A stretch of DNA of 64,000 nucleotides from Bacteroidota bacterium (lineage in GTDB: Bacteria; Bacteroidota; Bacteroidia; UKL13-3), in contig CANHVU010000006.1 in the NCBI GenBank assembly GCA_947464275.1, forward strand, positions 1 through 64,000, given 5' to 3'. Under the pieces are notes generated by a model. That model did not search any database, had not been told where the DNA came from, and saw nothing but the letters and a program-made list of their open reading frames with translations. A program made the position numbers and the translations under genes. This document shows, piece by piece, positions 1-64,000 of the stretch (position 1 is its first letter; the number at the start of each line of letters is the position of its first letter).

Positions 1-1046
1 AATGCTAAATCAACATTATTACGTTTTGCCATACTAATTTGTGCAGGTGTAGCTCTTCCTTCGTTCATTAAAACACCCAAACGCCAAGTTAATAATTGTG
101 CTTTGGTAATTTCTGTTATCATTTCTGCTAACTTTTTTTGTTGTAATTGGAAACCTGCAATGGGTTTACCAAACTGAATACGCTCTTTGCTGTAACGCAA
201 TGCCGTATCGTAACAATCCATTGCTGCTCCTAAAGCACCCCAGCTAATTCCATAACGAGCACTGTTTAAACAAGTCAATGGACCTTTTAAACCTTCTACT
301 CCTGGTAATATATTTTCAACTGGAACTTTTACATCGTTAAATACTAGCTCGCCAGTTGCGCTAGCACGTAAACTCCATTTGTTATGTGTTTCAGGCGTGC
401 TAAAACCTTCCATACCACGCTCTACGATAATTCCTTTTATCTTTCCGTTTTCGTTTTTAGCCCAAACTACTGCAATATCTGCAAATGGTGAATTTGAAAT
501 CCACATTTTTGCACCGTTTAAAATAACGTGTTTGCCATCGCCAGCAGGTTTAAAATTAGTGGTCATTCCACCTGGATCAGAACCATGATTAGGCTCTGTT
601 AATCCAAAACAACCTAGTAAATCGCCTTTGGCTAATTTGGGTAAATATTTATGTTTTTGCTCTTCGCTACCAAATTTGTAAATAGGATACATAACCAAAC
701 TACCTTGAACCGAAGCAGTAGAACGAACGCCCGAATCGCAGCGCTCTAATTCTTGCATCATTAATCCATAGGTAATATAATCCATTCCACCACAACCATA
801 TTCTACTGGCAATTGTGGAGCATAGCAACCTAACTCACCTAACTGTTTTACCATAAAACGTGGGAAAACTGCTTTTTGAGCCACATCTTCTATAATGGGT
901 GAAAGTTCTTTTTTTACATAATCGCGTACAGTACTGCGAATTAATTTATGTTCTTCACTCAATAATTCATCCAATAAATAATAATCTGGATGGTTGTAAA
1001 CATCTTGCTTGTTAGCTTTTGTGAATTCTTGTGCGTTTGTTGTCAT
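1..1046 (-). CDS. Glutaryl-CoA dehydrogenase-like acyl-CoA dehydrogenase (3' end outside window)
   Basis: The translation from the ATG at 1044-1046 reads as an FAD-dependent acyl-CoA dehydrogenase and runs off the left edge, so about 348 residues are visible. It contains the flavin and substrate-site signature GLTEPNHGSDPGGM and a following KMWISNSPFADIAVVWAK stretch. Further on are WGALGAAMDCYDTALRY and RIQFGKPIAGFQL. This set, especially the Asn-Ser-Pro segment and WGxxGAA, is closer to glutaryl-CoA dehydrogenase (lysine/tryptophan degradation: oxidation and decarboxylation of glutaryl-CoA to crotonyl-CoA) than to short-chain enzymes. The catalytic glutamate near the C-terminus lies outside the window and cannot be checked. 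It is transcribed away from folB. A different acyl-CoA dehydrogenase subfamily remains possible. Confidence 0.88.
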   Translation of the reverse strand, partial: MTTNAQEFTKANKQDVYNHPDYYLLDELLSEEHKLIRSTVRDYVKKELSPIIEDVAQKAVFPRFMVKQLGELGCYAPQLPVEYGCGGMDYITYGLMMQELERCDSGVRSTASVQGSLVMYPIYKFGSEEQKHKYLPKLAKGDLLGCFGLTEPNHGSDPGGMTTNFKPAGDGKHVILNGAKMWISNSPFADIAVVWAKNENGKIKGIIVERGMEGFSTPETHNKWSLRASATGELVFNDVKVPVENILPGVEGLKGPLTCLNSARYGISWGALGAAMDCYDTALRYSKERIQFGKPIAGFQLQQKKLAEMITEITKAQLLTWRLGVLMNEGRATPAQISMAKRNNVDLA

Positions 1047-1135
1047 GTTGTTTATAGGTTAAACCATTGTATTTTATTAAACGGCTTTTTATTACGCTGC
1101 GAAAATAGTTTTTTTGTTTATTACTATTACAACTC

Positions 1136-1492
1136 ATGAAAGTACAAACTTGTTTAGAAAACCTCGAATTTTTTGCTTACCACGGAATGTACGATTTTGA
1201 AAAGGTAAAAGGGGGCAAATTTAGGGTTGATATTATTTTAACTGAAAATAAACCAAACGATGTTTTAATGGAAAAACTATCGGATATTATTGATTATGAG
1301 CAAGTTTTAAAAATAGTAAAGACCGAGATGGAAAACCCAAGAGATTTTATTGAAACGGTTGCTCAAAGCATTATCAATCAACTAAAAACTGACTACAATC
1401 ATTTAGAAAACATCAGTGTTAAAATAACCAAATATAACCCCGCAGGCAAGTTTGATGGCGGAAATGCTAGTGTGGTTTTGAGTGTGACGTAA
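1136..1492 (+). CDS. folB: Dihydroneopterin aldolase
   Basis: This 118-residue protein has the size and pattern of FolB, which converts 7,8-dihydroneopterin to 6-hydroxymethyl-dihydropterin and glycolaldehyde in folate synthesis. Visible signatures are ENLEFFAYHGMY near the N-terminus with Glu22, the IIDYEQV segment with Tyr54, FIETVAQ with Glu73, and KITKYNP with Lys99. These match the known active-site Glu, Tyr, Glu and Lys of Staphylococcus FolB almost position for position. The family works as a cytosolic octamer. The gene stands alone, divergent from the acyl-CoA dehydrogenase across about 90 bp, with no other folate genes nearby. The start is the ATG about 90 bp downstream of the divergent start. 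Confidence 0.93.
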   Translation: MKVQTCLENLEFFAYHGMYDFEKVKGGKFRVDIILTENKPNDVLMEKLSDIIDYEQVLKIVKTEMENPRDFIETVAQSIINQLKTDYNHLENISVKITKYNPAGKFDGGNASVVLSVT

Positions 1493-1639
1493 TTTAAAGT
1501 CGCAAACTTTAATTGTTTAATTTTACAAGTAACGCTTCGCTTAACAATTGTGAGAGCATGGATGTTTAATAAAATTATTGGATGGTTATTTTAATGGCCT
1601 TTAGGTTTTATCATGAAAAATTATTCTTAAAGTGCATCA

Positions 1640-2467
1640 TTATTTATTTAAAACCAATAGAGGAATTTTGGTGTGATAAGCCATTTTTTTACTTAAACTT
1701 CGGTGAAATAATCTATCAAAAAAATTCCGATTGTGCTTAGCCATAACTAGTAAGTTGGTGTGTTCCTTCTCTACATAATTATTTATACTATCTATGACAC
1801 TGCTTATTTCCTCTACTTTTACAATTTTCCAGTTGTTTAAAGCTATTTGATCTTTATTTTTTACAAAAAAGTTATGCTCTTCATCAAAATAATTATCAAA
1901 TTCAGATTTAACATGTAAAATACTAATTTCAGCGTTATATAAATCTGCAAAATATGCCAAACGAGATAAAGCTGGAAATTCGGGCTCGTTGAAATCACTT
2001 GAATATACAATATGTTTTATCTCTTCAAATTTTGCCGATGGAGGAATTACTAAAACAGGGACCTCAGATTTAGCAACAACAGAAGCAGCATTACTACCTA
2101 TCAGTACTTCCTGAATACCACTTGCTCCAGTTGTACCTAATATGATCAAATCAATTTTGTTTTTTGTGGTAAACTCCTGAATTTCATCATTAATAAATCC
2201 AAAAGCCGAATGAGTAATATATTTTACACCACTCATTTCCAAAGTACTATTTTTTAAATGAGCAAATCTATCTGTGGTATAATCATCAATTTCGCTCATA
2301 TAACTTTGATAAATTGTATCTGGGTAAGAACTATCAACCAAAGGTAAATTCTTAACATACAAAAGATGAATTTCTGCATTAATTTTTAACGACAAACTTA
2401 TTGCATACTGCAATGCATTATTTGCAACTTTGGAAAAATCGGTTGGTACTAAAATTTTATTTATCAT
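1640..2467 (-). CDS. Universal stress protein, tandem UspA domains
   Basis: This 275-residue protein has two UspA-type alpha/beta domains (about residues 1-145 and 150-275). Domain 1 opens with INKILVPTDFS and carries the ATP-binding motif G-2X-G-9X-G-S at G111, G114, G124 and S125, followed by VPVLVIP. Domain 2 is degenerate: its C-terminal end (KMAYHTKIPLLVL) keeps the fold signature but lacks the glycine motif, so only the first half is likely to bind nucleotide. Tandem Usps of this kind are common in Bacteroidota and are usually cytosolic dimers linked to stress or energy status. It is monocistronic, and no partner is apparent. Confidence 0.88.
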   Translation of the reverse strand: MINKILVPTDFSKVANNALQYAISLSLKINAEIHLLYVKNLPLVDSSYPDTIYQSYMSEIDDYTTDRFAHLKNSTLEMSGVKYITHSAFGFINDEIQEFTTKNKIDLIILGTTGASGIQEVLIGSNAASVVAKSEVPVLVIPPSAKFEEIKHIVYSSDFNEPEFPALSRLAYFADLYNAEISILHVKSEFDNYFDEEHNFFVKNKDQIALNNWKIVKVEEISSVIDSINNYVEKEHTNLLVMAKHNRNFFDRLFHRSLSKKMAYHTKIPLLVLNK

Positions 2468-2668
2468 TATAGTTGGGGTTTTACAAATACAATATTATAA
2501 GTAAAAACAAATTGGTATATAAAATTATGTTATAAGTTTTACTTATTTAATACTCAAAATTAATTTGGATGTAGTGTATAAAATAATCATACAATCACTT
2601 TTAATATTGACTATTGTCAGCATTCGTTATGCCTATAAATTTTCCAATACTTTCAATTAATTTGCAGC

Positions 2669-3853
2669 ATGCTTACAAACCGACAATTATTTCTTTCACA
2701 TCAAGCACAAACAACTAATTTCCCACTTATGCTGGAGGTTTCAAAAGCTGAAGGTGTATTTTTGTACGATTCAACCGGTAAAAAATATTTAGATTTTATT
2801 TCTGGAATTTCGGTTAGCAGTTTAGGTCATGGAAATGAGGCAGTAAAAACAGCTATAAAAAACCAAGTAGACAAATATCTTCACTTAATGGTGTATGGAG
2901 AGTTTATTCAAGAACCCACAGCATTATTAGCAAAAAAAATAACAGACTATTTACCCGAAAATTTAGATTGCGTATATTTAGTTAATTCGGGTGCAGAAGC
3001 TACAGATGGAGCATTAAAATTAGCCAAACGTGTTACAAAAAAATCAAAAATAATTGCTTGCAAAAATGCTTATCATGGCAGTACACATGCAGCTTTAAGT
3101 TTAAATAGTAATGAATATTACACACAACCATACCGTCCTTTATTACCCGATGTAGAATTTATAGAGTTTAACAATATTGAAAGTTTAAAAATTATTGACA
3201 AACAAACAGCATGTGTGATTATAGAAACAATTCAAGGTGAAGCAGGATATATTGAACCAACCTTTGAATTTCTTAGTGCTTTGCAACAAAAATGTAGAGA
3301 AAACTGTGCGTTACTCATTTTTGATGAAATACAAGCCGGAATTGGAAAAACCGGGAAAATGTTTGCATTTGAACATTGGAATATTATTCCTGACGTGTTA
3401 TTATTAGGAAAAGCATTAGGAGCAGGTATGCCGATTGGTGCTTTTATCACCTCAAAAAAAATGATGCATGTGTTTACAGACAATCCAATTTTGGGGCATA
3501 TAACAACCTTTGGTGGACACGCAGTGGTAGCAGCTGCTGCATTGGCCGGACTAATTGAAATTGAAAACCTCGATTTGATAAATCAAATAGCAGATAAAGA
3601 AATTTTTATTAAAGAAAATCTAATTCACCCCAAAATAAAAGAAATACGTGGGAAAGGTTTAATGCTTGCTGCACAATTAGACAATTTTGAGCAAACCTTA
3701 AAATTATGTCAGTTAAGTTTGGAAGATGGGTTAATCATTGATTGGTTTTTATATGCCAATAACTCAATAAGAATTGTACCTCCTTTAACAATAACTAAAA
3801 ATGAATTGAGTATTGGAATTGAAATTATTTTAAAGAATTTAGATTTAGTATAA
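2669..3853 (+). CDS. Class-III (PLP-dependent) aminotransferase
   Basis: This 394-residue protein is a fold-type I aminotransferase of the acetylornithine/4-aminobutyrate group. Visible marks are NSGAEATDGALKLAKR (phosphate-binding region), the AYHGSTHAAL segment, and IFDEIQAGIGKTG with the pyridoxal-ring aspartate. LLLGKALGAGMPIGAF contains the Schiff-base lysine Lys248, and HITTFGGHAV follows. Acetylornithine, ornithine or another omega-amino substrate cannot be told apart by eye, and no arginine genes are nearby to settle it. Length is normal for the family. The ATG start follows an AT-rich leader without a clear Shine-Dalgarno, as is usual in Bacteroidota. Confidence 0.9.
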   Translation: MLTNRQLFLSHQAQTTNFPLMLEVSKAEGVFLYDSTGKKYLDFISGISVSSLGHGNEAVKTAIKNQVDKYLHLMVYGEFIQEPTALLAKKITDYLPENLDCVYLVNSGAEATDGALKLAKRVTKKSKIIACKNAYHGSTHAALSLNSNEYYTQPYRPLLPDVEFIEFNNIESLKIIDKQTACVIIETIQGEAGYIEPTFEFLSALQQKCRENCALLIFDEIQAGIGKTGKMFAFEHWNIIPDVLLLGKALGAGMPIGAFITSKKMMHVFTDNPILGHITTFGGHAVVAAAALAGLIEIENLDLINQIADKEIFIKENLIHPKIKEIRGKGLMLAAQLDNFEQTLKLCQLSLEDGLIIDWFLYANNSIRIVPPLTITKNELSIGIEIILKNLDLV

Positions 3854-4114
3854 ATAAAGATTTTTTGTCATGTTTTTACTAAAATTAAAACTAAAAACTA
3901 AAATATTATTTCCAACCATTACTATAGAAAAAGGCTAGGTCTGAACTATTATCGCTACATTAAACCACATTTTCATTTTAAAGTATCGCTTAAAATTACC
4001 TTACAGTTTTGATACAATTTCTCTAAATATTAAAATAGTTTTTACAGAAAACAATGTATTTCAGTAAAAATAACGATATTCGCACAAATTTATAAAGAAT
4101 TCGATACAATTTTA

Positions 4115-7100
4115 ATGAGCGAAAGCACAGGAACAAAACGATTAAATGCGGTAGTAAAAGAGCTGAATGTAGGAATGCAAACCCTTGTGGACCATTTAGC
4201 CAAAAAAGGTCATAGCATTGAGGCTAAGCCAACTACAAAGCTTTCAGAAGAGCAATATAAGGTGTTGCTTAGTGATTTTCAAAGCGAAAAGAAAAACAAG
4301 GAAGAATCTAAACAACTTAGCCATAACAAAGTTAAGCCTAAAGATATTACCATTGAACAACTGAAACCAAAAGCTAATGTTAGCGATGATGATTACGAGG
4401 ACGAAATTGTTGTTGTAAAATCAGGCTTATCAAATAGATATGAAAAACCTATTGAAGTTAAAACTTCAAAGACAGTTGAACAGCCTTCAGAAAAAATAGC
4501 TGAACCAGCTGTTGAAATAATCCCAGAACCAATTGTTATAGCTCCAATCAAGGAACCAGTTTCTGAAGTCATTGAAAAAGTATCTCCTAAAGTTGAAGAG
4601 AAAATTATAATTGAATCGAAACCAATTGAAGAACCCAAAGTTGAACCAATTGTTGAGAAATCATCAGAAGTTACTAGTGAAGATAATGACTCTGAAGCAC
4701 CTAAATTAACCATTTTAGGTAAAATTGATTTAGATTCATTAAATACAAAAACCCGACCTGATAAACGTCTGAAAGAGGCAAAAAAATCTAAAGAGGTTGA
4801 GAAAAAACCTACTCCAAAGGAAACAAAAGTTCAAGTTCAAAAGGAAGAAACTCCTAAAATTGAGGTTGTTGAAAAACCAATAATTCCTGCTAAAGAGGTA
4901 GAAAAAGAAATAGAAGCTAAGATTGAAACTGTTGCTCCTGTAACTGAAGCTCCTATTATTGAAGCCACTGAGGTTAAACCTACAGAGGTAATGGAAACAA
5001 ATTACGAAAAACTTTCCGGCCTTAAAGTTATGGGTAAAATTGTTCTTCCAGTTGACCCACCAAAAAGTAGCAATAAACCGGTAGCGTCAAGTGATGCTAA
5101 TAATAAGAAAAAACGTAAACGCAATAATTATATAGGTGGAAGTGATACTGCTAATGATAAGTTAAATAAATTTAACAAACCTGCAGACGGTACTACTCGT
5201 CCTCCATACCAAGGAAATAATACAGGAGGAAATAGACCTGGTTATCAGGGAAATAATCCTAATAATGGAACAGGAACGCCTAGAACGGGTTACCAAGGAA
5301 ACAACCCAAATAATAATCGCCCAGGTTATCAAGGAAATAATCCAAACGGTGGTACACGTCCGCCATTTAATAAAGGTGGAAATAATACTACTGGTGGAAA
5401 TCGTTTTGGAAATAATACACCATACAAACCAGGTGAGAAGAAGGAAATTACGGATAAAGAAGTTCAAGATAAATTAAAAGCAACTTTAGCTCGTTTAAAT
5501 CCTGGAAGTAAAAATCCAAATATTGGAGCTGTTCGTTCAAAAATTCGTAAGCAAAAGAGAGATGATGCAAGAAGTGAGCGTGAAGAGGCTGCAATTGAGG
5601 CTGAATTAGCTAACAAAGTATTGAAAGTTACCGAATTTGTTACAGCTAACGAATTAGCTAAAATGATGGAAGTAACTGTTACACAAATTATCTCAGCTTG
5701 TATGAGCTTAGGTATGATGGTTTCAATTAACCAACGTTTAGATGCTGAAACTATTAGTATTGTAGCTGAAGAATTTGGATTTGAAGTAGATTTTGTTAGT
5801 GCTGAAGTTCAAGAAGCTGTAGAAGAAGATATTGATGATCCTGCAGATTTATTACCTCGTGCACCAATTGTAACGGTAATGGGTCACGTAGATCATGGTA
5901 AAACTTCATTATTAGATTATATACGTAAAGCAAATGTAATTGCAGGCGAAGCGGGTGGTATAACACAACACGTTGGAGCTTATGAGGTTACATTAGATAG
6001 TGGCAAAAAAATTGCATTTTTAGATACTCCTGGTCACGAAGCTTTTACGGCTATGCGTGCTCGTGGTGCTAAAATTACCGATATTGTAATTATTGTAATT
6101 GCTGCCGATGATAGCGTAATGCCTCAAACTAAAGAAGCTATCAGTCATGCGCAAGCTGCTGGTGTTCCAATAGTTTTTGCATTTAATAAAATAGATAAAG
6201 ATGGTGCTAATACTGAAAGAATCAGAGAGCAATTAGCCCAAATGAATATATTGGTAGAAGAATGGGGTGGTAAATACCAAACCCAAGAAATTTCTGCCAA
6301 AAAAGGTTTAAACATTGACTTATTACTTGATAAAGTTTTACTTGAAGCTGAAATTTTAGACCTTAAAGCAAATCCAAACCGCAGAGCAGTAGGCTCAATT
6401 ATTGAAGCCTCACTTGATAAAGGACGTGGAATTGTGGCAACTTTAATGGTTCAAAATGGAACTTTAAGAGTTGGTGATCCAATTATTGCTGGAACAAATT
6501 CGGGTAAAGTAAAAGCTATGTTTGATGAACGTGGTAAAAAAATGCTTTTTGCTGGCCCTTCAACTCCAGCAGTGGTGTTAGGTTTTGATGGCGCGCCTCA
6601 AGCAGGTGATAAATTAATTATTACCAAAACAGAACAAGAAGCGAGAGAAATTTCTAATAAACGTAAGCAATTACAACGCGAACAAGGCTTACGTACCAAT
6701 AAACATATTACTTTAGATGAAATTGGACGTAGGTTAGCAATTGGTAACTTTAAAGAGTTAAAAATTATTGTTAAAGGTGACGTGGATGGTTCGGTAGAAG
6801 CATTAGCAGATTCATTGATTAAACTATCAACCGAAGAAGTTCAAGTAAGTGTAATTTACAAAGCAGTGGGTCAAATATCTGAAAGCGATGTAATGTTAGC
6901 CTCTGCATCTGATGCAATCATCATTGGTTTCCAAGTACGTCCTTCACCACAAGCTCGTAAATTGGCCGAAAATGAATCAATCGACATTCGTATGTATTCA
7001 ATTATTTACAATGCGATTGGCGAAATTAAATCGGCTATTGAAGGTATGCACACGCCTAAAATGGAAGAGAAAATTACTGGTAATATTGAAATACGTGAAG

Positions 7101-7369
7101 TATTTAAAATTACCAAAGTTGGAGCCGTTGCAGGTTGTATGGTTACCGATGGTAAAGTATTCCGTAACTCTAAAATACGCTTAATACGCGATGGTGTTGT
7201 GGTTCACACAGGTGAACTTTCATCATTGAAACGCTTTAAAGACGATGTTAAAGAAGTAGCTTATGGATTTGACTGTGGATTAACAATCGATAAATTTAAT
7301 GATATGAAGGTAGGCGATTTTGTAGAAGCTTACGAAGAAGTTGAAATTAAACGCCCTACAAGCAAATAA
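4115..7369 (+). CDS. infB: Translation initiation factor IF-2
   Basis: This 1084-residue protein is the GTPase that brings initiator fMet-tRNA to the 30S subunit and promotes subunit joining. It has a short IF2_N-like start ([15 protein letters not shown]), then a long acidic Glu/Pro/Val/Lys-rich linker (about 60-330). A Gly/Asn-rich stretch with repeated GYQGNNPN units follows (about 365-445), then a second IF2_N domain near 510-560. The G domain has GHVDHGKT at 590-597, DTPGHE at 637-642 and NKID at 691-694. Domains II, III and the C-terminal tRNA-binding domain follow. infB often sits in a rimP-nusA-infB operon; here neither gene precedes it, and the upstream neighbour is an aminotransferase 260 bp away. 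Confidence 0.97.
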
Positions 7370-7393
7370 ATATTTAATAATAAGAAAGAAGAC

Positions 7394-7424
7394 AACAGCC
7401 AAACTGAAAAGCTTGGCTGTTTTT
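7394..7424 (+). terminator. Rho-independent terminator after infB
   Basis: An inverted repeat AACAGCCAA / TTGGCTGTT (7394-7402 and 7412-7420) is followed directly by a T run. It lies 24 bp after the infB stop and 27 bp before the next start, so it should separate the two genes. Confidence 0.75.
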
Positions 7425-7450
7425 GTTTTCATACAAAACAATAAATACAC

Positions 7451-7972
7451 ATGACAAAACATATAAAACCCGAAAAATATATAAAAGACAGAGGCCGTAC
7501 ATTAGCTATAAAGGCTTGCTACCTTAATACCGATTGGCAAGAAACAGGCAAAGCCACTATTTTAATTGTAAAAAATATTCCAAGAACAAACTATATAATT
7601 GGTAGCTTTCAAATAGATTTATGGTGTTTGGGCATTAAACAAACATCTTGGGGATATGGTATAAACGAAAAAAAATTAGCTGATATATTTTCAAAATTAG
7701 GAGCAGGAAAACCTTTTGCTGAAGCTGATTACAGCCTTTGCAGTCAAATTATAAAAGACGCCAATGCTTATGCTTTGAGTATTGGATTAACTACTCCTCC
7801 TAACTTTGAAACAAGTCAATATTTAATTGAAGAAACTACCGAAAACCCAATTGAAATTACATTTGGTAAAAACGGCAAACCTCATTATTTAGCAAATGAA
7901 TTCGCAGACAATGAGGGTATTATTACCTTATTAACTAATAAGCTTGGAGCTGATAATTTTACAACTCAATAA
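7451..7972 (+). CDS. Conserved hypothetical protein, 173 aa
   Basis: This soluble 173-residue protein has no signal peptide or membrane segment. Recognisable stretches are ACYLNTDWQETGKATILIVK, FQIDLWCLGIKQTSWG, and a C-terminal IEITFGKNGKPHYLAN. I remember similar text in uncharacterised proteins of Bacteroidota and Firmicutes, where a CYLNxxWxxxG segment and an EFGKDGKPLY-like segment recur, but I know of no assigned function. It sits alone between two terminators (7394-7424 and 7976-8009), so it is probably a single-gene transcript. The ATG is preceded by an A-rich leader. Confidence 0.7.
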   Translation: MTKHIKPEKYIKDRGRTLAIKACYLNTDWQETGKATILIVKNIPRTNYIIGSFQIDLWCLGIKQTSWGYGINEKKLADIFSKLGAGKPFAEADYSLCSQIIKDANAYALSIGLTTPPNFETSQYLIEETTENPIEITFGKNGKPHYLANEFADNEGIITLLTNKLGADNFTTQ

Positions 7973-7975
7973 AAT

Positions 7976-8009
7976 AAAAAACCTTTTAGCAAAAACTAAA
8001 AGGTTTTTT
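7976..8009 (+). terminator. Strong A/T-flanked terminator hairpin, probably bidirectional
   Basis: A perfect 14-bp stem (AAAAAACCTTTTAG / CTAAAAGGTTTTTT) with a 6-nt loop starts 4 bp after the stop of the 173-aa gene. The symmetric A and T runs mean it could also stop transcription of the minus-strand gene that ends at 8080. Confidence 0.85.
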
Positions 8010-8079
8010 ATTTAATAATATTTCTGTTGTCAGAATAAACTTATCAATTTTTTGGAATGACAAGAACTACCTTAAATAT

Positions 8080-8586
8080 TTAAAAAATCTTTATTTCATC
8101 AGCATTTCTAAAAAAGTGAAGCTTAATAGTTTCGCTTATCGTATCGTTGGTATATATACCTTTATTAAATATCAAGTCATCTCCTCTCATTTTTACATCA
8201 AATTTTCCAGTTAAATGAATACTTGTATCAGCCGTATTAAAATCAAATTCTAAAAAATAATTATTATTGATGCTCCAAGTTCCTTTAGCTTCGGGATTGT
8301 GTGCCGTTATAGTACTATCTTTATTGAACACTACTTCAAATGCGTTTATATTATTTAACCACTCCCTTGAATCATTGTAAACCATTTTTCTCTTATTAAA
8401 TCTCCTGTTCTCAAATTGATAAATAACCCATGGCTTTTTACATAATTCATTTACAAAAGAATCATTTACTAAATCACGTTTAGTAAAAAAATATGTGTAT
8501 TTGGTTGAATAATTGGTTTCTGGTTTCCAATTACAAGAACTCAGCATAAAAAGGAATGCAATTAGTGAGAAAAAAAATTTACCCAT
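8080..8586 (-). CDS. Putative lipoprotein, lipocalin-like
   Basis: I take the start at 8586 rather than the possible ATG at 8664. From 8586 the product begins MGKFFFSLIAFLFMLSSCNW, a clear lipoprotein signal peptide with lipobox LSSC; the longer reading puts a poor, unusual segment in front of it. The mature part (about 150 residues) has alternating beta-strand patterns and a central WSINNNYFLEFDF stretch. That resembles the small lipocalin-like lipoproteins that are numerous in Bacteroidota, but no diagnostic motif proves it. It probably sits in the outer membrane facing the periplasm. It is monocistronic and convergent with the preceding gene. Confidence 0.65.
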   Translation of the reverse strand: MGKFFFSLIAFLFMLSSCNWKPETNYSTKYTYFFTKRDLVNDSFVNELCKKPWVIYQFENRRFNKRKMVYNDSREWLNNINAFEVVFNKDSTITAHNPEAKGTWSINNNYFLEFDFNTADTSIHLTGKFDVKMRGDDLIFNKGIYTNDTISETIKLHFFRNADEIKIF

Positions 8587-8707
8587 TATATAAATTGATA
8601 GTTTTAAGGCCACTAATATACAGATAGCATTTAATTTATAAATAATTGGATGAAATTTATCCAATTAACAAAAAATCAAAATCTTAGGTAATAATCCATA
8701 CGAGGCT

Positions 8708-8715
8708 TATATTTG
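8708..8715 (+). promoter_or_regulatory. Bacteroidota-type -7 promoter box before prfA
   Basis: TATATTTG at 8708-8715 matches the Bacteroidota sigma-ABfr -7 consensus TAnnTTTG exactly and lies 28 bp before the prfA ATG. The -33 element is weak (TTAG near 8684). Confidence 0.5.
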
Positions 8716-8743
8716 CGCCTCAAATTTTAAAGCTTTAAAAGCA

Positions 8744-9817
8744 ATGTTAGATAAATTAGAAGCCATTTATACCCGATATAAAAATGTAGAAGAGTTAATC
8801 AGTCAACCTGATATACTTAGTGATATGAAACGTTTCACACATTTAAATAAAGAGTATAAAAACTTAACAGGTATTGTAAATAAATACCATGAGTATAAAA
8901 ACTTAATGGATAATATGGACAATGCACGTGATATTTTAAAAAACGAAAAAGATTCGGATTTGCGCGATATGGCTAAAGAGGAACTAGACGAATTAGAGCC
9001 AAAAGTTCAACCTTTAGAAGAAGAAATTAGAATATTATTAATTCCAAAAGAACCTGAAGACGAAAAAAATGCTACCATTGAAATTAGAGGTGGCACTGGT
9101 GGTGATGAGGCTTCGTTATTTGCAGGTGAATTATTTAGAATGTACAGTCGCTATTGCGAAAACAAGGGTTGGAGAACTGAAGTAGTTGATTTTACAGAAG
9201 GTTCAGTAGGTGGATACAAGGAAATTGTAATGGAAGTAAGTGGTGAGGATGTATATGGAATTTTAAAATATGAAAGTGGTGTACATCGTGTACAACGCGT
9301 ACCTGATACAGAATCGCAAGGGCGAGTGCATACTTCTGCCGCATCGGTAGTGGTTCTTCCTGAGGCTGAAGAAGTGGATGTAGAACTTAATCCTGCTGAT
9401 ATAGAGATGCAAACTTCGCGCTCTGGTGGTGCTGGAGGTCAAAATGTAAATAAAGTAGAATCAAAAGTGCAGTTAACTCACAAACCCTCGGGTATTGTAG
9501 TTGTTTGTCAAGTAGAACGTAACCAAAAAGGAAATCGCGAACGTGCTATGCAAATGTTAAGAACCAAATTGTATGAAATTGAATTGAAAAAACATTTAGA
9601 TGGTATTTCGAGTAGAAGAAAAACAATGGTTTCTACTGGAGATAGATCGGCTAAAATCAGAACCTATAACTACCCTCAAGCACGTGTAACCGATCATAGA
9701 ATAGGTTTAACGAAATACAATTTACCAGATGTAATTAATGGTGACATTCAAGAATTTATTGATCAATTACAAATAGCCGAAAATGCCGAAAAGCTAAAAG
9801 AGGGCGGAATGAGTTAA
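8744..9817 (+). CDS. prfA: Peptide chain release factor 1
   Basis: This 357-residue class-I release factor recognises UAA and UAG and triggers peptidyl-tRNA hydrolysis on the ribosome. The catalytic GGQ loop is at 231-233 in [15 protein letters not shown]. The codon-recognition tripeptide reads PDT at 187-189 ([15 protein letters not shown]), the P-x-T form typical of RF1; RF2 carries SPF there. The length is normal and an N-terminal helical domain precedes the core. There is no adjacent prmC methylase, which would modify the GGQ glutamine. The gene is preceded by a good -7 box. Confidence 0.97.
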
Positions 9818-9897
9818 TTTATTTAAAAGTTAAATTTACATCAAATAGTGAATCGTTTATTTTAAAACTGTATGTTTGATGCTATCTATTTTATAAA

Positions 9898-11379
9898 ATG
9901 AAAAATATTAAATACTTATTTTTTGTATTAACAATAATAACAGTTTTTGCTTGTAAAAAAGGTTATGAAGGTAATTTTAACAATAGCCCAAATCCTGAAA
10001 CATTTATGGCTGTTAGTAAAATTGAACGAAGTGGAACTAATCGTTTGACTACACGTGTAGATGCTTATTGGTGGGGAACTTCGGCAAATGGATTTGTGGT
10101 TGGTTATGAAGTTTCAATTGATAGTATGAAAACCTGGACTTATACTAATAGGTCAGATAGTACACTTTTACTAACTATTCCTATTGGTAGCGATACAGCA
10201 AATATTAATGTTTATGTGAGAGCAATTGATAATCTAGGACAAAAAGATTTGACACCAGCTAGTTTAGCTTACCCTGTCCGTAACTCTGCACCTAATGTTA
10301 GTTTATATAATATTGCTGGTAAAAAAACTACTAAATCGTTTCCTGCAGTTCATTTTTTTTGGACAGCAAGTGATGCAGATGGCCTACAAGATATCAATGG
10401 TTTCGATATTTTTTTAAATGACACTAACAGTCAAGTATACAGTATTCCAAGTAATGTACTTGATGTTACTATAATGGCCGATAACCTATTTACTGATTCG
10501 TGTTTTGTATTTCCAGGTACTAAAAATAAAGCACTAGAGGGTAGAATTAAAGGTATAAAATACAATACTTGGAACTATTTCTTCATAAAAGCATTTGACA
10601 AAGCTGGCTTACGTTCTGCTTTTGTTTACGATTCAATTTTTATAAAAAAACCAGTTTCAAAAACATTATTTGTAAATGCCTATTTAACTTCACGAAATAC
10701 ACCACAAAAATTTATCAATGACAGAATAAATACTTTTGTACCATTATTTGATACACTGTATTTAAACAATCGCGATGCACAACAAAATAACTTTGAACAG
10801 TCGCCCGATGCCTTAACACAATCAAGGGTTTTCTCATTCTTTAATAAAATTATTTGGGTGAGCGATGAAGGAGCAACTGCAGGAAGTTTATCATTAGCTC
10901 AACAAAGCACAGTTGACTTTTTTGAAAACGGAGGTCAAATGTTTATGATGTGTAATTTTGGATCAGATATTCCAAATGAATTAGAAAGTTTTGGGTTCAC
11001 TCCTATTCAAAAACTAGTTACTGATTCAAGTGGTTTAGCAATCAGAATGAATATAAATGACGAAATTACTCCTTTTGATAATACATGGCCAACTTTAAAA
11101 TGTAATACTATTATTTCAAGTGCTAGACCATTTTACACTCAAACGGCTTCAAGTGGAACAAGTAATTTTGATTCTATATACAATGCAAAATTAATTACAC
11201 TAGGCCCAAGTGGTGTTAAGCCATTTAATGGACAATCAACAGTGGTAGCTAAACGTGTTTCATTAAAGTATAACAAAACTGCTATGGTATTTATGAGTTT
11301 GCCCATTCAAAATTTAAATGGCAATAATAATGCTGGCGTTTTTTTAGAAAAAGTATTTAAAAACGAGTTGGGATTTTAG
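9898..11379 (+). CDS. Putative lipoprotein with Ig/fibronectin-like repeats
   Basis: This 493-residue protein begins with a short signal peptide ending in a lipobox (VFACKK, Cys19), so it is probably lipidated. Two segments look like beta-sandwich or fibronectin-type repeats: residues about 55-115 (YEVSIDSMKTWTYT) and 130-255 (FFWTASDADGLQDINGFDIF). The C-terminal half holds an alpha/beta-looking region with IIWVSDEG and QMFMMCNFGSD that may be a ThuA- or GATase-like fold; I cannot assign it. Its stop is separated from the purN start by a single base, so the two are probably translationally coupled although their functions look unrelated. Confidence 0.65.
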   Translation: MKNIKYLFFVLTIITVFACKKGYEGNFNNSPNPETFMAVSKIERSGTNRLTTRVDAYWWGTSANGFVVGYEVSIDSMKTWTYTNRSDSTLLLTIPIGSDTANINVYVRAIDNLGQKDLTPASLAYPVRNSAPNVSLYNIAGKKTTKSFPAVHFFWTASDADGLQDINGFDIFLNDTNSQVYSIPSNVLDVTIMADNLFTDSCFVFPGTKNKALEGRIKGIKYNTWNYFFIKAFDKAGLRSAFVYDSIFIKKPVSKTLFVNAYLTSRNTPQKFINDRINTFVPLFDTLYLNNRDAQQNNFEQSPDALTQSRVFSFFNKIIWVSDEGATAGSLSLAQQSTVDFFENGGQMFMMCNFGSDIPNELESFGFTPIQKLVTDSSGLAIRMNINDEITPFDNTWPTLKCNTIISSARPFYTQTASSGTSNFDSIYNAKLITLGPSGVKPFNGQSTVVAKRVSLKYNKTAMVFMSLPIQNLNGNNNAGVFLEKVFKNELGF

Positions 11380-11380
11380 T

Positions 11381-11947
11381 TTGAAAAACATCATCATTTT
11401 TGCATCAGGAAGTGGCAGCAATGCCGAAAATATTGCTCAATATTTTCGCAATAGTTCAACCATAAAGGTAAAGGCAGTATTTACAAATAATAAAAATGCA
11501 GGCGTGATTAAACGAATGGAAAAATTCAATATTCCATGTGTAGTATTTAACCGTGATGAATATAAAAATGAAACTGTATTTTTAAAGCAAATAAATGAAT
11601 TTGCACCTGACTTAATTGTATTAGCGGGGTTTTTATGGCTAATTCCTACATATTTAGTAAATGCTTTTCCAAAACAAATTATCAATATTCACCCGGCATT
11701 ATTACCCAAATTTGGAGGAAAAGGAATGTATGGAATGCATGTTCATGAAGCAGTAAAACAGGCTAATGAAACCGAAACCGGAATTACAATTCATTATGTA
11801 AATCAGAATTTTGATGAAGGGGAAATTATTTTCAAAGCTAATGTAGCACTAACCAATATTGAAACCTCAGAAACTATTGCCCATAAAATCCATACCTTGG
11901 AAATGAATAATTTCCCTAATATAATTGAGAAAATATTGGTGAATTAA
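11381..11947 (+). CDS. purN: Phosphoribosylglycinamide formyltransferase
   Basis: This 188-residue protein is the folate-dependent GAR transformylase of purine synthesis, which moves a formyl group from 10-formyl-THF to GAR. The N-terminus KNIIIFASGSGSNAENI is the ribonucleotide-binding signature. The catalytic triad is visible as Asn102 and His104 in INIHPALLP and Asp145 in NFDEGEII. The start is TTG at 11381, one base after the upstream stop. The next in-frame ATG lies inside the Rossmann core and would remove the SGSGSN loop, so TTG is the only sensible start. Other pur genes are absent nearby. Confidence 0.93.
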   Translation: MKNIIIFASGSGSNAENIAQYFRNSSTIKVKAVFTNNKNAGVIKRMEKFNIPCVVFNRDEYKNETVFLKQINEFAPDLIVLAGFLWLIPTYLVNAFPKQIINIHPALLPKFGGKGMYGMHVHEAVKQANETETGITIHYVNQNFDEGEIIFKANVALTNIETSETIAHKIHTLEMNNFPNIIEKILVN

Positions 11948-12027
11948 TTTATTATAAGAAACAGGCTTGAATCCATTTAAAAAAACTACATCTCGAATAT
12001 TTCCAGAACTGAATAAATTTTAAAATA

Positions 12028-12738
12028 TTACTTTCCTAATGAGTAAGCAATTCCTAAAGAGGCAGTCACAAAATCACCAATATACAATCTTGTGTTTTCA
12101 GAGTTACTATAAAATGTAAGATTGGACCATTTATTAACATGGAACGAACTTTCACCAAATGGAATGGTTAAATTTATTCGATTGGTAAATCCAATTTTTT
12201 TTGTAATCGGCCAAATCATTAAAGAACCTACTCCTATGGCCGAATTAATCTCATCTTTACTTTCATAACTATACTTAAAGCTTTCTTTTACAGCGGTTCC
12301 TCCATATTCTCTATTTTGGCTATAAACAAAACCAGAATGCCTCGCAGTAGCAATTAAAGAAACGCCAAAGGTAATAAATACATTTTTTTTGTATATTGGT
12401 AATAAACCAATTACATCTAAAGAAAAACGGGCAATTTTAGGTAAGTTATCAGTAAATACCACTTCTTGTGTTTTAATACCAACACCATCTTAAATTTCCT
12501 CGCTAATAGCATTTTGACTCAATTTACTGTAGGATAATTTATATTCTAAATCGAACTTATGAAGGGGGTGATGATAAGTCAAACCTAAGTTAAATCCTGT
12601 AAGACTATTTGTAAGGTTTAATGAATTTAACATAGTAGTTTCAGCAGCTTTAATATGACCAATTTCAAAAATAACTTTTTGGCAATTACCCCATTTAGAC
12701 AATGCAATTAATAAAAATAAGACAAATATTTTTTTCAT
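12028..12738 (-). pseudogene. Small outer-membrane beta-barrel-like protein, interrupted by an in-frame stop
   Basis: The ATG at 12738 opens a protein with a signal peptide (MKKIFVLFLLIALSKWGNCQ) and beta-strand-like text. A TAA stops it at 12490-12492, after 82 residues. The same frame continues without another stop to 12028, and the downstream part (144 residues from a GTG at 12462) reads as the rest of a beta-barrel ending in ASLGIAYSLGK. Together the frame would encode about 236 residues, a normal size for a porin-family outer-membrane protein. A single substitution (for example CAA, AAA or GAA to TAA) explains the break. The ATG overlaps the previous gene's TGA in an ATGA junction. Confidence 0.7.
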
Positions 12739-13246
12739 TTTAAAGTTTTAAATTGACCAAAATATAAGTTGTGTAAAGTTACCTTATGTATATTAATGGC
12801 GTTGGTAAGTGAAACTAAACCAACACCTGCCCCCCATAAAACAACACTAACAGGCATCAAAAATTTTGTATAAGTGTCACTGCTTACATAGATATAGGCA
12901 TTTATAGCAATCAAGGAAAAAACACTAACAGCAAAGCCCTGCCTCAAAAGGATATTATTAGGTTTAAAACTAAAACTTTCAAATTCGGAGTAGTGAATAG
13001 GTTTAAAACTTTCATTATCAAAAATAATGCCTAACGAGTCGAAACTAACCAACTTTTCCTTGTATATTTTATCTGGATTACTTTTCAAACTGTAGGTAAT
13101 TGTATTCCTATTTGTTTTTATATAATAACCACCAACCTTTAGGTCTCTTTGTCCATAAACATTTATGCTAAACAAGCTAATAAAATTAGCCAAAAAGCTT
13201 TCTTCTTAAAACCAATTATATGTGCTATATTTTTAAAATTAATCAT
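12735..13246 (-). pseudogene. Secreted hypothetical protein with a frameshift in its signal peptide region
   Basis: An ATG at 13246, four bases after the MFS stop and preceded by a purine-rich GGAGGAG, opens a peptide ending in a textbook signal sequence (KKKAFWLILLACLA). That frame hits TAA at 13163-13165. The mature frame (NVYGQRDLKVGGYYIK onward, about 145 residues to 12735) lies one base away. Adding one base near 13163-13167 joins the two into one protein with a plausible cleavage site. The mature part has two hydrophobic stretches near its C-terminus (FAVSVFSLIAINAYIYV and MPVSVVLWGAGVGLVSL). A TTG-started short form lacking the export signal is the alternative. Together with the broken downstream gene this looks like decay, or two sequencing errors. 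Confidence 0.65.
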
Positions 13247-13250
13247 TATT

Positions 13251-14507
13251 CTACTCCTCCAAATAATCTAAATCTTTGTGAAAACTTTCGGAAATAAAGG
13301 CGGTGGAAACAATGGCCAAAACCAAACAAATTAGTCCAACTACTAAAGCCGATGAGGTAATATTTAAACCGATATTACTTTGTAAAGCGGCAAAACCTAA
13401 AGTAATTGGAACAACTGCTCCACGAACAAAATTAGGAACTGTATTGGTAACCGTAGAGCGAATATTGGTGCCAAACTGCTCGCAAGCTACAGTTACAAAA
13501 AGCGCCCAATAGCCTGTAGCGGTGCCTAATAAAAAACACATCCATTTAAAATAACTAACCGAAACTTGATTATTAAACAAATAAATAAAATACAATACCA
13601 AGCTTAATCCTAAGTAAGCAAAAATTACTTTTTTACGACTTTTGAACCATTGGCTGAACATACCACTCAGCAAATCGCCAAAGGAAAGTCCAATATATGC
13701 AAACATGACACTATCAGCCACCTTTATTTCTACACCTAAGTTGCGAGCAAACAAATGTGATTTATTGACCAAAACCCCAATAGTAAACCAAATGGGTAAG
13801 CCAATGGCTATGCAAGCCAAATATTTTATCAGGTTATTTTTATTGCTCAGTAAGTTTAACAAATTGCCCTTTTTAACCGTTTTATTGGTTTCAACCGATT
13901 TATACATGCCACTTTCGTAAGTGCCGGCACGAAGCAATAAAAGCATTAAACCTAAAACACCACCAACAATATAGGTTACCTGCCAGTTTTTTAATGAAAT
14001 AGCAAATGTTGAATCTAAAAACGAAACCAAATGATGGCCGTTTTTCCCAACAATAGCGGCAGCTATGGCACCTAAAGCACCAACCGAAACAATTATCATG
14101 GTACCAATTCCACGTTTTGATTTTTCCATGGTTTCGCTTACCAAAGTAATACCTGCACCCAATTCACCAGCCAAACCAATGCCGGCTAAAAACCTTGCTA
14201 CTGCATAACTTGGAATATCGGTAACAAATGCATTGGCCAAATTAGCCAACGAATACAAAATAATAGAACCAAAAAGTACCGAAACCCTACCCTTTTTATC
14301 GCCTAAAACGCCCCAAATAATTCCACCCAAAAGCATTCCTGTCATTTGACAATTGAACAAAAAAGTATCGGTTTTATCCATTTGATCGGCTGTTATAAAA
14401 TCGAGCAAACTCTCTTGTTTTACTACATTGAATACAATCAAATCATAAATATCTACAAAGTATCCAAGTGCAGCTACAATTATTAAAAAATTAACCTTTT
14501 TGTTCAT
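13251..14507 (-). CDS. MFS transporter
   Basis: This 418-residue protein has about twelve hydrophobic segments in the Major Facilitator pattern. The loop after helix 2 carries GDKKGRVSVL, the family's motif A (GxxxDRxGRR-like). Helix 4-5 text (RFLAGIGLAGELGAGITLVSE) resembles the metabolite:H+ symporter/sugar-acid branch. The substrate cannot be read from the sequence. It is the first gene of a minus-strand operon: its stop is 4 bp before the next gene's ATG, and the end of this gene supplies that gene's Shine-Dalgarno-like GGAGGAG. The two downstream genes both appear broken while the transporter is intact. Confidence 0.85.
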   Translation of the reverse strand: MNKKVNFLIIVAALGYFVDIYDLIVFNVVKQESLLDFITADQMDKTDTFLFNCQMTGMLLGGIIWGVLGDKKGRVSVLFGSIILYSLANLANAFVTDIPSYAVARFLAGIGLAGELGAGITLVSETMEKSKRGIGTMIIVSVGALGAIAAAIVGKNGHHLVSFLDSTFAISLKNWQVTYIVGGVLGLMLLLLRAGTYESGMYKSVETNKTVKKGNLLNLLSNKNNLIKYLACIAIGLPIWFTIGVLVNKSHLFARNLGVEIKVADSVMFAYIGLSFGDLLSGMFSQWFKSRKKVIFAYLGLSLVLYFIYLFNNQVSVSYFKWMCFLLGTATGYWALFVTVACEQFGTNIRSTVTNTVPNFVRGAVVPITLGFAALQSNIGLNITSSALVVGLICLVLAIVSTAFISESFHKDLDYLEE

Positions 14508-14954
14508 TTAAAAATTCAGTTTAAAACCAAGCGCATTATAGTAAAAAGAAGGGATTTTTTTGTTGTTGAATTGTTAGATTGTTGAATTGTTTTTTTGGTT
14601 GGAGGGTTGCGGATTTACGAGTTTCGGATTTCTGATTAGCAGTTTAAACTATTCCAATCTCAACTTGCTTATTGCGCATTTTTCAAAAAAACGTCCCCAT
14701 AGCCCCCCATCGCTCAAGGGCGAATTTTTCCCGAACAAATTTCCTATATCATGTTTCTCAAATCTCATCTCTCAATTCACAAATCACAAATCACATTTCA
14801 CATCTCACACTTCTCTAAAAACAAACCTAAGTCTTTATAAATAAAAACTATTGTCAGTTTTTGGATTGAGTGCAGTCATTGGCACGCCTTGACATTCAAA
14901 ATAAATTTGAAGTGTACAAAATATTCATATTTCAAGTTTCAATTTCAAATAGTT
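14508..14954. other. Intergenic region with short AT-word repeats
   Basis: No gene is supported in this 447-bp gap. It contains ATTGTTGAATTGTTAGATTG-type words near 14565-14590, a GC-richer patch near 14690-14730 (CCCCATAGCCCCCCATCGC), and a run of CACAAATCACAAATCACATT-type words at 14775-14810. The first words recur as their reverse complement around 62490-62520 and 63335-63375. An open frame of about 85 codons on the plus strand here is low complexity and unlike the neighbouring proteins. Confidence 0.6.
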
Positions 14955-15794
14955 ATGTCAAAAAATTTGCTTATTCTTTTAGAAGACAACACCAATGCTG
15001 AAGCATTGATAGAACAAAGTAAAGCCATGGTTGATACCCAATATTTAAAAGCATCAACGGGTGCATTTATTGATGGCATTAGTCATAATGGAATTGATAA
15101 ATTATTTTTAAACGAAAACCACGAATTAGAAAACTTAGATTACTCGGAAATTATAGAAAAAGTAATGCGAGACAATCCACTAAATGATGACAAAATAGTG
15201 GATAGCATCATTCATAAATGTACTGAATTAAACCTAAAAATTGATGTTATTTTTAACCAAGACATCATTAATAGCAACTCGTTTGAACATAAATCGAAGT
15301 ACAACGATTTGTTTATAATTGGCAAAGAAGCCATTGAAAAAAACTTTAAAACCGAAGATGGTATTTCAAAAATTGAAAACTTATTGATTGATAGCAAATG
15401 CCCTCTTTTAATTCTTCCATCTAAAAAATTTGATTTAAAAAACATCATTTTATTATTTGATGGAACAGCCGAATCGTTTGATGCCATTAAACTTTTTACT
15501 TATTTAATTAGCAATCAAACCAAAGATGCCAACGTACAATTAATTATTAAAACCACGCCCGAAGCTACCAAAGAAGAGCGTTTATTGATAAACTATATAA
15601 AAACCTACCGATTAAACTTTTCGGTAACCCGCATTGATCCTGACTATTACGAAGAAGAATTATTTAAAATGTTAAACCAATTTGATAATTTTTTATTGGT
15701 AGCTGGCAGCAATAGAAATGATGTAATAAGCGATTTATTGAAAAAAGAAGAATCGTATTTTATGCAAGGCAACAGAAGTGTTTTTATGATATAA
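14955..15794 (+). CDS. Usp-like protein preceding ccoI
   Basis: I start this 279-residue protein at the ATG at 14955; an in-frame TTG 66 bp upstream would add an unlikely Lys/Tyr/Phe-rich leader. The fold pattern suggests a divergent double universal stress protein: MSKNLLILLEDN at the N-terminus, FIIGKEA and SKCPLLILPSKK around 125-155, NIILLFDGTAESFDAIKLF starting the second half, and FLLVAGSNR near the end. The ATP-binding glycine motif is not evident, so nucleotide binding is doubtful. It lies 12 bp upstream of the copper ATPase and is almost certainly cotranscribed with it. A role near cbb3-oxidase assembly or redox stress is inferred from position only. Confidence 0.7.
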   Translation: MSKNLLILLEDNTNAEALIEQSKAMVDTQYLKASTGAFIDGISHNGIDKLFLNENHELENLDYSEIIEKVMRDNPLNDDKIVDSIIHKCTELNLKIDVIFNQDIINSNSFEHKSKYNDLFIIGKEAIEKNFKTEDGISKIENLLIDSKCPLLILPSKKFDLKNIILLFDGTAESFDAIKLFTYLISNQTKDANVQLIIKTTPEATKEERLLINYIKTYRLNFSVTRIDPDYYEEELFKMLNQFDNFLLVAGSNRNDVISDLLKKEESYFMQGNRSVFMI

Positions 15795-15806
15795 TAAGCT
15801 TACCCA

Positions 15807-18215
15807 ATGATTGAAACTTTAAATAAAAATACCAAAACTACTTGTTACCACTGTGGCGATTTTTGCGCGGAGGAAACACTTGTTTTAAATGATAAAACTT
15901 TTTGCTGCAATGGCTGTAAAAATGTATTTATGTTGCTATCTGAAAACAACTTAACATCGTATTACAGCATAGAAAAAAATCCTGGCAAGTCGCTTAAACA
16001 AAGCATTGGCAATAAGTATGCTTACTTAGACGATACCAATATTCAATCAAAACTCATTAGTTATATTGACCATAAAGTAGCGCGTTTACAATTTCAAATT
16101 CCGAATATACATTGCAGCAGTTGCATTTATTTATTAGAAAATTTATACAAAATAAACAATGCAGTAGTAGGTGTACGCGTTAATTTTTTAAAGAAAACGG
16201 CCAATATTGTTTACGATGTAAATAAAATATCGTTGCGCCAATTGGTGGAGTTATTAGCAAGCATTGGTTATGAACCATCGTTTACCATGAACGATATAAA
16301 CCAAGAAAAACCTAAAAATATCAATCGTAAATTATTGTTTCAAATAGGAGTAGCAGGTTTTTGTTTTGGCAATATTATGATGATAAGTTTTCCCGAATAT
16401 TTTGGGCTAGATAATACTACCAGACATTACTTATCATCGGCATTTGGTTATATCAACTTAGCGCTTTCTATCCCTGTATTTTTTTATAGCGGACAAGATT
16501 ATTTAATATCGGCATACAAAGGTTTACGCAAAAAACTAATTACCATAGATGTGCCTTTGGCCTTGGGTCTAGTGGTTTTATTTGTGCGCAATTTTTACGA
16601 AATATTAACCCATACAGGCCTTGGCTACTGCGATACTTTGGCTGGTTTGGTTTTCTTTTTATTAATAGGCAAATGGTTCCAACAAAAAACATACGATTCA
16701 CTTTCGTTTGAGCGCGATTACAAATCGTATTTCCCTATATCGGTTATAAAAATTAATGCTGATAACCAAACAACTACTGTAGCCATTGATAAACTAAAAA
16801 TTGGCGATAGAATTTTAATTAGAAACAATGAAATTATTCCTGCCGATAGTATTTTATTAAAAGGCAAAGCCAATATTGATTTTAGTTTTGTATCGGGCGA
16901 AAAAGAACCAATAGCTAAAGAGTTAGGCGAAATTATTTTTGCAGGAGGCAAACAAACCAGCGGAAACATTGAATTGGAAGTAAAAAAACTAACCGAACAA
17001 AGTTATTTAACACAACTTTGGAACAACGATATTTTTGCAAAAGACAATGCCAGCAAAGTAGAAACTTTTCAAACCAAAGTAAGTAAATATTTTACTATTG
17101 CTTTATTAGCCATTGCCATTTCATCGGCTATTTATTGGGCAGTGTACGATAGTTCAAAAATAATAGGAGCATTTACCGCTGTTTTAATCATCGCTTGTCC
17201 TTGTGCTTTGGCATTATCAAGTCCGTTTGCCTTAGGTAATGCCATGCGCAATTTGGGCAGAAAAAAATTCTATTTAAAATCGGCTAATGTGGTTGAAAAT
17301 ATTGCCAATATGGATACCATAGTTTTTGATAAAACTGGCACCATTACTCAAAGCAACGAATCGCAAATTGAGTTTATGGGTAATCCATTATCGCAGTTAC
17401 AAAAAGAGCTCATTTTTTCAGTTACCCAAAACTCTATTCACCCATTAAGTAAACAAATTGCACAGCATTTAAATATCAGTTCGGCTATTATTTTAAATAG
17501 CTTTGACGAAATTACTGGAAAAGGCATCAAGGCCAATGTTGGCGGTAATGATGTGGAGGTAGGTTCTGCTAAATTTTTAAATATTACCGAAAATGAAAGC
17601 AATGCGTTAAACACACGCATTTACATAAAAATAAACAGTGAAAATGTGGGTTGTTTTGTAATAAAACATGCTTACAGAACAGGTTTAAAACAAGTAATTA
17701 ATCAATTGGCAAACCAATTTAAATTGCATTTACTTTCAGGAGATAACGAGCAAGAAAAAACCTTTTTACAAACTGTTTTTCCAACTTCATCTGAGTTATT
17801 GTTTAAACAAAACCCAGCAGATAAGTTAATGTACATAAACACCTTGCAAGGCAACAATCAAAAGGTAATAATGGTGGGTGATGGATTGAATGATGCTGGT
17901 GCGCTAAAAACTGCCAATGTAGGAATAAGTTTAAGCGAAGATACTTCAAGCTTTTCGCCAAGCAGCGATGTAATAATGGATGCAGCTAACTTTGAACTAT
18001 TACCTAAATACTTGCAATACTGCAAAAACACCATGAAAGTAATTTATGTAAGTTTTTGCTTATCGCTGTTGTACAATATTATTGGTTTAAGCTATGCTGT
18101 AAGCGGCACTTTATCGCCAGTAATAGCAGCCATATTAATGCCCATAAGCTCAGTAACCGTAATTGGATTTACCAGTATAAGTACGTATTTGTTGGCAAGG
18201 AAAATGGGCCGCTAG
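15807..18215 (+). CDS. ccoI: Copper-transporting P1B-type ATPase of the CcoI/FixI type
   Basis: This 802-residue ATPase moves copper across the inner membrane for insertion into cbb3 cytochrome oxidase. The N-terminus has a zinc-ribbon-like metal-binding region (CYHCGDFC, then CCNGCKNVF) typical of FixI-type pumps. An HMA domain follows with C103-S-S-C106 (IHCSSCIYLLE). Membrane helices surround the SGEKEPIAK actuator motif, the CPC metal site at 464-466 (IIACPCALALSSPF), the phosphorylation motif D508-KTGT, an HP motif (SIHPLS) and GDGLNDAGAL. Length and domain order are normal. It is followed by ccoS. The final codons lie in a repeat-like element (see 18209-18325). Confidence 0.93.
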   Translation: MIETLNKNTKTTCYHCGDFCAEETLVLNDKTFCCNGCKNVFMLLSENNLTSYYSIEKNPGKSLKQSIGNKYAYLDDTNIQSKLISYIDHKVARLQFQIPNIHCSSCIYLLENLYKINNAVVGVRVNFLKKTANIVYDVNKISLRQLVELLASIGYEPSFTMNDINQEKPKNINRKLLFQIGVAGFCFGNIMMISFPEYFGLDNTTRHYLSSAFGYINLALSIPVFFYSGQDYLISAYKGLRKKLITIDVPLALGLVVLFVRNFYEILTHTGLGYCDTLAGLVFFLLIGKWFQQKTYDSLSFERDYKSYFPISVIKINADNQTTTVAIDKLKIGDRILIRNNEIIPADSILLKGKANIDFSFVSGEKEPIAKELGEIIFAGGKQTSGNIELEVKKLTEQSYLTQLWNNDIFAKDNASKVETFQTKVSKYFTIALLAIAISSAIYWAVYDSSKIIGAFTAVLIIACPCALALSSPFALGNAMRNLGRKKFYLKSANVVENIANMDTIVFDKTGTITQSNESQIEFMGNPLSQLQKELIFSVTQNSIHPLSKQIAQHLNISSAIILNSFDEITGKGIKANVGGNDVEVGSAKFLNITENESNALNTRIYIKINSENVGCFVIKHAYRTGLKQVINQLANQFKLHLLSGDNEQEKTFLQTVFPTSSELLFKQNPADKLMYINTLQGNNQKVIMVGDGLNDAGALKTANVGISLSEDTSSFSPSSDVIMDAANFELLPKYLQYCKNTMKVIYVSFCLSLLYNIIGLSYAVSGTLSPVIAAILMPISSVTVIGFTSISTYLLARKMGR

Positions 18216-18325
18216 CTGCTGGCAACTGGCTGCTGGCTTTCAGCAATTAGTATTAATAAAAAAAAGTAATTTAAATAAAATGGAACAAGGCTGCCAGAAG
18301 CTAGCTGCCAAAGGCTAGAAGCCAA
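18209..18325. repeat. GCTGCTGGC-word repeat with an imperfect inverted repeat
   Basis: The region between ccoI and ccoS is unusually GC-rich for this genome and built from related words (GCTAGCTGCTGGC, TGGCTGCTGGC, GGCTGCCAG, AGCTAGCTGCC, GGCTAGAAGCC). GCTAGCTGCTGGC at 18211-18223 is matched by GCCAGAAGCTAGC at 18293-18305 as an inverted repeat with one mismatch in 13 and a 69-nt AT-rich loop. The ccoI stop codon falls inside the left arm. Confidence 0.6.
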
Positions 18326-18333
18326 AAAAAACT

Positions 18334-18504
18334 ATGAAAATAATGTTTGTATTAATAGGAAGCAGTTTTGTTTTAGCCATAGGCTTTTTAATTGCATTTA
18401 TTTGGATGGTAAAAAATGGTCAGATTGACGATGATTACACCCCATCTGTTCGCATGCTTTTTGACGATGGAACAGTAAAAAAAACAGATGAAGAAAAAGT
18501 TTAG
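18334..18504 (+). CDS. ccoS: cbb3-type cytochrome oxidase assembly protein CcoS
   Basis: A 56-residue protein encoded from the ATG at 18334 to the TAG at 18502-18504. It has one N-terminal membrane helix (about residues 4-24) followed by AFIWMVKNGQIDDDYTPSVR and MLFDD. This W-x-V-x-x-G-Q-x-D-D ... R-x-L-F-D-D pattern is the CcoS family signature. CcoS is needed for heme and copper insertion into cbb3 oxidase at the inner membrane. Its position directly after ccoI is the conserved arrangement. No ccoN, ccoO or ccoP follows here, which is unusual; the next gene is hemW. Small size makes it easy to miss. Confidence 0.9.
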   Translation: MKIMFVLIGSSFVLAIGFLIAFIWMVKNGQIDDDYTPSVRMLFDDGTVKKTDEEKV

Positions 18505-18639
18505 TTGGAAAATAAAAAATTTAACTAAACCAATAAAAAAACTATACGAAAGTAATGTTTTTGTTCTCAAAATGACGTTTGTAATTTTAAAGTTAACTTT
18601 AAATATTTAACATTAATTTGCCAAAAATTTAAAACTCAT

Positions 18640-19767
18640 TTGTCGGGCATTTATATCCATATTCCTTTTTGTAAGCAGGCTTGCTACTATTGTAATTTTC
18701 ATTTTTCTACCCAATTAAAAACCATGGATGAACTAGTAAATGCCATTTGCCATGAAATAGATTTACGATATTCCTACTTAGCCGAAAGTGAATTGCAAAG
18801 TATTTATTTTGGAGGTGGAACACCAAGTTTATTGAGTAATGTCCATTTGAGCCAAATTTTTGAAACCATAAAAAAGTATTTTACCATAGCCAAAGGTGCT
18901 GAAATTACCTTAGAAGCTAATCCTGACGATTTAACAGAAGAGAAACTTTTGGCTTTAAAGCAAATACCAATCAATAGGTTAAGCATTGGGGTGCAAAGTT
19001 TTTTTGATGCCGATTTAAAATGGATGAACCGCGCGCACAACGCTAACCAAGCTCAGCAAGCCATTACTTTTGCGAAACAAATTGGTTTTCACAATATAAC
19101 CATTGATTTAATTTATGGAACGCCCGGTTTAAACAATCAAAATTGGTTAAAAAACATTGAAACCGCCATTGGTTTAGGTGTAAATCATGTAAGTAGTTAT
19201 GCTTTAACGGTGGAGCCAAAAACGGCTTTAGCTTCGTTTATTGAAAAAGGAAAATACACCGAAACCAACGATGAGCAAGCTGCCGAACAATTTGATATTT
19301 TGGTAAATACGCTTACTGAAAATGGTTTTATACATTACGAAATTAGTAATTTTGGTAAAGCAGGATTTTTAGCTGTTCATAATAGCAATTATTGGAAAGG
19401 CAAACATTATCTTGGAATTGGTCCATCGGCCCACTCTTTTAATACCAAATCTCGCAGTTGGAATGTGGCTAATAATCAACAATACATAAAAGCATTGCAA
19501 AGCAATTATTGTGAAGCAACCGAAGAAATATTAAGCTTTAACGACCAAATAAACGAGTATATTATGACTGGTTTACGAACCATTTGGGGTTGCGATTTAA
19601 AGTATATCGAAACCCAATTTGGAACCGATCAAGTGTTGCGAATTATTAAATCAGCGGAAAAATTTATTGCACAGCAACTATTAATAATTGAAAATAATAT
19701 ACTAAAAACTACAGCAAAAGGTAAGTTTTTAGCCGATGGCTTGGCAGCAGATTTATTTATTATTTAG
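18640..19767 (+). CDS. hemW: HemW-type radical SAM protein (heme chaperone)
   Basis: This 375-residue radical SAM protein opens GIYIHIPFCKQACYYCNF with the 4Fe-4S motif C11-x3-C15-x2-C18. The next position is Asn-Phe, so it lacks the fourth cysteine of true coproporphyrinogen dehydrogenase HemN and fits HemW, which delivers heme. Further family marks are IYFGGGTPSLL, EANPDD, RLSIGVQSF, IDLIYGTPG and YEISNFGK. The start is TTG at 18640, giving the family's usual N-terminus; no ATG exists before the iron-sulfur motif. It follows ccoI/ccoS, consistent with a local theme of respiratory heme-protein assembly. Confidence 0.9.
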   Translation: MSGIYIHIPFCKQACYYCNFHFSTQLKTMDELVNAICHEIDLRYSYLAESELQSIYFGGGTPSLLSNVHLSQIFETIKKYFTIAKGAEITLEANPDDLTEEKLLALKQIPINRLSIGVQSFFDADLKWMNRAHNANQAQQAITFAKQIGFHNITIDLIYGTPGLNNQNWLKNIETAIGLGVNHVSSYALTVEPKTALASFIEKGKYTETNDEQAAEQFDILVNTLTENGFIHYEISNFGKAGFLAVHNSNYWKGKHYLGIGPSAHSFNTKSRSWNVANNQQYIKALQSNYCEATEEILSFNDQINEYIMTGLRTIWGCDLKYIETQFGTDQVLRIIKSAEKFIAQQLLIIENNILKTTAKGKFLADGLAADLFII

Positions 19768-19823
19768 TTAAAATATTAAACTAAACGGGGTGCTTTTAAA
19801 TTTTAGTAGCAAAATAATTTTCT

Positions 19824-19831
19824 TACTTTCG
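19824..19831 (+). promoter_or_regulatory. Candidate -7 box before aspS
   Basis: TACTTTCG at 19824-19831 is one base from TAnnTTTG and lies 55 bp before the chosen aspS start. The same TTTCGCAC core occurs before hppA (40576). No clear -33 element is seen. Confidence 0.35.
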
Positions 19832-19886
19832 CACCTCGTTTTATTAAAAAAGGCAGTTAACTTAATTGCCTAGAAAATTAAATATT

Positions 19887-21659
19887 ATGCACAGAACACA
19901 TACCTGCGGAGAACTTAGAATTACTGATATTAACAAAACTGTAACCTTAAGTGGTTGGTTACAAAAAAGCCGCGATTTAGGCGGAATGACATTTATTGAT
20001 TTACGCGATAGATATGGTATTACGCAATTGGCTTTTAACATGGAAACCAATGCAGCTATTTGCGAAAAAGCACGTAAATGTGGCCGTGAGTTTGTATTAA
20101 AAGTTACTGGTAAAGTAATTGAACGCAGCAGCAAAAATGCCAATATTCCTACTGGCGAAATTGAAATAGAAGTGACTGATTTTGAAGTGTTAAACGAATC
20201 ACAAACACCTCCATTTACCATTGAAGATAATACAGATGGTGGTGATGATTTGCGCATGAAATATCGTTATTTAGATATTAGAAGAAAACCCGTTCGCGAT
20301 AATTTATTGTTGCGCCATAAAATGAGTCAACAAACTCGTGTTTACTTAGATGCACAACAATTTACCGAAGTTGAAACTCCCGTTTTAATTAAATCAACCC
20401 CAGAAGGCGCTAGAGATTTTGTGGTGCCAAGCCGCATGAACCAAGGACAATTTTACGCTTTGCCACAATCGCCTCAAACTTTTAAACAATTGCTAATGGT
20501 AGCTGGCATGGACAGATACTACCAAATAGTAAAATGTTTTAGAGACGAAGATTTGCGTGCTGATCGTCAACCTGAGTTTACGCAAATTGATTGCGAAATG
20601 AGCTTTGTGGAGCAAGAAGATATTTTAAACATGTTTGAAGGTTTGGTAAAACATTTGTTTAAAAACGTAAAAGGAATTGATATAGATACTTTACCACGAA
20701 TGACTTTTGCAGATGCCGCAAAATATTATGGTTCTGATAAACCTGATACCAGGTTTGATATGAAATTTGTGGAATTGAAATCTGTAGAGACGTTGCATGC
20801 AACGTCTTTATTACCCGCAGGTTTCCCTGTTTTTGATAATGCAGAATTAGTAGTTGGAATTTGTGCCAAAGGTTGTGCAGAATATACCCGCAAACAGTTG
20901 GATGAATTAACTGAGTTTGTAAAACGTCCGCAAATTGGCGCAACAGGGTTGGTTTATGCCAGAGTTAATGCTGATGGTTCGGTAAAATCATCTGTTGATA
21001 AATTTTACGATGAAGCTACTTTAAAACATTGGGCAACTGCTATGAATGCAGCTCCTGGCGATTTGTTATTAATAATGGCTGGCGCAACAGATAAAACCCG
21101 CAAAGCATTATGCGAATTACGTTTGGAAATGGGAACCCGCATGGGTTTACGCAATCCTGATGTGTATTCATGTTTATGGGTAATTGATTTTCCATTGTTA
21201 GAATTTATTGAAGAAGAAGGTCGTTGGTTTGCCATGCACCATCCGTTTACTTCACCAAAACCAGAAGATGTGGAGCATTTAACTAATGGTGATTACGCCA
21301 AAGTTAGAGCCAATGCTTACGATATGGTTATTAATGGAGTAGAAGTGGGCGGAGGCTCTATTCGTATTTTCGATAAAACTTTGCAAGGCAAAATGTTTGA
21401 GGTATTAGGATTTACCAAAGAAGAAGCGCAAGCTCAATTTGGATTTTTAATGAATGCTTTTGAATATGGTGCACCTCCTCACGGAGGAATTGCCTTCGGT
21501 TTCGATAGGTTATGTTCACTTTTTGGTGGCGAAAATTCTATTAGAGATTTTATAGCTTTCCCTAAAAACAACTCAGGCCGCGATGTAATGATTGATGGTC
21601 CAAGTCCAATAGATCAAAAACAATTGAATGAGTTGGGAATTAGTGTAAATAGTTTATAA
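19887..21659 (+). CDS. aspS: Aspartyl-tRNA synthetase
   Basis: This 590-residue class-IIb synthetase charges tRNA-Asp. I use the ATG at 19887 ([19 protein letters not shown]), which fits the usual start; an in-frame TTG 21 bp earlier is less likely. An N-terminal OB-fold anticodon-binding domain is followed by motif 2 ([19 protein letters not shown]) and then the bacterial GAD insertion. Motif 3 is [10 protein letters not shown] near the end. Inside the GAD region, residues VETLHATS are encoded by a 20-bp perfect palindrome (20788-20807). Compared with the Bacteroides homologue as I remember it, the stretch between FVEL and GFPVFDNAE is about 7 residues longer. See the separate repeat entry. 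Confidence 0.96.
20788..20807. repeat. Perfect 20-bp palindrome inside aspS
   Basis: AGACGTTGCATGCAACGTCT reads the same on both strands. With its flanks (TAGAG before, TTTAT after) it resembles a dispersed palindromic repeat I remember from Bacteroidota and cyanobacteria with a GTAGAGACGTTGCATG half-site. Here it lies in frame in the aspS coding sequence, contributing ETLHATS. Confidence 0.75.
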
Positions 21660-21672
21660 ATAATTGAACATG

Positions 21673-21709
21673 AAAAAAGCCGAACAAATGCTATTTGTTC
21701 GGCTTTTTT
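21673..21709 (+). terminator. Rho-independent terminator after aspS
   Basis: A perfect 16-bp stem AAAAAAGCCGAACAAA / TTTGTTCGGCTTTTTT with a 5-nt loop lies 13 bp after the aspS stop, with a T run on the 3' side. Confidence 0.9.
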
Positions 21710-21828
21710 GTTTACGATTGATTGAAAATAGTATAGGTTTAAATCTTACTTTTTGTAATTAAATTTTATTATTAATATTTTGTACTTTAAATTAAAAAAT
21801 TGATATTTAAATATTTGCAAGTTTTATT

Positions 21829-21865
21829 TTTGTCAAATACGGAATCCAATTCCGTATTTGACAAA
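21829..21865. repeat. Palindrome A flanking the DUF4143 ATPase gene (upstream copy)
   Basis: Arms TTTGTCAAATACGGAAT / ATTCCGTATTTGACAAA (17 bp) surround a 3-nt centre CCA. It ends 20 bp before the ATPase ATG. The GTCAAATACGGAAT arm is shared with the copy downstream of the gene. Confidence 0.85.
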
Positions 21866-21885
21866 TTTTATTATACATTTGTTTT

Positions 21886-23046
21886 ATGATTCAGAGGGTA
21901 GCTTCAACTAAAATAAAACAACTGGCCAAGAAATTTCCGGCTATTGGTTTGCTTGGTCCAAGACAATCGGGTAAAACAACTTTGGCAAAAGAATTATTCC
22001 CTAAAAAGCCATACATTAGTTTCGAAAATCAGGATAATGTAATATTAGCCATGAGCGACCCTCGGGCTTTTTTAGCAAAGTATAAAACAGGTGCCATTTT
22101 TGATGAAATACAGCGTGTACCCGAGTTACTTTCGTATATGCAAGGCATGATAGATTCACAACCCAATAAAGTTGGTTTATTTGTTATTACAGGTTCTCAA
22201 AATCTATTGTTATTAGAAAGTGTTTCTCAAACGTTAGCAGGTCGTATTGCTTTTATTCATTTATTACCATTTAGTATTGCAGAATTATCCACTAGTAAGT
22301 TTTCAACCCAAAGTTTAAATAAACTAATTTTGAATGGTGGCTATCCACGTTTATATGATAAAAAAATCAGCCCTCCTGATTTTTATCCCAACTATTTACT
22401 CACATACGTAGAACGAGATGTAAGGCAAATAAAGAATATTGCTAATTTGAGTTTGTTTCAACGTTTTTTGAAAATTTGCGCTACTCGTGTTGGGCAAGAA
22501 ATAAACTACACATCAATAGGCAACGACACTGGAGTTGACCAAAAAACTGTTATGAGTTGGTTTGGAATTTTAGAGGCCAGTTTTATCGCCTTTAGGTTGC
22601 AACCTTTTTATAATAATTTAGGAAAACGGATTACCCAAATGCCTAAACTTTATTTTTACGATACTGGCTTGTGCTGCTCATTGCTTGAAATTGATAACGA
22701 ATCGCATGTAAATACACATCCATTAAGAGGTTCATTGTTTGAAAATTTAATTATTCTAGAATTGTTAAAAAAACGATTGAACAATGGACAGCGAAGTAAT
22801 TTATTTTATTGGAGAGAACGTTCTGGAATTGAAATTGATATTTTAATGGAGCAAGCATCTCAAATTATTCCTGTTGAAATAAAAACTGCCACTACGTTTA
22901 ATAGTGATTTTTTGAAAGGAATTAATTATTGGAAAAAGTTAAATCCAACAATCAAAAATTCATATTTAGTTTACACTGGCAAGTCCTCAGCTATCGATAA
23001 TACTGATATTTTGAATTGGAAACAAGTTATAGAAATAAAAAATTAA
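21886..23046 (+). CDS. AAA_14/DUF4143 ATP-binding protein
   Basis: This 386-residue protein has an N-terminal AAA_14 P-loop ATPase with Walker A GPRQSGKT at 24-31. Walker B/DEIQ is at about 71-75 (IFDEIQRVPEL), followed by the sensor ITGSQN and LAGR. The C-terminal DUF4143 domain includes LLTYVERDVRQI, a winged-helix-like stretch near 205-225, LYFYDTGL, and a nuclease-like tail with ERSGIEIDIL and IPVEIKTA. The ExD...ExK spacing (EIDIL...VEIK) resembles PD-(D/E)xK enzymes. Function is unknown; the family is widespread and multi-copy in many genomes. The gene sits alone after a strong terminator, and is tightly bracketed by two near-identical palindromes 20-22 bp from start and stop. Confidence 0.88.
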   Translation: MIQRVASTKIKQLAKKFPAIGLLGPRQSGKTTLAKELFPKKPYISFENQDNVILAMSDPRAFLAKYKTGAIFDEIQRVPELLSYMQGMIDSQPNKVGLFVITGSQNLLLLESVSQTLAGRIAFIHLLPFSIAELSTSKFSTQSLNKLILNGGYPRLYDKKISPPDFYPNYLLTYVERDVRQIKNIANLSLFQRFLKICATRVGQEINYTSIGNDTGVDQKTVMSWFGILEASFIAFRLQPFYNNLGKRITQMPKLYFYDTGLCCSLLEIDNESHVNTHPLRGSLFENLIILELLKKRLNNGQRSNLFYWRERSGIEIDILMEQASQIIPVEIKTATTFNSDFLKGINYWKKLNPTIKNSYLVYTGKSSAIDNTDILNWKQVIEIKN

Positions 23047-23068
23047 GTTATTTTACCTACAAATAAAT

Positions 23069-23107
23069 TTCTGTCAAATACGGAATTGAATTCCGTATTT
23101 GACAGAA
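23069..23107. repeat. Palindrome B flanking the DUF4143 ATPase gene (downstream copy)
   Basis: Arms TTCTGTCAAATACGGAATT / AATTCCGTATTTGACAGAA (19 bp) surround a single G. It begins 22 bp after the ATPase stop. The 14-bp arm GTCAAATACGGAAT is identical to the upstream copy at 21829-21865. Confidence 0.85.
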
Positions 23108-23200
23108 TTATGTTATGCTTAAACTTTTTGATTGAAGAGTTTATTTGATGAAAGTTTTCAGTTTTAATAAAATTTGATTTAAGTTTATTTTATTTACACC

Positions 23201-23692
23201 ATGAAAAAATTATTACTTCTTTTAGCCTTTTTCTCTTTTCAATTTATAAAAGCACAAACTAGTGATTCCATTTATGTTCAGGTGCAAGTTACTCCCGAAT
23301 ATCCGGGTGGTGAAAATGCCATGTATGAATTTATTAGCAGAAATGTTAATTATCCAGTTAAAGAAAAAGAAAATGGTATTACCGGGAGAGTAGTTGTTAG
23401 GTTTGCGGTAATGCATGATGGCAGCATTAACAATATTGAAATTCTAACTAAAACTCCAGAAGGTTTTAATCAGGAAGTTATTAGAGTTATTAAATTAATG
23501 CCAAAATGGAAGCCAGGCATGCAAGATGGGCGAGTAGTTCCTGTTTATTTCACTTTGCCAGTAGTATTTCAGTTAGATGATAATACTAAACCCAATAAAC
23601 CTAAATCGCGCGATATGGCGAATGTTGTTGGCTACGTTGGAATTGCTTTTGGAATTGTTGTTGGAATATTAATTTATAAACTTGTCAGGTAA
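23201..23692 (+). CDS. TonB C-terminal-domain protein with a C-terminal membrane helix
   Basis: This 163-residue protein starts with a cleavable-looking signal peptide (MKKLLLLLAFFSFQFIKAQ). A TonB_C-type domain follows: TPEYPGGENAMYEFISRNVNYP, then GRVVVRFAVMHDGSI, LTKTPEGFNQEVIRVI, and MPKWKPGMQDGRVVPVYFTLPVVFQ. A hydrophobic helix at about 142-161 (VVGYVGIAFGIVVGILIY) ends it. Typical TonB proteins have an N-terminal anchor and a proline-rich spacer; here the anchor is at the other end and no spacer exists. A role in a membrane-associated complex is possible, but energising an outer-membrane receptor seems unlikely. Confidence 0.78.
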   Translation: MKKLLLLLAFFSFQFIKAQTSDSIYVQVQVTPEYPGGENAMYEFISRNVNYPVKEKENGITGRVVVRFAVMHDGSINNIEILTKTPEGFNQEVIRVIKLMPKWKPGMQDGRVVPVYFTLPVVFQLDDNTKPNKPKSRDMANVVGYVGIAFGIVVGILIYKLVR

Positions 23693-23753
23693 TTCATTTT
23701 AACAAATTATTCTCATTTCTTTTCCACACGCTTTATAGTTTGCGGGCAATAAT

Positions 23754-23761
23754 TATCTTTG
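23754..23761 (+). promoter_or_regulatory. Bacteroidota-type -7 promoter box before carB
   Basis: TATCTTTG at 23754-23761 matches TAnnTTTG and lies 70 bp before the carB start, followed by GCCC. No convincing -33 TTTG is seen at the usual distance. Confidence 0.45.
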
Positions 23762-23831
23762 CCCAATTTTAAGCAGTTCCATTTATGAACCTTGCTTTAG
23801 ATTGCTCCATTCAATCAACAAATTATAAAAA

Positions 23832-26651
23832 ATGCCTAAAGATACCAGCCTTAAATCAGTACTTATTATTGGAAGTGGACCTATTATTATTGGTCAAGCA
23901 TGCGAATTTGATTATTCAGGAAGCCAAGCCGCTCGTTCATTAAAAGAAGAAGGAATTGAAGTTACCTTAATTAACTCTAACCCTGCTACTATTATGACGG
24001 ATAAGGTTACAGCAGATAATGTTTACTTATTGCCGTTAACCGTTGAAAGTATTGAACAAATTTTAAAAGAGCGCCACATTGATGCAGTATTACCTACTAT
24101 GGGAGGTCAAACAGCGTTAAATTTAGCTATTGAAGCCGATGAAATTGGGCTTTGGGCAAAATACAATGTACGCATGATTGGGGTTGATATTGCTGCCATT
24201 AATACCACCGAAAATCGCGAACTGTTCCGCCAAAAAATGATTGATATTGGTGTTCCAGTTGCACAATCAAAAGTAGCAAATTCATTTTTAGAAGGAAAAG
24301 AAATAGCACAAACAATTGGTTTCCCATTAGTTATACGCCCTTCATTTACCTTAGGTGGAACTGGAGGAGGATTTGTACTTGACAAATCGGAATTAGATGC
24401 TGCCTTAAAACGCGGTTTAGAAGCTTCACCTACTCATGAGGTTTTGGTTGAAAAAGCATTATTTGGCTGGCAAGAATATGAATTAGAGTTATTACGAGAT
24501 AATAATAATAATGTAACTGTAATTTGTACCATTGAAAATTTTGATCCAATGGGAATTCATACTGGTGATTCAATTACAGTGGCACCAGCCATGACATTGA
24601 GCGATAGCACTTACCAACGTATGCGCGATATGGCTATACACATGATGCGCAGTATTGGAAACTTTACGGGTGGATGTAATGTTCAGTTTGCAGTAAACCC
24701 CGAAGATGAGCAAATTATTTCAGTTGAAATTAATCCACGTGTTTCGCGTTCATCGGCATTGGCAAGTAAAGCAACTGGTTATCCAATTGCAAAAATTGCA
24801 GCTAAACTGGCTATTGGTTATCATTTAGATGAACTAAAAAATCCAGTTACAAAAACTACTTCAGCATTTTTTGAACCTGCCATTGATTATGTAATTGTAA
24901 AAGTTCCACGTTGGAATTTTGATAAATTTAAAGGTGCTGACAAAACTTTGGGCTTACAAATGAAATCGGTAGGCGAAACCATGGGGATTGGCAGAACATT
25001 TACAGAGGCACTACAAAAAGCCATTCAATCGTTAGAAATTAAACGCAATGGTTTAGGTGCTGATGGATACGAACAAAAGAAATTAGAAGATATAGTTGAC
25101 AAATTAAAAAACCCAAGTTGGGATAGAATATTTGCAGTAAAAGATGCCTTGAGTTTAGGTGTTCCAATATCATCAGTAGAGAAAATGACACGCATAAGCC
25201 GTTGGTTCCTGAACCAAATTAGCGACATGGTTCATTTAGAAAATACAGCCAAACGTTTTAACGTAACCAATATGCCTAAAGAGGTAATGATTGAGTTAAA
25301 ACAAAAAGGTTATAGCGATGCGCAAATAGCACATTTATTAGGTGGAAATACGGTAGAAGATGATGTCTGGAACTTGCGTACACAAATGAATGTGAAGCGT
25401 GTTTATAAAATGGTAGATACTTGTGCGGCTGAGTTTCCTTCACCAACCAACTATTTTTACTCAAGCTTTGACCAAGAAGATGAAAGCATAGTTAGCGATA
25501 AAAAGAAAGTAATAGTTTTAGGTTCAGGACCAAATAGAATTGGTCAAGGAATTGAATTTGATTATTGCTGCGTACATGGGCTTTTAGCCTCAAAGGAATG
25601 TGGTTACGAAGCTATTATGATTAACTGTAATCCAGAAACAGTTTCAACCGACTTTGATATGGCCGATAAGTTATACTTTGAGCCAATTTTCTGGGAACAT
25701 ATCCGCGAAATTATTGAAAAAGAAAAACCAGAAGGTGTAATTGTTCAATTAGGAGGTCAAACTGCACTGAAATTAGCTCGTAAATTACATGAGCATGGTA
25801 TCAAAATTATAGGAACCAGTTTCCCTGATATGGATTTATCGGAAGATAGAGGCTCTTTCTCAGATTTATTAAAAGAATTAGATATTCCTTATCCTAATTA
25901 TGGTGTGGCCGAAGATGCTGACGAAGCCATTGCAGTAGCAAAAGTGGTTGGTTACCCTGTTTTGGTTCGCCCAAGTTATGTATTAGGTGGACAAGGAATG
26001 AAAATTGTAATCAATGATGAGGATTTAGAAAAAGCCGTAATAGATTTATTGGGCGATTTACCTGGAAACCGTGTATTAATTGATCATTTTTTAGATAGAG
26101 CAGAAGAAGCAGAAATTGATTTGATTTGTGATGGAGAAACCGTTCATATTATAGGAATGATGGAACATATAGAACCTGCTGGTATTCATAGTGGTGATTC
26201 AAGTGCTGTATTACCTCCATTTAGCTTGAGCGAAAATGTTCAAAAACAAATGGAAGATATTGCCACAAAATTGGCATTTAAAATGAATATTAGAGGTTTG
26301 ATGAATATGCAGTTTGCTATTAAAAACGAAAAAGTGTATGTAATTGAAGCTAATCCACGCTCTAGTAGAACGGTTCCGTTTATAGCCAAAGCTTATGGAA
26401 TAGCTTATGTAAATATTGCTACCAAAATAATGCTAGGCCAAAATAAATTAACCGACTTTACTTTTGAAAGAAACCTTACCGGTTATGCCATAAAAGAACC
26501 AGTATTTTCGTTCAATAAATTCCCAAATGTAAACAAGGAATTAGGACCTGAAATGAAAAGTACCGGAGAAGCAATTAGATTTATAAAAGATTTAAACGAC
26601 CCTCATTTCCGCCAATTAAGAAGTGAGAAGAGCATGTTCTTAAGTAAATAA
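23832..26651 (+). CDS. carB: Carbamoyl-phosphate synthase large subunit
   Basis: This 939-residue subunit makes carbamoyl phosphate from bicarbonate, two ATP and glutamine-derived ammonia for arginine and pyrimidine synthesis. Two homologous ATP-grasp halves are visible. The first starts IGSGPIIIGQACEFDYSG with IRPSFTLGGTGGG. The second starts LGSGPNRIGQGIEFDYCC with VRPSYVLGGQGM, and ends with EANPRSSRTVPF. The protein stops soon after KSTGEAIRFIKD, so the C-terminal MGS-like allosteric domain of the 1070-residue E. coli enzyme is missing. Shorter CarB of this kind is usual in Bacteroidota as far as I know. carA is not in the window, and a terminator follows immediately. Confidence 0.96.
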   Translation: MPKDTSLKSVLIIGSGPIIIGQACEFDYSGSQAARSLKEEGIEVTLINSNPATIMTDKVTADNVYLLPLTVESIEQILKERHIDAVLPTMGGQTALNLAIEADEIGLWAKYNVRMIGVDIAAINTTENRELFRQKMIDIGVPVAQSKVANSFLEGKEIAQTIGFPLVIRPSFTLGGTGGGFVLDKSELDAALKRGLEASPTHEVLVEKALFGWQEYELELLRDNNNNVTVICTIENFDPMGIHTGDSITVAPAMTLSDSTYQRMRDMAIHMMRSIGNFTGGCNVQFAVNPEDEQIISVEINPRVSRSSALASKATGYPIAKIAAKLAIGYHLDELKNPVTKTTSAFFEPAIDYVIVKVPRWNFDKFKGADKTLGLQMKSVGETMGIGRTFTEALQKAIQSLEIKRNGLGADGYEQKKLEDIVDKLKNPSWDRIFAVKDALSLGVPISSVEKMTRISRWFLNQISDMVHLENTAKRFNVTNMPKEVMIELKQKGYSDAQIAHLLGGNTVEDDVWNLRTQMNVKRVYKMVDTCAAEFPSPTNYFYSSFDQEDESIVSDKKKVIVLGSGPNRIGQGIEFDYCCVHGLLASKECGYEAIMINCNPETVSTDFDMADKLYFEPIFWEHIREIIEKEKPEGVIVQLGGQTALKLARKLHEHGIKIIGTSFPDMDLSEDRGSFSDLLKELDIPYPNYGVAEDADEAIAVAKVVGYPVLVRPSYVLGGQGMKIVINDEDLEKAVIDLLGDLPGNRVLIDHFLDRAEEAEIDLICDGETVHIIGMMEHIEPAGIHSGDSSAVLPPFSLSENVQKQMEDIATKLAFKMNIRGLMNMQFAIKNEKVYVIEANPRSSRTVPFIAKAYGIAYVNIATKIMLGQNKLTDFTFERNLTGYAIKEPVFSFNKFPNVNKELGPEMKSTGEAIRFIKDLNDPHFRQLRSEKSMFLSK

Positions 26652-26656
26652 AAAAC

Positions 26657-26684
26657 AAAAAGCCACTTTTAAAAGTGGCTTTTT
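26657..26684 (+). terminator. Rho-independent terminator after carB
   Basis: A perfect 14-bp palindromic stem (AAAAAGCCACTTTT / AAAAGTGGCTTTTT) lies 5 bp after the carB stop and continues into more T residues. Confidence 0.88.
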
Positions 26685-26756
26685 TTATGCACTAAAATGA
26701 TAGAAAACTATTTAAAAACACAATAAGTTGTTACTAACAAAAATATTAAAGTGCAA

Positions 26757-27149
26757 TTACAAAAAAGAGCTAATATGATTGGCTATATCAAGCATTTCAT
26801 TACTACTCAAAGTGAGTTTTTTATTAGAGAAATTCATATCGTTTACCTCATTTATTGGAATCAAATGAATGTGTGCATGCGGCACTTCTAATCCAATAAC
26901 TGTAACTCCAATCCTATTACAAGTAATAGCCTTTTTCATGGCTATTGCTACTGACTTGGCAAATGAATTAAGTTGAATGTACGTTTCCTCATCCAAATCA
27001 AATATATAATCAACTTGTACCTTGGGAATAACCAAAACATGACCTTTTGCAAGTGGGTTTATATCTAAAAAAGCTAAAAAAGAGTCATTTTCAGCTACCC
27101 TGTAACAAGGAATTTGACCTGCTACTATTTTAGAAAATATACTATCCAT
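26757..27149 (-). CDS. HIT-family nucleotide hydrolase
   Basis: I start this at 27149, giving MDSIFSKIVAGQIPCYRV, the family's normal N-terminus and 130 residues. A longer reading to 27212 would overlap greA by 56 bp. The histidine triad H91-x-H93-x-H95 sits in VPHAHIHLIP. FLDINPLAKGHVLVIPK is the other conserved block. HIT proteins of this branch are cytosolic dimers that hydrolyse AMP- or purine-phosphoramidates through a nucleotidyl-His intermediate. It follows greA by 7 bp on the minus strand and is probably cotranscribed with it. Confidence 0.92.
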   Translation of the reverse strand: MDSIFSKIVAGQIPCYRVAENDSFLAFLDINPLAKGHVLVIPKVQVDYIFDLDEETYIQLNSFAKSVAIAMKKAITCNRIGVTVIGLEVPHAHIHLIPINEVNDMNFSNKKLTLSSNEMLDIANHISSFL

Positions 27150-27156
27150 ACAAACA

Positions 27157-27657
27157 CTAACTAAAAGAAATGGATAAAATTTCCAATTTAATTGTTCCTG
27201 CAGGAGCTGCAATTTCTGCTAATTCTCCAACTTTCTTACCTATCAAACCAGCACCAATTGGTGATTTTACAGATATTTTTCCGATTTTAAAATCCGCCTC
27301 ATTTTCAGAAACAATAATATAGGTAAATTCCTTTTTAACATTATGATTCAATACAAGGACCTTACTGAGCAACATAACTTTACTATTATCTAGTTTAGTT
27401 TCGTCAATAATTCTACTAATTGCTAAAAGTGATTCTACTTGCGAAATTTTAGTTTCTAAGTGACCCTGATCCTCCTTGGCAGCATGATATTCTGCATTTT
27501 CACTTAAATCACCTTTATCTCTTGCATCAGCAATTTGTTTTGAAATGAATGGACGTTGAACAAACTTTAAATCGTGAAGTTCTTTTTGCAATTTTTCGAA
27601 ACCTTCTTTCGATAAATAATTTAAAGCCGGAGTTGCCGACAATGTTTTTTTGGCCAT
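27157..27657 (-). CDS. greA: Transcription elongation factor GreA
   Basis: This 166-residue factor rescues backtracked RNA polymerase by stimulating transcript cleavage. The N-terminal coiled coil carries the acidic tip in DARDKGDLSENAEY (Asp50 and Glu53 correspond to the catalytic acidic pair). The C-terminal FKBP-like domain ends SPIGAGLIGKKVGELAEI. The N-terminus is a few residues longer than the usual 157-158 (MAKKTLSATPALNYLSKEGF). It forms a two-gene unit with the HIT protein. The hairpin at 27693-27723 separates it from the operon upstream. Confidence 0.95.
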   Translation of the reverse strand: MAKKTLSATPALNYLSKEGFEKLQKELHDLKFVQRPFISKQIADARDKGDLSENAEYHAAKEDQGHLETKISQVESLLAISRIIDETKLDNSKVMLLSKVLVLNHNVKKEFTYIIVSENEADFKIGKISVKSPIGAGLIGKKVGELAEIAAPAGTIKLEILSISFS

Positions 27658-27692
27658 TTTTATTTGAAATTTGATACGTTTTAAAACAAAAA

Positions 27693-27723
27693 GAAACGTT
27701 CGGATTAATAACCCGAACGTTTC
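27693..27723 (-). terminator. Terminator of the TonB receptor/T9SS cargo/PorV operon
   Basis: GAAACGTTCGG at 27693-27703 pairs with CCGAACGTTTC at 27713-27723. Read on the minus strand, the stem is followed by TTTTTG. It lies 25 bp after the PorV-like gene's stop and before greA. Confidence 0.8.
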
Positions 27724-27747
27724 AATTGATTAAACAAATATATGTAA

Positions 27748-28845
27748 TTAATTGTTATTTCCCAACGCAAGTTTGAAGCCAATGCTATGAATACCATTAA
27801 AGATAACTGTTGGCTGGTAAGCATAATCAATTGATAAAGCAGTTCCAGCATCGCTAATTGGTAAGTTAAAACCAACACCAAAACTTAAACCATACTGAGG
27901 AGTTCTGTAGTCAGATGTACTAAAATTACCTTCTTGATGAGCATAAGCGGTACGTAACATAAACATATTTTTAAATGCATATTCCGTTCCTAATGAAATA
28001 ATATTAGATGAAAAAGCATTGTAATTGAAATTACCATTAACCGTTAATTTATGGTCGTAGCTATCCTCATTTTGATCTAATCTAAAATCGTAGGCTGCAC
28101 CAATATTGGCTAGGGCAGGCATATTGAAAGGTTGTGATCCAAATAATGTTTTGCGAGTAGCTCCTGTTGAAGTTACTGTAGTATTTGCTGTTAAACCAGT
28201 ACCTTGGTATGCAAAATCTGGTCCTAAATTACGAACAGCAATTCCAAATCTAAAGTCTTGCTTTTTAATTTTTTTAGCGGCATTCAATGAGGTTTGGTAT
28301 TGAACACCTGCATCTAATGTAATTCCACTTGCATTTACACTGGAAGTACCTTCACTAATATATCTAACCAACAAACCACCCGTAATTGAATTTGAAAATG
28401 TTTTTGAATAAGCTAAACCCATATTCAAAATTTGAGTAGTATATGTACCTAAAGTCATATCAGGTGCTTCTGTTGTAGTAATTGGAATGCTTCCAATATC
28501 CCAATAACTTAACGCCAAACCAAGTACACCACCACTTCCATTTTCACCTAATGCTTGTGCAATACCAAAATTATTCAGATACATATCAGTACCTACCAAA
28601 TAGCGTGTTTGAGATGCTTGGATTTCCATTTTCTTAACATAGGCCAATCCCCCAATATTTAAATAATATGATTCTAAACCACGCGCAGATGCGGTATTTG
28701 AACCTCCTAAACCTACACCTCTAACATAAGGATTTACTAATAGTTGAGTTGCCCCAGCTCCACCAGCCCTATCTGGGTTTCCTGCATTAGCAGTAGCCAA
28801 TAATCCGAAACAGGCTACCAAACTTTGTAAAATATACTTCTTCAT
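27748..28845 (-). CDS. PorV/PorQ-family outer-membrane protein
   Basis: This 365-residue protein has a signal peptide ending ATANAG. The PorV/PorQ-type start of the mature part includes RAGGAGATQLLVNPYVRGVG and ARGLESYYLNIGGLAYV, where an early Asn/Pro-rich segment and a 'GL..YYLN..GLA' block recur in the family. The rest alternates as a beta-barrel and ends IGFKLALG. PorV itself shuttles cargo from the T9SS translocon to the attachment complex. This copy is the last gene of a receptor/cargo operon, so it is more likely a dedicated paralogue serving the 1280-residue cargo than the core PorV; that is inference. Confidence 0.8.
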   Translation of the reverse strand: MKKYILQSLVACFGLLATANAGNPDRAGGAGATQLLVNPYVRGVGLGGSNTASARGLESYYLNIGGLAYVKKMEIQASQTRYLVGTDMYLNNFGIAQALGENGSGGVLGLALSYWDIGSIPITTTEAPDMTLGTYTTQILNMGLAYSKTFSNSITGGLLVRYISEGTSSVNASGITLDAGVQYQTSLNAAKKIKKQDFRFGIAVRNLGPDFAYQGTGLTANTTVTSTGATRKTLFGSQPFNMPALANIGAAYDFRLDQNEDSYDHKLTVNGNFNYNAFSSNIISLGTEYAFKNMFMLRTAYAHQEGNFSTSDYRTPQYGLSFGVGFNLPISDAGTALSIDYAYQPTVIFNGIHSIGFKLALGNNN

Positions 28846-28875
28846 ACGAGTAATTTATTTTAATATGATTTATTA

Positions 28876-28906
28876 AATGTACCTTCAATACAAATGAAGG
28901 TACATT
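28876..28906 (-). terminator. Intercistronic hairpin between cargo and PorV-like genes
   Basis: AATGTACCTTCA and TGAAGGTACATT (12-bp perfect arms, 7-nt loop) sit in the 72-bp gap. No strong T run follows on the minus strand, so attenuation or mRNA processing is as likely as full termination. Confidence 0.5.
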
Positions 28907-28917
28907 ATATTATTTTT

Positions 28918-31900
28918 TTAGAATGAATCGAAATCTGCTGGACGCATTACACCAAACCATTTTATAATTCTTTCACCGATTCCTGGTGCTTCAATATGAA
29001 TTAAATATACACCACTTGAAATAGGAACATTGGCATCATTACGTAAATCCCATTCGATGTATGTTTTTGAATCATCATCTTTAGGAATTCTTCTTACTAA
29101 GAACCCACTTTGTGTATAAATAGAGACAATACATTTCTTAGGTGTGTTAATTATTTTAACTTTATTATCCAATGCATTTCCTGGATCTTCATAACCACTG
29201 TAAGCATAATATGGATTTGGTGATACGTTAACCATATCCATTGCCTTATTTGCAGCTTTACTATTATTTATCTTAGGGGCTATACTACTGGTGTTGAACT
29301 CGTATAAAGGTTGACCACCGTTAACTAAAGGTGTATCAACATTGGCAGTAAATTTGGCATAAGGACGCTTTACACGAATTCTTACAGTTGCTTCATTAGG
29401 AACCAAACCATCAGCCATACTAAGTAAATTAGAAGTTTGATTAATAACTGGAATTGTAACCCACATAAACTGTGATAAGAAATAACGTTTTTGCAATGTG
29501 GCTGGCTCATCAGATGAAGTAGCAACATTTAACAAAGTTTTATAGGTAGCACCTTCATCATATCTTGGACCACGGAACAATACATTATTTCCAACTTTAA
29601 GTTCTTTAGCACCCATAATATAAACATGATGCTTACCACCAAATGCCGGTATAGTTCCATTTGAATTTCTATCAAACCAATTTTTTGTAGGATTCCAAAT
29701 CATGTCATTACCATTTTCATCAGGTAACGATGAATCTTCACCAAAACAAATATTTAATCTTTCGCCTGTTTCAACATTGATTGCATAACCAGGAAACCAA
29801 CTTAATCCAAAACTACCAGATTCCGGTTTACCATTTTTATCAACTGAAGCAGAAGCCCTGATATTTCCTTTTGAAACATTTCCAATATTTTGCTCTTTAT
29901 TTTCCCCCATTTCTAATACAATACAACGAGTCCATTTAGACTTATCATTTGTAAAAACTACATCTACACCTTGTAAAGATGATAATGGATTATCTTCAGA
30001 TACTTGATTAGTATTTGGTGTTAAGCTGAAACCAGGTCCATAAGAAGCTTGTACCGAACCATTTTTAACAGCTTTAGCACATAATTCAAAAGGAGACCAA
30101 GTAGCACCAATAATATTACTATATTGTTTTCTAGGATCAATTGCAACTTTACTACCACTGATTGACCTAAAGAAATCATGCTCATTTAAGTTCGTAAATT
30201 CTGGTGTTCCAGTATTTCCTGACCTAATCCAATTAAAAGAAGGTAAAGCCACAGATCCATCTGGTATTCCAGATAACCAAGGATTGGTTGCATCAGAAAA
30301 AGTCAAAGTTGCATTTACAAAACCGTTACTTAAGTCAGAATTATTATTTGGATCTCCAGGAGCTGCTACTTGATTAACACTAACAGAAAGACCCAAATCC
30401 TCAAAAATTTGCTCATTTTCTACCTCTAAATTTCTCTTTCCAAGGTATTTTAATCCAGTTTCGGTATTTATAATATACCATTTTGATGTACTTCTAGCTA
30501 AAGAATCAGTGATTTTTGTGTTTACCGATGAATCAGTAATAAACAACCTAAAATTAGCCAAAGGAACTTTAAAAGGATTAATTACTTTAATTGTAACAGG
30601 TCCTTGTCCTTCTATGTATTTTGGTTTTCTAGAGTAATACGGAGCAGATAACGCTTCTTCAATGGTTTGTTTAGATAAATTTATAAAATTACCCGCATTA
30701 CCAATTCCTTCAATTTTGGTTAGTGCTGGACCACTTGTAAAATCAGAATTTAATTCTGTTCCTTGCTGATGTCCATATGGTAAATGAGGGGTAGCTGAAA
30801 TAATTACTGGTTTAGAACCTGCTAAATATTGTAATGCTTCTTGTGGACAATTACCAACAGCAGCATAAGGAATAATTAAATAATGATAATTTTTATAATT
30901 AACCAAAGTTTGATCAGACTCCACTGAGAACAAATCTTTAGTAATTTGGAAGGAGTGACGAACACCTTTATCTTCACCACTAACCATTATTTTTTTAACA
31001 TTACCCAAATCAGCATCATTTACTGTATTTACAATAAAACCTATACCATCTTGAATATCACACTGAGCTACTAATCTAATTTGATCTCTATCAGAAAAAT
31101 CACTAGGAGTGGCAGGCACCTTTAATTGGAAAATCTGATAACCTTGAAACTTATATTGAGTAGAATCTGCGCATAATCCAGCTACCTTAGCAGAAAAAGA
31201 TTCTGGCTTATCAGGATTTACAATACTAAGGATTAGCTCTCTATTCAATTCAGTAATTTTTACTGAATTGTCTTCAAATTCTGGTCCTCTAAGTATTTTA
31301 AAATTATTTTTAAATAATACAGTAGCTTTATCACTTGCTTCTTTTAGTAAATTAAATGAACCAGTAGCACCACCTGTTGTAGCACGTGCCCAAACTACAC
31401 CTATTGTAACTCTATTTACAGCACCTGGTAACAACTTAAAGGAACCAGCTGTTTGTAAAAAACGTCTATCTGCAGGTGTGTTTCCTGATGTTCTTTCAGT
31501 CCATAATGCTCTTCCAGCAGGATCAGTTGCTCCTGGGAACATATAACTTGCAGTATCAGAACCTCCTCTGCCATTACCGCCATAAGTAATATTTTGTCCA
31601 TCTTTCCAACGGCCATTTAAATAATTCCAGAAATGAGAAGGTAAACTTGGATTACCTTGTTGAGATTGGTTATTATCGTAATAAACAAATTTTGTTAAAC
31701 CAATTTGTTTACCCTTTTCATCTAATGGTCCTTCAAAAAAATTAACTCCAATACTAGGTGGATTTAATCCATAACCTAATATACCCTCATCATTATCATC
31801 ACCATTATAACAAATACCTAAATTACGCTTAACATCACATTCTACATAATCATCCGAATAATTACCTAAATCTGCATCAACCCATTGCCCAAATACACAA

Positions 31901-32760
31901 CTATCAATTGCATCTGTTCCGCGGTTAATGATTGTGGTTCTATAAAAAGTCATGTTATTAACCTCATCATTGGTAGCAAAACCAAAAGCTTGCAAGCGGA
32001 ACTCTAAATTTAATGGTAATCCTTGAGTTTCAGAATGTATGTTTCCTTTGTCGTTATAACAAATAAACATCATTTGATCTGGTATAGAAGCCAAGCCGTT
32101 TTCACCTTGATTGAAAGTAGGATAATCTCCATCATCAGAGCTGTAGTTAAAATCATTATTAGCATCGAAAAAAGGTGCTAAAAATTTAGCTTCACCAACA
32201 CCACCATTACCTGGCCAAGATGCTATATCAGCAGATGCTGTACCTCCATTTTGAAAATTAGCAATTTCTGAGCGTGTAACGGTCCAAACCTTATCAAATT
32301 CTTTACATCTAGCGGCCGAAATTGCTGCAGACCCGTCAATTTGCAAAGGACCTGGAAAAAAATCATTACCCGTTTGACGATACGTTTGAGCGGCCAAGCG
32401 CAAGTTACCTTGTGTAATACCACCAATCCATAATGCACCAGAGAATAATGAATTTTTGGCAACTTGACCAGTTTGCACCTTTGGAATCTCATAACGAGCA
32501 TTACTTAAATTCCACCACATATCACCACCATTTAAAATAATAGTTCTTACGTTATTAATGGAAAGTTCTTTTTGTGCTGTTGCAGGAGCACAACCTGCAC
32601 CCATTTTTGATAATGGGTTAGATTTTATATTTGGTAAAACATTAGAGGAATTCCCTCCAGATTTGCCTAAACCAATATTTTCGCGGGCTTGTAAGTTTAA
32701 ACCTAATCCTAAAGCACTTAATACGAGTGTTGCTGTTTTTATATTTTTAAAGTTTAACAT
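28918..32760 (-). CDS. Large secreted protein with T9SS-like C-terminal sorting domain
   Basis: This 1280-residue protein has an N-terminal signal segment (LVLSALGLGLNLQAR) and no other membrane helix. The mature N-terminus contains SINNVRTIILNGGDMWWNLS and LWIGGITQGNLRLAAQTYRQ, a pattern I remember from large uncharacterised Bacteroidota surface proteins. The last 90 or so residues form a sorting/FlgD-like module: VSPNPYYAYSGYE, KCIVSIYTQSGFLVRRI, WDLRNDANVPISSGVYLIHI, and a KWFGVMRP end. It therefore probably leaves the cell by T9SS. It is flanked by the TonB receptor (17 bp upstream) and the PorV-like protein. Function unknown. Confidence 0.78.
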   Translation of the reverse strand: MLNFKNIKTATLVLSALGLGLNLQARENIGLGKSGGNSSNVLPNIKSNPLSKMGAGCAPATAQKELSINNVRTIILNGGDMWWNLSNARYEIPKVQTGQVAKNSLFSGALWIGGITQGNLRLAAQTYRQTGNDFFPGPLQIDGSAAISAARCKEFDKVWTVTRSEIANFQNGGTASADIASWPGNGGVGEAKFLAPFFDANNDFNYSSDDGDYPTFNQGENGLASIPDQMMFICYNDKGNIHSETQGLPLNLEFRLQAFGFATNDEVNNMTFYRTTIINRGTDAIDSCVFGQWVDADLGNYSDDYVECDVKRNLGICYNGDDNDEGILGYGLNPPSIGVNFFEGPLDEKGKQIGLTKFVYYDNNQSQQGNPSLPSHFWNYLNGRWKDGQNITYGGNGRGGSDTASYMFPGATDPAGRALWTERTSGNTPADRRFLQTAGSFKLLPGAVNRVTIGVVWARATTGGATGSFNLLKEASDKATVLFKNNFKILRGPEFEDNSVKITELNRELILSIVNPDKPESFSAKVAGLCADSTQYKFQGYQIFQLKVPATPSDFSDRDQIRLVAQCDIQDGIGFIVNTVNDADLGNVKKIMVSGEDKGVRHSFQITKDLFSVESDQTLVNYKNYHYLIIPYAAVGNCPQEALQYLAGSKPVIISATPHLPYGHQQGTELNSDFTSGPALTKIEGIGNAGNFINLSKQTIEEALSAPYYSRKPKYIEGQGPVTIKVINPFKVPLANFRLFITDSSVNTKITDSLARSTSKWYIINTETGLKYLGKRNLEVENEQIFEDLGLSVSVNQVAAPGDPNNNSDLSNGFVNATLTFSDATNPWLSGIPDGSVALPSFNWIRSGNTGTPEFTNLNEHDFFRSISGSKVAIDPRKQYSNIIGATWSPFELCAKAVKNGSVQASYGPGFSLTPNTNQVSEDNPLSSLQGVDVVFTNDKSKWTRCIVLEMGENKEQNIGNVSKGNIRASASVDKNGKPESGSFGLSWFPGYAINVETGERLNICFGEDSSLPDENGNDMIWNPTKNWFDRNSNGTIPAFGGKHHVYIMGAKELKVGNNVLFRGPRYDEGATYKTLLNVATSSDEPATLQKRYFLSQFMWVTIPVINQTSNLLSMADGLVPNEATVRIRVKRPYAKFTANVDTPLVNGGQPLYEFNTSSIAPKINNSKAANKAMDMVNVSPNPYYAYSGYEDPGNALDNKVKIINTPKKCIVSIYTQSGFLVRRIPKDDDSKTYIEWDLRNDANVPISSGVYLIHIEAPGIGERIIKWFGVMRPADFDSF

Positions 32761-32777
32761 AAAATTATTTTTAATAA

Positions 32778-35700
32778 TTAAAACTGAACTGATACTCCAA
32801 TACGAGTTAAACGCGGTAATAAAAATCTATCCGGGTTAACCATCCTAGTATTATATAAGTCAACAAATGATTGTGCATTGGTTGCAGTTCTAATTTGATC
32901 TGCAGCAAATGGCGATGATAAGTATCCATCATTGTATGCACTACCTGTATATCTAAATACTCCTGTAACATTAGCAGCATTTAATAAATTGGTCATGGTA
33001 AAGAAAACACGCATTCTGTATTCTTTTACTCTTGCTCCTGCACGCTCATTTTTTATGGTAAAATTCTTATCAATATTTAAATCAACGTTAAATTGTGCTG
33101 GTAAATTAGCTCCATTTGGAGTTCCTTTAATTGGACTTCTAGTTGCTGCACCACTTTGAACACCTGAAGGAGTTGATATTAAATCTTGCGTAAAAGGACG
33201 ACCTGAAAAAGCAGAGAAAATAAAGTTAAATCCTGCATTCTCTAAAATTTTCTTACCTGCTACAATAGGACCATCATATTTTTTACCTTCCTTGTAGTGG
33301 AAATCAAAATTTGTTTTAAATGTATGGCGGGTATCGAAATCTAGAGGGAAAATTGTTCTAGTATTTGGCAATCCTGCCTGAATTAAAGCCGTACTAGAGG
33401 CTACATTAGATCCTGTACCATCAGCAAACTGCAATTGGTAATTAGCATCTACATTTATGTTACCCATGTCAATTAACTTATATTCTAAACCAACTGATTT
33501 AACAGTTGAAAAATCAATATTACCTACCGTTGTATAAGTATTAGGCCAAGCTTGAATATAGCTGAATAATTGAGTCATATTTCTATTTTCACGATAAGAA
33601 GCAATAATTCCAACTGCTGAGTTTTTCCCAATTTGCTGACGGAAACCTATTTCATAATCTGTAACAGAGGTCATTTTTAAATCCGGATTGGCAATTGTAC
33701 CTGTTAATCTGTTTGATAGGTAAAAATAATCATCAATTTGTGCCACATTACTACTTGGTCTCTGAGTTAAAATATCATAGGTACCATAGAACTGTGAAGA
33801 AGTGCTAATTGGAAACGAGAACCATACACGAGGTAAAATTTTTACATCTGGTACATAATCTTTAAATGATTCTGCTGTAGGAGTTTTTGGATTTTTAGCA
33901 TCCACCACATAAGGAATATTTTGGCTGGTACCTGCAGCACGTTGAATAGCCGCTGGATCAGAAATTGGATTACCATTTTTATCGTACCATTTGTTTCCAT
34001 CTCTATAACCCGCCACACCATATGATGATGTTGAACTAAAATTATCTGTGTTAATATACACTTTCCAATTATCCTTAACAATATCTGGAATTGCATCAGC
34101 TTTCATATTGGCTAAATTTCCCTGACGAACTTCACCTGCTGTATAAATTGGAACCATTGAATAAGGGTCGCGCAATACCAATTGATTTGCATCAAAACGT
34201 TCTACACGAACACCAACTCTTAAAATTAAATCTTTAAATTGGAATTTATCTTGAATCCAAGCTGCTGCATAAACTGGTTGGTATGCTGGCAAAATTCTGT
34301 TTTTGAAAAATTCATTGATACCCGGTTTACCTGTAACCACATTTCCTAAGTGATCGTATCCAAAATAACCAATATACGAATTACCATTATTCAATAATTC
34401 ATTGGCAGAAAACATATTTAAATTATATGTTCCTGGTGAATATGAATTTACATCCAAAAATGTTTGATCAGTGATAGCATTTCCATTATTATCGGTTGCC
34501 CCTTGGCTAATTAATTTGGCTCTTAAATTTTTATCAAACTCTGATTGGTCAGCGGCTACAATTCTACGGTTAAAGGTAATGGTATCTTGAAAAACACCAT
34601 TTGCATCGAATTTTGCAGTTCCAATTGAGTCAAGACCCGAAAACTGACGATTTGCTAATAGTGGCATTAACTGCCATAAATTTCCTGCAGATAAATTATA
34701 ACTACGTTGGAAACGTTGTTCGTAGGTTAAACCAAACTGTAAATTATGCTTAGCCTTCAAATTTCTTCTAGGTGCTACTGTTGCATTTGATTCCAAGTAA
34801 ACAATATAGTTTTCATATAAACTCTTTGAATAACCTGTTTGAATATCGGCCAAATTACCCCACATTCCAGAATAAATAGATATTGGATCATCACCATTTC
34901 CTAAGGCTCCTAAGCCCCTAAGTGGCGAGAAATTATTAAAATTATTTGCACCGTAATAATTTAGAAACGCTTGTGTATAATTACCTCTCAAAGTATTAAA
35001 ATCACCTTTTTGAAAACGGAAAGCAGTATCTCTAAAACCAGTTTGACGAGTATAGCCTGTTAAATACATTTTTCTACCATCTTGTAGTGTAATTGTATCA
35101 GCAGGTTGTCCGAAAGTTTTTCTAACTGTGGTATAATTAGGTGCATTATAAGTTTTAAAGCTACCCACATATCCATATTTAAAGAAATCTTCTCCATGAT
35201 TGGCATCAAAGGTTTCACTTGAATTACGCTCATAGCTTACACGAACAGTATAATAGGCATCCGAAATTTTTACTCCTTTTGTTATTGCGGCTTCTAATCT
35301 TGCTTTAGCAGTATCTTCTTTTTTATTAAACATTTGGGTAAACTGCAAATAAACTAATCCTCTATATCCTTGAGAAACAGAATTGTTAGTAGAATTTAAT
35401 AATGAATAATAACTACTCCAATTGTTTTGTGAGAAGAATTGAGCTTGGTACCCCAATTTAAAGTTCATATTATTACTAGGTTGATAATTGAAATTACCAC
35501 TTGTATTGATATTGTAAGCTGCAACATTCTGGCGATAATCTACTTTTTCTAAATCACCTTTGGTTAAAAACTCGGCAGCAGGAACCAAAGTGCCCAAAGC
35601 ATTAGGACGAACTGGAGTTGCTTCCAATTCTTTCATTTTAGCATCTTTAACCTTGTAAACATCCACAGCTGGCAATCCTGGATCTAAAGAATAAAAACCT

Positions 35701-36545
35701 CTAACCGAATTAGTAAAACCAATTAGTACTTTTTCTCTTTCTCTATTTCCTTTATCTTTTAACATAATCGGACCAGAAACGAAAGTAGTAAATTCATTGG
35801 TGTGTGAATTATCTAAGTAACCATAAAAAGGAGAGGCTGTTCTGTATTCCATAAAACGAACCCAATTTTTAGTTGGAGCTTTGGTAGTAGCGCTGATAGC
35901 ACCACCAGTAAAATCTCCATACGAAGCAGGAGTTCCACCTGTAATCACTTCTAAATTTTCAATGGCATTAGCAGGAATATTGATTCCTGTTACACGCACC
36001 CCATCAATATAATAAGCTGTATTTTCAGCACGAGAACCACGAATATTTGGAGCCCCTCCACCTCTTGAATCAACACCACGAGAAATACCTGCAATGGCAT
36101 TTAAGTTTTGAGTTCCTTGTTTATTAATATTTTTAAAATTATTTTGGTTAGGATCGTCTTTATCAATCAATTGTACCTTATCTCTAACCACAAGCGTTCC
36201 CAAAGTAGTGGCACTACTTTGACTCAAAGAAATTGTTCTTGAGGTAATTTTGTTATCCCCTTTCACAGGAACATCCTCTAATTTTGCTTTTTGATAACCC
36301 GTAAATGAAACAGTAATATCATAATTACCTGATGGAATTGCTGTAAACTCAAACTCACCATCTTTATCGGTTGTTTTAGATTTTCTTATTCCTCCTCCAC
36401 CTTCAATGGTTACAACCGCGAAATCTATCGGTTTTTTAGTAACTCCGTCAATTACTTTGCCATCTAAAACTCCCAGATTTGATTGGGCAGTAGCAATGGC
36501 AGAAAGGCCTATTAAGGCCGCTAATAATAAATATATCCTTCTCAT
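32778..36545 (-). CDS. TonB-dependent receptor, SusC/RagA-like
   Basis: This 1255-residue outer-membrane receptor has a signal peptide ending AIATAQS, then a carboxypeptidase-regulatory-like beta domain (about 25-110: VLDGKVIDGVTKKPIDFAVV and NYDITVSFTGYQKAKL). The plug follows, with INKQGTQNLNAIAGISRGVD, IRGSRAENTAYYIDGVRV and IENLEVITGGTPASYGDFTG. A long 22-strand barrel ends RLTRIGVSVQF, with the terminal Phe favoured by the barrel-assembly machinery. The substrate is unknown; no SusD homologue is present. Instead it heads an operon with a T9SS cargo and a PorV-like barrel, a grouping I remember from other Bacteroidota. Confidence 0.9.
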   Translation of the reverse strand: MRRIYLLLAALIGLSAIATAQSNLGVLDGKVIDGVTKKPIDFAVVTIEGGGGIRKSKTTDKDGEFEFTAIPSGNYDITVSFTGYQKAKLEDVPVKGDNKITSRTISLSQSSATTLGTLVVRDKVQLIDKDDPNQNNFKNINKQGTQNLNAIAGISRGVDSRGGGAPNIRGSRAENTAYYIDGVRVTGINIPANAIENLEVITGGTPASYGDFTGGAISATTKAPTKNWVRFMEYRTASPFYGYLDNSHTNEFTTFVSGPIMLKDKGNREREKVLIGFTNSVRGFYSLDPGLPAVDVYKVKDAKMKELEATPVRPNALGTLVPAAEFLTKGDLEKVDYRQNVAAYNINTSGNFNYQPSNNMNFKLGYQAQFFSQNNWSSYYSLLNSTNNSVSQGYRGLVYLQFTQMFNKKEDTAKARLEAAITKGVKISDAYYTVRVSYERNSSETFDANHGEDFFKYGYVGSFKTYNAPNYTTVRKTFGQPADTITLQDGRKMYLTGYTRQTGFRDTAFRFQKGDFNTLRGNYTQAFLNYYGANNFNNFSPLRGLGALGNGDDPISIYSGMWGNLADIQTGYSKSLYENYIVYLESNATVAPRRNLKAKHNLQFGLTYEQRFQRSYNLSAGNLWQLMPLLANRQFSGLDSIGTAKFDANGVFQDTITFNRRIVAADQSEFDKNLRAKLISQGATDNNGNAITDQTFLDVNSYSPGTYNLNMFSANELLNNGNSYIGYFGYDHLGNVVTGKPGINEFFKNRILPAYQPVYAAAWIQDKFQFKDLILRVGVRVERFDANQLVLRDPYSMVPIYTAGEVRQGNLANMKADAIPDIVKDNWKVYINTDNFSSTSSYGVAGYRDGNKWYDKNGNPISDPAAIQRAAGTSQNIPYVVDAKNPKTPTAESFKDYVPDVKILPRVWFSFPISTSSQFYGTYDILTQRPSSNVAQIDDYFYLSNRLTGTIANPDLKMTSVTDYEIGFRQQIGKNSAVGIIASYRENRNMTQLFSYIQAWPNTYTTVGNIDFSTVKSVGLEYKLIDMGNINVDANYQLQFADGTGSNVASSTALIQAGLPNTRTIFPLDFDTRHTFKTNFDFHYKEGKKYDGPIVAGKKILENAGFNFIFSAFSGRPFTQDLISTPSGVQSGAATRSPIKGTPNGANLPAQFNVDLNIDKNFTIKNERAGARVKEYRMRVFFTMTNLLNAANVTGVFRYTGSAYNDGYLSSPFAADQIRTATNAQSFVDLYNTRMVNPDRFLLPRLTRIGVSVQF

Positions 36546-36660
36546 GTAAATGTTTGTTACAAATTATTAATTGGATTGATTTTAAGAGCGTAAATTAAAT
36601 GGGTTTTCTTCAATAAATCAAACATCACCCAAAATAGCCGCTCAAGTAATTTTATTGTGC

Positions 36661-37587
36661 TTATTTTAAGTCAGTTAATTTTAAGAGTATGGATTGCGCA
36701 ATTTTTTCATAGCTCTCAAAAGTCCAACCGGCAATATGCGGTGATAAAACTACTTTTTTGTTGTTTATAAGGTAGTCAAAATCTTTTTGCTGCTGGTTGC
36801 TTAGGTTATTTATTTTTTCATTTTCCAATACATCAAAACAAGCTCCTTTTATTTTCATATTATTCAGATATTCAATTGTTTCAGACATATTTACCACCTC
36901 TCCTCTACACATATTTAAAAGGTAAATATTTTTTTTGAATTGTTTTAAAAAAGCTGCATTTACCCAATTTTTAGTTTCTGAGGTTAGCGGAACATGAAGC
37001 GATAAAATGTCACTTTCTTCAAAAATTTGTTCCAAAGTTGCCTCTTGCGCATTTTGGTTAGAATAATTTTCCAAATATTTATCATATGCCAAAATTTTCA
37101 CATCAAAACCGGCTAATTTTTTGGCAAAAGCTTTTCCGGTATTTCCAAAACCAATAATTCCTACCGTTTTTCCATTTAATTCATAACCTCTATTGCCTTC
37201 TCTATCCCAAATTTTATTTCTTACCTCAAAATCGGCTTTGGCCAAATTACGCATTAAACTTAAAAGCATGCCCAAAGTATGTTCGCCTACAGCATCGGCA
37301 TTGGCTTGCCCTGCGTTAAAACAATAAATTCCTTTTTGATTGGCTAAATCCAAATCAATATTGTCTAAGCCGCTACCAGCTCGTGCTATAATTTTTAAAT
37401 TAGGGGCAGCAGCAAAAATTTCTTTGTTAATAAAAGTTTTTGTGCGCACCACCAAAACCTCAAAAGGTGCAATTATTTGTAAAATTTCGCTCCTATTAAT
37501 AGTAGGTAAATAAGTCACTTCGTGACCAATTTTCAATAATCCTTCTGTTAATAAGCTACTTACATCGTCAATTATGAGTACTTTCAC
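36661..37587 (-). CDS. D-2-hydroxyacid dehydrogenase (phosphoglycerate dehydrogenase-like)
   Basis: This 308-residue NAD-dependent dehydrogenase has the nucleotide-binding motif G146-x-G148-x-x-G151 (VGIIGFGNTG) with a following acidic residue region AYDK. The catalytic set is Arg228 (NMCRGEVVN), Glu257 (FDVLENEK) and His284 (LSPHIAGW). The substrate-binding ARAGSGLDNID block is the serA-like form, so 3-phosphoglycerate (serine synthesis) is the first guess. No C-terminal ACT or ASB domain is present and serC is not adjacent, so another hydroxyacid is possible. It is about 70 bp beyond the TonB receptor start and divergent from the flavin reductase gene. Confidence 0.87.
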   Translation of the reverse strand: MKVLIIDDVSSLLTEGLLKIGHEVTYLPTINRSEILQIIAPFEVLVVRTKTFINKEIFAAAPNLKIIARAGSGLDNIDLDLANQKGIYCFNAGQANADAVGEHTLGMLLSLMRNLAKADFEVRNKIWDREGNRGYELNGKTVGIIGFGNTGKAFAKKLAGFDVKILAYDKYLENYSNQNAQEATLEQIFEESDILSLHVPLTSETKNWVNAAFLKQFKKNIYLLNMCRGEVVNMSETIEYLNNMKIKGACFDVLENEKINNLSNQQQKDFDYLINNKKVVLSPHIAGWTFESYEKIAQSILLKLTDLK

Positions 37588-37746
37588 TGCTGCAATAAAG
37601 TTAATTTAATAATGAAAATAAATTGATTTAAAGCACATATCTGATAATCTGATATTTACAAAATTTCGCTGAGTGCAAAATATTTTTAGCTTACAATTTC
37701 TTAAAACATTTTGCTTTAAAATGCTTTATCAAATTAAACATTTAAT

Positions 37747-38376
37747 ATGATTCAACTGCTTACTTCTGATTTTGAAAAACTAGAAAAACAAAAACGCACT
37801 AATTTAATCAATTGCCTTTCGGGATTTAGGGCTGCCAATTTAATTGGCACTATTAATAATGGTGGAAAAAGTAATTTGGCTATATTTAACTCGGTTAATC
37901 ATATTGGTGCCAATCCGCCATTAATGGGTTTTATTCAAAGGCCAGCCAGTGTAGAAAGACATACTTATGAAAACATAAAAAATACAGGATGTTTTACCAT
38001 TAACCATGTAAACGAAAACATTTACAAACAAGCGCATCAAACTGCTGCCCGATTTGAAGAAAATGAAAGCGAATTTGAAAAAACTGGCCTAAACGAATTT
38101 TATTCCAATATTATTAAAGCACCTTATGTAGCTGAAAGTTTGGTAAAAATAGGTTTAACCTTTGAAGAAGAAGTTTTAATTAAATCAAACAACACCATTT
38201 TGGTAATTGGCCGAGTGGTTGAAATTATAATTAACGAAGATTTTTTAACTGAAGAATATTTACTTGATTTAAGTAAAACCAAAAGCATAGCTGTTCAAGG
38301 TTTGGAGACTTATTACAAAGCAGAAAAAATAGCAACTTTGCCTTATGCTAAACCTGATTTGAATATTTTAACTTAA
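37747..38376 (+). CDS. Flavin reductase-like (FMN-binding) domain protein
   Basis: This 209-residue protein matches the flavin reductase-like split-barrel family: NLINCLSGFRAANLIGTI, then SNLAIFNSVNHIGANPPLMG, VERHTYENIKNTGCFTINHV, and a C-terminal IGRVVEIII. Such proteins bind FMN; some reduce flavin for partner oxygenases, others are NAD(P)H-dependent reductases. No oxygenase is adjacent, so its partner is unknown. It is probably a cytosolic dimer and monocistronic, with lpxK 70 bp downstream. Confidence 0.82.
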   Translation: MIQLLTSDFEKLEKQKRTNLINCLSGFRAANLIGTINNGGKSNLAIFNSVNHIGANPPLMGFIQRPASVERHTYENIKNTGCFTINHVNENIYKQAHQTAARFEENESEFEKTGLNEFYSNIIKAPYVAESLVKIGLTFEEEVLIKSNNTILVIGRVVEIIINEDFLTEEYLLDLSKTKSIAVQGLETYYKAEKIATLPYAKPDLNILT

Positions 38377-38445
38377 CCCAAAATATTTGCCTGCACAATT
38401 TGAATTAATTACTCTTATTTTTTTTAGCTAATATCGAAGCCAAAT

Positions 38446-39522
38446 ATGATTTTAGCTTTACGAATATTAGCTGCGCCTTTTGCGCTGCTTTATGGATTTA
38501 TTTTATTTATAAGAAACTGGTGTTACAGTTCAGGGCTACTGCCCGAAACATCTTTTGAACTGCCAGTTATTAATGTAGGCAATTTGGCTTTTGGCGGAAC
38601 AGGAAAAACGCCTCACATTGAATATTTAATAAAACTATTGAAACCAACTCATAAAATAGCGGTTTTAAGCCGAGGCTATAAACGCAAAACCATTGGTTAT
38701 TTCTTTGCAACCAATGAAAGCAGCGCAACAGAAATTGGCGATGAACCAAGACAAATAAAACAAAAATTTAAAGACGAAATTCACCTTGCTGTTAGCGAAA
38801 ACAGGGTTATTGGCGTTCCAAACCTGCTTTTTGATGCTGAAGACACGGATGTAATTTTATTAGATGATGCTTTTCAACACAGAGCCATCAAAGCGGGATT
38901 GAATATTTTATTAACCGATTATAATAATTTATTTACCCAAGATTATTTAACTCCTGCAGGCACTTTGCGCGAATACAGAGCAGGCTATAAACGTGCTGAT
39001 ATTATTATAGTTACCAAATGTAATCCTAATTTACAGCAAACGGAAAAAGATAAAATTAAAGCACAAATAAAACCTTTAGCACACCAACAAGTATTTTTTA
39101 GCTACCAAAAATATGATGATTTGGTGCCATACTTTAATCAAAATATAGAAAACCAAATAAACCTAAAAAGCACTGATATTTTAATGTTTAGCGGAATTGC
39201 TAAAGCCGATAGTTTTGAAAATTATTTGGAACAAAATGCCCGTAAAGTGCTTACAGCTTGGCGCTTTGGCGATCATCATGATTTTACAAAGGAAGAAATT
39301 ACCAAACTTTTAGCAGAATTTGATAAATATGAATCTGAAAACAAAATATTGGTGAGTACCGAAAAAGATGCCATGCGCTTGCAAACCGATGAGTTCAAAG
39401 ATTTGCTAAAAAATTATCCAATTTATTACTTGCCTTTGCAAGTAGCATTTTTCGAAAATGATAAAGAAAAATTTAACCAAACCATCCTAAATTATGTTGA
39501 ACAAAATAAACGAAGCTACTAA
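38446..39522 (+). CDS. lpxK: Tetraacyldisaccharide 4'-kinase
   Basis: This 358-residue enzyme phosphorylates the 4'-position of the lipid A disaccharide at the inner-membrane face. A hydrophobic N-terminus (about 1-25) gives membrane association. The P-loop is NLAFGGTGKTPHIEYL (about 46-61). Further family blocks are VLSRGYKR, EIGDEPRQI, ILLDDAFQHRAI with the catalytic Asp-Asp pair, TPAGTLREYRAGYKRAD, and STEKDAMRL near the C-terminus. Length is normal. The last 29 bp overlap the start of the purine nucleoside phosphorylase in another frame. Confidence 0.95.
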   Translation: MILALRILAAPFALLYGFILFIRNWCYSSGLLPETSFELPVINVGNLAFGGTGKTPHIEYLIKLLKPTHKIAVLSRGYKRKTIGYFFATNESSATEIGDEPRQIKQKFKDEIHLAVSENRVIGVPNLLFDAEDTDVILLDDAFQHRAIKAGLNILLTDYNNLFTQDYLTPAGTLREYRAGYKRADIIIVTKCNPNLQQTEKDKIKAQIKPLAHQQVFFSYQKYDDLVPYFNQNIENQINLKSTDILMFSGIAKADSFENYLEQNARKVLTAWRFGDHHDFTKEEITKLLAEFDKYESENKILVSTEKDAMRLQTDEFKDLLKNYPIYYLPLQVAFFENDKEKFNQTILNYVEQNKRSY

Positions 39523-40297
39523 TTATATTTTATCAAAAACTGCCATAAAACCTGAAACTGGCATTATTTTAGGAACTGGATTGGGTGCTTTGGTTAACGA
39601 TTGCGAAGTGGTAAATACCATCAATTATGAGGATATTCCACATTTTCCAATAAGTACGGTTGAAAGCCATAAAGGCAAACTTATTTTTGGCTATTTAAAT
39701 AAAAAACCAGTGGTAATTATGCAAGGCAGATTCCATTATTACGAAGGTTACAGCATGCAAGAGGTTACTTTTCCAGTAAGGGTTTTAAAATTTTTAGGCA
39801 TTACTAAATTATTGATAAGCAATGCAGCGGGTGGACTGAACCGAAATTATAATGTGAGTGAACTAATGCTGATAAACGACCATATTAATTTATTGCCCGA
39901 ATCGCCATTAAGAGGAAAACATTACCGCGAGTTTGGAGATAGATTTCCTGACATGTGCGAACCATACAATAAAACATTGCGCCAACAAGCTTTAAACATT
40001 GCAGCGCAAAATAATATTACCTTACACGAAGGTTGTTACGCATCAGTTCAAGGGCCCGCTTTAGAAACCAAAGCTGAGTATAAAATGCTTGGCATAATGG
40101 GTGCTGATGCCGTAGGAATGAGCACCGTACCTGAAGTTTTGGTGGCTGTACAAATGAAATTAGCTGTTTGCGCTATTTCGGTTATAACCGATTTAGGATT
40201 TCCTGAAACTTTAAAACCAGTAAGTTTAGAAAAAATAATTGCGGCCGCCAATAAAGCTGAACCGCAATTAAGTAAATTATTTATGGAATTGGTGTAG
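39494..40297 (+). CDS. Purine-nucleoside phosphorylase (trimeric, type II)
   Basis: This 267-residue enzyme cleaves purine nucleosides with phosphate to base and (deoxy)ribose-1-phosphate. It has the trimeric PNP signatures GIILGTGLGAL (phosphate loop), VESHKGKLIFG, MQGRFHYYEGY, SNAAGGLN, CYASVQGPALETKAEY, MGADAVGMSTVPE, and a late VITDLGF where the base-contact Asn of mammalian-type PNP is replaced by Asp. That change could shift base preference, but I cannot be sure of the alignment. The ATG overlaps lpxK by 29 bp, so translational coupling is likely. Confidence 0.92.
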   Translation: MLNKINEATNYILSKTAIKPETGIILGTGLGALVNDCEVVNTINYEDIPHFPISTVESHKGKLIFGYLNKKPVVIMQGRFHYYEGYSMQEVTFPVRVLKFLGITKLLISNAAGGLNRNYNVSELMLINDHINLLPESPLRGKHYREFGDRFPDMCEPYNKTLRQQALNIAAQNNITLHEGCYASVQGPALETKAEYKMLGIMGADAVGMSTVPEVLVAVQMKLAVCAISVITDLGFPETLKPVSLEKIIAAANKAEPQLSKLFMELV

Positions 40298-40615
40298 TAC
40301 GTTTTAATATTTCAACAACGAACATAATGCTCATATGCTTTAATAAATAATCATTCTTAAAGAGTCCTATTTATTTAACAAGTATTATTCCATTACATAA
40401 ATTAATGGTATTCAAAGAAGTTGGTTTTATCAATTAATCTGAAAAATGTTAAGGCAACATCATCTTTTACACATAGCAAAAGAAAATTTATTGTTGTTTG
40501 TTTATCAATTCCTATTCAAGTTATCAAGTAATTTTTCATTCAAAAAACTAAGTTGGTGTTTTAATTCAGAACTCCTATTTTCGCACGATTTTAAAATTAG
40601 AGACATAAAGAAAGA
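40298..40615. other. Intergenic region before hppA
   Basis: This 318-bp AT-rich gap holds the probable hppA promoter (40553-40583) and nothing else I can support. A 60-codon frame at 40446-40628 overlaps the hppA start and reads as low-quality Leu/Phe/Ser text. Confidence 0.6.
40553..40583 (+). promoter_or_regulatory. Candidate promoter of hppA
   Basis: TTG at 40553-40555, a 20-bp spacer, and TATTTTCG at 40576-40583 fit the Bacteroidota -33/-7 pattern with one mismatch in the -7 box. It lies 32 bp before the ATG. Confidence 0.5.
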
Positions 40616-42976
40616 ATGGAAAATGTAATTTACTTAGTTCCCGCCTTGGGAGTTATTGGCCTTATTGTAATGGCCATTAAAAGTGCTTGGGTAAACAAGC
40701 AAGATGCTGGTGACAAAAACATGCAAGAATTAGCAGGTTATATTGCCGATGGTGCAATGGCATTTTTAAAAGCCGAATGGAAAGTATTAAGTATTTTCGT
40801 AGTATTTGCTGCGGCTTTATTGGCTTATTCAGGAACAATTCACGAAGTTAATGGAAAAGCAATCCACTCAAGCTGGATTATTTCTATTTCATTTATAATT
40901 GGTGCAGTATTTTCGGCAACTGCTGGTTATATTGGTATGAAAGTAGCTACAAAAGCTAATGTTCGTACTACACAAGCTGCACGTACCAGTTTAAAACAAG
41001 CTTTAAAAGTTTCATTTACTGGTGGAACTGTAATGGGTTTAGGTGTAGCTGGTTTAGCCGTTTTAGGTTTAGGTGGCTTATTCATTGTTTTCTTACAAAT
41101 TTTTGCTGACTTAGGCGAGAATACAGTTATTACAGCTATTGAAGTATTAACAGGTTTCTCACTAGGAGCTGAATCAATTGCTTTATTTGCCCGTGTTGGT
41201 GGTGGTATTTATACCAAAGCTGCTGATGTTGGAGCTGATTTAGTTGGTAAAGTAGAAGCTGGAATTCCTGAAGATGACGTTCGTAATCCTGCAACTATTG
41301 CCGATAACGTTGGTGATAACGTAGGTGACGTAGCTGGTATGGGTGCAGATTTATTTGGTTCATATGTAGCAACTATTTTAGCTACCATGGTTTTAGGACA
41401 AGAAATTAAAGTTACTGATAATTTTGGTGGTATGTCGCCTATTTTATTACCAATGGTAATTTGTGGTTTAGGTATTTTATTCTCCATAGTTGGAACTTGG
41501 TTTGTTACTATTAAAGATGATAAATCAAATGTACAAAATGCTTTAAATTTAGGTAACTGGTCATCTATGCTTTTAACAGTAGTGGCATCTTATTTTATAG
41601 TAGATTGGATGTTGCCAGAAACTTTAAACTTACGTGGATATGAGTTTTCTAAATTAAATGTATTCTTAGCTATAGTTGTTGGTACAGTTGTAGGTGCTAT
41701 TATGAGTATTGTAACTGAATATTACACAGCAATGGGTAAAGGTCCAGTTTTATCAATTATTCAACAATCATCAACTGGACACGCTACTAATATTATTGGT
41801 GGTTTATCAGTGGGTATGAAATCAACAGTTATTCCTATTTTAACTTTAGCTGGTGGTATAATGGCTTCTTATTATTTTGCTGGTTTATATGGTGTTGCTA
41901 TTGCAGCTGCTGGTATGATGGCAACTACTGCTATGCAATTAGCTATTGATGCTTTTGGACCTATTGCAGATAATGCAGGTGGTATTGCTGAAATGAGCCA
42001 ATTACCTCCTGAAGTTCGTGAACGTACTGATAATTTAGATGCTGTAGGAAATACAACAGCAGCTACAGGAAAAGGATTTGCAATTGCTTCGGCTGCCTTA
42101 ACTTCGTTAGCATTATTTGCTGCGTTTGTTGGTATTGCTGGTATTGATGCAATTGATATTTATAAAGCTAATGTATTAGCTGGTTTATTTGTAGGTGGAA
42201 TGATTCCTTTTATTTTCTCAGCATTATGTATTCAAGCAGTTGGTAAAGCAGCTATGGATATGGTTCAAGAAGTTAGACGTCAGTTCCGCGAAATTCCAGG
42301 GATTATGGAATACAAAGCTAAACCTGAATACGAAAAATGTGTAGCTATTTCAACCAAAGCTTCTATTAGAGAAATGATGTTACCAGGTGCTATTGCTTTG
42401 ATTACGCCAGTAATTGTTGGTTTTATATTTGGACCAGAAGTATTAGGTGGTTTATTAGCTGGTGTTACTGTAAGTGGTGTGTTAATGGGAATTTTTCAAA
42501 GCAACGCAGGTGGTGCTTGGGATAACGCTAAAAAATCATTTGAAAAAGGCGTTTTAATTAACGGTGAAATGTATTACAAAAAATCTGAACCACACAAAGC
42601 TTCGGTAACAGGTGATACAGTAGGTGATCCTTTCAAAGATACTTCAGGACCATCTATGAATATCTTAATTAAATTAATGTCAATTGTTTCGTTGGTTATT
42701 GCTCCTTATATTGCTGTTCAAGGTGGTATGAAAGCTGATAAAGCTGGAATGGTAAATGGTGCAAAAACTGAATGCTGCGCTATGGACTCAGTAGAAATGA
42801 ACCATTGCGATATGGAAAAATGCATGACCATGACCAAAGAAGAATGTGCTGCTTATTGCGATAGCATGCAATGTTCTCCTGAGCAAAAAGCTATGTGCCA
42901 AAGTATGTACGGTGCCGATGGTAAATTTGACATGGCTAAATGCAAAGAAATGTGCAAAGAAAGCTTGTTGCGCTGA
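40616..42976 (+). CDS. hppA: Membrane-bound pyrophosphatase (ion-translocating), K+-dependent type, with Cys/Met-rich tail
   Basis: This 786-residue integral membrane enzyme couples pyrophosphate hydrolysis to export of H+ or Na+. Catalytic blocks are clear: [39 protein letters not shown], and a C-terminal [22 protein letters not shown] has Ala where K+-independent enzymes carry Lys, so a K+-dependent form is likely; Na+ pumping is possible but not shown. Beyond the last helix (about 700-715) is a tail of about 70 residues with ten Cys, many Met and some His/Asp, including [26 protein letters not shown] and KCKEMC. The tail frame ends SLLR-stop at 42974. A neighbouring frame continues the Cys/His pattern to 43007, suggesting a one-base shift. 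Confidence 0.93.
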
Positions 42977-43032
42977 AGGCGAAGAGCATGAACATGATAA
43001 AAAATAATTAAACATTATAAAGTTTATAACAC

Positions 43033-43060
43033 AAAAAACACGCTCTCGGGCGTGTTTTTT
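43033..43060 (+). terminator. Terminator after hppA
   Basis: AAAAAACACGC / GCGTGTTTTTT (11-bp stem, 6-nt loop) follows the hppA tail. A second copy of the same hairpin lies 260 bp downstream. Confidence 0.87.
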
Positions 43061-43216
43061 TATGGTATAAAATTAAATTAATTGGAATTTTATATCAAGT
43101 TGGTAGTAATAATTTTTAATAAAAATATGTTTTCTAAAATACAGCATGTTATACTCTACAGTTCATAATATCTCATCAAGGCGCTTTGCTAAGTATACAG
43201 ATAGTGGGAAAAAGAA

Positions 43217-43320
43217 AAGAAAGCTTGCTTTGCTAAAGGTGAAGAGTGTGACCACAACAAAAAACAATTAAACGCAACAAGTGCAATACATAAAAAAACA
43301 CGCCCTAGAGCGTGTTTTTT
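43217..43320 (+). repeat. Degenerate second copy of the hppA 3' end and terminator
   Basis: 43217-43320 aligns without gaps to 42957-43060, offset exactly 260 bp, with about 72% identity by hand count over 100 bases. It repeats the end of the coding tail and the terminator stem. One frame reads KKACFAKGEECDHNKK, matching the out-of-frame [16 protein letters not shown] at the hppA end. Similarity upstream of 43217 fades. Confidence 0.75.
43293..43320. terminator. Second terminator hairpin, between hppA and recA
   Basis: AAAAAACACGC / GCGTGTTTTTT with a CCTAGA loop. It lies 22 bp beyond the end of the convergent recA gene, so it probably serves recA on the minus strand as well. Confidence 0.82.
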
Positions 43321-43342
43321 GTTTAACATATCTTATTAATTA

Positions 43343-44365
43343 TTATTCAGCAGATACCTTAATTTTGATTTCGCCAGAGCTGGCTTTTTCAAATATTTTA
43401 GCTTCAATTTCGGCAGTTAATTCTGGATTATCGCCTAAAATTTGTTTTACTGAATCGCGGCCTTGGCCTAATTTGGTATCGTTATAACTGAACCATGAAC
43501 CCGATTTTTTAATAATTTCGTATTCTACGCCTAAGTCAATGGTTTCGCCTAAACGACTAACACCTTCACCATAAATAATATCGAACTCAACCGTGCGGAA
43601 AGGAGGCGATAATTTATTTTTAGCCACTTTAACACGTGTGCGGTTACCAATAATTTCTACACCTTCCTTTATCTGACCAATTCTGCGAATATCTAAACGA
43701 ACTGATGCATAAAATTTCAATGCATTACCACCGGTAGTAGTTTCAGGATTTCCAAACATTACACCAATTTTTTCGCGTAATTGGTTAATGAAAATACAAA
43801 CGCAACCAGTTTTATTAATAGTACCAGTTAATTTACGTAAAGCTTGACTCATTAAACGAGCTTGTAAGCCCATTTTGCTCTCGCCCATTTCGCCTTCAAT
43901 TTCGGCTTTAGGAACCAAAGCAGCTACTGAGTCAATTACAATAATATCAATTGCTCCTGAACGAATTAATGCATCTGCAATTTCTAAAGCTTGTTCTCCA
44001 TCATCAGGTTGACTTATAATTAAATTATCTACATCAATACCTAATTTTTCAGCATAAGTTCTGTCAAAAGCGTGTTCAGCATCCACAAAAGCAGCAATGC
44101 CACCTTTTTTTTGTGCTTCGGCTATGGCATGCAAACTTAAAGTAGTTTTACCTGAACTTTCAGGACCATAAATTTCAATAATTCTACCTACAGGCAATCC
44201 ACCAATTCCTAAGGCAATATCTAAGCTTAATGAACCAGTAGAAATAACTTGTGTTTCAACTACCAATTTATCGCTCATGCGCATTACAGTTCCTTTACCA
44301 TATTGCTTATCTAATTTATCTATAGTAAGCTGTAGGGCTTTCAATTTTTCTTTGTTATCACTCAT
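43343..44365 (-). CDS. recA: Recombinase RecA
   Basis: This 340-residue protein forms the ATP-dependent filament for homologous recombination and SOS cleavage. Walker A is G67-PESSGKT-74 ([18 protein letters not shown]). Walker B lies in [14 protein letters not shown], loop L1 in [14 protein letters not shown], and the [19 protein letters not shown] segment covers the L2 region. The N-terminal oligomerisation helix and a C-terminal domain ending in acidic residues are present, and length is normal. No LexA-box-like operator is evident upstream. It is convergent with hppA. Confidence 0.97.
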
Positions 44366-44464
44366 ATTATTCTGCTATTTTTTTCAAAAGTAAGTTTGCA
44401 AATCAATCTGCTATTAATTATTTATAAACAATTTATAACACTTTGGTTTTATTATTTATAAAAT

Positions 44465-45724
44465 TTATGGTCGTCCTGAACTAAAAATTGTTGACCCAAT
44501 TAATTCATCATAATTGAACTGCAAATTATGATTATAAACCAAAATTAAATACTCATTTTCGGTATTTGAATGGCTTCCTTCAAAAGTACTTTCATCGGGT
44601 TTTTGCGATTCATTATTTAAAAGAGAATACATGTATTCATATCTTCCTTGTTTTAAAGGAATTTCTAAATCATATCTCTCGCGGTTAGCATTATAAGTCA
44701 TTTTATACTCAGGTTTTTGTTTCCAATCGGTAAACTCCCCAATTACATATACATCGGTATTAGCAGGAATATTAGCCAAGGCACTTAACTGAAATTGAAT
44801 TAAAGCATAATCGCCATCTATATCTGTATTATTTCCTTCTTTATTAAAAACTATACGCTTACCATTATAATCAATATATTGAAAATATTGTTTACTTCCC
44901 CTGGGTTCATCTGTGTTTAATAAGCAGTGATAAACAGAATCAAAATATTTGGTTCTAACATTCTGGCTAAATTGACGTAAATTCCTAATATCGAAAAACC
45001 TGAATTCATTACCCCCACTAAAAAGTGTTTTATCAAAGTAATTATAGTCTAATTTTCCATTGCTGGCAAATTGTGGCATAACATCGCGCAGCGCATTATC
45101 CCATCGGTTATTTTGTAAAATAACCACTTTTATATCTTGCAATGGATTTGGAATTAAAGATGCATTGTAATCTATGGTAAAATTAAGTTCTTGCTTGGTA
45201 AATCGATATTCTGCCAGCGATGCAGGTTTGGCAGTGGCAGCAATTTTTGTTTGATTATTCAATACCATAAACCTGCGAGTAAGCACCAAATCTGTTTCAT
45301 CAAAATTGCGATACACCTTTACAATATAATTTCCTGCAATGGTTGGCTTCATATTATCATTAGGCAATAACAAATTATAATGTACGTACTTAACGTAAGT
45401 ATTGGTGCTAAACTTAAAGTCATTGATATTATCAAAACTCATACCCTTTAAGTATAAACTTTGTTGCATATTTGTAGGCTGCCAAGCTTGGTCACAATGA
45501 ATAAGAGTATATTGAAAATACTCATTATTGTTTCCAATTATATCAAAACTCAACTTTAATTGCTGCCCTCCATATAATGATATAATGGGGTATCTGTCAT
45601 CAGTTCCATCTATCAATAATTGAACAGTTTGAACCTTTTTATCATATATAACATTATCGAGTGGAGTTTGTCCGAAAACTGAAATACAGCTAAAAAATAA
45701 GATTATAAAAACAATTTGTTTCAT
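44465..45724 (-). CDS. T9SS plug protein (DUF5103 family)
   Basis: This 419-residue protein has a signal peptide (IILFFSCISVFGQ) and matches the DUF5103 family, now known as the plug of the type IX translocon. Marks are TVQLLIDGTDDRYPIISLYGGQQLKLSFD, LIHCDQAWQPTNMQQSLYLKG and YVKYVHYNLLLPNDN. The second half contains an early-set-like domain (VYVIGEFTDWKQKPEYKM, RYEYMYSLLN). The characterised homologue seals the periplasmic mouth of the giant SprA barrel. It stands alone, divergent from the DUF6933-like gene, and no other core T9SS gene is in the window. Confidence 0.85.
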   Translation of the reverse strand: MKQIVFIILFFSCISVFGQTPLDNVIYDKKVQTVQLLIDGTDDRYPIISLYGGQQLKLSFDIIGNNNEYFQYTLIHCDQAWQPTNMQQSLYLKGMSFDNINDFKFSTNTYVKYVHYNLLLPNDNMKPTIAGNYIVKVYRNFDETDLVLTRRFMVLNNQTKIAATAKPASLAEYRFTKQELNFTIDYNASLIPNPLQDIKVVILQNNRWDNALRDVMPQFASNGKLDYNYFDKTLFSGGNEFRFFDIRNLRQFSQNVRTKYFDSVYHCLLNTDEPRGSKQYFQYIDYNGKRIVFNKEGNNTDIDGDYALIQFQLSALANIPANTDVYVIGEFTDWKQKPEYKMTYNANRERYDLEIPLKQGRYEYMYSLLNNESQKPDESTFEGSHSNTENEYLILVYNHNLQFNYDELIGSTIFSSGRP

Positions 45725-45841
45725 TAATTCAAATAAACGAAAAATAAATCATATAGCACATTTTTTAAAGTATTTATTCAACTACAAAAATAAAATTGCT
45801 TGAATTTTTGTTTTTGTAAAATTACGTACCTAAAATTGAAA

Positions 45842-47221
45842 ATGATATTAGTTAGAGCTACGCAAAAACTGTTAAATACCCAACGACTAAAACCTCAAAC
45901 TGTTGATTTATCGGCTATCACATTACCCATTTTAGGTACTTGGTACGCCAATACTGTTACTAGTTCATTTAAAGGAAAAAGTTTAGTTATATATGTTCAT
46001 GAACCAAGTTTAGTTACCGTAGTTACTGTAGGAAAAACCATAAAAAAAACTTTCCCTAACTTTATTATTAGCTTAGAAAAACTATTGAAAAGATTTTCAT
46101 TTCCAACTGTTTTTATAAACGAACAAATGGCTTATTTTAAAGAAAATGCTATCACTAAAACGGATAGTAGAAAAATGCTTGGCTATATGAATAGCATTAC
46201 TGATTCATTAATTGGCAGGATGTATACCTATCAAAATTTTGAAGAAATTGATTTAGAAGAAGAAGAAAATATTTTAATGAACCAACTTCATGGAAGTACA
46301 CCAAGTAATTTTTTCAGACCCATAAATTATTGGGAAAACTATTTAAAAGGAGAAGACCCATTTAAGCAAAATATAGATTCGGAGAATGAACTAATACAAT
46401 TAATTCCTGATGTAAATAAACTAAGCCGTTCAGAGGATTTACATATGGAAAATCAACTCATGAAATTGCAATTAGAAAACATTTTGGGTGGACAGATTAT
46501 GAACGGAAGCAGTGATGGAATTCCAGCTGAAATTGAAAATTTGTTTTTGAAAAATATTATTGAATTTGAAAAACAAGTAACTACTTCCACTAAAGTTACC
46601 GTTAATGATTTGCTCAAAAACCCTAAGTTTAAGGCAGCAGATTCATTAAACGAAAAACAATTAAAAAGTGAGTTGAAAAAAATAAATTTATTGCTCAATA
46701 AAAAGTTTATTCAACTTGATTTCTTGGATAATTACAGTGATTTAGTAAAATATAAATTTATCACGGAAGAGTTAATCAACCAAGAAACACAAACTTTAAA
46801 TATCCCGGGTATGATTACTCATTTTATTTATGAGGAGTTTCACCCAAACCACGAGTTTGATGTTAAAAACAAAATCAAACATTTTATTTATACTATGTTG
46901 GATGAGGAAGAGTTGGATTCTTCCAATTTTAAATACACTTGTAGCGATGAAATTTTGCTAAACAAACAATCAATCTCCTTAAAAGAATTAGAAGAAAAAG
47001 TTAAAGTTTTTCACCTCTTTCATAATGCCGAAGAGGTAATGGATTACAGAAAAAAAGAACTGCTTTTTAATAAAAACAATACCAAGGCAAAAGTATTTGG
47101 TACACTTGAATTTAAGAAGCCTGGTACAAAAACTAAAACCAAATACGATATGAATTTTGAACTAAAAAATAACGAAAGTTTATGGGAAATTATTTCCATA
47201 GATTTTGAATTATTAAATTAG
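45842..47221 (+). CDS. DUF6933-like protein with long C-terminal extension
   Basis: I start at the ATG at 45842 (MILVRATQKLLNTQRLKPQT); an in-frame TTG 42 bp upstream adds an implausible Cys-rich leader. The N-terminal 150 residues resemble DUF6933: LLNT, GTWYANTVTSSFKGKSLVIY (aligning to the WHANLxxxxRRKxVVL block), and ITKTDSRKMLGYMN. Residues 150-459 are charged and helical with no family I can name, ending in a beta-rich VFGTLEFKKPGTKTKTKYD. It is probably cytosolic. The length is well above plain DUF6933 proteins. Function unknown. Confidence 0.65.
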   Translation: MILVRATQKLLNTQRLKPQTVDLSAITLPILGTWYANTVTSSFKGKSLVIYVHEPSLVTVVTVGKTIKKTFPNFIISLEKLLKRFSFPTVFINEQMAYFKENAITKTDSRKMLGYMNSITDSLIGRMYTYQNFEEIDLEEEENILMNQLHGSTPSNFFRPINYWENYLKGEDPFKQNIDSENELIQLIPDVNKLSRSEDLHMENQLMKLQLENILGGQIMNGSSDGIPAEIENLFLKNIIEFEKQVTTSTKVTVNDLLKNPKFKAADSLNEKQLKSELKKINLLLNKKFIQLDFLDNYSDLVKYKFITEELINQETQTLNIPGMITHFIYEEFHPNHEFDVKNKIKHFIYTMLDEEELDSSNFKYTCSDEILLNKQSISLKELEEKVKVFHLFHNAEEVMDYRKKELLFNKNNTKAKVFGTLEFKKPGTKTKTKYDMNFELKNNESLWEIISIDFELLN

Positions 47222-47249
47222 TTTAACTCATGGAACAAATCACTAAAAG

Positions 47250-49415
47250 CTACTCTCCTATCTTCGCAATTTTGTGCTGAATGACTTGGTTATTAGCAAG
47301 GGTAATTTTTAATACATAAATACCTAAAGGCAAGTTTGATAAATCTAGGGTTTTGTTAGGGTTTTTTTGATGATAAACCAATTGACCTGCCAAATTCGTT
47401 ATTTCAAGTGTTAAAGGCTCTTCGGCCATTTCAAGATTTAATTGATTGGTAAAAGGATTTGGATAAACCAATACATGAGGTTTTTCAGTTGATTTTATAC
47501 TGGTGGCATAAGCTAATTTAAAGGCTTCATATACATTTATTTTACCCCAACCCCAATTATTAGTTGGCACAACGCCTGTTTTAGCATCTACCCTAGCTGA
47601 GTTTTTAAGCATAGTTAATGCTTTAGCAGGTGTTAACATTCTATCGGCTTGCAGCATTAAAGCTATGGCTCCGGCTACGCATGGTGCGGCAAACGAAGTT
47701 CCTGCCGACATTACCCAATCATACCTAGTTCCATTATAAAAAACTGTATCGGTTATGTCGGTTATATCAAGTGGCGTAAAACTACTGATGGGCCCACCCA
47801 CAAAATAACCTGGAGCAGTAATATCGGGTTTTATTCTATTATCAGTGCTAGGCCCACGGCTTGAAAAACCAGTAATGGTATCTTTTTGCGAAATGGCATC
47901 AATGCTTTTGGTTCCGCCCCAAAAGTTTGTCCAATTTACGTTTGAATTATACGAACCAACTGCGATGCTTGCTTTGCTATTAGAACCTGATTCGCCAATA
48001 GTATATTGGTTATTTCCCATTACAAAATGGGTTTGCTGTGGTTGATTTACCAAATTAGCTATAAACTGCGGATAACCTTTACTCCAATTATAACCACAAT
48101 TCCAAGCATGTAAAACGGTATTAGCCGATGTAAAGGCAAACGAAACATAATATTTATTGCAATTAGTATTTTCATAAATGATAAAAATTTCAGGCTTATT
48201 GTTATTTACATTTTTGGCCGATGATGTAATGGTATAACTTAAAGTATCATTCCCAAAATACAGGTTATTACTTGCGTTTAAATTGCCAGAGGCACTATAA
48301 AAAACACTTTGTGCCACTTGGTTTTGTAAGGTATCAAGCACCCTCATTTGTATGGCAAATTCAGTATTTTCTGCACCCCAAAAGTTTACGGTATTGGTTT
48401 CTTTAGGCTTAGGTTTTCGGGTAAAATTGCTAATGGTATAAAAAGTATCGTTTTGTAGATTTTGTTGTAAATGTAAAAGTTGTTTGCCTTCGTTACCTGC
48501 GGCATTTACCAATATTTTTCCTGATCCTGTTAAGTTTTCTATTGCTTTATCAAGCAATGTAGTACCATCGTGAGGACCAGCATGGTGCCCCCAACTGATA
48601 TTAATTACAGCAGGTTTATTTTGCGAAGCAGCATATTTAAAAATATAATCGATGGCATCAACAAAGGCCGGACCAGCAGTATTTTTATCGTCTAAAAAAG
48701 TTTCGATTCCATAATTTAAAGCTACTAAAACTAAATCGGCATTAGGCGCCATACCCCTATTGGCATTGCCTCTACCATAAATTCCAGCACCAGCAGCTAT
48801 ACCCGCTACCATGGTTCCATGTCCATCGGTTGGCCTATCGGTTTTCGCAGATTTGTAATCGGCAATGGTAGTTAATTCGTTTCCATAATTATATCCTGCA
48901 GGCGCTTTTCCTGTTTTATTTTGTTCCCAAACTCGTTTAATGCGGCAATTGCCATTGGCATCAAAAAAGGAAGGATTATTATAATCAAAACCAATATCAA
49001 TAGCACCAACAATTATTCCATCGCCTTTATAAGCCATTGGTAAATTAAAGCCTTGGTGCACCAAATTGGTTTTGGTGGCAATCCAATCAGTATCTTGCAT
49101 TAAAGGCATAGCAGAAAAAGATGCTTCTACATACTGTAAACCTTGTAAATCATTTAGCTTTTCAATAGAATAAATAGGTGCTGTAATGCTCCATATATTC
49201 CCCGCTTTGGTTTGTACCGTGATGCCTAAATTAGTTAATAACGATTGGTTAAAATTGTTATCAACTTGTATAAGGGCACGCATAGTCAAAGCATCTTTTG
49301 CCAACGATTTATTTTTGTTTAAATAAATACGTGTTAAAGGCGAAAGTTTGTTTTGCTGTGCAAAGGTATTACACAATAAAACTATACTGATGACAATGGT
49401 TAAAAATGATTTCAT
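47250..49415 (-). CDS. Secreted subtilisin-like (S8) serine peptidase with T9SS sorting domain
   Basis: Starting at 49415 the protein has 721 residues, a signal peptide (MKSFLTIVISIVLLCNTFAQ) and an S8 catalytic triad: Asp140 (VGAIDIGFD), His199 (DGHGTMVAGIAAG) and Ser574 (SAGTSFAAPCVAGA), with the oxyanion Asn in LVNAAGNEG. A long insertion of about 200 residues lies between the Asn and Ser blocks. The C-terminus is a T9SS type-A sorting domain: VYPNPFTNQLNLEM, LEITNLAGQLVYHQ, LPLGIYVLKI and a short basic end. It is probably exported and lipid-anchored or released. It starts 4 bp after the ion-channel gene's stop, so the two are an operon. Confidence 0.9.
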   Translation of the reverse strand: MKSFLTIVISIVLLCNTFAQQNKLSPLTRIYLNKNKSLAKDALTMRALIQVDNNFNQSLLTNLGITVQTKAGNIWSITAPIYSIEKLNDLQGLQYVEASFSAMPLMQDTDWIATKTNLVHQGFNLPMAYKGDGIIVGAIDIGFDYNNPSFFDANGNCRIKRVWEQNKTGKAPAGYNYGNELTTIADYKSAKTDRPTDGHGTMVAGIAAGAGIYGRGNANRGMAPNADLVLVALNYGIETFLDDKNTAGPAFVDAIDYIFKYAASQNKPAVINISWGHHAGPHDGTTLLDKAIENLTGSGKILVNAAGNEGKQLLHLQQNLQNDTFYTISNFTRKPKPKETNTVNFWGAENTEFAIQMRVLDTLQNQVAQSVFYSASGNLNASNNLYFGNDTLSYTITSSAKNVNNNKPEIFIIYENTNCNKYYVSFAFTSANTVLHAWNCGYNWSKGYPQFIANLVNQPQQTHFVMGNNQYTIGESGSNSKASIAVGSYNSNVNWTNFWGGTKSIDAISQKDTITGFSSRGPSTDNRIKPDITAPGYFVGGPISSFTPLDITDITDTVFYNGTRYDWVMSAGTSFAAPCVAGAIALMLQADRMLTPAKALTMLKNSARVDAKTGVVPTNNWGWGKINVYEAFKLAYATSIKSTEKPHVLVYPNPFTNQLNLEMAEEPLTLEITNLAGQLVYHQKNPNKTLDLSNLPLGIYVLKITLANNQVIQHKIAKIGE

Positions 49416-49419
49416 TAGA

Positions 49420-50388
49420 TTATCCAATAATGGCTTTGACAATAAAAAATAAATTGAGCACCATATAACTGATTAGTAAAATTCGAGCGGCTTTTTTATC
49501 TAATTTATTGGCTCTTTTTAAATGGTTATTTTTAGCCAAGGTAAGTGAATACACACTTAAAATAATGGTAACTAAAATACCAATAAATGTTAAAGCATGC
49601 AATGAATCGACCAAGGTAAAAGTGGAGGTTTCGGGCAAAATAGAATCGATAATATATTTATTACCAACCGCTGCAAATAAAGAGCCTACGCTTAATCCAA
49701 AACGCGATTCAATGCTATCGGCATGAATAAAAAAACACATGTATGAAATAAAAAACGATACATACATACACAAAAATAATTTGAAGAATAAACCCCAAGC
49801 ACTGCGTTCAATAAAAATATCAACTTTAAATGAGGCATAACTAGAACGAGGTTCCTTAAGTGTTTTATCGCCAAAGGTACTTTGGTATGTTTGCAAACCT
49901 GTATTTACATCAATTTGGCTAATATTCCACCCAGCTATGGTAAGTTCTGGGTCAAAGTGTTTACCAACAGTATCTGCTACAAAAACCAAACTACGAGAAT
50001 CAAATTGTGAGTTTTCTATATGTACTTCTAGTTGTTGTTTATCGAAAGGGTAATTATGCACTCGCCAAGATTCTTTCATTACACATTTCATTTTCATGAG
50101 GGTAAATATTTCGCCATTGCTGGTATCACTATAATTATCGGTATTTTCAATTGATTTTGCATTGGGCACTTCTACATTTTTAGCAAAATCGTATTCAGTT
50201 TTTTTGCACCTAAACCATAACCAAAACCTAACAGTATATTCCTTTTGCCTAAAATCAATATCGTGTAAACTAATAAAATAAACACCCACCTTCACTGTAT
50301 CTGGAACAACAGGTTCGGTATATGCTTTTGCCTTGTTATTAAAAGCAAAAAGCAATATTACAAATAGGAAAACGATTTGTTTTTTCAT
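49420..50388 (-). CDS. Prokaryotic pentameric ligand-gated ion channel homologue
   Basis: This 322-residue protein has the layout of GLIC/ELIC-type channels. A signal peptide (about 1-22) is followed by a beta-sandwich ligand-binding domain (about 25-195) with KVGVYFISLHDIDFRQKEYTV, WLWFRC and the signature loop NYPFDKQQLEVHIE (YPFD at 113-116). Four membrane helices follow: M1 about 198-221, M2 about 228-247 (SRFGLSVGSLFAAVGNKYII), M3 about 260-285 and M4 about 301-320. The eukaryotic disulfide Cys loop is absent, as in other bacterial members. Ligand and ion selectivity are unknown. It would sit in the inner membrane with the ligand domain in the periplasm, and it is coupled to the secreted peptidase. 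Confidence 0.88.
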   Translation of the reverse strand: MKKQIVFLFVILLFAFNNKAKAYTEPVVPDTVKVGVYFISLHDIDFRQKEYTVRFWLWFRCKKTEYDFAKNVEVPNAKSIENTDNYSDTSNGEIFTLMKMKCVMKESWRVHNYPFDKQQLEVHIENSQFDSRSLVFVADTVGKHFDPELTIAGWNISQIDVNTGLQTYQSTFGDKTLKEPRSSYASFKVDIFIERSAWGLFFKLFLCMYVSFFISYMCFFIHADSIESRFGLSVGSLFAAVGNKYIIDSILPETSTFTLVDSLHALTFIGILVTIILSVYSLTLAKNNHLKRANKLDKKAARILLISYMVLNLFFIVKAIIG

Positions 50389-50509
50389 TATTAGATTTTA
50401 TTTTAAGAAGGAATAATAATACAGCAAACTTAATGCAAAAAATTATAGTGATTCAGAACAATATGAAGCAGCAAAGTTTTACAAACCACTTTTTCATTTC
50501 CTCCTTTAT

Positions 50510-50791
50510 TTATCGAATATACGATTTTAAATCTTCCACATATTTAACAAAAGCCTTCTTACCTTTCAAAGTCTTTTTACAAATAGTTAAAGGATAATTG
50601 TCTTTAAAGGTTTTTTCAACAGTAATATATTCTGCTTTTTTTAGCTTATCTATTTGTACACTTAAATTACCTGCGGTGGCTTTAGTTTGGGCTTTAATAT
50701 AAGTAAATTCAGCGCTTTCAACGCTCATTAAAATCGACATAATAGCCAACCGCAGTTGTGAATGTAATATAGGATCTAAATCTTTAAACAC
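50510..50791 (-). CDS. Small winged-helix transcriptional regulator
   Basis: This 93-residue protein fits the compact winged-helix family (HTH_27-like): DPILHSQLRLAIMSILMS, then TYIKAQTKATAGNLSVQIDKLKKA (recognition helix), AEYITVEKTF (wing), and LKGKKAFVKYVEDLKS. The start is GTG at 50791, which overlaps the end of the preceding membrane-protein gene by 8 bp. Such regulator/membrane-protein pairs are common in Bacteroidota, and the regulator probably controls its own operon. No obvious operator palindrome was found nearby. Confidence 0.82.
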   Translation of the reverse strand: MFKDLDPILHSQLRLAIMSILMSVESAEFTYIKAQTKATAGNLSVQIDKLKKAEYITVEKTFKDNYPLTICKKTLKGKKAFVKYVEDLKSYIR

Positions 50792-51362
50792 GTTTACTTT
50801 CTCTGTATTTTAACCAATGACCTGGTATAATAAAACCAGCTAATACTCCGGTTGCTATTAACACCAAATGTAATTCGGTATTAGGCCACATATACCCAAC
50901 TGATGCTAATAACCAATTGCAATATGCACCCCAAATAAAAGGTTTAAAATTCAATAATCCACCAGAAACATATAACCAAATGGCATAAATCATCATAATG
51001 GTTGGATAAAATGCTTTCCATTGTTCACCAAACGACATGCTAAAACAAACTATAAAAAGTGATACAGCATAGGCCCTTAGCGCATATTTCATACTTTGCG
51101 AGACATATGTTTGAACTTTTGCTTCCTCCTTCTTTTCTCGTTTAGAAAAAAAGGCTGTTGCTATTCCTCCCAAAGGCATTAATACTGCCCATGGTAAAGA
51201 GTGAAACTCAAACCAGTTAAAATACAAAATAAGGAAATTTGAAACAGCACTTATAAATACCAACCAGCCCCAAAAATAGTAGTAAAAACCATTCTCTTTG
51301 ATATCGTTTTTAGTTTTACTAATCATTTCTTCAATTAGTAAAATTGCATCTTTCTCGTTCAT
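50784..51362 (-). CDS. Conserved membrane protein partner of the winged-helix regulator
   Basis: This 192-residue protein has a charged N-terminus (LLIEEMISKTKNDI) followed by about five hydrophobic segments between 27 and 180: YYYFWGWLVFISAVSNFLIL, LPWAVLMPLGGIATAFF, YAVSLFIVCFSMSF, FYPTIMMIYAIWLYVSGGLL, and HLVLIATGVLAGFIIPG. It is an inner-membrane protein of unknown function. It overlaps the regulator gene by 8 bp and starts 11 bp after the secreted-protein gene, so all three probably share a transcript. The arrangement suggests a membrane component whose level the regulator sets. Confidence 0.72.
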   Translation of the reverse strand: MNEKDAILLIEEMISKTKNDIKENGFYYYFWGWLVFISAVSNFLILYFNWFEFHSLPWAVLMPLGGIATAFFSKREKKEEAKVQTYVSQSMKYALRAYAVSLFIVCFSMSFGEQWKAFYPTIMMIYAIWLYVSGGLLNFKPFIWGAYCNWLLASVGYMWPNTELHLVLIATGVLAGFIIPGHWLKYRESKRV

Positions 51363-51373
51363 AAAATTTTTAA

Positions 51374-52264
51374 TTAATTAAGTATAACTTTTTTTACCAA
51401 CTTACCTGATTTGTTTTCAATTTCAACAAAGTATAAACCTTTTACAAACTCAGTCATATCAATGCTTAACAGCGATTTGTTTTCTACAGTATTAAAAACT
51501 ATTTGCCCTAAATTGTTAAACACTTTTACTGAACCTAACTCACTTGAATTACTTAAATTTATAGCTGTTTGCGCAGGATTTGGATAAACTAATAACATGT
51601 TTTCTAAACTTATATTTTTTACACTAATGGTTCCATAAACTAAAGCCAAATCATCTAAATAAATGGCAGAACCAACTTTAGGTTCAAATCCATCAGCACT
51701 TGATGATATAATAAAAAAGGCAGAATCAGGTACTGATGCCGATTGGTAATTAAATACAATATTTGCCTCTTGATAAGTATTGAAATTTTTGTTGATTGAA
51801 AAATCTGCAATTCCAATGGTATCAGTTTTTTTTGAGCTTGTATTCCATTTGGTTAAAACAAAAGTTCCAACTGCTGTATCTGCTTCTAAAAAATTTGATT
51901 TGTAATAAAACCTGAAAGCAGAAGGGCGCTTATTAAATGCAAATTTTAAGTTATCAAAATTAGGTTGTAACATTTCATCTAAAATAGGTCCAGAAGATAA
52001 TACTCCAGATAAATTTGCTTGTGAACCTTGCTTTGAAATAAGCTTCACTGCGTATTTACCACTGTGCACATCATCAGTCATTTCGGTGGTAGGATCAAAA
52101 CCAAAATTAGTAAGTGCATTTAAAGTGTACCAGTCACGAGGCTGCTGATAGCCATTAATGGTATCCCATTGTTCAAAACCACCATTTTGCAATGGTTCAA
52201 TTTGTTGTGCTTTAGTAGATCCTACTAACAACAAAACTGATAACATCATCATTATTTTTTTCAT
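51374..52264 (-). CDS. Secreted protein with jelly-roll domain and T9SS type-A sorting signal
   Basis: This 296-residue protein has a signal peptide (MLSVLLLVGSTKAQ), then a beta-rich domain: LQNGGFEQWDTI, PRDWYTLNALTNFG, SGKYAVKLISKQG, PSAFRFYYKSN and SAIYLDDLALVYG. This is the pattern of carbohydrate-binding/PCMD-like jelly rolls. The last 75 residues are a T9SS sorting domain (LLVYPNPAQTAINLSNS, VKVFNNLGQIVFNT, FVKGLYFVEIENKSGKLVKK). It is probably exposed on or released from the cell surface. It heads the operon with the membrane protein and winged-helix regulator. Confidence 0.8.
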   Translation of the reverse strand: MKKIMMMLSVLLLVGSTKAQQIEPLQNGGFEQWDTINGYQQPRDWYTLNALTNFGFDPTTEMTDDVHSGKYAVKLISKQGSQANLSGVLSSGPILDEMLQPNFDNLKFAFNKRPSAFRFYYKSNFLEADTAVGTFVLTKWNTSSKKTDTIGIADFSINKNFNTYQEANIVFNYQSASVPDSAFFIISSSADGFEPKVGSAIYLDDLALVYGTISVKNISLENMLLVYPNPAQTAINLSNSSELGSVKVFNNLGQIVFNTVENKSLLSIDMTEFVKGLYFVEIENKSGKLVKKVILN

Positions 52265-52569
52265 ATGTATAGGGTAAAATTATTTCAGTGCAATAATATA
52301 ATTTTAGTTTATAATATAAACTAGTTTATTAATATATAATTACAAATAACTGAAAATCATATACTAAATTTTACAGATTGGGTATTTGAACCTTAGCTAT
52401 TCTGAAACTGACACCTATAAAAGCTACAAAGAATCTCAGCACTCGCTCTAATCTTACGAGTGTGAGTTTAACAGGCGTCCCGCCATTTTATTTTACGCTA
52501 AATAATCAGCCGGAGGCTCATCAATAGGTCCACTCGCAAGATGCGAGCGAGTGTGGGAATAATTAATTA
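52265..52569. other. Intergenic region carrying repeat copy A
   Basis: The 305-bp gap holds AT-rich DNA (52265-52380), presumably with the promoter of the secreted-protein operon, and the 114-bp GC-rich repeat at 52440-52553. No gene is supported. Confidence 0.7.
52440..52553. repeat. 114-bp repeat with 23-bp terminal inverted repeats, copy A
   Basis: The left end (52440-52462, CACTCGCTCTAATCTTACGA...) and the right end (52531-52553) are inverted repeats matching at 20 of 23 positions. Internal hairpins include AGCC/GGCT and GGCG/CGCC on the minus strand. A second copy of identical length lies at 60053-60166. The element ends 16 bp beyond the stop of the minus-strand barrel gene at 52570. 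Confidence 0.82.
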
Positions 52570-54315
52570 TTAGAATTGTTTAGATAGACTTAACCTTAAT
52601 GTGTTTTCACTAAAACTTGCATTTGGCCTTTCGGAACCATAATTATAGTGATTTGAATTCCACCTCAATCCTGTTGCATATCCTTTTTTGTTTCTGTAAT
52701 CAATTCCCAAATTAGCAATCCATTGCGTGTTGCCATTAGCATATTTATCCAAATTATTCAGCATTCTTCCTATACTAAACGAACTTTTTATTTTACCTTT
52801 AAAAAAGTTGTAACCCAGGTTTAGGTTAATATTATGGTTATTTAAGTTCATGAAAGTAGATTTAAAGTAAAAGTTATTGTATGTTAATCCGAATGAAAAC
52901 GGATTTGTTTCGAAACTACGATTCCACGATGCTAAAAAAATATTTGATTCATTATCGTTGGTATTACCTGATAAAACATTAAAATCTTGAAAAACATCGT
53001 ACGAATAACTTACTATAAATAAATCATTTGATTTTACATGTTGCCAATTATAAGAAGGTGTTATACTCATGTTTTGTGAAACATTTTTTACAATAAACGT
53101 ATCGTTTAAAACCGCATTGCTAATGCCAAAATTTCCATAACTTAATGCTAAGTTTAAATTATCGGTGATTTGTCCATTCAAATTCATGGTAACAATAAGT
53201 TGATTCATTGGTGCGAGTTTGGTTCCGCTTAAATTATTTACGCGTGAACCAATGCTTCCTCCAATACTATAACGTTTTTTATAAAAACTAATTTGCGGAT
53301 TTAGTGTAAGTTCTAGCCTATCACTTTGAAAAAATGGAAACCCATAGGATTTATAACCTGCTCCAACATACAAAGCTTTCGCAGTTATTTTTACATTTTT
53401 GGAGTTATAACCAATGGCAGTATTACCTGCTATGTCGGCTCTGGTGCTTATGTTTATTGGAAATAATGAACTGTAGTTTAAATCAACATTTTTATTGTTT
53501 ATGGCTGAATCATTTATATTCTGTGTAACCAAAGAGGCAGCCATTTCATTTTCCCAAAATATATTTTTAAGTATCAAAAATCGAAATTGAATAGATGTGG
53601 CTGCACCTTGTTGTGGTTGAATGAATAAGGGTTTGTTCACTACTGAAGAATAATAATCGCGTGCGCCTGAAAAATTGATTGCAAAAAGATGTTTATTGGT
53701 ATTTCCTACTCCAATTCTAAAAGCGTACTGATCTCTGCGAAATGCACCAGTAATATTTTGTGCTGAGTTTTGTTCAATGGGCGCTTGACTTATTCCATAG
53801 CTTGCAGCTGTGAAGAAATTTTTTCCTTTGTAATCAAATCCTGCACCAAAAACTGAAATATTTCCTTGTACCAATTCTGAATAATTGGGTGTATGTGTAC
53901 CAATTAATAATTTGAATTTTCCTATGGTAGGACTGAAACCAACTCTATTAATTGGATTGGAAAGGTAATTAACCAAATCTCTACCCGTTTTTATTTGTGA
54001 AAATACCGAATAGGCTTGACTATATTGATCGGCCGGAGTTACCACATTTGTTCCTTGTGAAGAAAGCATTATTTCAAATGGTAATTTTACTTTTTTCCAA
54101 CCTAGTGCAGCGTACAGACTCAGTTTAGTTAAATTAGCTGGTCTTCTGTAGTTAAGATTGTTGGTGTTAATACCCGAAAAGGTATAGTAATCATGTGAAA
54201 GTTGAAATCCGCCACTCCATTTAGGTTTATTAACCAATGGTTTTTCTGCGTTTACTTGGTTATTATTAAATACAATTACCAAAAATATAATAAAATATAA
54301 TTTACGAAATAGCAT
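52570..54315 (-). CDS. Outer-membrane beta-barrel protein, hypothetical
   Basis: This 581-residue protein has a signal peptide (FIIFLVIVFNNNQVNAEK) and beta-strand alternation throughout: WSGGFQLSHDYYTFSG, LTKLSLYAALGWKKV, SIGGSIGSRVNNLSG, INLNLGYNFFKG. It ends ENTLRLSLSKQF with a terminal Phe typical of BAM-assembled barrels. It contains no plug or TonB box, so it is not a TonB-dependent receptor. It follows the 417-residue protein by 8 bp and is the last gene of a three-gene unit headed by the 1333-residue repeat protein. It may be the outer-membrane platform of that system; this is inferred from position. Confidence 0.78.
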   Translation of the reverse strand: MLFRKLYFIIFLVIVFNNNQVNAEKPLVNKPKWSGGFQLSHDYYTFSGINTNNLNYRRPANLTKLSLYAALGWKKVKLPFEIMLSSQGTNVVTPADQYSQAYSVFSQIKTGRDLVNYLSNPINRVGFSPTIGKFKLLIGTHTPNYSELVQGNISVFGAGFDYKGKNFFTAASYGISQAPIEQNSAQNITGAFRRDQYAFRIGVGNTNKHLFAINFSGARDYYSSVVNKPLFIQPQQGAATSIQFRFLILKNIFWENEMAASLVTQNINDSAINNKNVDLNYSSLFPINISTRADIAGNTAIGYNSKNVKITAKALYVGAGYKSYGFPFFQSDRLELTLNPQISFYKKRYSIGGSIGSRVNNLSGTKLAPMNQLIVTMNLNGQITDNLNLALSYGNFGISNAVLNDTFIVKNVSQNMSITPSYNWQHVKSNDLFIVSYSYDVFQDFNVLSGNTNDNESNIFLASWNRSFETNPFSFGLTYNNFYFKSTFMNLNNHNINLNLGYNFFKGKIKSSFSIGRMLNNLDKYANGNTQWIANLGIDYRNKKGYATGLRWNSNHYNYGSERPNASFSENTLRLSLSKQF

Positions 54316-54323
54316 AACAAATA

Positions 54324-55577
54324 TTAATTTAAAACAGAGAGCCCTTTTAACTCCTTACAATTATCAATCAAGGGTTTAATTCTATCTAAAGTTAAATCAG
54401 CTTTTTCCTTTCCCCATACATAATTATTTCCTGCTTCCATACCTATATCTTGAGCATTAGCACTATTTTTCGAGAAACTAAAAATCATTCTTTCTTCAGT
54501 AACCACTGCAGTAATATTTCCAAACACATCCAAAATTCCAAAGCCAATATTTTTAGCATTACCGGGAACTTCTTTTACCTCGTCAATGGTCATGTTAAGT
54601 AGGTTTATTTGATCACTTAGTTCAAATAAATCAAGAACTTGTTGCTTATTTTGTATCGGTAAAATCATGTCATAAATTAAATTGGTGCTCCCTTTTTGAA
54701 AAAATTTAGCCCTCACAAAACCATTTGTAGGCATTACCGAAATGGTGGTATTGGTGGCAGGATTATTTAAGTTGCTATTTTGTATACTAAATGTTCTAAA
54801 CTCAGCATAAGTTTCATACGATCCAATGGCCTGGTCTTCATTGTCATAAGCCCTAATTGTCCAAAGGTAATTACCGGCTTCGCGAGGTACTTCCATTGGC
54901 CAAAATTGTTGCAAAGCATTTGTGTTTTTTTCCCATATAGGCTGGTTAGAACGGAAAGCTTGCATGGCATCTTGTCCATCCATTATTTCAAAAACCTGTA
55001 CTTTATAGTTTACCAATCCTTTGTATGCAGGAGTAACTGGTGACCAACGAAAAATTGAAACTGAATTGGAATTTATAATTGAATTGTTATCTGGACTAAC
55101 TGCAATGGGTGGTTGGTATGAGGTTACAATTGAATTTTTACATTGTTCTAAACTTACCATTACGTTCATATCATTTGCATCAAATAAAGAAATACATAAT
55201 TGCAAATTGCCCGCAGGCAAATAACCCGAACGAATAATTTCAGCTACCATTGGATTGTTGTAATCAAAGGTTTTTGTTATATCTCCAATATCGCTTAATT
55301 TATAAGTTTTACTTTCCATTGGATTTAATATTTCAGTTGGACTATCATTTAATTTATATTCAGCAATGATGTTATTATCAATTGTTAATTTACAATTCAT
55401 TTTATAGGAAATACTTTTAGCAGAAGTATTGGTATAAATTGCCGTAACTTGCGAAGATTGCTTTATTAACTCCGAAAGGCGAGACGACAATGGAGGAACT
55501 ATTAATGTGATATTTATTTGCGATATGGCATGTAAAAACACAAAACTTAGTATTGTGGTGATAATAGTTTTTTTCAT
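54324..55577 (-). CDS. Secreted hypothetical protein with fibronectin-like region
   Basis: This 417-residue protein has a signal peptide (TTILSFVFLHAISQ). The N-terminal block INITLIVPPLSSRLSELI, with YTNTSAKSISYKMNCKLTI after it, resembles periplasmic proteins encoded beside very large surface proteins in Bacteroidota. A middle fibronectin-type segment is recognisable (SIFRWSPVTPAYKGLVNYKVQVFEI, then AGNYLWTIRAYDNEDQ). The C-terminal third contains IPIQNKQQVLDLFELSDQINLLNMTIDEV, closely similar to the C-terminal part of the 1333-residue neighbour (IALPNGSSMDKLFEMSDQAQ). A shared C-terminal domain between two adjacent gene products suggests a common binding partner. Confidence 0.7.
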   Translation of the reverse strand: MKKTIITTILSFVFLHAISQINITLIVPPLSSRLSELIKQSSQVTAIYTNTSAKSISYKMNCKLTIDNNIIAEYKLNDSPTEILNPMESKTYKLSDIGDITKTFDYNNPMVAEIIRSGYLPAGNLQLCISLFDANDMNVMVSLEQCKNSIVTSYQPPIAVSPDNNSIINSNSVSIFRWSPVTPAYKGLVNYKVQVFEIMDGQDAMQAFRSNQPIWEKNTNALQQFWPMEVPREAGNYLWTIRAYDNEDQAIGSYETYAEFRTFSIQNSNLNNPATNTTISVMPTNGFVRAKFFQKGSTNLIYDMILPIQNKQQVLDLFELSDQINLLNMTIDEVKEVPGNAKNIGFGILDVFGNITAVVTEERMIFSFSKNSANAQDIGMEAGNNYVWGKEKADLTLDRIKPLIDNCKELKGLSVLN

Positions 55578-55656
55578 TTTAGTTAATTTTATAATTAATT
55601 GAAATTGTTGTTTAATTTATCTTATTGATGAATTCAAGTGATTTTTAGTTTGACTG

Positions 55657-55681
55657 ATGATAACCATATAAAGGTTATCAT
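55657..55681 (-). terminator. Intercistronic hairpin 3' of the large repeat protein
   Basis: ATGATAACC / GGTTATCAT with a 7-nt loop in the 126-bp gap. No T run follows on the minus strand, so it may be an attenuator or RNA-processing site rather than a full terminator. Confidence 0.4.
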
Positions 55682-55703
55682 TAGATAAATCACTTTCAAT
55701 CAA

Positions 55704-58700
55704 TTATTTTCTTTGTTTACCTAATTTTGGATCAATTGATAACTCTGTATGAGGAACTGCACGCAAACGATCTTTTTTAAATTGCGGGTATGCAAAAGTT
55801 GGATTATCATTAATTAACGTTTTATAAAATGACTTGAAGGTATCCATGTCATATTTATTATTTTTAGCAATTGAACTAATATTCACTGCATTTTTTTCAT
55901 ACGTTAAAGTTATGGCATCTTTAGTAGCCCAAAACAACAAATTACCATTGGTGTCAAAATAAGGTAGCGCAATTGGAATATCTTTTTCATTGTTTGTGGT
56001 TTGCCTACCTGCCTGACCAATATGTAGCGAAATTATTTCACGCATTTTATAAATTTGCGCTTGGTCGCTCATTTCAAAAAGTTTATCCATACTACTGCCA
56101 TTAGGCAATGCTATTTGCATGGTATAAGTTGGCAAAGTATCTCCATTTTTGGTAAAACTTACTGTATGAAAATTACTCTTGTTAGCTGTTTTTGTTTTTG
56201 CTCCCCTTTTTAATAACATGGTTCCTGCGGGAATTTTGCTTGCTAACTCATCCACATCAAAGAAACCATCTCCATCGCTATCCAAATCAATAAAATAAAA
56301 TTTGCCATCTGCTGATACAAAAGTTGCCATTGCTTCATAACTAGATTCTTTGTAGACTGCCTTTTTAAAATCTTCTGGCCATTTAATTACCTGAATAGTA
56401 TCTTTTGCAACACCCAAATTACTTTTATCCAAACTCTTGGCGTCATTTATACTTTCCGCTACATTGTATTCATCATTGTCGTTATCGCTGTTTGTTCTTA
56501 TTAATCCTTGCCATGTTAACAATAACTTAGCTCGTCTTCTCGATAAAACAAGTTGGCCATGTCTATCTCCAGAATTTACTTTTTCAGATTTAATATTTTG
56601 AACAAACTCACCAGAAAATACTACCATGTTATTATTAGGAGGTGGTATTTGTTTGTAGTCGTCTTTACCATTTACAGGCGGCCAAAAAATTACAATGGCT
56701 GTATCAATCTTAATTCCACCACCATTGTTTTTGAATAAAATTTCACCTAGTGGTACTGTAGCACCAATTGGCGCAGGTGGAGGTGTTAAGCGTTTTAAAC
56801 CTGGTTTATTAGAGGCTTGCGAAGTTGCAAGTCTAGTACCTGCACCGTTAGCTTTAACGCTGCCTTGTGGCATAGTTACAAAAATAAATGGCTGAGTATT
56901 TTTTCTTGTTGCTCCCCTTTTTAATAACATAGTTCCAGCGGGAATTTTGCTTGCTAACTCATCCACATCAAAGAAACCATCTCCATCGCTATCCAAATCA
57001 ATAAAATAAAATTTACCATCTGCTGCTACAAAAGTTGCCATTGCTTCAAAACTAGCTTCTTGGTATGCTGCCTTTTTAAAATCTTCTGGCCATTTAACAA
57101 TGATTGCGGTATCGGTTGAAGGGATTTTGCTTGGGTTTTGTATCCTTTCAAAAGGAATAGGTACATCATCAATTAAGATATCGCCATATTTATAAACAGT
57201 TGTAAATACATCATCTTTATTAGACCCAAGATTAGTCATGTTGGTTTGGGTATAGTGTAATATAGTTCCACTTGGAGCTTTTTGTATAGCAGCAATACTG
57301 GCTTCAGGATAAAAAATAGTGCTTCCTTCTGGCGGAGCTGTTTGTCTGTAATCGTCTTTACCATTTACAAGCGGCCAATAAATTACAATGGCTGTATCAA
57401 TCTTAATTCCACCACCATTGTTTTTGAATATAACTTCACCTAGTGGCACAGTGGCACCAATTGGCGCAGGTGGAGGTGTTAAGCGTTTTAAACCTGGTTT
57501 AGCTGAGGCTTGCGAAGTTGCAAGTCTTGTACCTGCACCATTGGCTTTAACACTGCCTTGTGGCATAGTTACAAAAATACTTGGCTTATTAAACCCTTCA
57601 TAAGTGCCGTTAAATGGTTTTAGGAAAAGGGTTCCAGCAGGCATTTTTAAAAAAGTATAGTCGGTAGAAATATCCTTAAAAACTACAAATCTATAATTAG
57701 AATGACTGTCAAACTTTACATCGTGTTTTTTGCCATCTTTGCCTATTAGAATAGCATTTGGTTCAAATTTTAAATCTTTATATGCTGAATTATTGAAATC
57801 TTCAGGCCACTTGAAACTCATGGTTGAATCAGGGTGATTATTGCCACTGCCAAAACTTTCTTGTTTTTCTGGAGAAGTCAAATCAATAAAAGGTAAAGGT
57901 GCTAAGTCACAGCAATTTCCTGTTCCTTCAGGGCAATTCACATAATAATCGTTGCCATCCGCATCTGTACATTTTACCAAACGTGTGTTTGCATCGTATA
58001 TAATTTCAGGGGAAGATGGTGAGTTGTTTGGCGGTGATACTATTTCTATGCGTTTTAAACCTGGTTTAGTAGAAGCATTGCCAGCAGCAAGTCTTGTGCC
58101 TGCTCCGTTAGCTGCTTGGATAGTAGTATCTTTAGGTGTGGTAGGGATAATATAGAAAGCTTCGTATCCTTTTTCTTTTTTTCCTTTTAACTTTTTAAAG
58201 CCTTTCATCCATTCTTGGATGTTTTCTGCCTTATCATAAACAAATTGGCTATTCTTAAAAACTACAATACCATATGGATTTTTGGTTTTATCCCAATTGG
58301 CAAATATTCCGCTTAATGTGGTTGTTCCTGGTTTTGGTTTAGTGCCGCCATCAGGATTGCCGTTGTTTTCGGCAGGAGTGGTTAAATCAATTTGAGGTAA
58401 AGGTGCCAAGCCGCAGCAATTTTCAGTTCCTTCAGGGCAATTCACATAATAATCGTTACCATCCGCATCTGTACATTTTACCAAACGTGTGTTTTCACGA
58501 TATACAATTTCAGGGAAAAATGGGGTGTTGTTTGGTGGTGGTATTAGACCAACCATCTTACCAAACCCTTGTTCTCTTCTTTTTTTATTAAATGCGGCAT
58601 GATGTTTTTCCCTGCGTGCAGTATCTTTGGGCATTACTGGGACAATAAATACAGGAACGGGCATTTCACTTTTGCCATTTAGGTTTTTGCTGTCTTTCAT

Positions 58701-59705
58701 CCATTCTAGGATATTTTCTGCCTTATCATAATCATATTGGCTATTGTTAAATACCACAATACCGTATGGATATTTTGTTTTATCCCAATTGGTTGATATT
58801 TGGCTTAAGGTGGTTGTTTCTTGTTTTGGTTTTACTTCATTAAAATAATAATTCTTATCACCCCAATCACCTGTATATTGACCTTTGCTTATTGCTAAAG
58901 CAACTTCGGCTGGCACTGGTACTCCTGTTCCGCCTTGTTTTTTTAAATCGGCACAACATTTCACACAATCGCCACCCGGGCAATCAACGTTTACACCTGT
59001 AAAAGTTCCAGGTGTTGGTTCTTCTACACAATAACAACCTTTGGGTTTTTCGGGTTCACCTCCACCTGCACGTCTTTCAACTTGACCTGGGTTTGTGCTC
59101 GAAATGCCATCGTTTGTAACTCGGCCATTCGGTGTATCATAAGGTGGTATAGGTACATCGTCAATTAAAATATCACCATATTTTCCAACTATGGTTGGTA
59201 TTAGTCTGTTACCTTGTTGCACGAATAAAAAATCCCCATCTTGAATATATCCAGTAACCATGCTTGAAACTGTGGTAAATTTATTGCCAGATTTAAGCGG
59301 AGGCCATTTTATTAAAATTGCAGTATCCATTGGAACTCCAGCTCCTTGACTAACTCCACCTACCATCTTTTCAAAAACAATAGGCGTATTATCAGTTAAA
59401 ATATCTCCCAACTTTTGTGGTATATTTATACTTTGAACTTTAATGCGTGTTCTGTTAACAACGAATTTATTATTTACAAGCTTACCAATAACTATACCTG
59501 CAACATTAAATTGTCCGTTTTTATTTAGCGGCCATTTTACTAAAATGGCAGTATCGTAACTAATACCATTTGTGTTTTTGGGACTGTAAAGTGAAGATGA
59601 GGTACCTTCTTGTTTTAAACCATTTATATTAGGTTTATGCTTAGCATGCAAATGGGTATTTGCAAATAATAGAAATGAAAAAATAAAATAAATTGAAAAC
59701 TTCAT
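55704..59705 (-). CDS. Large modular repeat surface protein, 1333 aa
   Basis: A signal peptide (FIFSFLLFANTHLHAK) is followed by a mosaic of internal repeats. About seven modules start with a DTAIxxKWP motif (for example near residues 50, 125, 625, 785, 875, 1000 and 1110). Two carry TLSxIxxNWDKTKxPYGIVV with DKAENIxEWMK, two carry LVKCTDADGNDYYVNCPEG with paired Cys, and two carry GLKRLTPPPAPIGATVPLGE. Two modules contain DLDSDGDGFFDVDEL, an EF-hand/thrombospondin-type Ca2+ loop. A Cys-rich patch (CYCVEE, CVKCC) lies near residue 230. The C-terminus shares a domain with the neighbouring 417-residue protein. No T9SS sorting domain is evident. Function unknown; a calcium-stabilised surface or matrix protein is a guess. 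Confidence 0.75.
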   Translation of the reverse strand: MKFSIYFIFSFLLFANTHLHAKHKPNINGLKQEGTSSSLYSPKNTNGISYDTAILVKWPLNKNGQFNVAGIVIGKLVNNKFVVNRTRIKVQSINIPQKLGDILTDNTPIVFEKMVGGVSQGAGVPMDTAILIKWPPLKSGNKFTTVSSMVTGYIQDGDFLFVQQGNRLIPTIVGKYGDILIDDVPIPPYDTPNGRVTNDGISSTNPGQVERRAGGGEPEKPKGCYCVEEPTPGTFTGVNVDCPGGDCVKCCADLKKQGGTGVPVPAEVALAISKGQYTGDWGDKNYYFNEVKPKQETTTLSQISTNWDKTKYPYGIVVFNNSQYDYDKAENILEWMKDSKNLNGKSEMPVPVFIVPVMPKDTARREKHHAAFNKKRREQGFGKMVGLIPPPNNTPFFPEIVYRENTRLVKCTDADGNDYYVNCPEGTENCCGLAPLPQIDLTTPAENNGNPDGGTKPKPGTTTLSGIFANWDKTKNPYGIVVFKNSQFVYDKAENIQEWMKGFKKLKGKKEKGYEAFYIIPTTPKDTTIQAANGAGTRLAAGNASTKPGLKRIEIVSPPNNSPSSPEIIYDANTRLVKCTDADGNDYYVNCPEGTGNCCDLAPLPFIDLTSPEKQESFGSGNNHPDSTMSFKWPEDFNNSAYKDLKFEPNAILIGKDGKKHDVKFDSHSNYRFVVFKDISTDYTFLKMPAGTLFLKPFNGTYEGFNKPSIFVTMPQGSVKANGAGTRLATSQASAKPGLKRLTPPPAPIGATVPLGEVIFKNNGGGIKIDTAIVIYWPLVNGKDDYRQTAPPEGSTIFYPEASIAAIQKAPSGTILHYTQTNMTNLGSNKDDVFTTVYKYGDILIDDVPIPFERIQNPSKIPSTDTAIIVKWPEDFKKAAYQEASFEAMATFVAADGKFYFIDLDSDGDGFFDVDELASKIPAGTMLLKRGATRKNTQPFIFVTMPQGSVKANGAGTRLATSQASNKPGLKRLTPPPAPIGATVPLGEILFKNNGGGIKIDTAIVIFWPPVNGKDDYKQIPPPNNNMVVFSGEFVQNIKSEKVNSGDRHGQLVLSRRRAKLLLTWQGLIRTNSDNDNDEYNVAESINDAKSLDKSNLGVAKDTIQVIKWPEDFKKAVYKESSYEAMATFVSADGKFYFIDLDSDGDGFFDVDELASKIPAGTMLLKRGAKTKTANKSNFHTVSFTKNGDTLPTYTMQIALPNGSSMDKLFEMSDQAQIYKMREIISLHIGQAGRQTTNNEKDIPIALPYFDTNGNLLFWATKDAITLTYEKNAVNISSIAKNNKYDMDTFKSFYKTLINDNPTFAYPQFKKDRLRAVPHTELSIDPKLGKQRK
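56205..57015. repeat. Long near-identical coding repeats inside the 1333-aa gene
   Basis: The segments at about 56205-56310 and 56918-57015 are nearly identical at the DNA level: both encode the Ca2+ loop and PAGTMLLKRG. A second pair at about 56695-56885 and 57388-57570 encodes the PPPAPIGATVPLG block and following residues. Direct repeats this similar can recombine and change the number of modules. Confidence 0.7.
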
Positions 59706-60174
59706 ACTTTTTTATATTGGAAACTTCAAAAGTAAAAACAAGGCATGTTCCTATTTTTGCCAATTGATAAAACACCCCATTTTTGAATTAAAAGTAGTAT
59801 TTGGCTTTGTGTAGGGTTTACGAATTGTGCGAAACACTTTAAATTTATTTTTTGTAAAGTAGGCATTTAAAACTAACAAAAGCTAGAAATGACATATATA
59901 AATCAAAGTAATAACCTTAAGCAGGTGAGCAAATATAGAGACTTAAAAACTACCTAAATTAAGCAAGGGTATTGGAAAGAGCCATTAATTTGCTAAATGT
60001 GAAGTGAGAGGGGAACTGATTGTTTGTAGATGAATACGCGCTCAAGTTACAGCAATTGCTCGAATCTTGCGAGTGTTAGCTTAACTGGCCTCCCACCATT
60101 TTATTTTGCTTTAAATAATCAGCCAAAGGCTTATCAATACTTTCACTCGTAAGATGCGAGCGAGTGCGGTTTTA
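59706..60174. other. Intergenic region carrying repeat copy B
   Basis: The 469-bp gap holds the AT-rich leader of the 1333-aa gene (from 59706) and the 114-bp repeat at 60053-60166. No open frame or RNA gene is supported in the rest. Confidence 0.65.
60053..60166. repeat. 114-bp repeat with terminal inverted repeats, copy B
   Basis: The copy has the same length as copy A at 52440. The inner 68 bp match at about 54 positions by hand count. The right end CACTCGTAAGATGCGAGCGA... is nearly identical to copy A, and the left end (60053-60075) is more diverged. It ends 8 bp beyond the stop of the minus-strand gene at 60175, the same relation to a gene end as copy A. Confidence 0.8.
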
Positions 60175-60945
60175 TTAATAAAATAATATCGCTGTTTCAT
60201 AATTTTTTCCGTTTGTATTCGGATTAATTCTTATTAGAATTAAATCATTACTCAAAGGATTTATTTCTGCCGAAGCATTCAAAATATCCTTTTTCAACAT
60301 AGTTAGTAAATAAAATGTTCCTTCAGTTTTACGACACATATAATAATAATCTTTACCCTTGTACTTGCATAAATAAGGATTGTCATAATTCATCTCTATT
60401 TTTAAATCAGAGGAATTCAATAACGCTCCTTGAAAAAAATCAATCGGTATATCATATGATTCATTATTCAGTTTAGTTCTATTTAACAAACGCACAGCAT
60501 CATTCTTTTCCTTTTCCCTTTCTTTGTAAAGGTGCTCAGAATCTAGAAATTTCTTATTCAGTTCCTCAAATTTGATTCTTTCATTCTTAAACAAATTTGA
60601 TATTATATTATACTCTTCATAAGAGTAACTTTTCTTCTTAGAAATTCTTAATCGAATGTTTGCCTTTTCAACTTTGATTCTCTCTATAATCCAAAAAACT
60701 CCTACATTTAATAACGGAACAAAGATAGTTATACTGAAAGACCAACAAATAACTGGTACAAAAGCAAAATTATGTTGCTTGATTAATTCAATTAAATCAA
60801 CTGCATTTCCCGAATTTGAATAAAAAATTAGGACTAAAACATGCCAATTAAAAACACACCAAACAAAAACGAAGTTAGCCCATAAAGGTGTTGAAGTTCT
60901 TTCCTTTATTAAATCTACAAATGAAGTTTTGAAGTCATCCGCCAT
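60175..60945 (-). CDS. Hypothetical membrane protein with two helices and a coiled coil
   Basis: This 256-residue protein starts DFKTSFVDLIKERTSTP, then has two hydrophobic segments: about 22-43 (WANFVFVWCVFNWHVLVLIFY) and 60-85 (VPVICWSFSITIFVPLLNVGVFWII). The pattern 'ER-x-x-x-P...W...NW' before helix 1 recurs in small uncharacterised membrane proteins. Residues 92-155 are a charged, probably coiled-coil helix (SYEEYNIISNLFKNERIKFE, KEREKEKNDAVRLLNR). The remainder is mixed alpha/beta. Function unknown. The repeat copy B abuts its 3' end and the pnt operon precedes it, but it is probably a separate transcript. Confidence 0.62.
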   Translation of the reverse strand: MADDFKTSFVDLIKERTSTPLWANFVFVWCVFNWHVLVLIFYSNSGNAVDLIELIKQHNFAFVPVICWSFSITIFVPLLNVGVFWIIERIKVEKANIRLRISKKKSYSYEEYNIISNLFKNERIKFEELNKKFLDSEHLYKEREKEKNDAVRLLNRTKLNNESYDIPIDFFQGALLNSSDLKIEMNYDNPYLCKYKGKDYYYMCRKTEGTFYLLTMLKKDILNASAEINPLSNDLILIRINPNTNGKNYETAILFY

Positions 60946-60996
60946 TTTAAATCTGGTGTGTTTTTTAAAATATTACTAATAAAATTATTCCAATCC

Positions 60997-62412
60997 TTAC
61001 CCCAAAGCCTTAATTTCACTCACTAATTGAGTCAAAGCTTTTTTGGCATCGCCAAATAACATGCTGGTTTTTGGTTTATAAAATAATTCGTTTTCTATAC
61101 CTGCGTAACCAGCTTTCATGCTTCGTTTGTTTACAATTACATTAGCTGCATTTTCTACATCGAGTATTGGCATTCCGTAAATTGGTGAGTTAGGGTCGGT
61201 TTTAGCCGCAGGATTTACCACATCGTTTGCACCAACCACCAATACCACATCGGTAGTAGCAAATTCAGGGTTTACTTCTTCCATTTCAATTAATTTATCA
61301 TAGCTTACATTACTTTCTGCAAGCAATACATTCATGTGGCCCGGCATACGCCCTGCTACTGGATGAATGGCATATTTTACATCAATGCCTTCTGCTTCTA
61401 ACAATAATTCTAAATCGTGCACAATATGTTGCGCTTGTGCTACCGCCAATCCATAACCTGGAACTATGATTACTTTTTTGGCATATTTCATTAAAATAGC
61501 AGCATCGCTTGCAGTTACTTCTTTAATGGTTCCATCAAAATTAGCCGAACCCATAGCCTCGCCAGTGGCACCACCACCAAAGTTTCCAATTAATACATTT
61601 ACCAATGAGCGGTTCATGGCTTTACACATTACAATGGTTAATAATGTTCCTGCTGAACCTACTAAAATACCACCAACAAGCATTACTTTGTTGTCGTATA
61701 AAAATCCGCCACAAGCCGCAGCCACACCAGTAAACGAGTTTAACAATGAAATTACAACAGGCATATCTGCACCACCAATTGGCAATACAAACAACACTCC
61801 GTAAATTAATGACAAGGCAAAAACAGCATAAAATAACTCAACTGTGAAAGCTGTGTTTCCTAATATCATCACACCTGAAAGCACCAATATTACTAGCAAT
61901 AAACCAATATTGATTAATTGCTGCATACCTAATGATTTGTCTTTTACATTGCCACTTAATTTACCCCAAGCTATGATACTTCCAGCAAACGAAACCGAAC
62001 CAATTATTAAACCCAATACAATTGTTAATAAATGTCCAGCAGCAACGGTTGATAAGTCAACTTCGGCTAAATGTTTGAACTCAATAATTGAAATAAGCAT
62101 GGCACAAGCACCGCCCATTCCATTGAATAAACTCACCATTTCGGGCATGGCAGTCATTTGAACTTTTTTGGCCACTATCCAACCAACAATGGTTCCAACA
62201 GCCAAAGCTGCAAAAATAAACCCAAGGTTATGCAAATGCGCCCCTGTTTCGGTGGTATATAAAAATATAGTTCCAAAAATGGCTATCACCATACCAAAGG
62301 CAGCCATTAAATTTCCCTTGCGCGCAGTAGCAGGATTTCCCAAAAATTTTAAACCTGCAATAAAAGTTACTGAGGCAATAAGGTAGATTATTTGTAAAAT
62401 TTGATTTTCCAT
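60997..62412 (-). CDS. pntB: NAD(P) transhydrogenase beta subunit
   Basis: This 471-residue subunit carries about nine membrane helices (domain II) and the NADP(H)-binding domain III. It contributes to the proton channel and drives hydride transfer from NADH to NADP+. Visible blocks: GMVIAIFGTIFLYTTETG, MPEMVSLFNGMGGACAMLIS, and the domain III Rossmann set VIIVPGYGLAVAQAQHIVHDL, HPVAGRMPGHMNVLLAE, VVLVVGANDVVNPAAKTDP, IYGMPILDV and NKRSMKAGYAGIENELFY. Length is normal. It is the last gene of the three-subunit pnt set, 118 bp after pntA2; that spacer contains CAATTCAACAAT words. Confidence 0.95.
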   Translation of the reverse strand: MENQILQIIYLIASVTFIAGLKFLGNPATARKGNLMAAFGMVIAIFGTIFLYTTETGAHLHNLGFIFAALAVGTIVGWIVAKKVQMTAMPEMVSLFNGMGGACAMLISIIEFKHLAEVDLSTVAAGHLLTIVLGLIIGSVSFAGSIIAWGKLSGNVKDKSLGMQQLINIGLLLVILVLSGVMILGNTAFTVELFYAVFALSLIYGVLFVLPIGGADMPVVISLLNSFTGVAAACGGFLYDNKVMLVGGILVGSAGTLLTIVMCKAMNRSLVNVLIGNFGGGATGEAMGSANFDGTIKEVTASDAAILMKYAKKVIIVPGYGLAVAQAQHIVHDLELLLEAEGIDVKYAIHPVAGRMPGHMNVLLAESNVSYDKLIEMEEVNPEFATTDVVLVVGANDVVNPAAKTDPNSPIYGMPILDVENAANVIVNKRSMKAGYAGIENELFYKPKTSMLFGDAKKALTQLVSEIKALG

Positions 62413-62530
62413 TGTTAATTATTGTTGCATTGTTAAATTGTTTTATTGCTGGGAATGCTAGTTTTGTTAAAATTATTAAGTTGCCGAAGAACAATTCAAC
62501 AATCTAACAATTTGGCAATTCAACCGACAT

Positions 62531-62824
62531 CTATTTCTTTTTCTTAAACATTTCCAGCATCCTATCAGTTACTACAAAGCCGCCTACTACGTTAAGTGTT
62601 CCTAATACCACAGCTAAAAAACCAAGTATTAACGAAGCAACGTGTTCTGCTTGTCCCATTACTATAATAGAACCTATAATTACTACGCCATGTATGGCAT
62701 TAGCACCACTCATTAATGGTGTATGTAAAACTGATGGCACATGGCCAATTAATTCAATACCTACAAATATCATTAAGATAATGAGGTAAAACATTTCGAT
62801 GTGTTGGGTGATAAATGTTAACAT
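62531..62824 (-). CDS. pntA2: NAD(P) transhydrogenase alpha subunit, membrane part (alpha-2)
   Basis: This 97-residue protein has three hydrophobic helices (about 9-25, 40-60 and 62-85) and the pattern IFVGIELIGHVPSVLHTPLMSGANAIHG, a hallmark of the membrane portion of PntA (PntAB of Rhodospirillum-type split enzymes). It completes the proton channel with PntB. In single-chain PntA this part is fused to the NAD-binding domain; here it is a separate gene. It ends in a Lys-rich tail. It should directly follow pntA1, but a four-helix-bundle gene lies between them. Confidence 0.93.
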   Translation of the reverse strand: MLTFITQHIEMFYLIILMIFVGIELIGHVPSVLHTPLMSGANAIHGVVIIGSIIVMGQAEHVASLILGFLAVVLGTLNVVGGFVVTDRMLEMFKKKK

Positions 62825-62934
62825 ATTGTTGGATGGTTGTATTGTTATATTGTTTTATTTTTAAATTGTTGGATGGTTATATTGTTGAATGGTTAATTGT
62901 GTTTAGAAGCAATTTAGCAATTCAACCATTTCTC
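62825..62934. repeat. ATTGTT/GGATGGTT word repeats between S23-type gene and pntA2
   Basis: The gap is made of repeats of ATTGTTGGATGGTT and TATATTGTT words (TTGTTGGATGGTTGTATTGT near 62825 and again near 62865), then AGCAATTTAGCAATTCAACC. Similar or reverse-complement words occur at 62490-62520, 63335-63375 and 14565-14590. Confidence 0.65.
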
Positions 62935-63324
62935 TTATTCTTTTAAATTATCGTTTGTGTATTTAATTAAATAGTTAATTGATTTGGGCAAATTTTGTAC
63001 TGTTTCAATGTATGATTGTAATTGACTTTCATTTAATAATTTCCTATGTTTACATTTTAGCAGCCAATCATAACACTCCAAAGCAGAACCCTTTGCATAT
63101 TGATAAAACTTAATTTTATCCTTTTTATGATACCTACCAAAGCCTTCTGCAATATTTGCTGAAATTGAATCGGCTGCTCTTACCAATTGTATACCAACTG
63201 AGTTTTTTTCAAAATAATCAAATTTAATAACTTCATCCCAAATCAAATTGCTAAATGTCAAAGCCTTGTTATAAGCCTCAATTTTATCAATTGATAAGTA
63301 TGATTTAAAGTTATTTTCTTCCAT
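62935..63324 (-). CDS. Four-helix bundle protein (S23/23S rRNA intervening-sequence family)
   Basis: This 129-residue helical protein matches the family first found inside 23S rRNA intervening sequences: KIEAYNKALTFSNLIWDEVI, FDYFEKNSVGIQLVRAADSI, SANIAEGFGRYHKKDKIKF, YQYAKGSALECYDWLLKC, and a final helix. The R-x-A-x-S-I-x-x-N-I-A-E-G block is the family signature. These proteins form toroidal pentamers; their role is unclear, and genes are often dispersed in low-complexity spacers. It lies between pntA1 and pntA2 in the same direction, flanked on both sides by AATTGTTGAATTG-type words, as if inserted into the operon. Confidence 0.88.
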   Translation of the reverse strand: MEENNFKSYLSIDKIEAYNKALTFSNLIWDEVIKFDYFEKNSVGIQLVRAADSISANIAEGFGRYHKKDKIKFYQYAKGSALECYDWLLKCKHRKLLNESQLQSYIETVQNLPKSINYLIKYTNDNLKE

Positions 63325-63372
63325 TTTATTTAGTTAACAATTTGGCAATTCAGCAATCAAACAATTCAACAA

Positions 63373-64000
63373 TTACTTCAAAATCTTCCCTTCGTGCGTT
63401 ATAAATGTTCCTTTGGTTATTTCCTCTTCCATTTCATATTTAAAGCCATCTTTAGTAGCTAAATGGGTTAATAAATTTTGAATATTTTTGGCATACAGTT
63501 CACTTGCATTTTGTGGTAAAGTACTAGGCAAATTACCTTGACCAACAATGGTTACGCCATGTTTGGTAACAGTTTTATTAAGCTCGCTTAACTCGCAATT
63601 ACCGCCTTGTTCCACCGCCATATCAACTATTACTGCGCCTAATTTCATTTGTTTTACTTGCTCTTCGGTAATTAAAACGGGTGCTTTTTTACCCATTACC
63701 AAAGCAGTTGTTATAACTAAATCAGCTTGAAATAAACTTTTATTTACAGCTTCTTTTTGTTTTTGTAAGTAATCAGCACTCACTTCTTTAGCATATCCAC
63801 CTTCTACTTTTGCAGCTTCTGCATCTTTTACCTCAATAAATTTGCCTCCTAAACTTTCAATTTGTTCTTTGGTTTCAGGTCTTACATCGGTACATTCAAC
63901 AACAGCACCTAAACGCTTAGCAGTAGCAATGGCTTGCAATCCTGCTACACCAGCACCGTAAATCAAAACCCTAGAAGGTGTTATGGTTCCAGCTGAAGTC
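63373..64000 (-). CDS. pntA1: NAD(P) transhydrogenase alpha subunit, NAD-binding part (alpha-1; 5' end outside window)
   Basis: The gene continues beyond the right edge; the visible 209 residues are the C-terminal part. They begin TSAGTITPSRVLIYGAGVAG, with the NAD Rossmann loop GAGVAGLQAIATAKRLGA, then ECTDVRPETKEQIESLGG, VITTALVMGKKAPVLITEE, VIVDMAVEQGGNCELS and NLPSTLPQNASELYAKN. These are the PntA domain I blocks; the protein ends soon after without the membrane part, which is the separate pntA2. The Asp after the second beta strand (TDVRP) fits NAD rather than NADP binding. It leads the operon pntA1, S23-type gene, pntA2, pntB. Confidence 0.95.
   Translation of the reverse strand, partial: TSAGTITPSRVLIYGAGVAGLQAIATAKRLGAVVECTDVRPETKEQIESLGGKFIEVKDAEAAKVEGGYAKEVSADYLQKQKEAVNKSLFQADLVITTALVMGKKAPVLITEEQVKQMKLGAVIVDMAVEQGGNCELSELNKTVTKHGVTIVGQGNLPSTLPQNASELYAKNIQNLLTHLATKDGFKYEMEEEITKGTFITHEGKILK

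Follow-up and report, generated by a model that had tools for sequence, protein, structure and literature searches.

The window analysed here, a stretch of 64 kb from the genome of a Bacteroidota bacterium, contains a gene for an AAA_14/DUF4143 protein which is bracketed by two matching palindromes (Table 1). The elements are closely spaced, with 20 bp between the 5' palindrome and the ATG and 22 bp between the stop codon and the 3' palindrome, and the coordinates confirm the arrangement which had been reported in a preliminary description of this DNA. The assignment of the gene product was likewise borne out by Pfam (DUF4143, 5e-51; AAA_14, 3e-25). Both palindromes consist of the same arms around a Y-N-R centre; the four GTCAAATACGGAAT arms are the sole matches at up to two mismatches in the 64-kb window, and the palindrome pair is the only occurrence in the 3.4-Mb genome. 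The identity of the arms had been recognized before and stands, whereas the reported difference of the centres, CCA versus G, reflects the variation of three central bases which is seen throughout the clade.

Table 1. Coordinates of the features discussed. Positions refer to the window unless preceded by the designation of another locus (L).
Feature	Position	Strand	Remarks
Palindromic element within the aspS coding sequence	20784-20814		AGAGACGTTGCATGCAACGTCTTT
Hairpin 3' of aspS	21673-21709		perfect 17-bp hairpin ending in a T-run
5' palindrome, 37 bp	21829-21865	.	TTTGTCAAATACGGAAT-CCA-ATTCCGTATTTGACAAA; predicted operator
Bacteroidota -7 box	21874-21881	+	TACATTTG (TAnnTTTG); separated from the ATG by 4 nt; leaderless mRNA predicted
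AAA_14 + DUF4143 protein gene, 386 aa	21886-23046	+	PADLOC PDC-S01, candidate phage defence
Predicted STAND-like ATPase core, residues 1-185	21886-22440	+	Walker A G24-K30, Walker B D73-E74, invariant
Predicted winged-helix-like segment, residues 188-257	22447-22656	+	secondary structure of the model; alignment with 2qen/2fna reaches residue 268
Predicted PD-(D/E)XK nuclease domain, residues 281-363	22726-22974	+	E286, E316, D318, E331 and K333 invariant
3' palindrome, 39 bp	23069-23107	.	TTCTGTCAAATACGGAATT-G-AATTCCGTATTTGACAGAA; core as in the 5' copy
Agrobacterium block	L166 2247-3754; L173 3001-4506; L174 3001-4502; L175		DUF4143 gene only
Moraxella bovis block	L165 2134-3758; L177 3001-4626		DUF4143 gene and end of a recombinase gene
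Emticicia plasmid gene	L163 2495-3661	+	between araD and araA (both -)
DUF4143 genes at the same site in sister species	L184 3410-4583; L088 (G024) 6130-7392		distantly related; same left neighbour

The neighbours of the DUF4143 gene in the window, namely aspS, a TonB-domain (tonB-like) gene and carB, are housekeeping genes. The hairpin following aspS probably acts as a terminator and should thus restrict transcription from running on into the DUF4143 gene. The short palindromic element within the aspS coding sequence is present in dozens of near-identical copies across the genomes of the genus and is a dispersed REP/MITE-like repeat, unlike the palindromes of the DUF4143 gene. REP-like dispersal of the latter was considered and rejected, as dispersed copies were found neither in the genome nor in 40 relatives.

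The association of the palindromes with the gene is exclusive. When 40 related genomes were searched for the 31-bp core at up to three mismatches, exactly two copies were present in each of five genomes, always around the orthologous gene, and the core was absent from every other genome of this set, with no solo palindromes; a variant containing GACAAAT was present in 4 of 58 genomes, at the gene only. The search of the genome and its relatives proposed in the preliminary description thus recovered the palindromes only as a pair around the DUF4143 gene, and neither palindromes spread widely without such genes nor orthologous loci always carrying the gene with unrelated flanks were encountered. 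Nearly all orthologues of the same family (80-98% identity) carry the same palindrome pair, and wherever the DNA upstream of a family orthologue was examined, the 5' palindrome is conserved. Across 25 palindromes, the core does not vary out to +-15 bp, apart from the centre and from changes made symmetrically on both sides, which occur at +-8 (A-T/T-A) and at +-14 (T-A in 10, A-T in 15). Beyond +-16 the bases vary, yet often remain symmetric. In the whole survey, the two copies at one locus match each other at values of 0.85-1.0 in 22 loci. The core CAAATACGGAATNNNATTCCGTATTTG was also considered as a phage target and this was rejected, as it is absent from IMG/VR, where the sequence of this one clade was scanned.

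The protein itself is predicted to combine a STAND-like ATPase, a winged helix and a PD-(D/E)XK nuclease. This assignment is based on an AlphaFold2 model (71 homologues; pLDDT 92.6), which shows a Walker A/B core followed by the winged-helix-like segment and a C-terminal domain (residues 268-386) with the nuclease residues placed on the appropriate fold. The closest solved folds to the ATPase and winged helix are 2qen (Z 15.7) and 2fna (Z 14.8), with 244 residues aligned at an rmsd of 3.1, and the next matches are STAND proteins of plant and animal immunity (NLR/CED-4). When modelled on its own (pLDDT 93.4), the C-terminal domain resembles PD-(D/E)XK nucleases, with matches to Can2 (Z 10.7; 119 aligned residues, rmsd 3.5), Cdn1 (Z 9.7) and McrC (Z 8.7). 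The E-x-D...E-x-K spacing which had previously been thought to resemble a nuclease was recovered as E316-x-D318 and E331-x-K333, both invariant in 71 homologues, and the catalytic residues of both enzyme domains are invariant in this set. No repeat (sensor) domain is seen in the 386-aa model, Pfam identifies only AAA_14 and DUF4143 and thus no transposase domain, and the sequence has no solved homologue and no match in PHROGs or NCBIfam. It does match the PADLOC profile PDLC04790 (PDC-S01) at 4.7e-96 over residues 1-368, as do all 71 homologues. According to the parts of PMC12988326 that deal with this family, PDC-S01 is an ATPase fused to a PD-(D/E)XK domain, ranks as the fourth most common defence candidate across prokaryotes and is credited to Payne et al. 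2024 (bioRxiv 10.1101/2024.01.29.577857, cited in PMC12988326), with validation pending for most of the PDCs.

The position of the 5' palindrome relative to the start of the gene indicates at which level it may act. The -7 box in the window is followed by TTTT and then by the ATG, and the 5' dyad ends 8 bp ahead of this box, thereby overlapping the gene's own promoter. In 39 of 103 DUF4143 genes, compared with 4 of 315 controls (p = 2e-22), a TAnnTTTG motif precedes the ATG by 3-6 nt, the distance being exactly 4 nt in nearly all of them. Since mapped transcription starts place the Bacteroidota -7 box at -12 to -5 (PMC9723704), the spacing of 4 nt predicts +1 at the A of the ATG and therefore a leaderless mRNA, with the 5' palindrome at about -57 to -21 and outside the transcript, which argues for a DNA operator and against an RNA hairpin. 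In Bacteroides thetaiotaomicron, leaders of less than 10 nt account for only some 3.7%, and in Flavobacterium psychrophilum 5.5% of the mRNAs are leaderless (PMC7366714, PMC9723704). Of the functions considered in the preliminary description, self-regulation is therefore supported at the level of DNA by the position of the dyad, while a role of hairpins in RNA stability is not supported. Both palindromes can indeed fold into hairpins of 17-18 bp, which might stabilize the mRNA or control translation from both ends of the transcript, but the predicted start excludes the 5' palindrome, the mismatches of the upstream palindromes exhibit no G-U bias (27 GT versus 17 AC, p = 0.17), and the 3' copy is missing in most of the family, so that we regard such a function as highly improbable. 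A known RNA was also rejected, as Rfam gave no match.

A survey of the family shows that an upstream dyad is a common feature of these genes. With a strong palindrome defined as a score of at least 10 within 100 nt upstream, and other genes of the same loci serving as controls, 71% of 104 distinct Bacteroidota DUF4143 genes possess one, compared with 8% of 285 control genes (Mann-Whitney p = 1.5e-32). Downstream palindromes are not a family-wide feature, the excess over controls (28% versus 22%) not being significant. Of 55 copies from plasmids and viruses, 20 possess either a dyad or a phased repeat, compared with 15 of 244 controls. The sequences of the dyads differ by protein clade, although their centres are often common, for example GGAATnnnATTCC or AGTTnAACT, and one type, CCTTGnAAATT...AATTTnCAAGG directly 5' of the ATG, is found repeatedly, in Bacteroidota, Rhizobium and Thiothrix as well as in viral contigs. 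As protein identity decreases, dyad similarity falls from 0.92 through 0.75, 0.60, 0.51 and 0.48 to 0.41, while the DNA just outside the dyads stays near background (0.36-0.47; shuffled dyads, 0.40). Each protein clade thus has its own dyad sequence, which accompanies the gene, whereas the DNA outside does not. The co-variation of dyad and protein (Mantel rho 0.52, p = 0.001; the tree agrees) is in part due to shared ancestry. Together with the exclusive association described above, it lends good support to the link between palindromes and gene that was implied when the palindromes were proposed as recognition sites. Dyad similarity tracks the identity of the ATPase domain most closely (rho 0.56, partial 0.37). 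The winged helix contributes little (partial 0.06) and is not singled out by this test of domain co-variation, so that it should not be taken for granted that this segment reads the dyad. Winged helices in STAND proteins often serve the nucleotide switch rather than DNA binding.

Where a palindrome is missing, the genes tend instead to contain direct repeats offset by 22-23 or 31-33 bp, i.e., two or three helical turns. These phased repeats were found in 25 of 40 cases versus 7 of 50 control repeats, and the p-value of 2e-6 is a guide only, because the offsets and score thresholds were picked after inspection of the data and some of the loci are near-identical. Direct repeats of 10-40 nt replace the palindrome upstream of the DUF4143 start in L209, L228, L192, L148, L242 and L166. 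It was further observed that DUF4143 genes may occur next to each other, with eight pairs within 5 kb among the matches listed compared with about one expected at random (e.g., G078:C41:24857/26232 and G171:C10:73512/74923).

These data also bear on the question of whether the dyad might be the binding site of a separate host regulator which controls the DUF4143 family. Its overlap with the promoter would suit such a regulator, but the genome contains no further occurrence of the site, each clade's own sequence follows its protein even across phyla, and the two DUF4143 genes of this genome carry dyads unrelated to each other. A host regulator of this kind therefore seems quite unlikely, although a factor of the host which is inherited together with the gene could read the sites.

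An operator alone does not account for the matching 3' copy, and its recurrence is the least explained feature of the unit. On the tree, 24 of 175 genes possess such a copy, and 10 parsimony changes are required, compared with 22.9 for shuffled data; the copy is thus clustered, yet was gained or lost several times, each copy matching its own 5' counterpart. Such copies recur in several clades, but most DUF4143 genes lack one.

Two palindromes at the ends of a gene may suggest a compact selfish mobile unit, whose ends would be recognized and cut by the encoded nuclease/ATPase, moving the gene together with its ends. In most pairs of orthologues, the similarity of the DNA indeed sets in and breaks off no more than about 10 bp from the outer edges of the palindromes. 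Between this genome (G000) and G003, whose proteins are 98% identical, it breaks at -1, the outer edge of the 5' palindrome, with the right flank aligning for a further 466 bp, and between G000 and G009 it breaks on both sides of the unit; however, alignments of unconserved intergenic DNA also end near the last functional element. The unit is located near aspS in eight of the nine family genomes inspected (G000, G003, G004, G009, G029, G019, G032 and G023), a linkage which mostly represents vertical inheritance, and lies elsewhere only in G024. Four genomes contain aspS without the unit (G001, G005, G006 and G008), but their flanks are rearranged, cut or too diverged to reveal a clean junction. 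At the locus occupied in G024, G033 is without the unit and G011 contains a distant DUF4143 gene in the corresponding position, but rearrangement of the right flank in G024 leaves no clean junction. It was also noted that two sister species contain distantly related DUF4143 genes at the same site and next to the same left neighbour (Table 1), with none in a third species.

Further observations in the family speak for mobility. In clade 2 (L101, L102, L104, L028 and L029), the gene occurs together with both palindromes in several contexts. A 1.5-kb block from Agrobacterium, whose sole gene is a DUF4143 gene, recurs at 96-99% identity in at least three unrelated contexts, and its ends bear a direct repeat resembling GTTCGATTCCsTTCAAG instead of a palindrome. 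The repeats at its junctions, GGTTCGATTCC, resemble tRNA T-arms, no tRNA genes were detected at these junctions by ARAGORN, and L176 contains a similar site without the block. Two plasmid types of Moraxella bovis share a block in which a DUF4143 gene is accompanied by the end of a recombinase gene; this recombinase gene has a full-length annotation in one plasmid type and appears as a remnant in the other. The Agrobacterium and Moraxella bovis blocks show that DUF4143 genes can be moved, and on an Emticicia plasmid such a gene lies between araD and araA as if inserted into the operon.

The earlier proposal of a compact mobile unit ending in the palindromes thus finds support as far as the ends of the shared unit and the movement of other DUF4143 units are concerned. 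Mobility of the unit in the window is not supported, given a single copy of this type in this and each orthologue genome, the linkage to aspS and the lack of solo palindromes and of a clean empty site. Since most DUF4143 genes are moreover devoid of a 3' copy, the protein is without a transposase domain and the Agrobacterium block has other short direct repeats in place of palindromic ends, we consider a mobile unit with palindromic ends to be improbable.

Several known systems share single features with this unit. The archaeal STAND-like ATPases PAB2304 (2qen) and SSO1545 (2fna) correspond to its ATPase and winged-helix fold at only 14-17% identity, and the C-terminal nuclease falls outside the aligned range. 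Can2/Card1, McrC and Hjc have a similar PD-(D/E)XK fold, Hjc being a weak Foldseek hit (E 0.04-0.07), but the window protein contains no CARF domain as in Can2/Card1 and no McrB partner as in McrC. RAYT/REP systems also consist of a gene flanked by palindromes, but involve a Y1 (HUH) transposase and dispersed palindromes, both of which are missing here. Self-regulated defence and toxin-antitoxin operons likewise contain a dyad overlapping their own promoter, whereas the window unit is a single gene without antitoxin or separate repressor, with a leaderless promoter and a matching copy after the stop codon. The gene matches the profile of PDC-S01, which is described in the respective parts of PMC12988326 as an ATPase fused to PD-(D/E)XK; this copy has housekeeping neighbours instead of a defence island, but defence loci were the route of discovery and are not required for each copy. 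The passages on PDC-S01 in that source contain no mention of cognate promoter dyads, and the literature searched yielded nothing relevant linking DUF4143 with palindromes or archaeal ATPases with inverted repeats.

As judged from the sequence data, the palindromes probably serve as a cognate operator for autoregulation of the gene, acting as recognition sites in double-stranded DNA which are most likely bound by its own product. With transcription starting at the A of the ATG, the dyad would stay outside the mRNA, and the STAND-like ATPase-nuclease or an oligomer of it may bind there and compete with RNA polymerase. Binding would hold a potentially dangerous nuclease at a low level until it is released by phage infection, by the ATP/ADP state or by titration with other DNA. 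The matching 3' copy may represent a second site, allowing the protein to bridge or bracket its own gene, and the helically phased direct repeats found at the same place in palindrome-less units would be expected for an oligomeric DNA-binding protein. A wider version of this operator model, in which the ATPase-nuclease recognizes its own dyad at both ends of the gene as a self-mark, so that the unit regulates, brackets and possibly mobilizes itself, is conceivable but rather doubtful. If true, it would describe a single-gene selfish defence element with coevolving specificity of protein and site, existing in thousands of versions.

The presence of a cognate site beside most Bacteroidota copies provides a defined candidate ligand for PDC-S01, which is very common and as yet unstudied. 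The dyads also point to the natural promoter and start of these genes, and the family offers many natural pairs of protein and site from which their specificity may be decoded.
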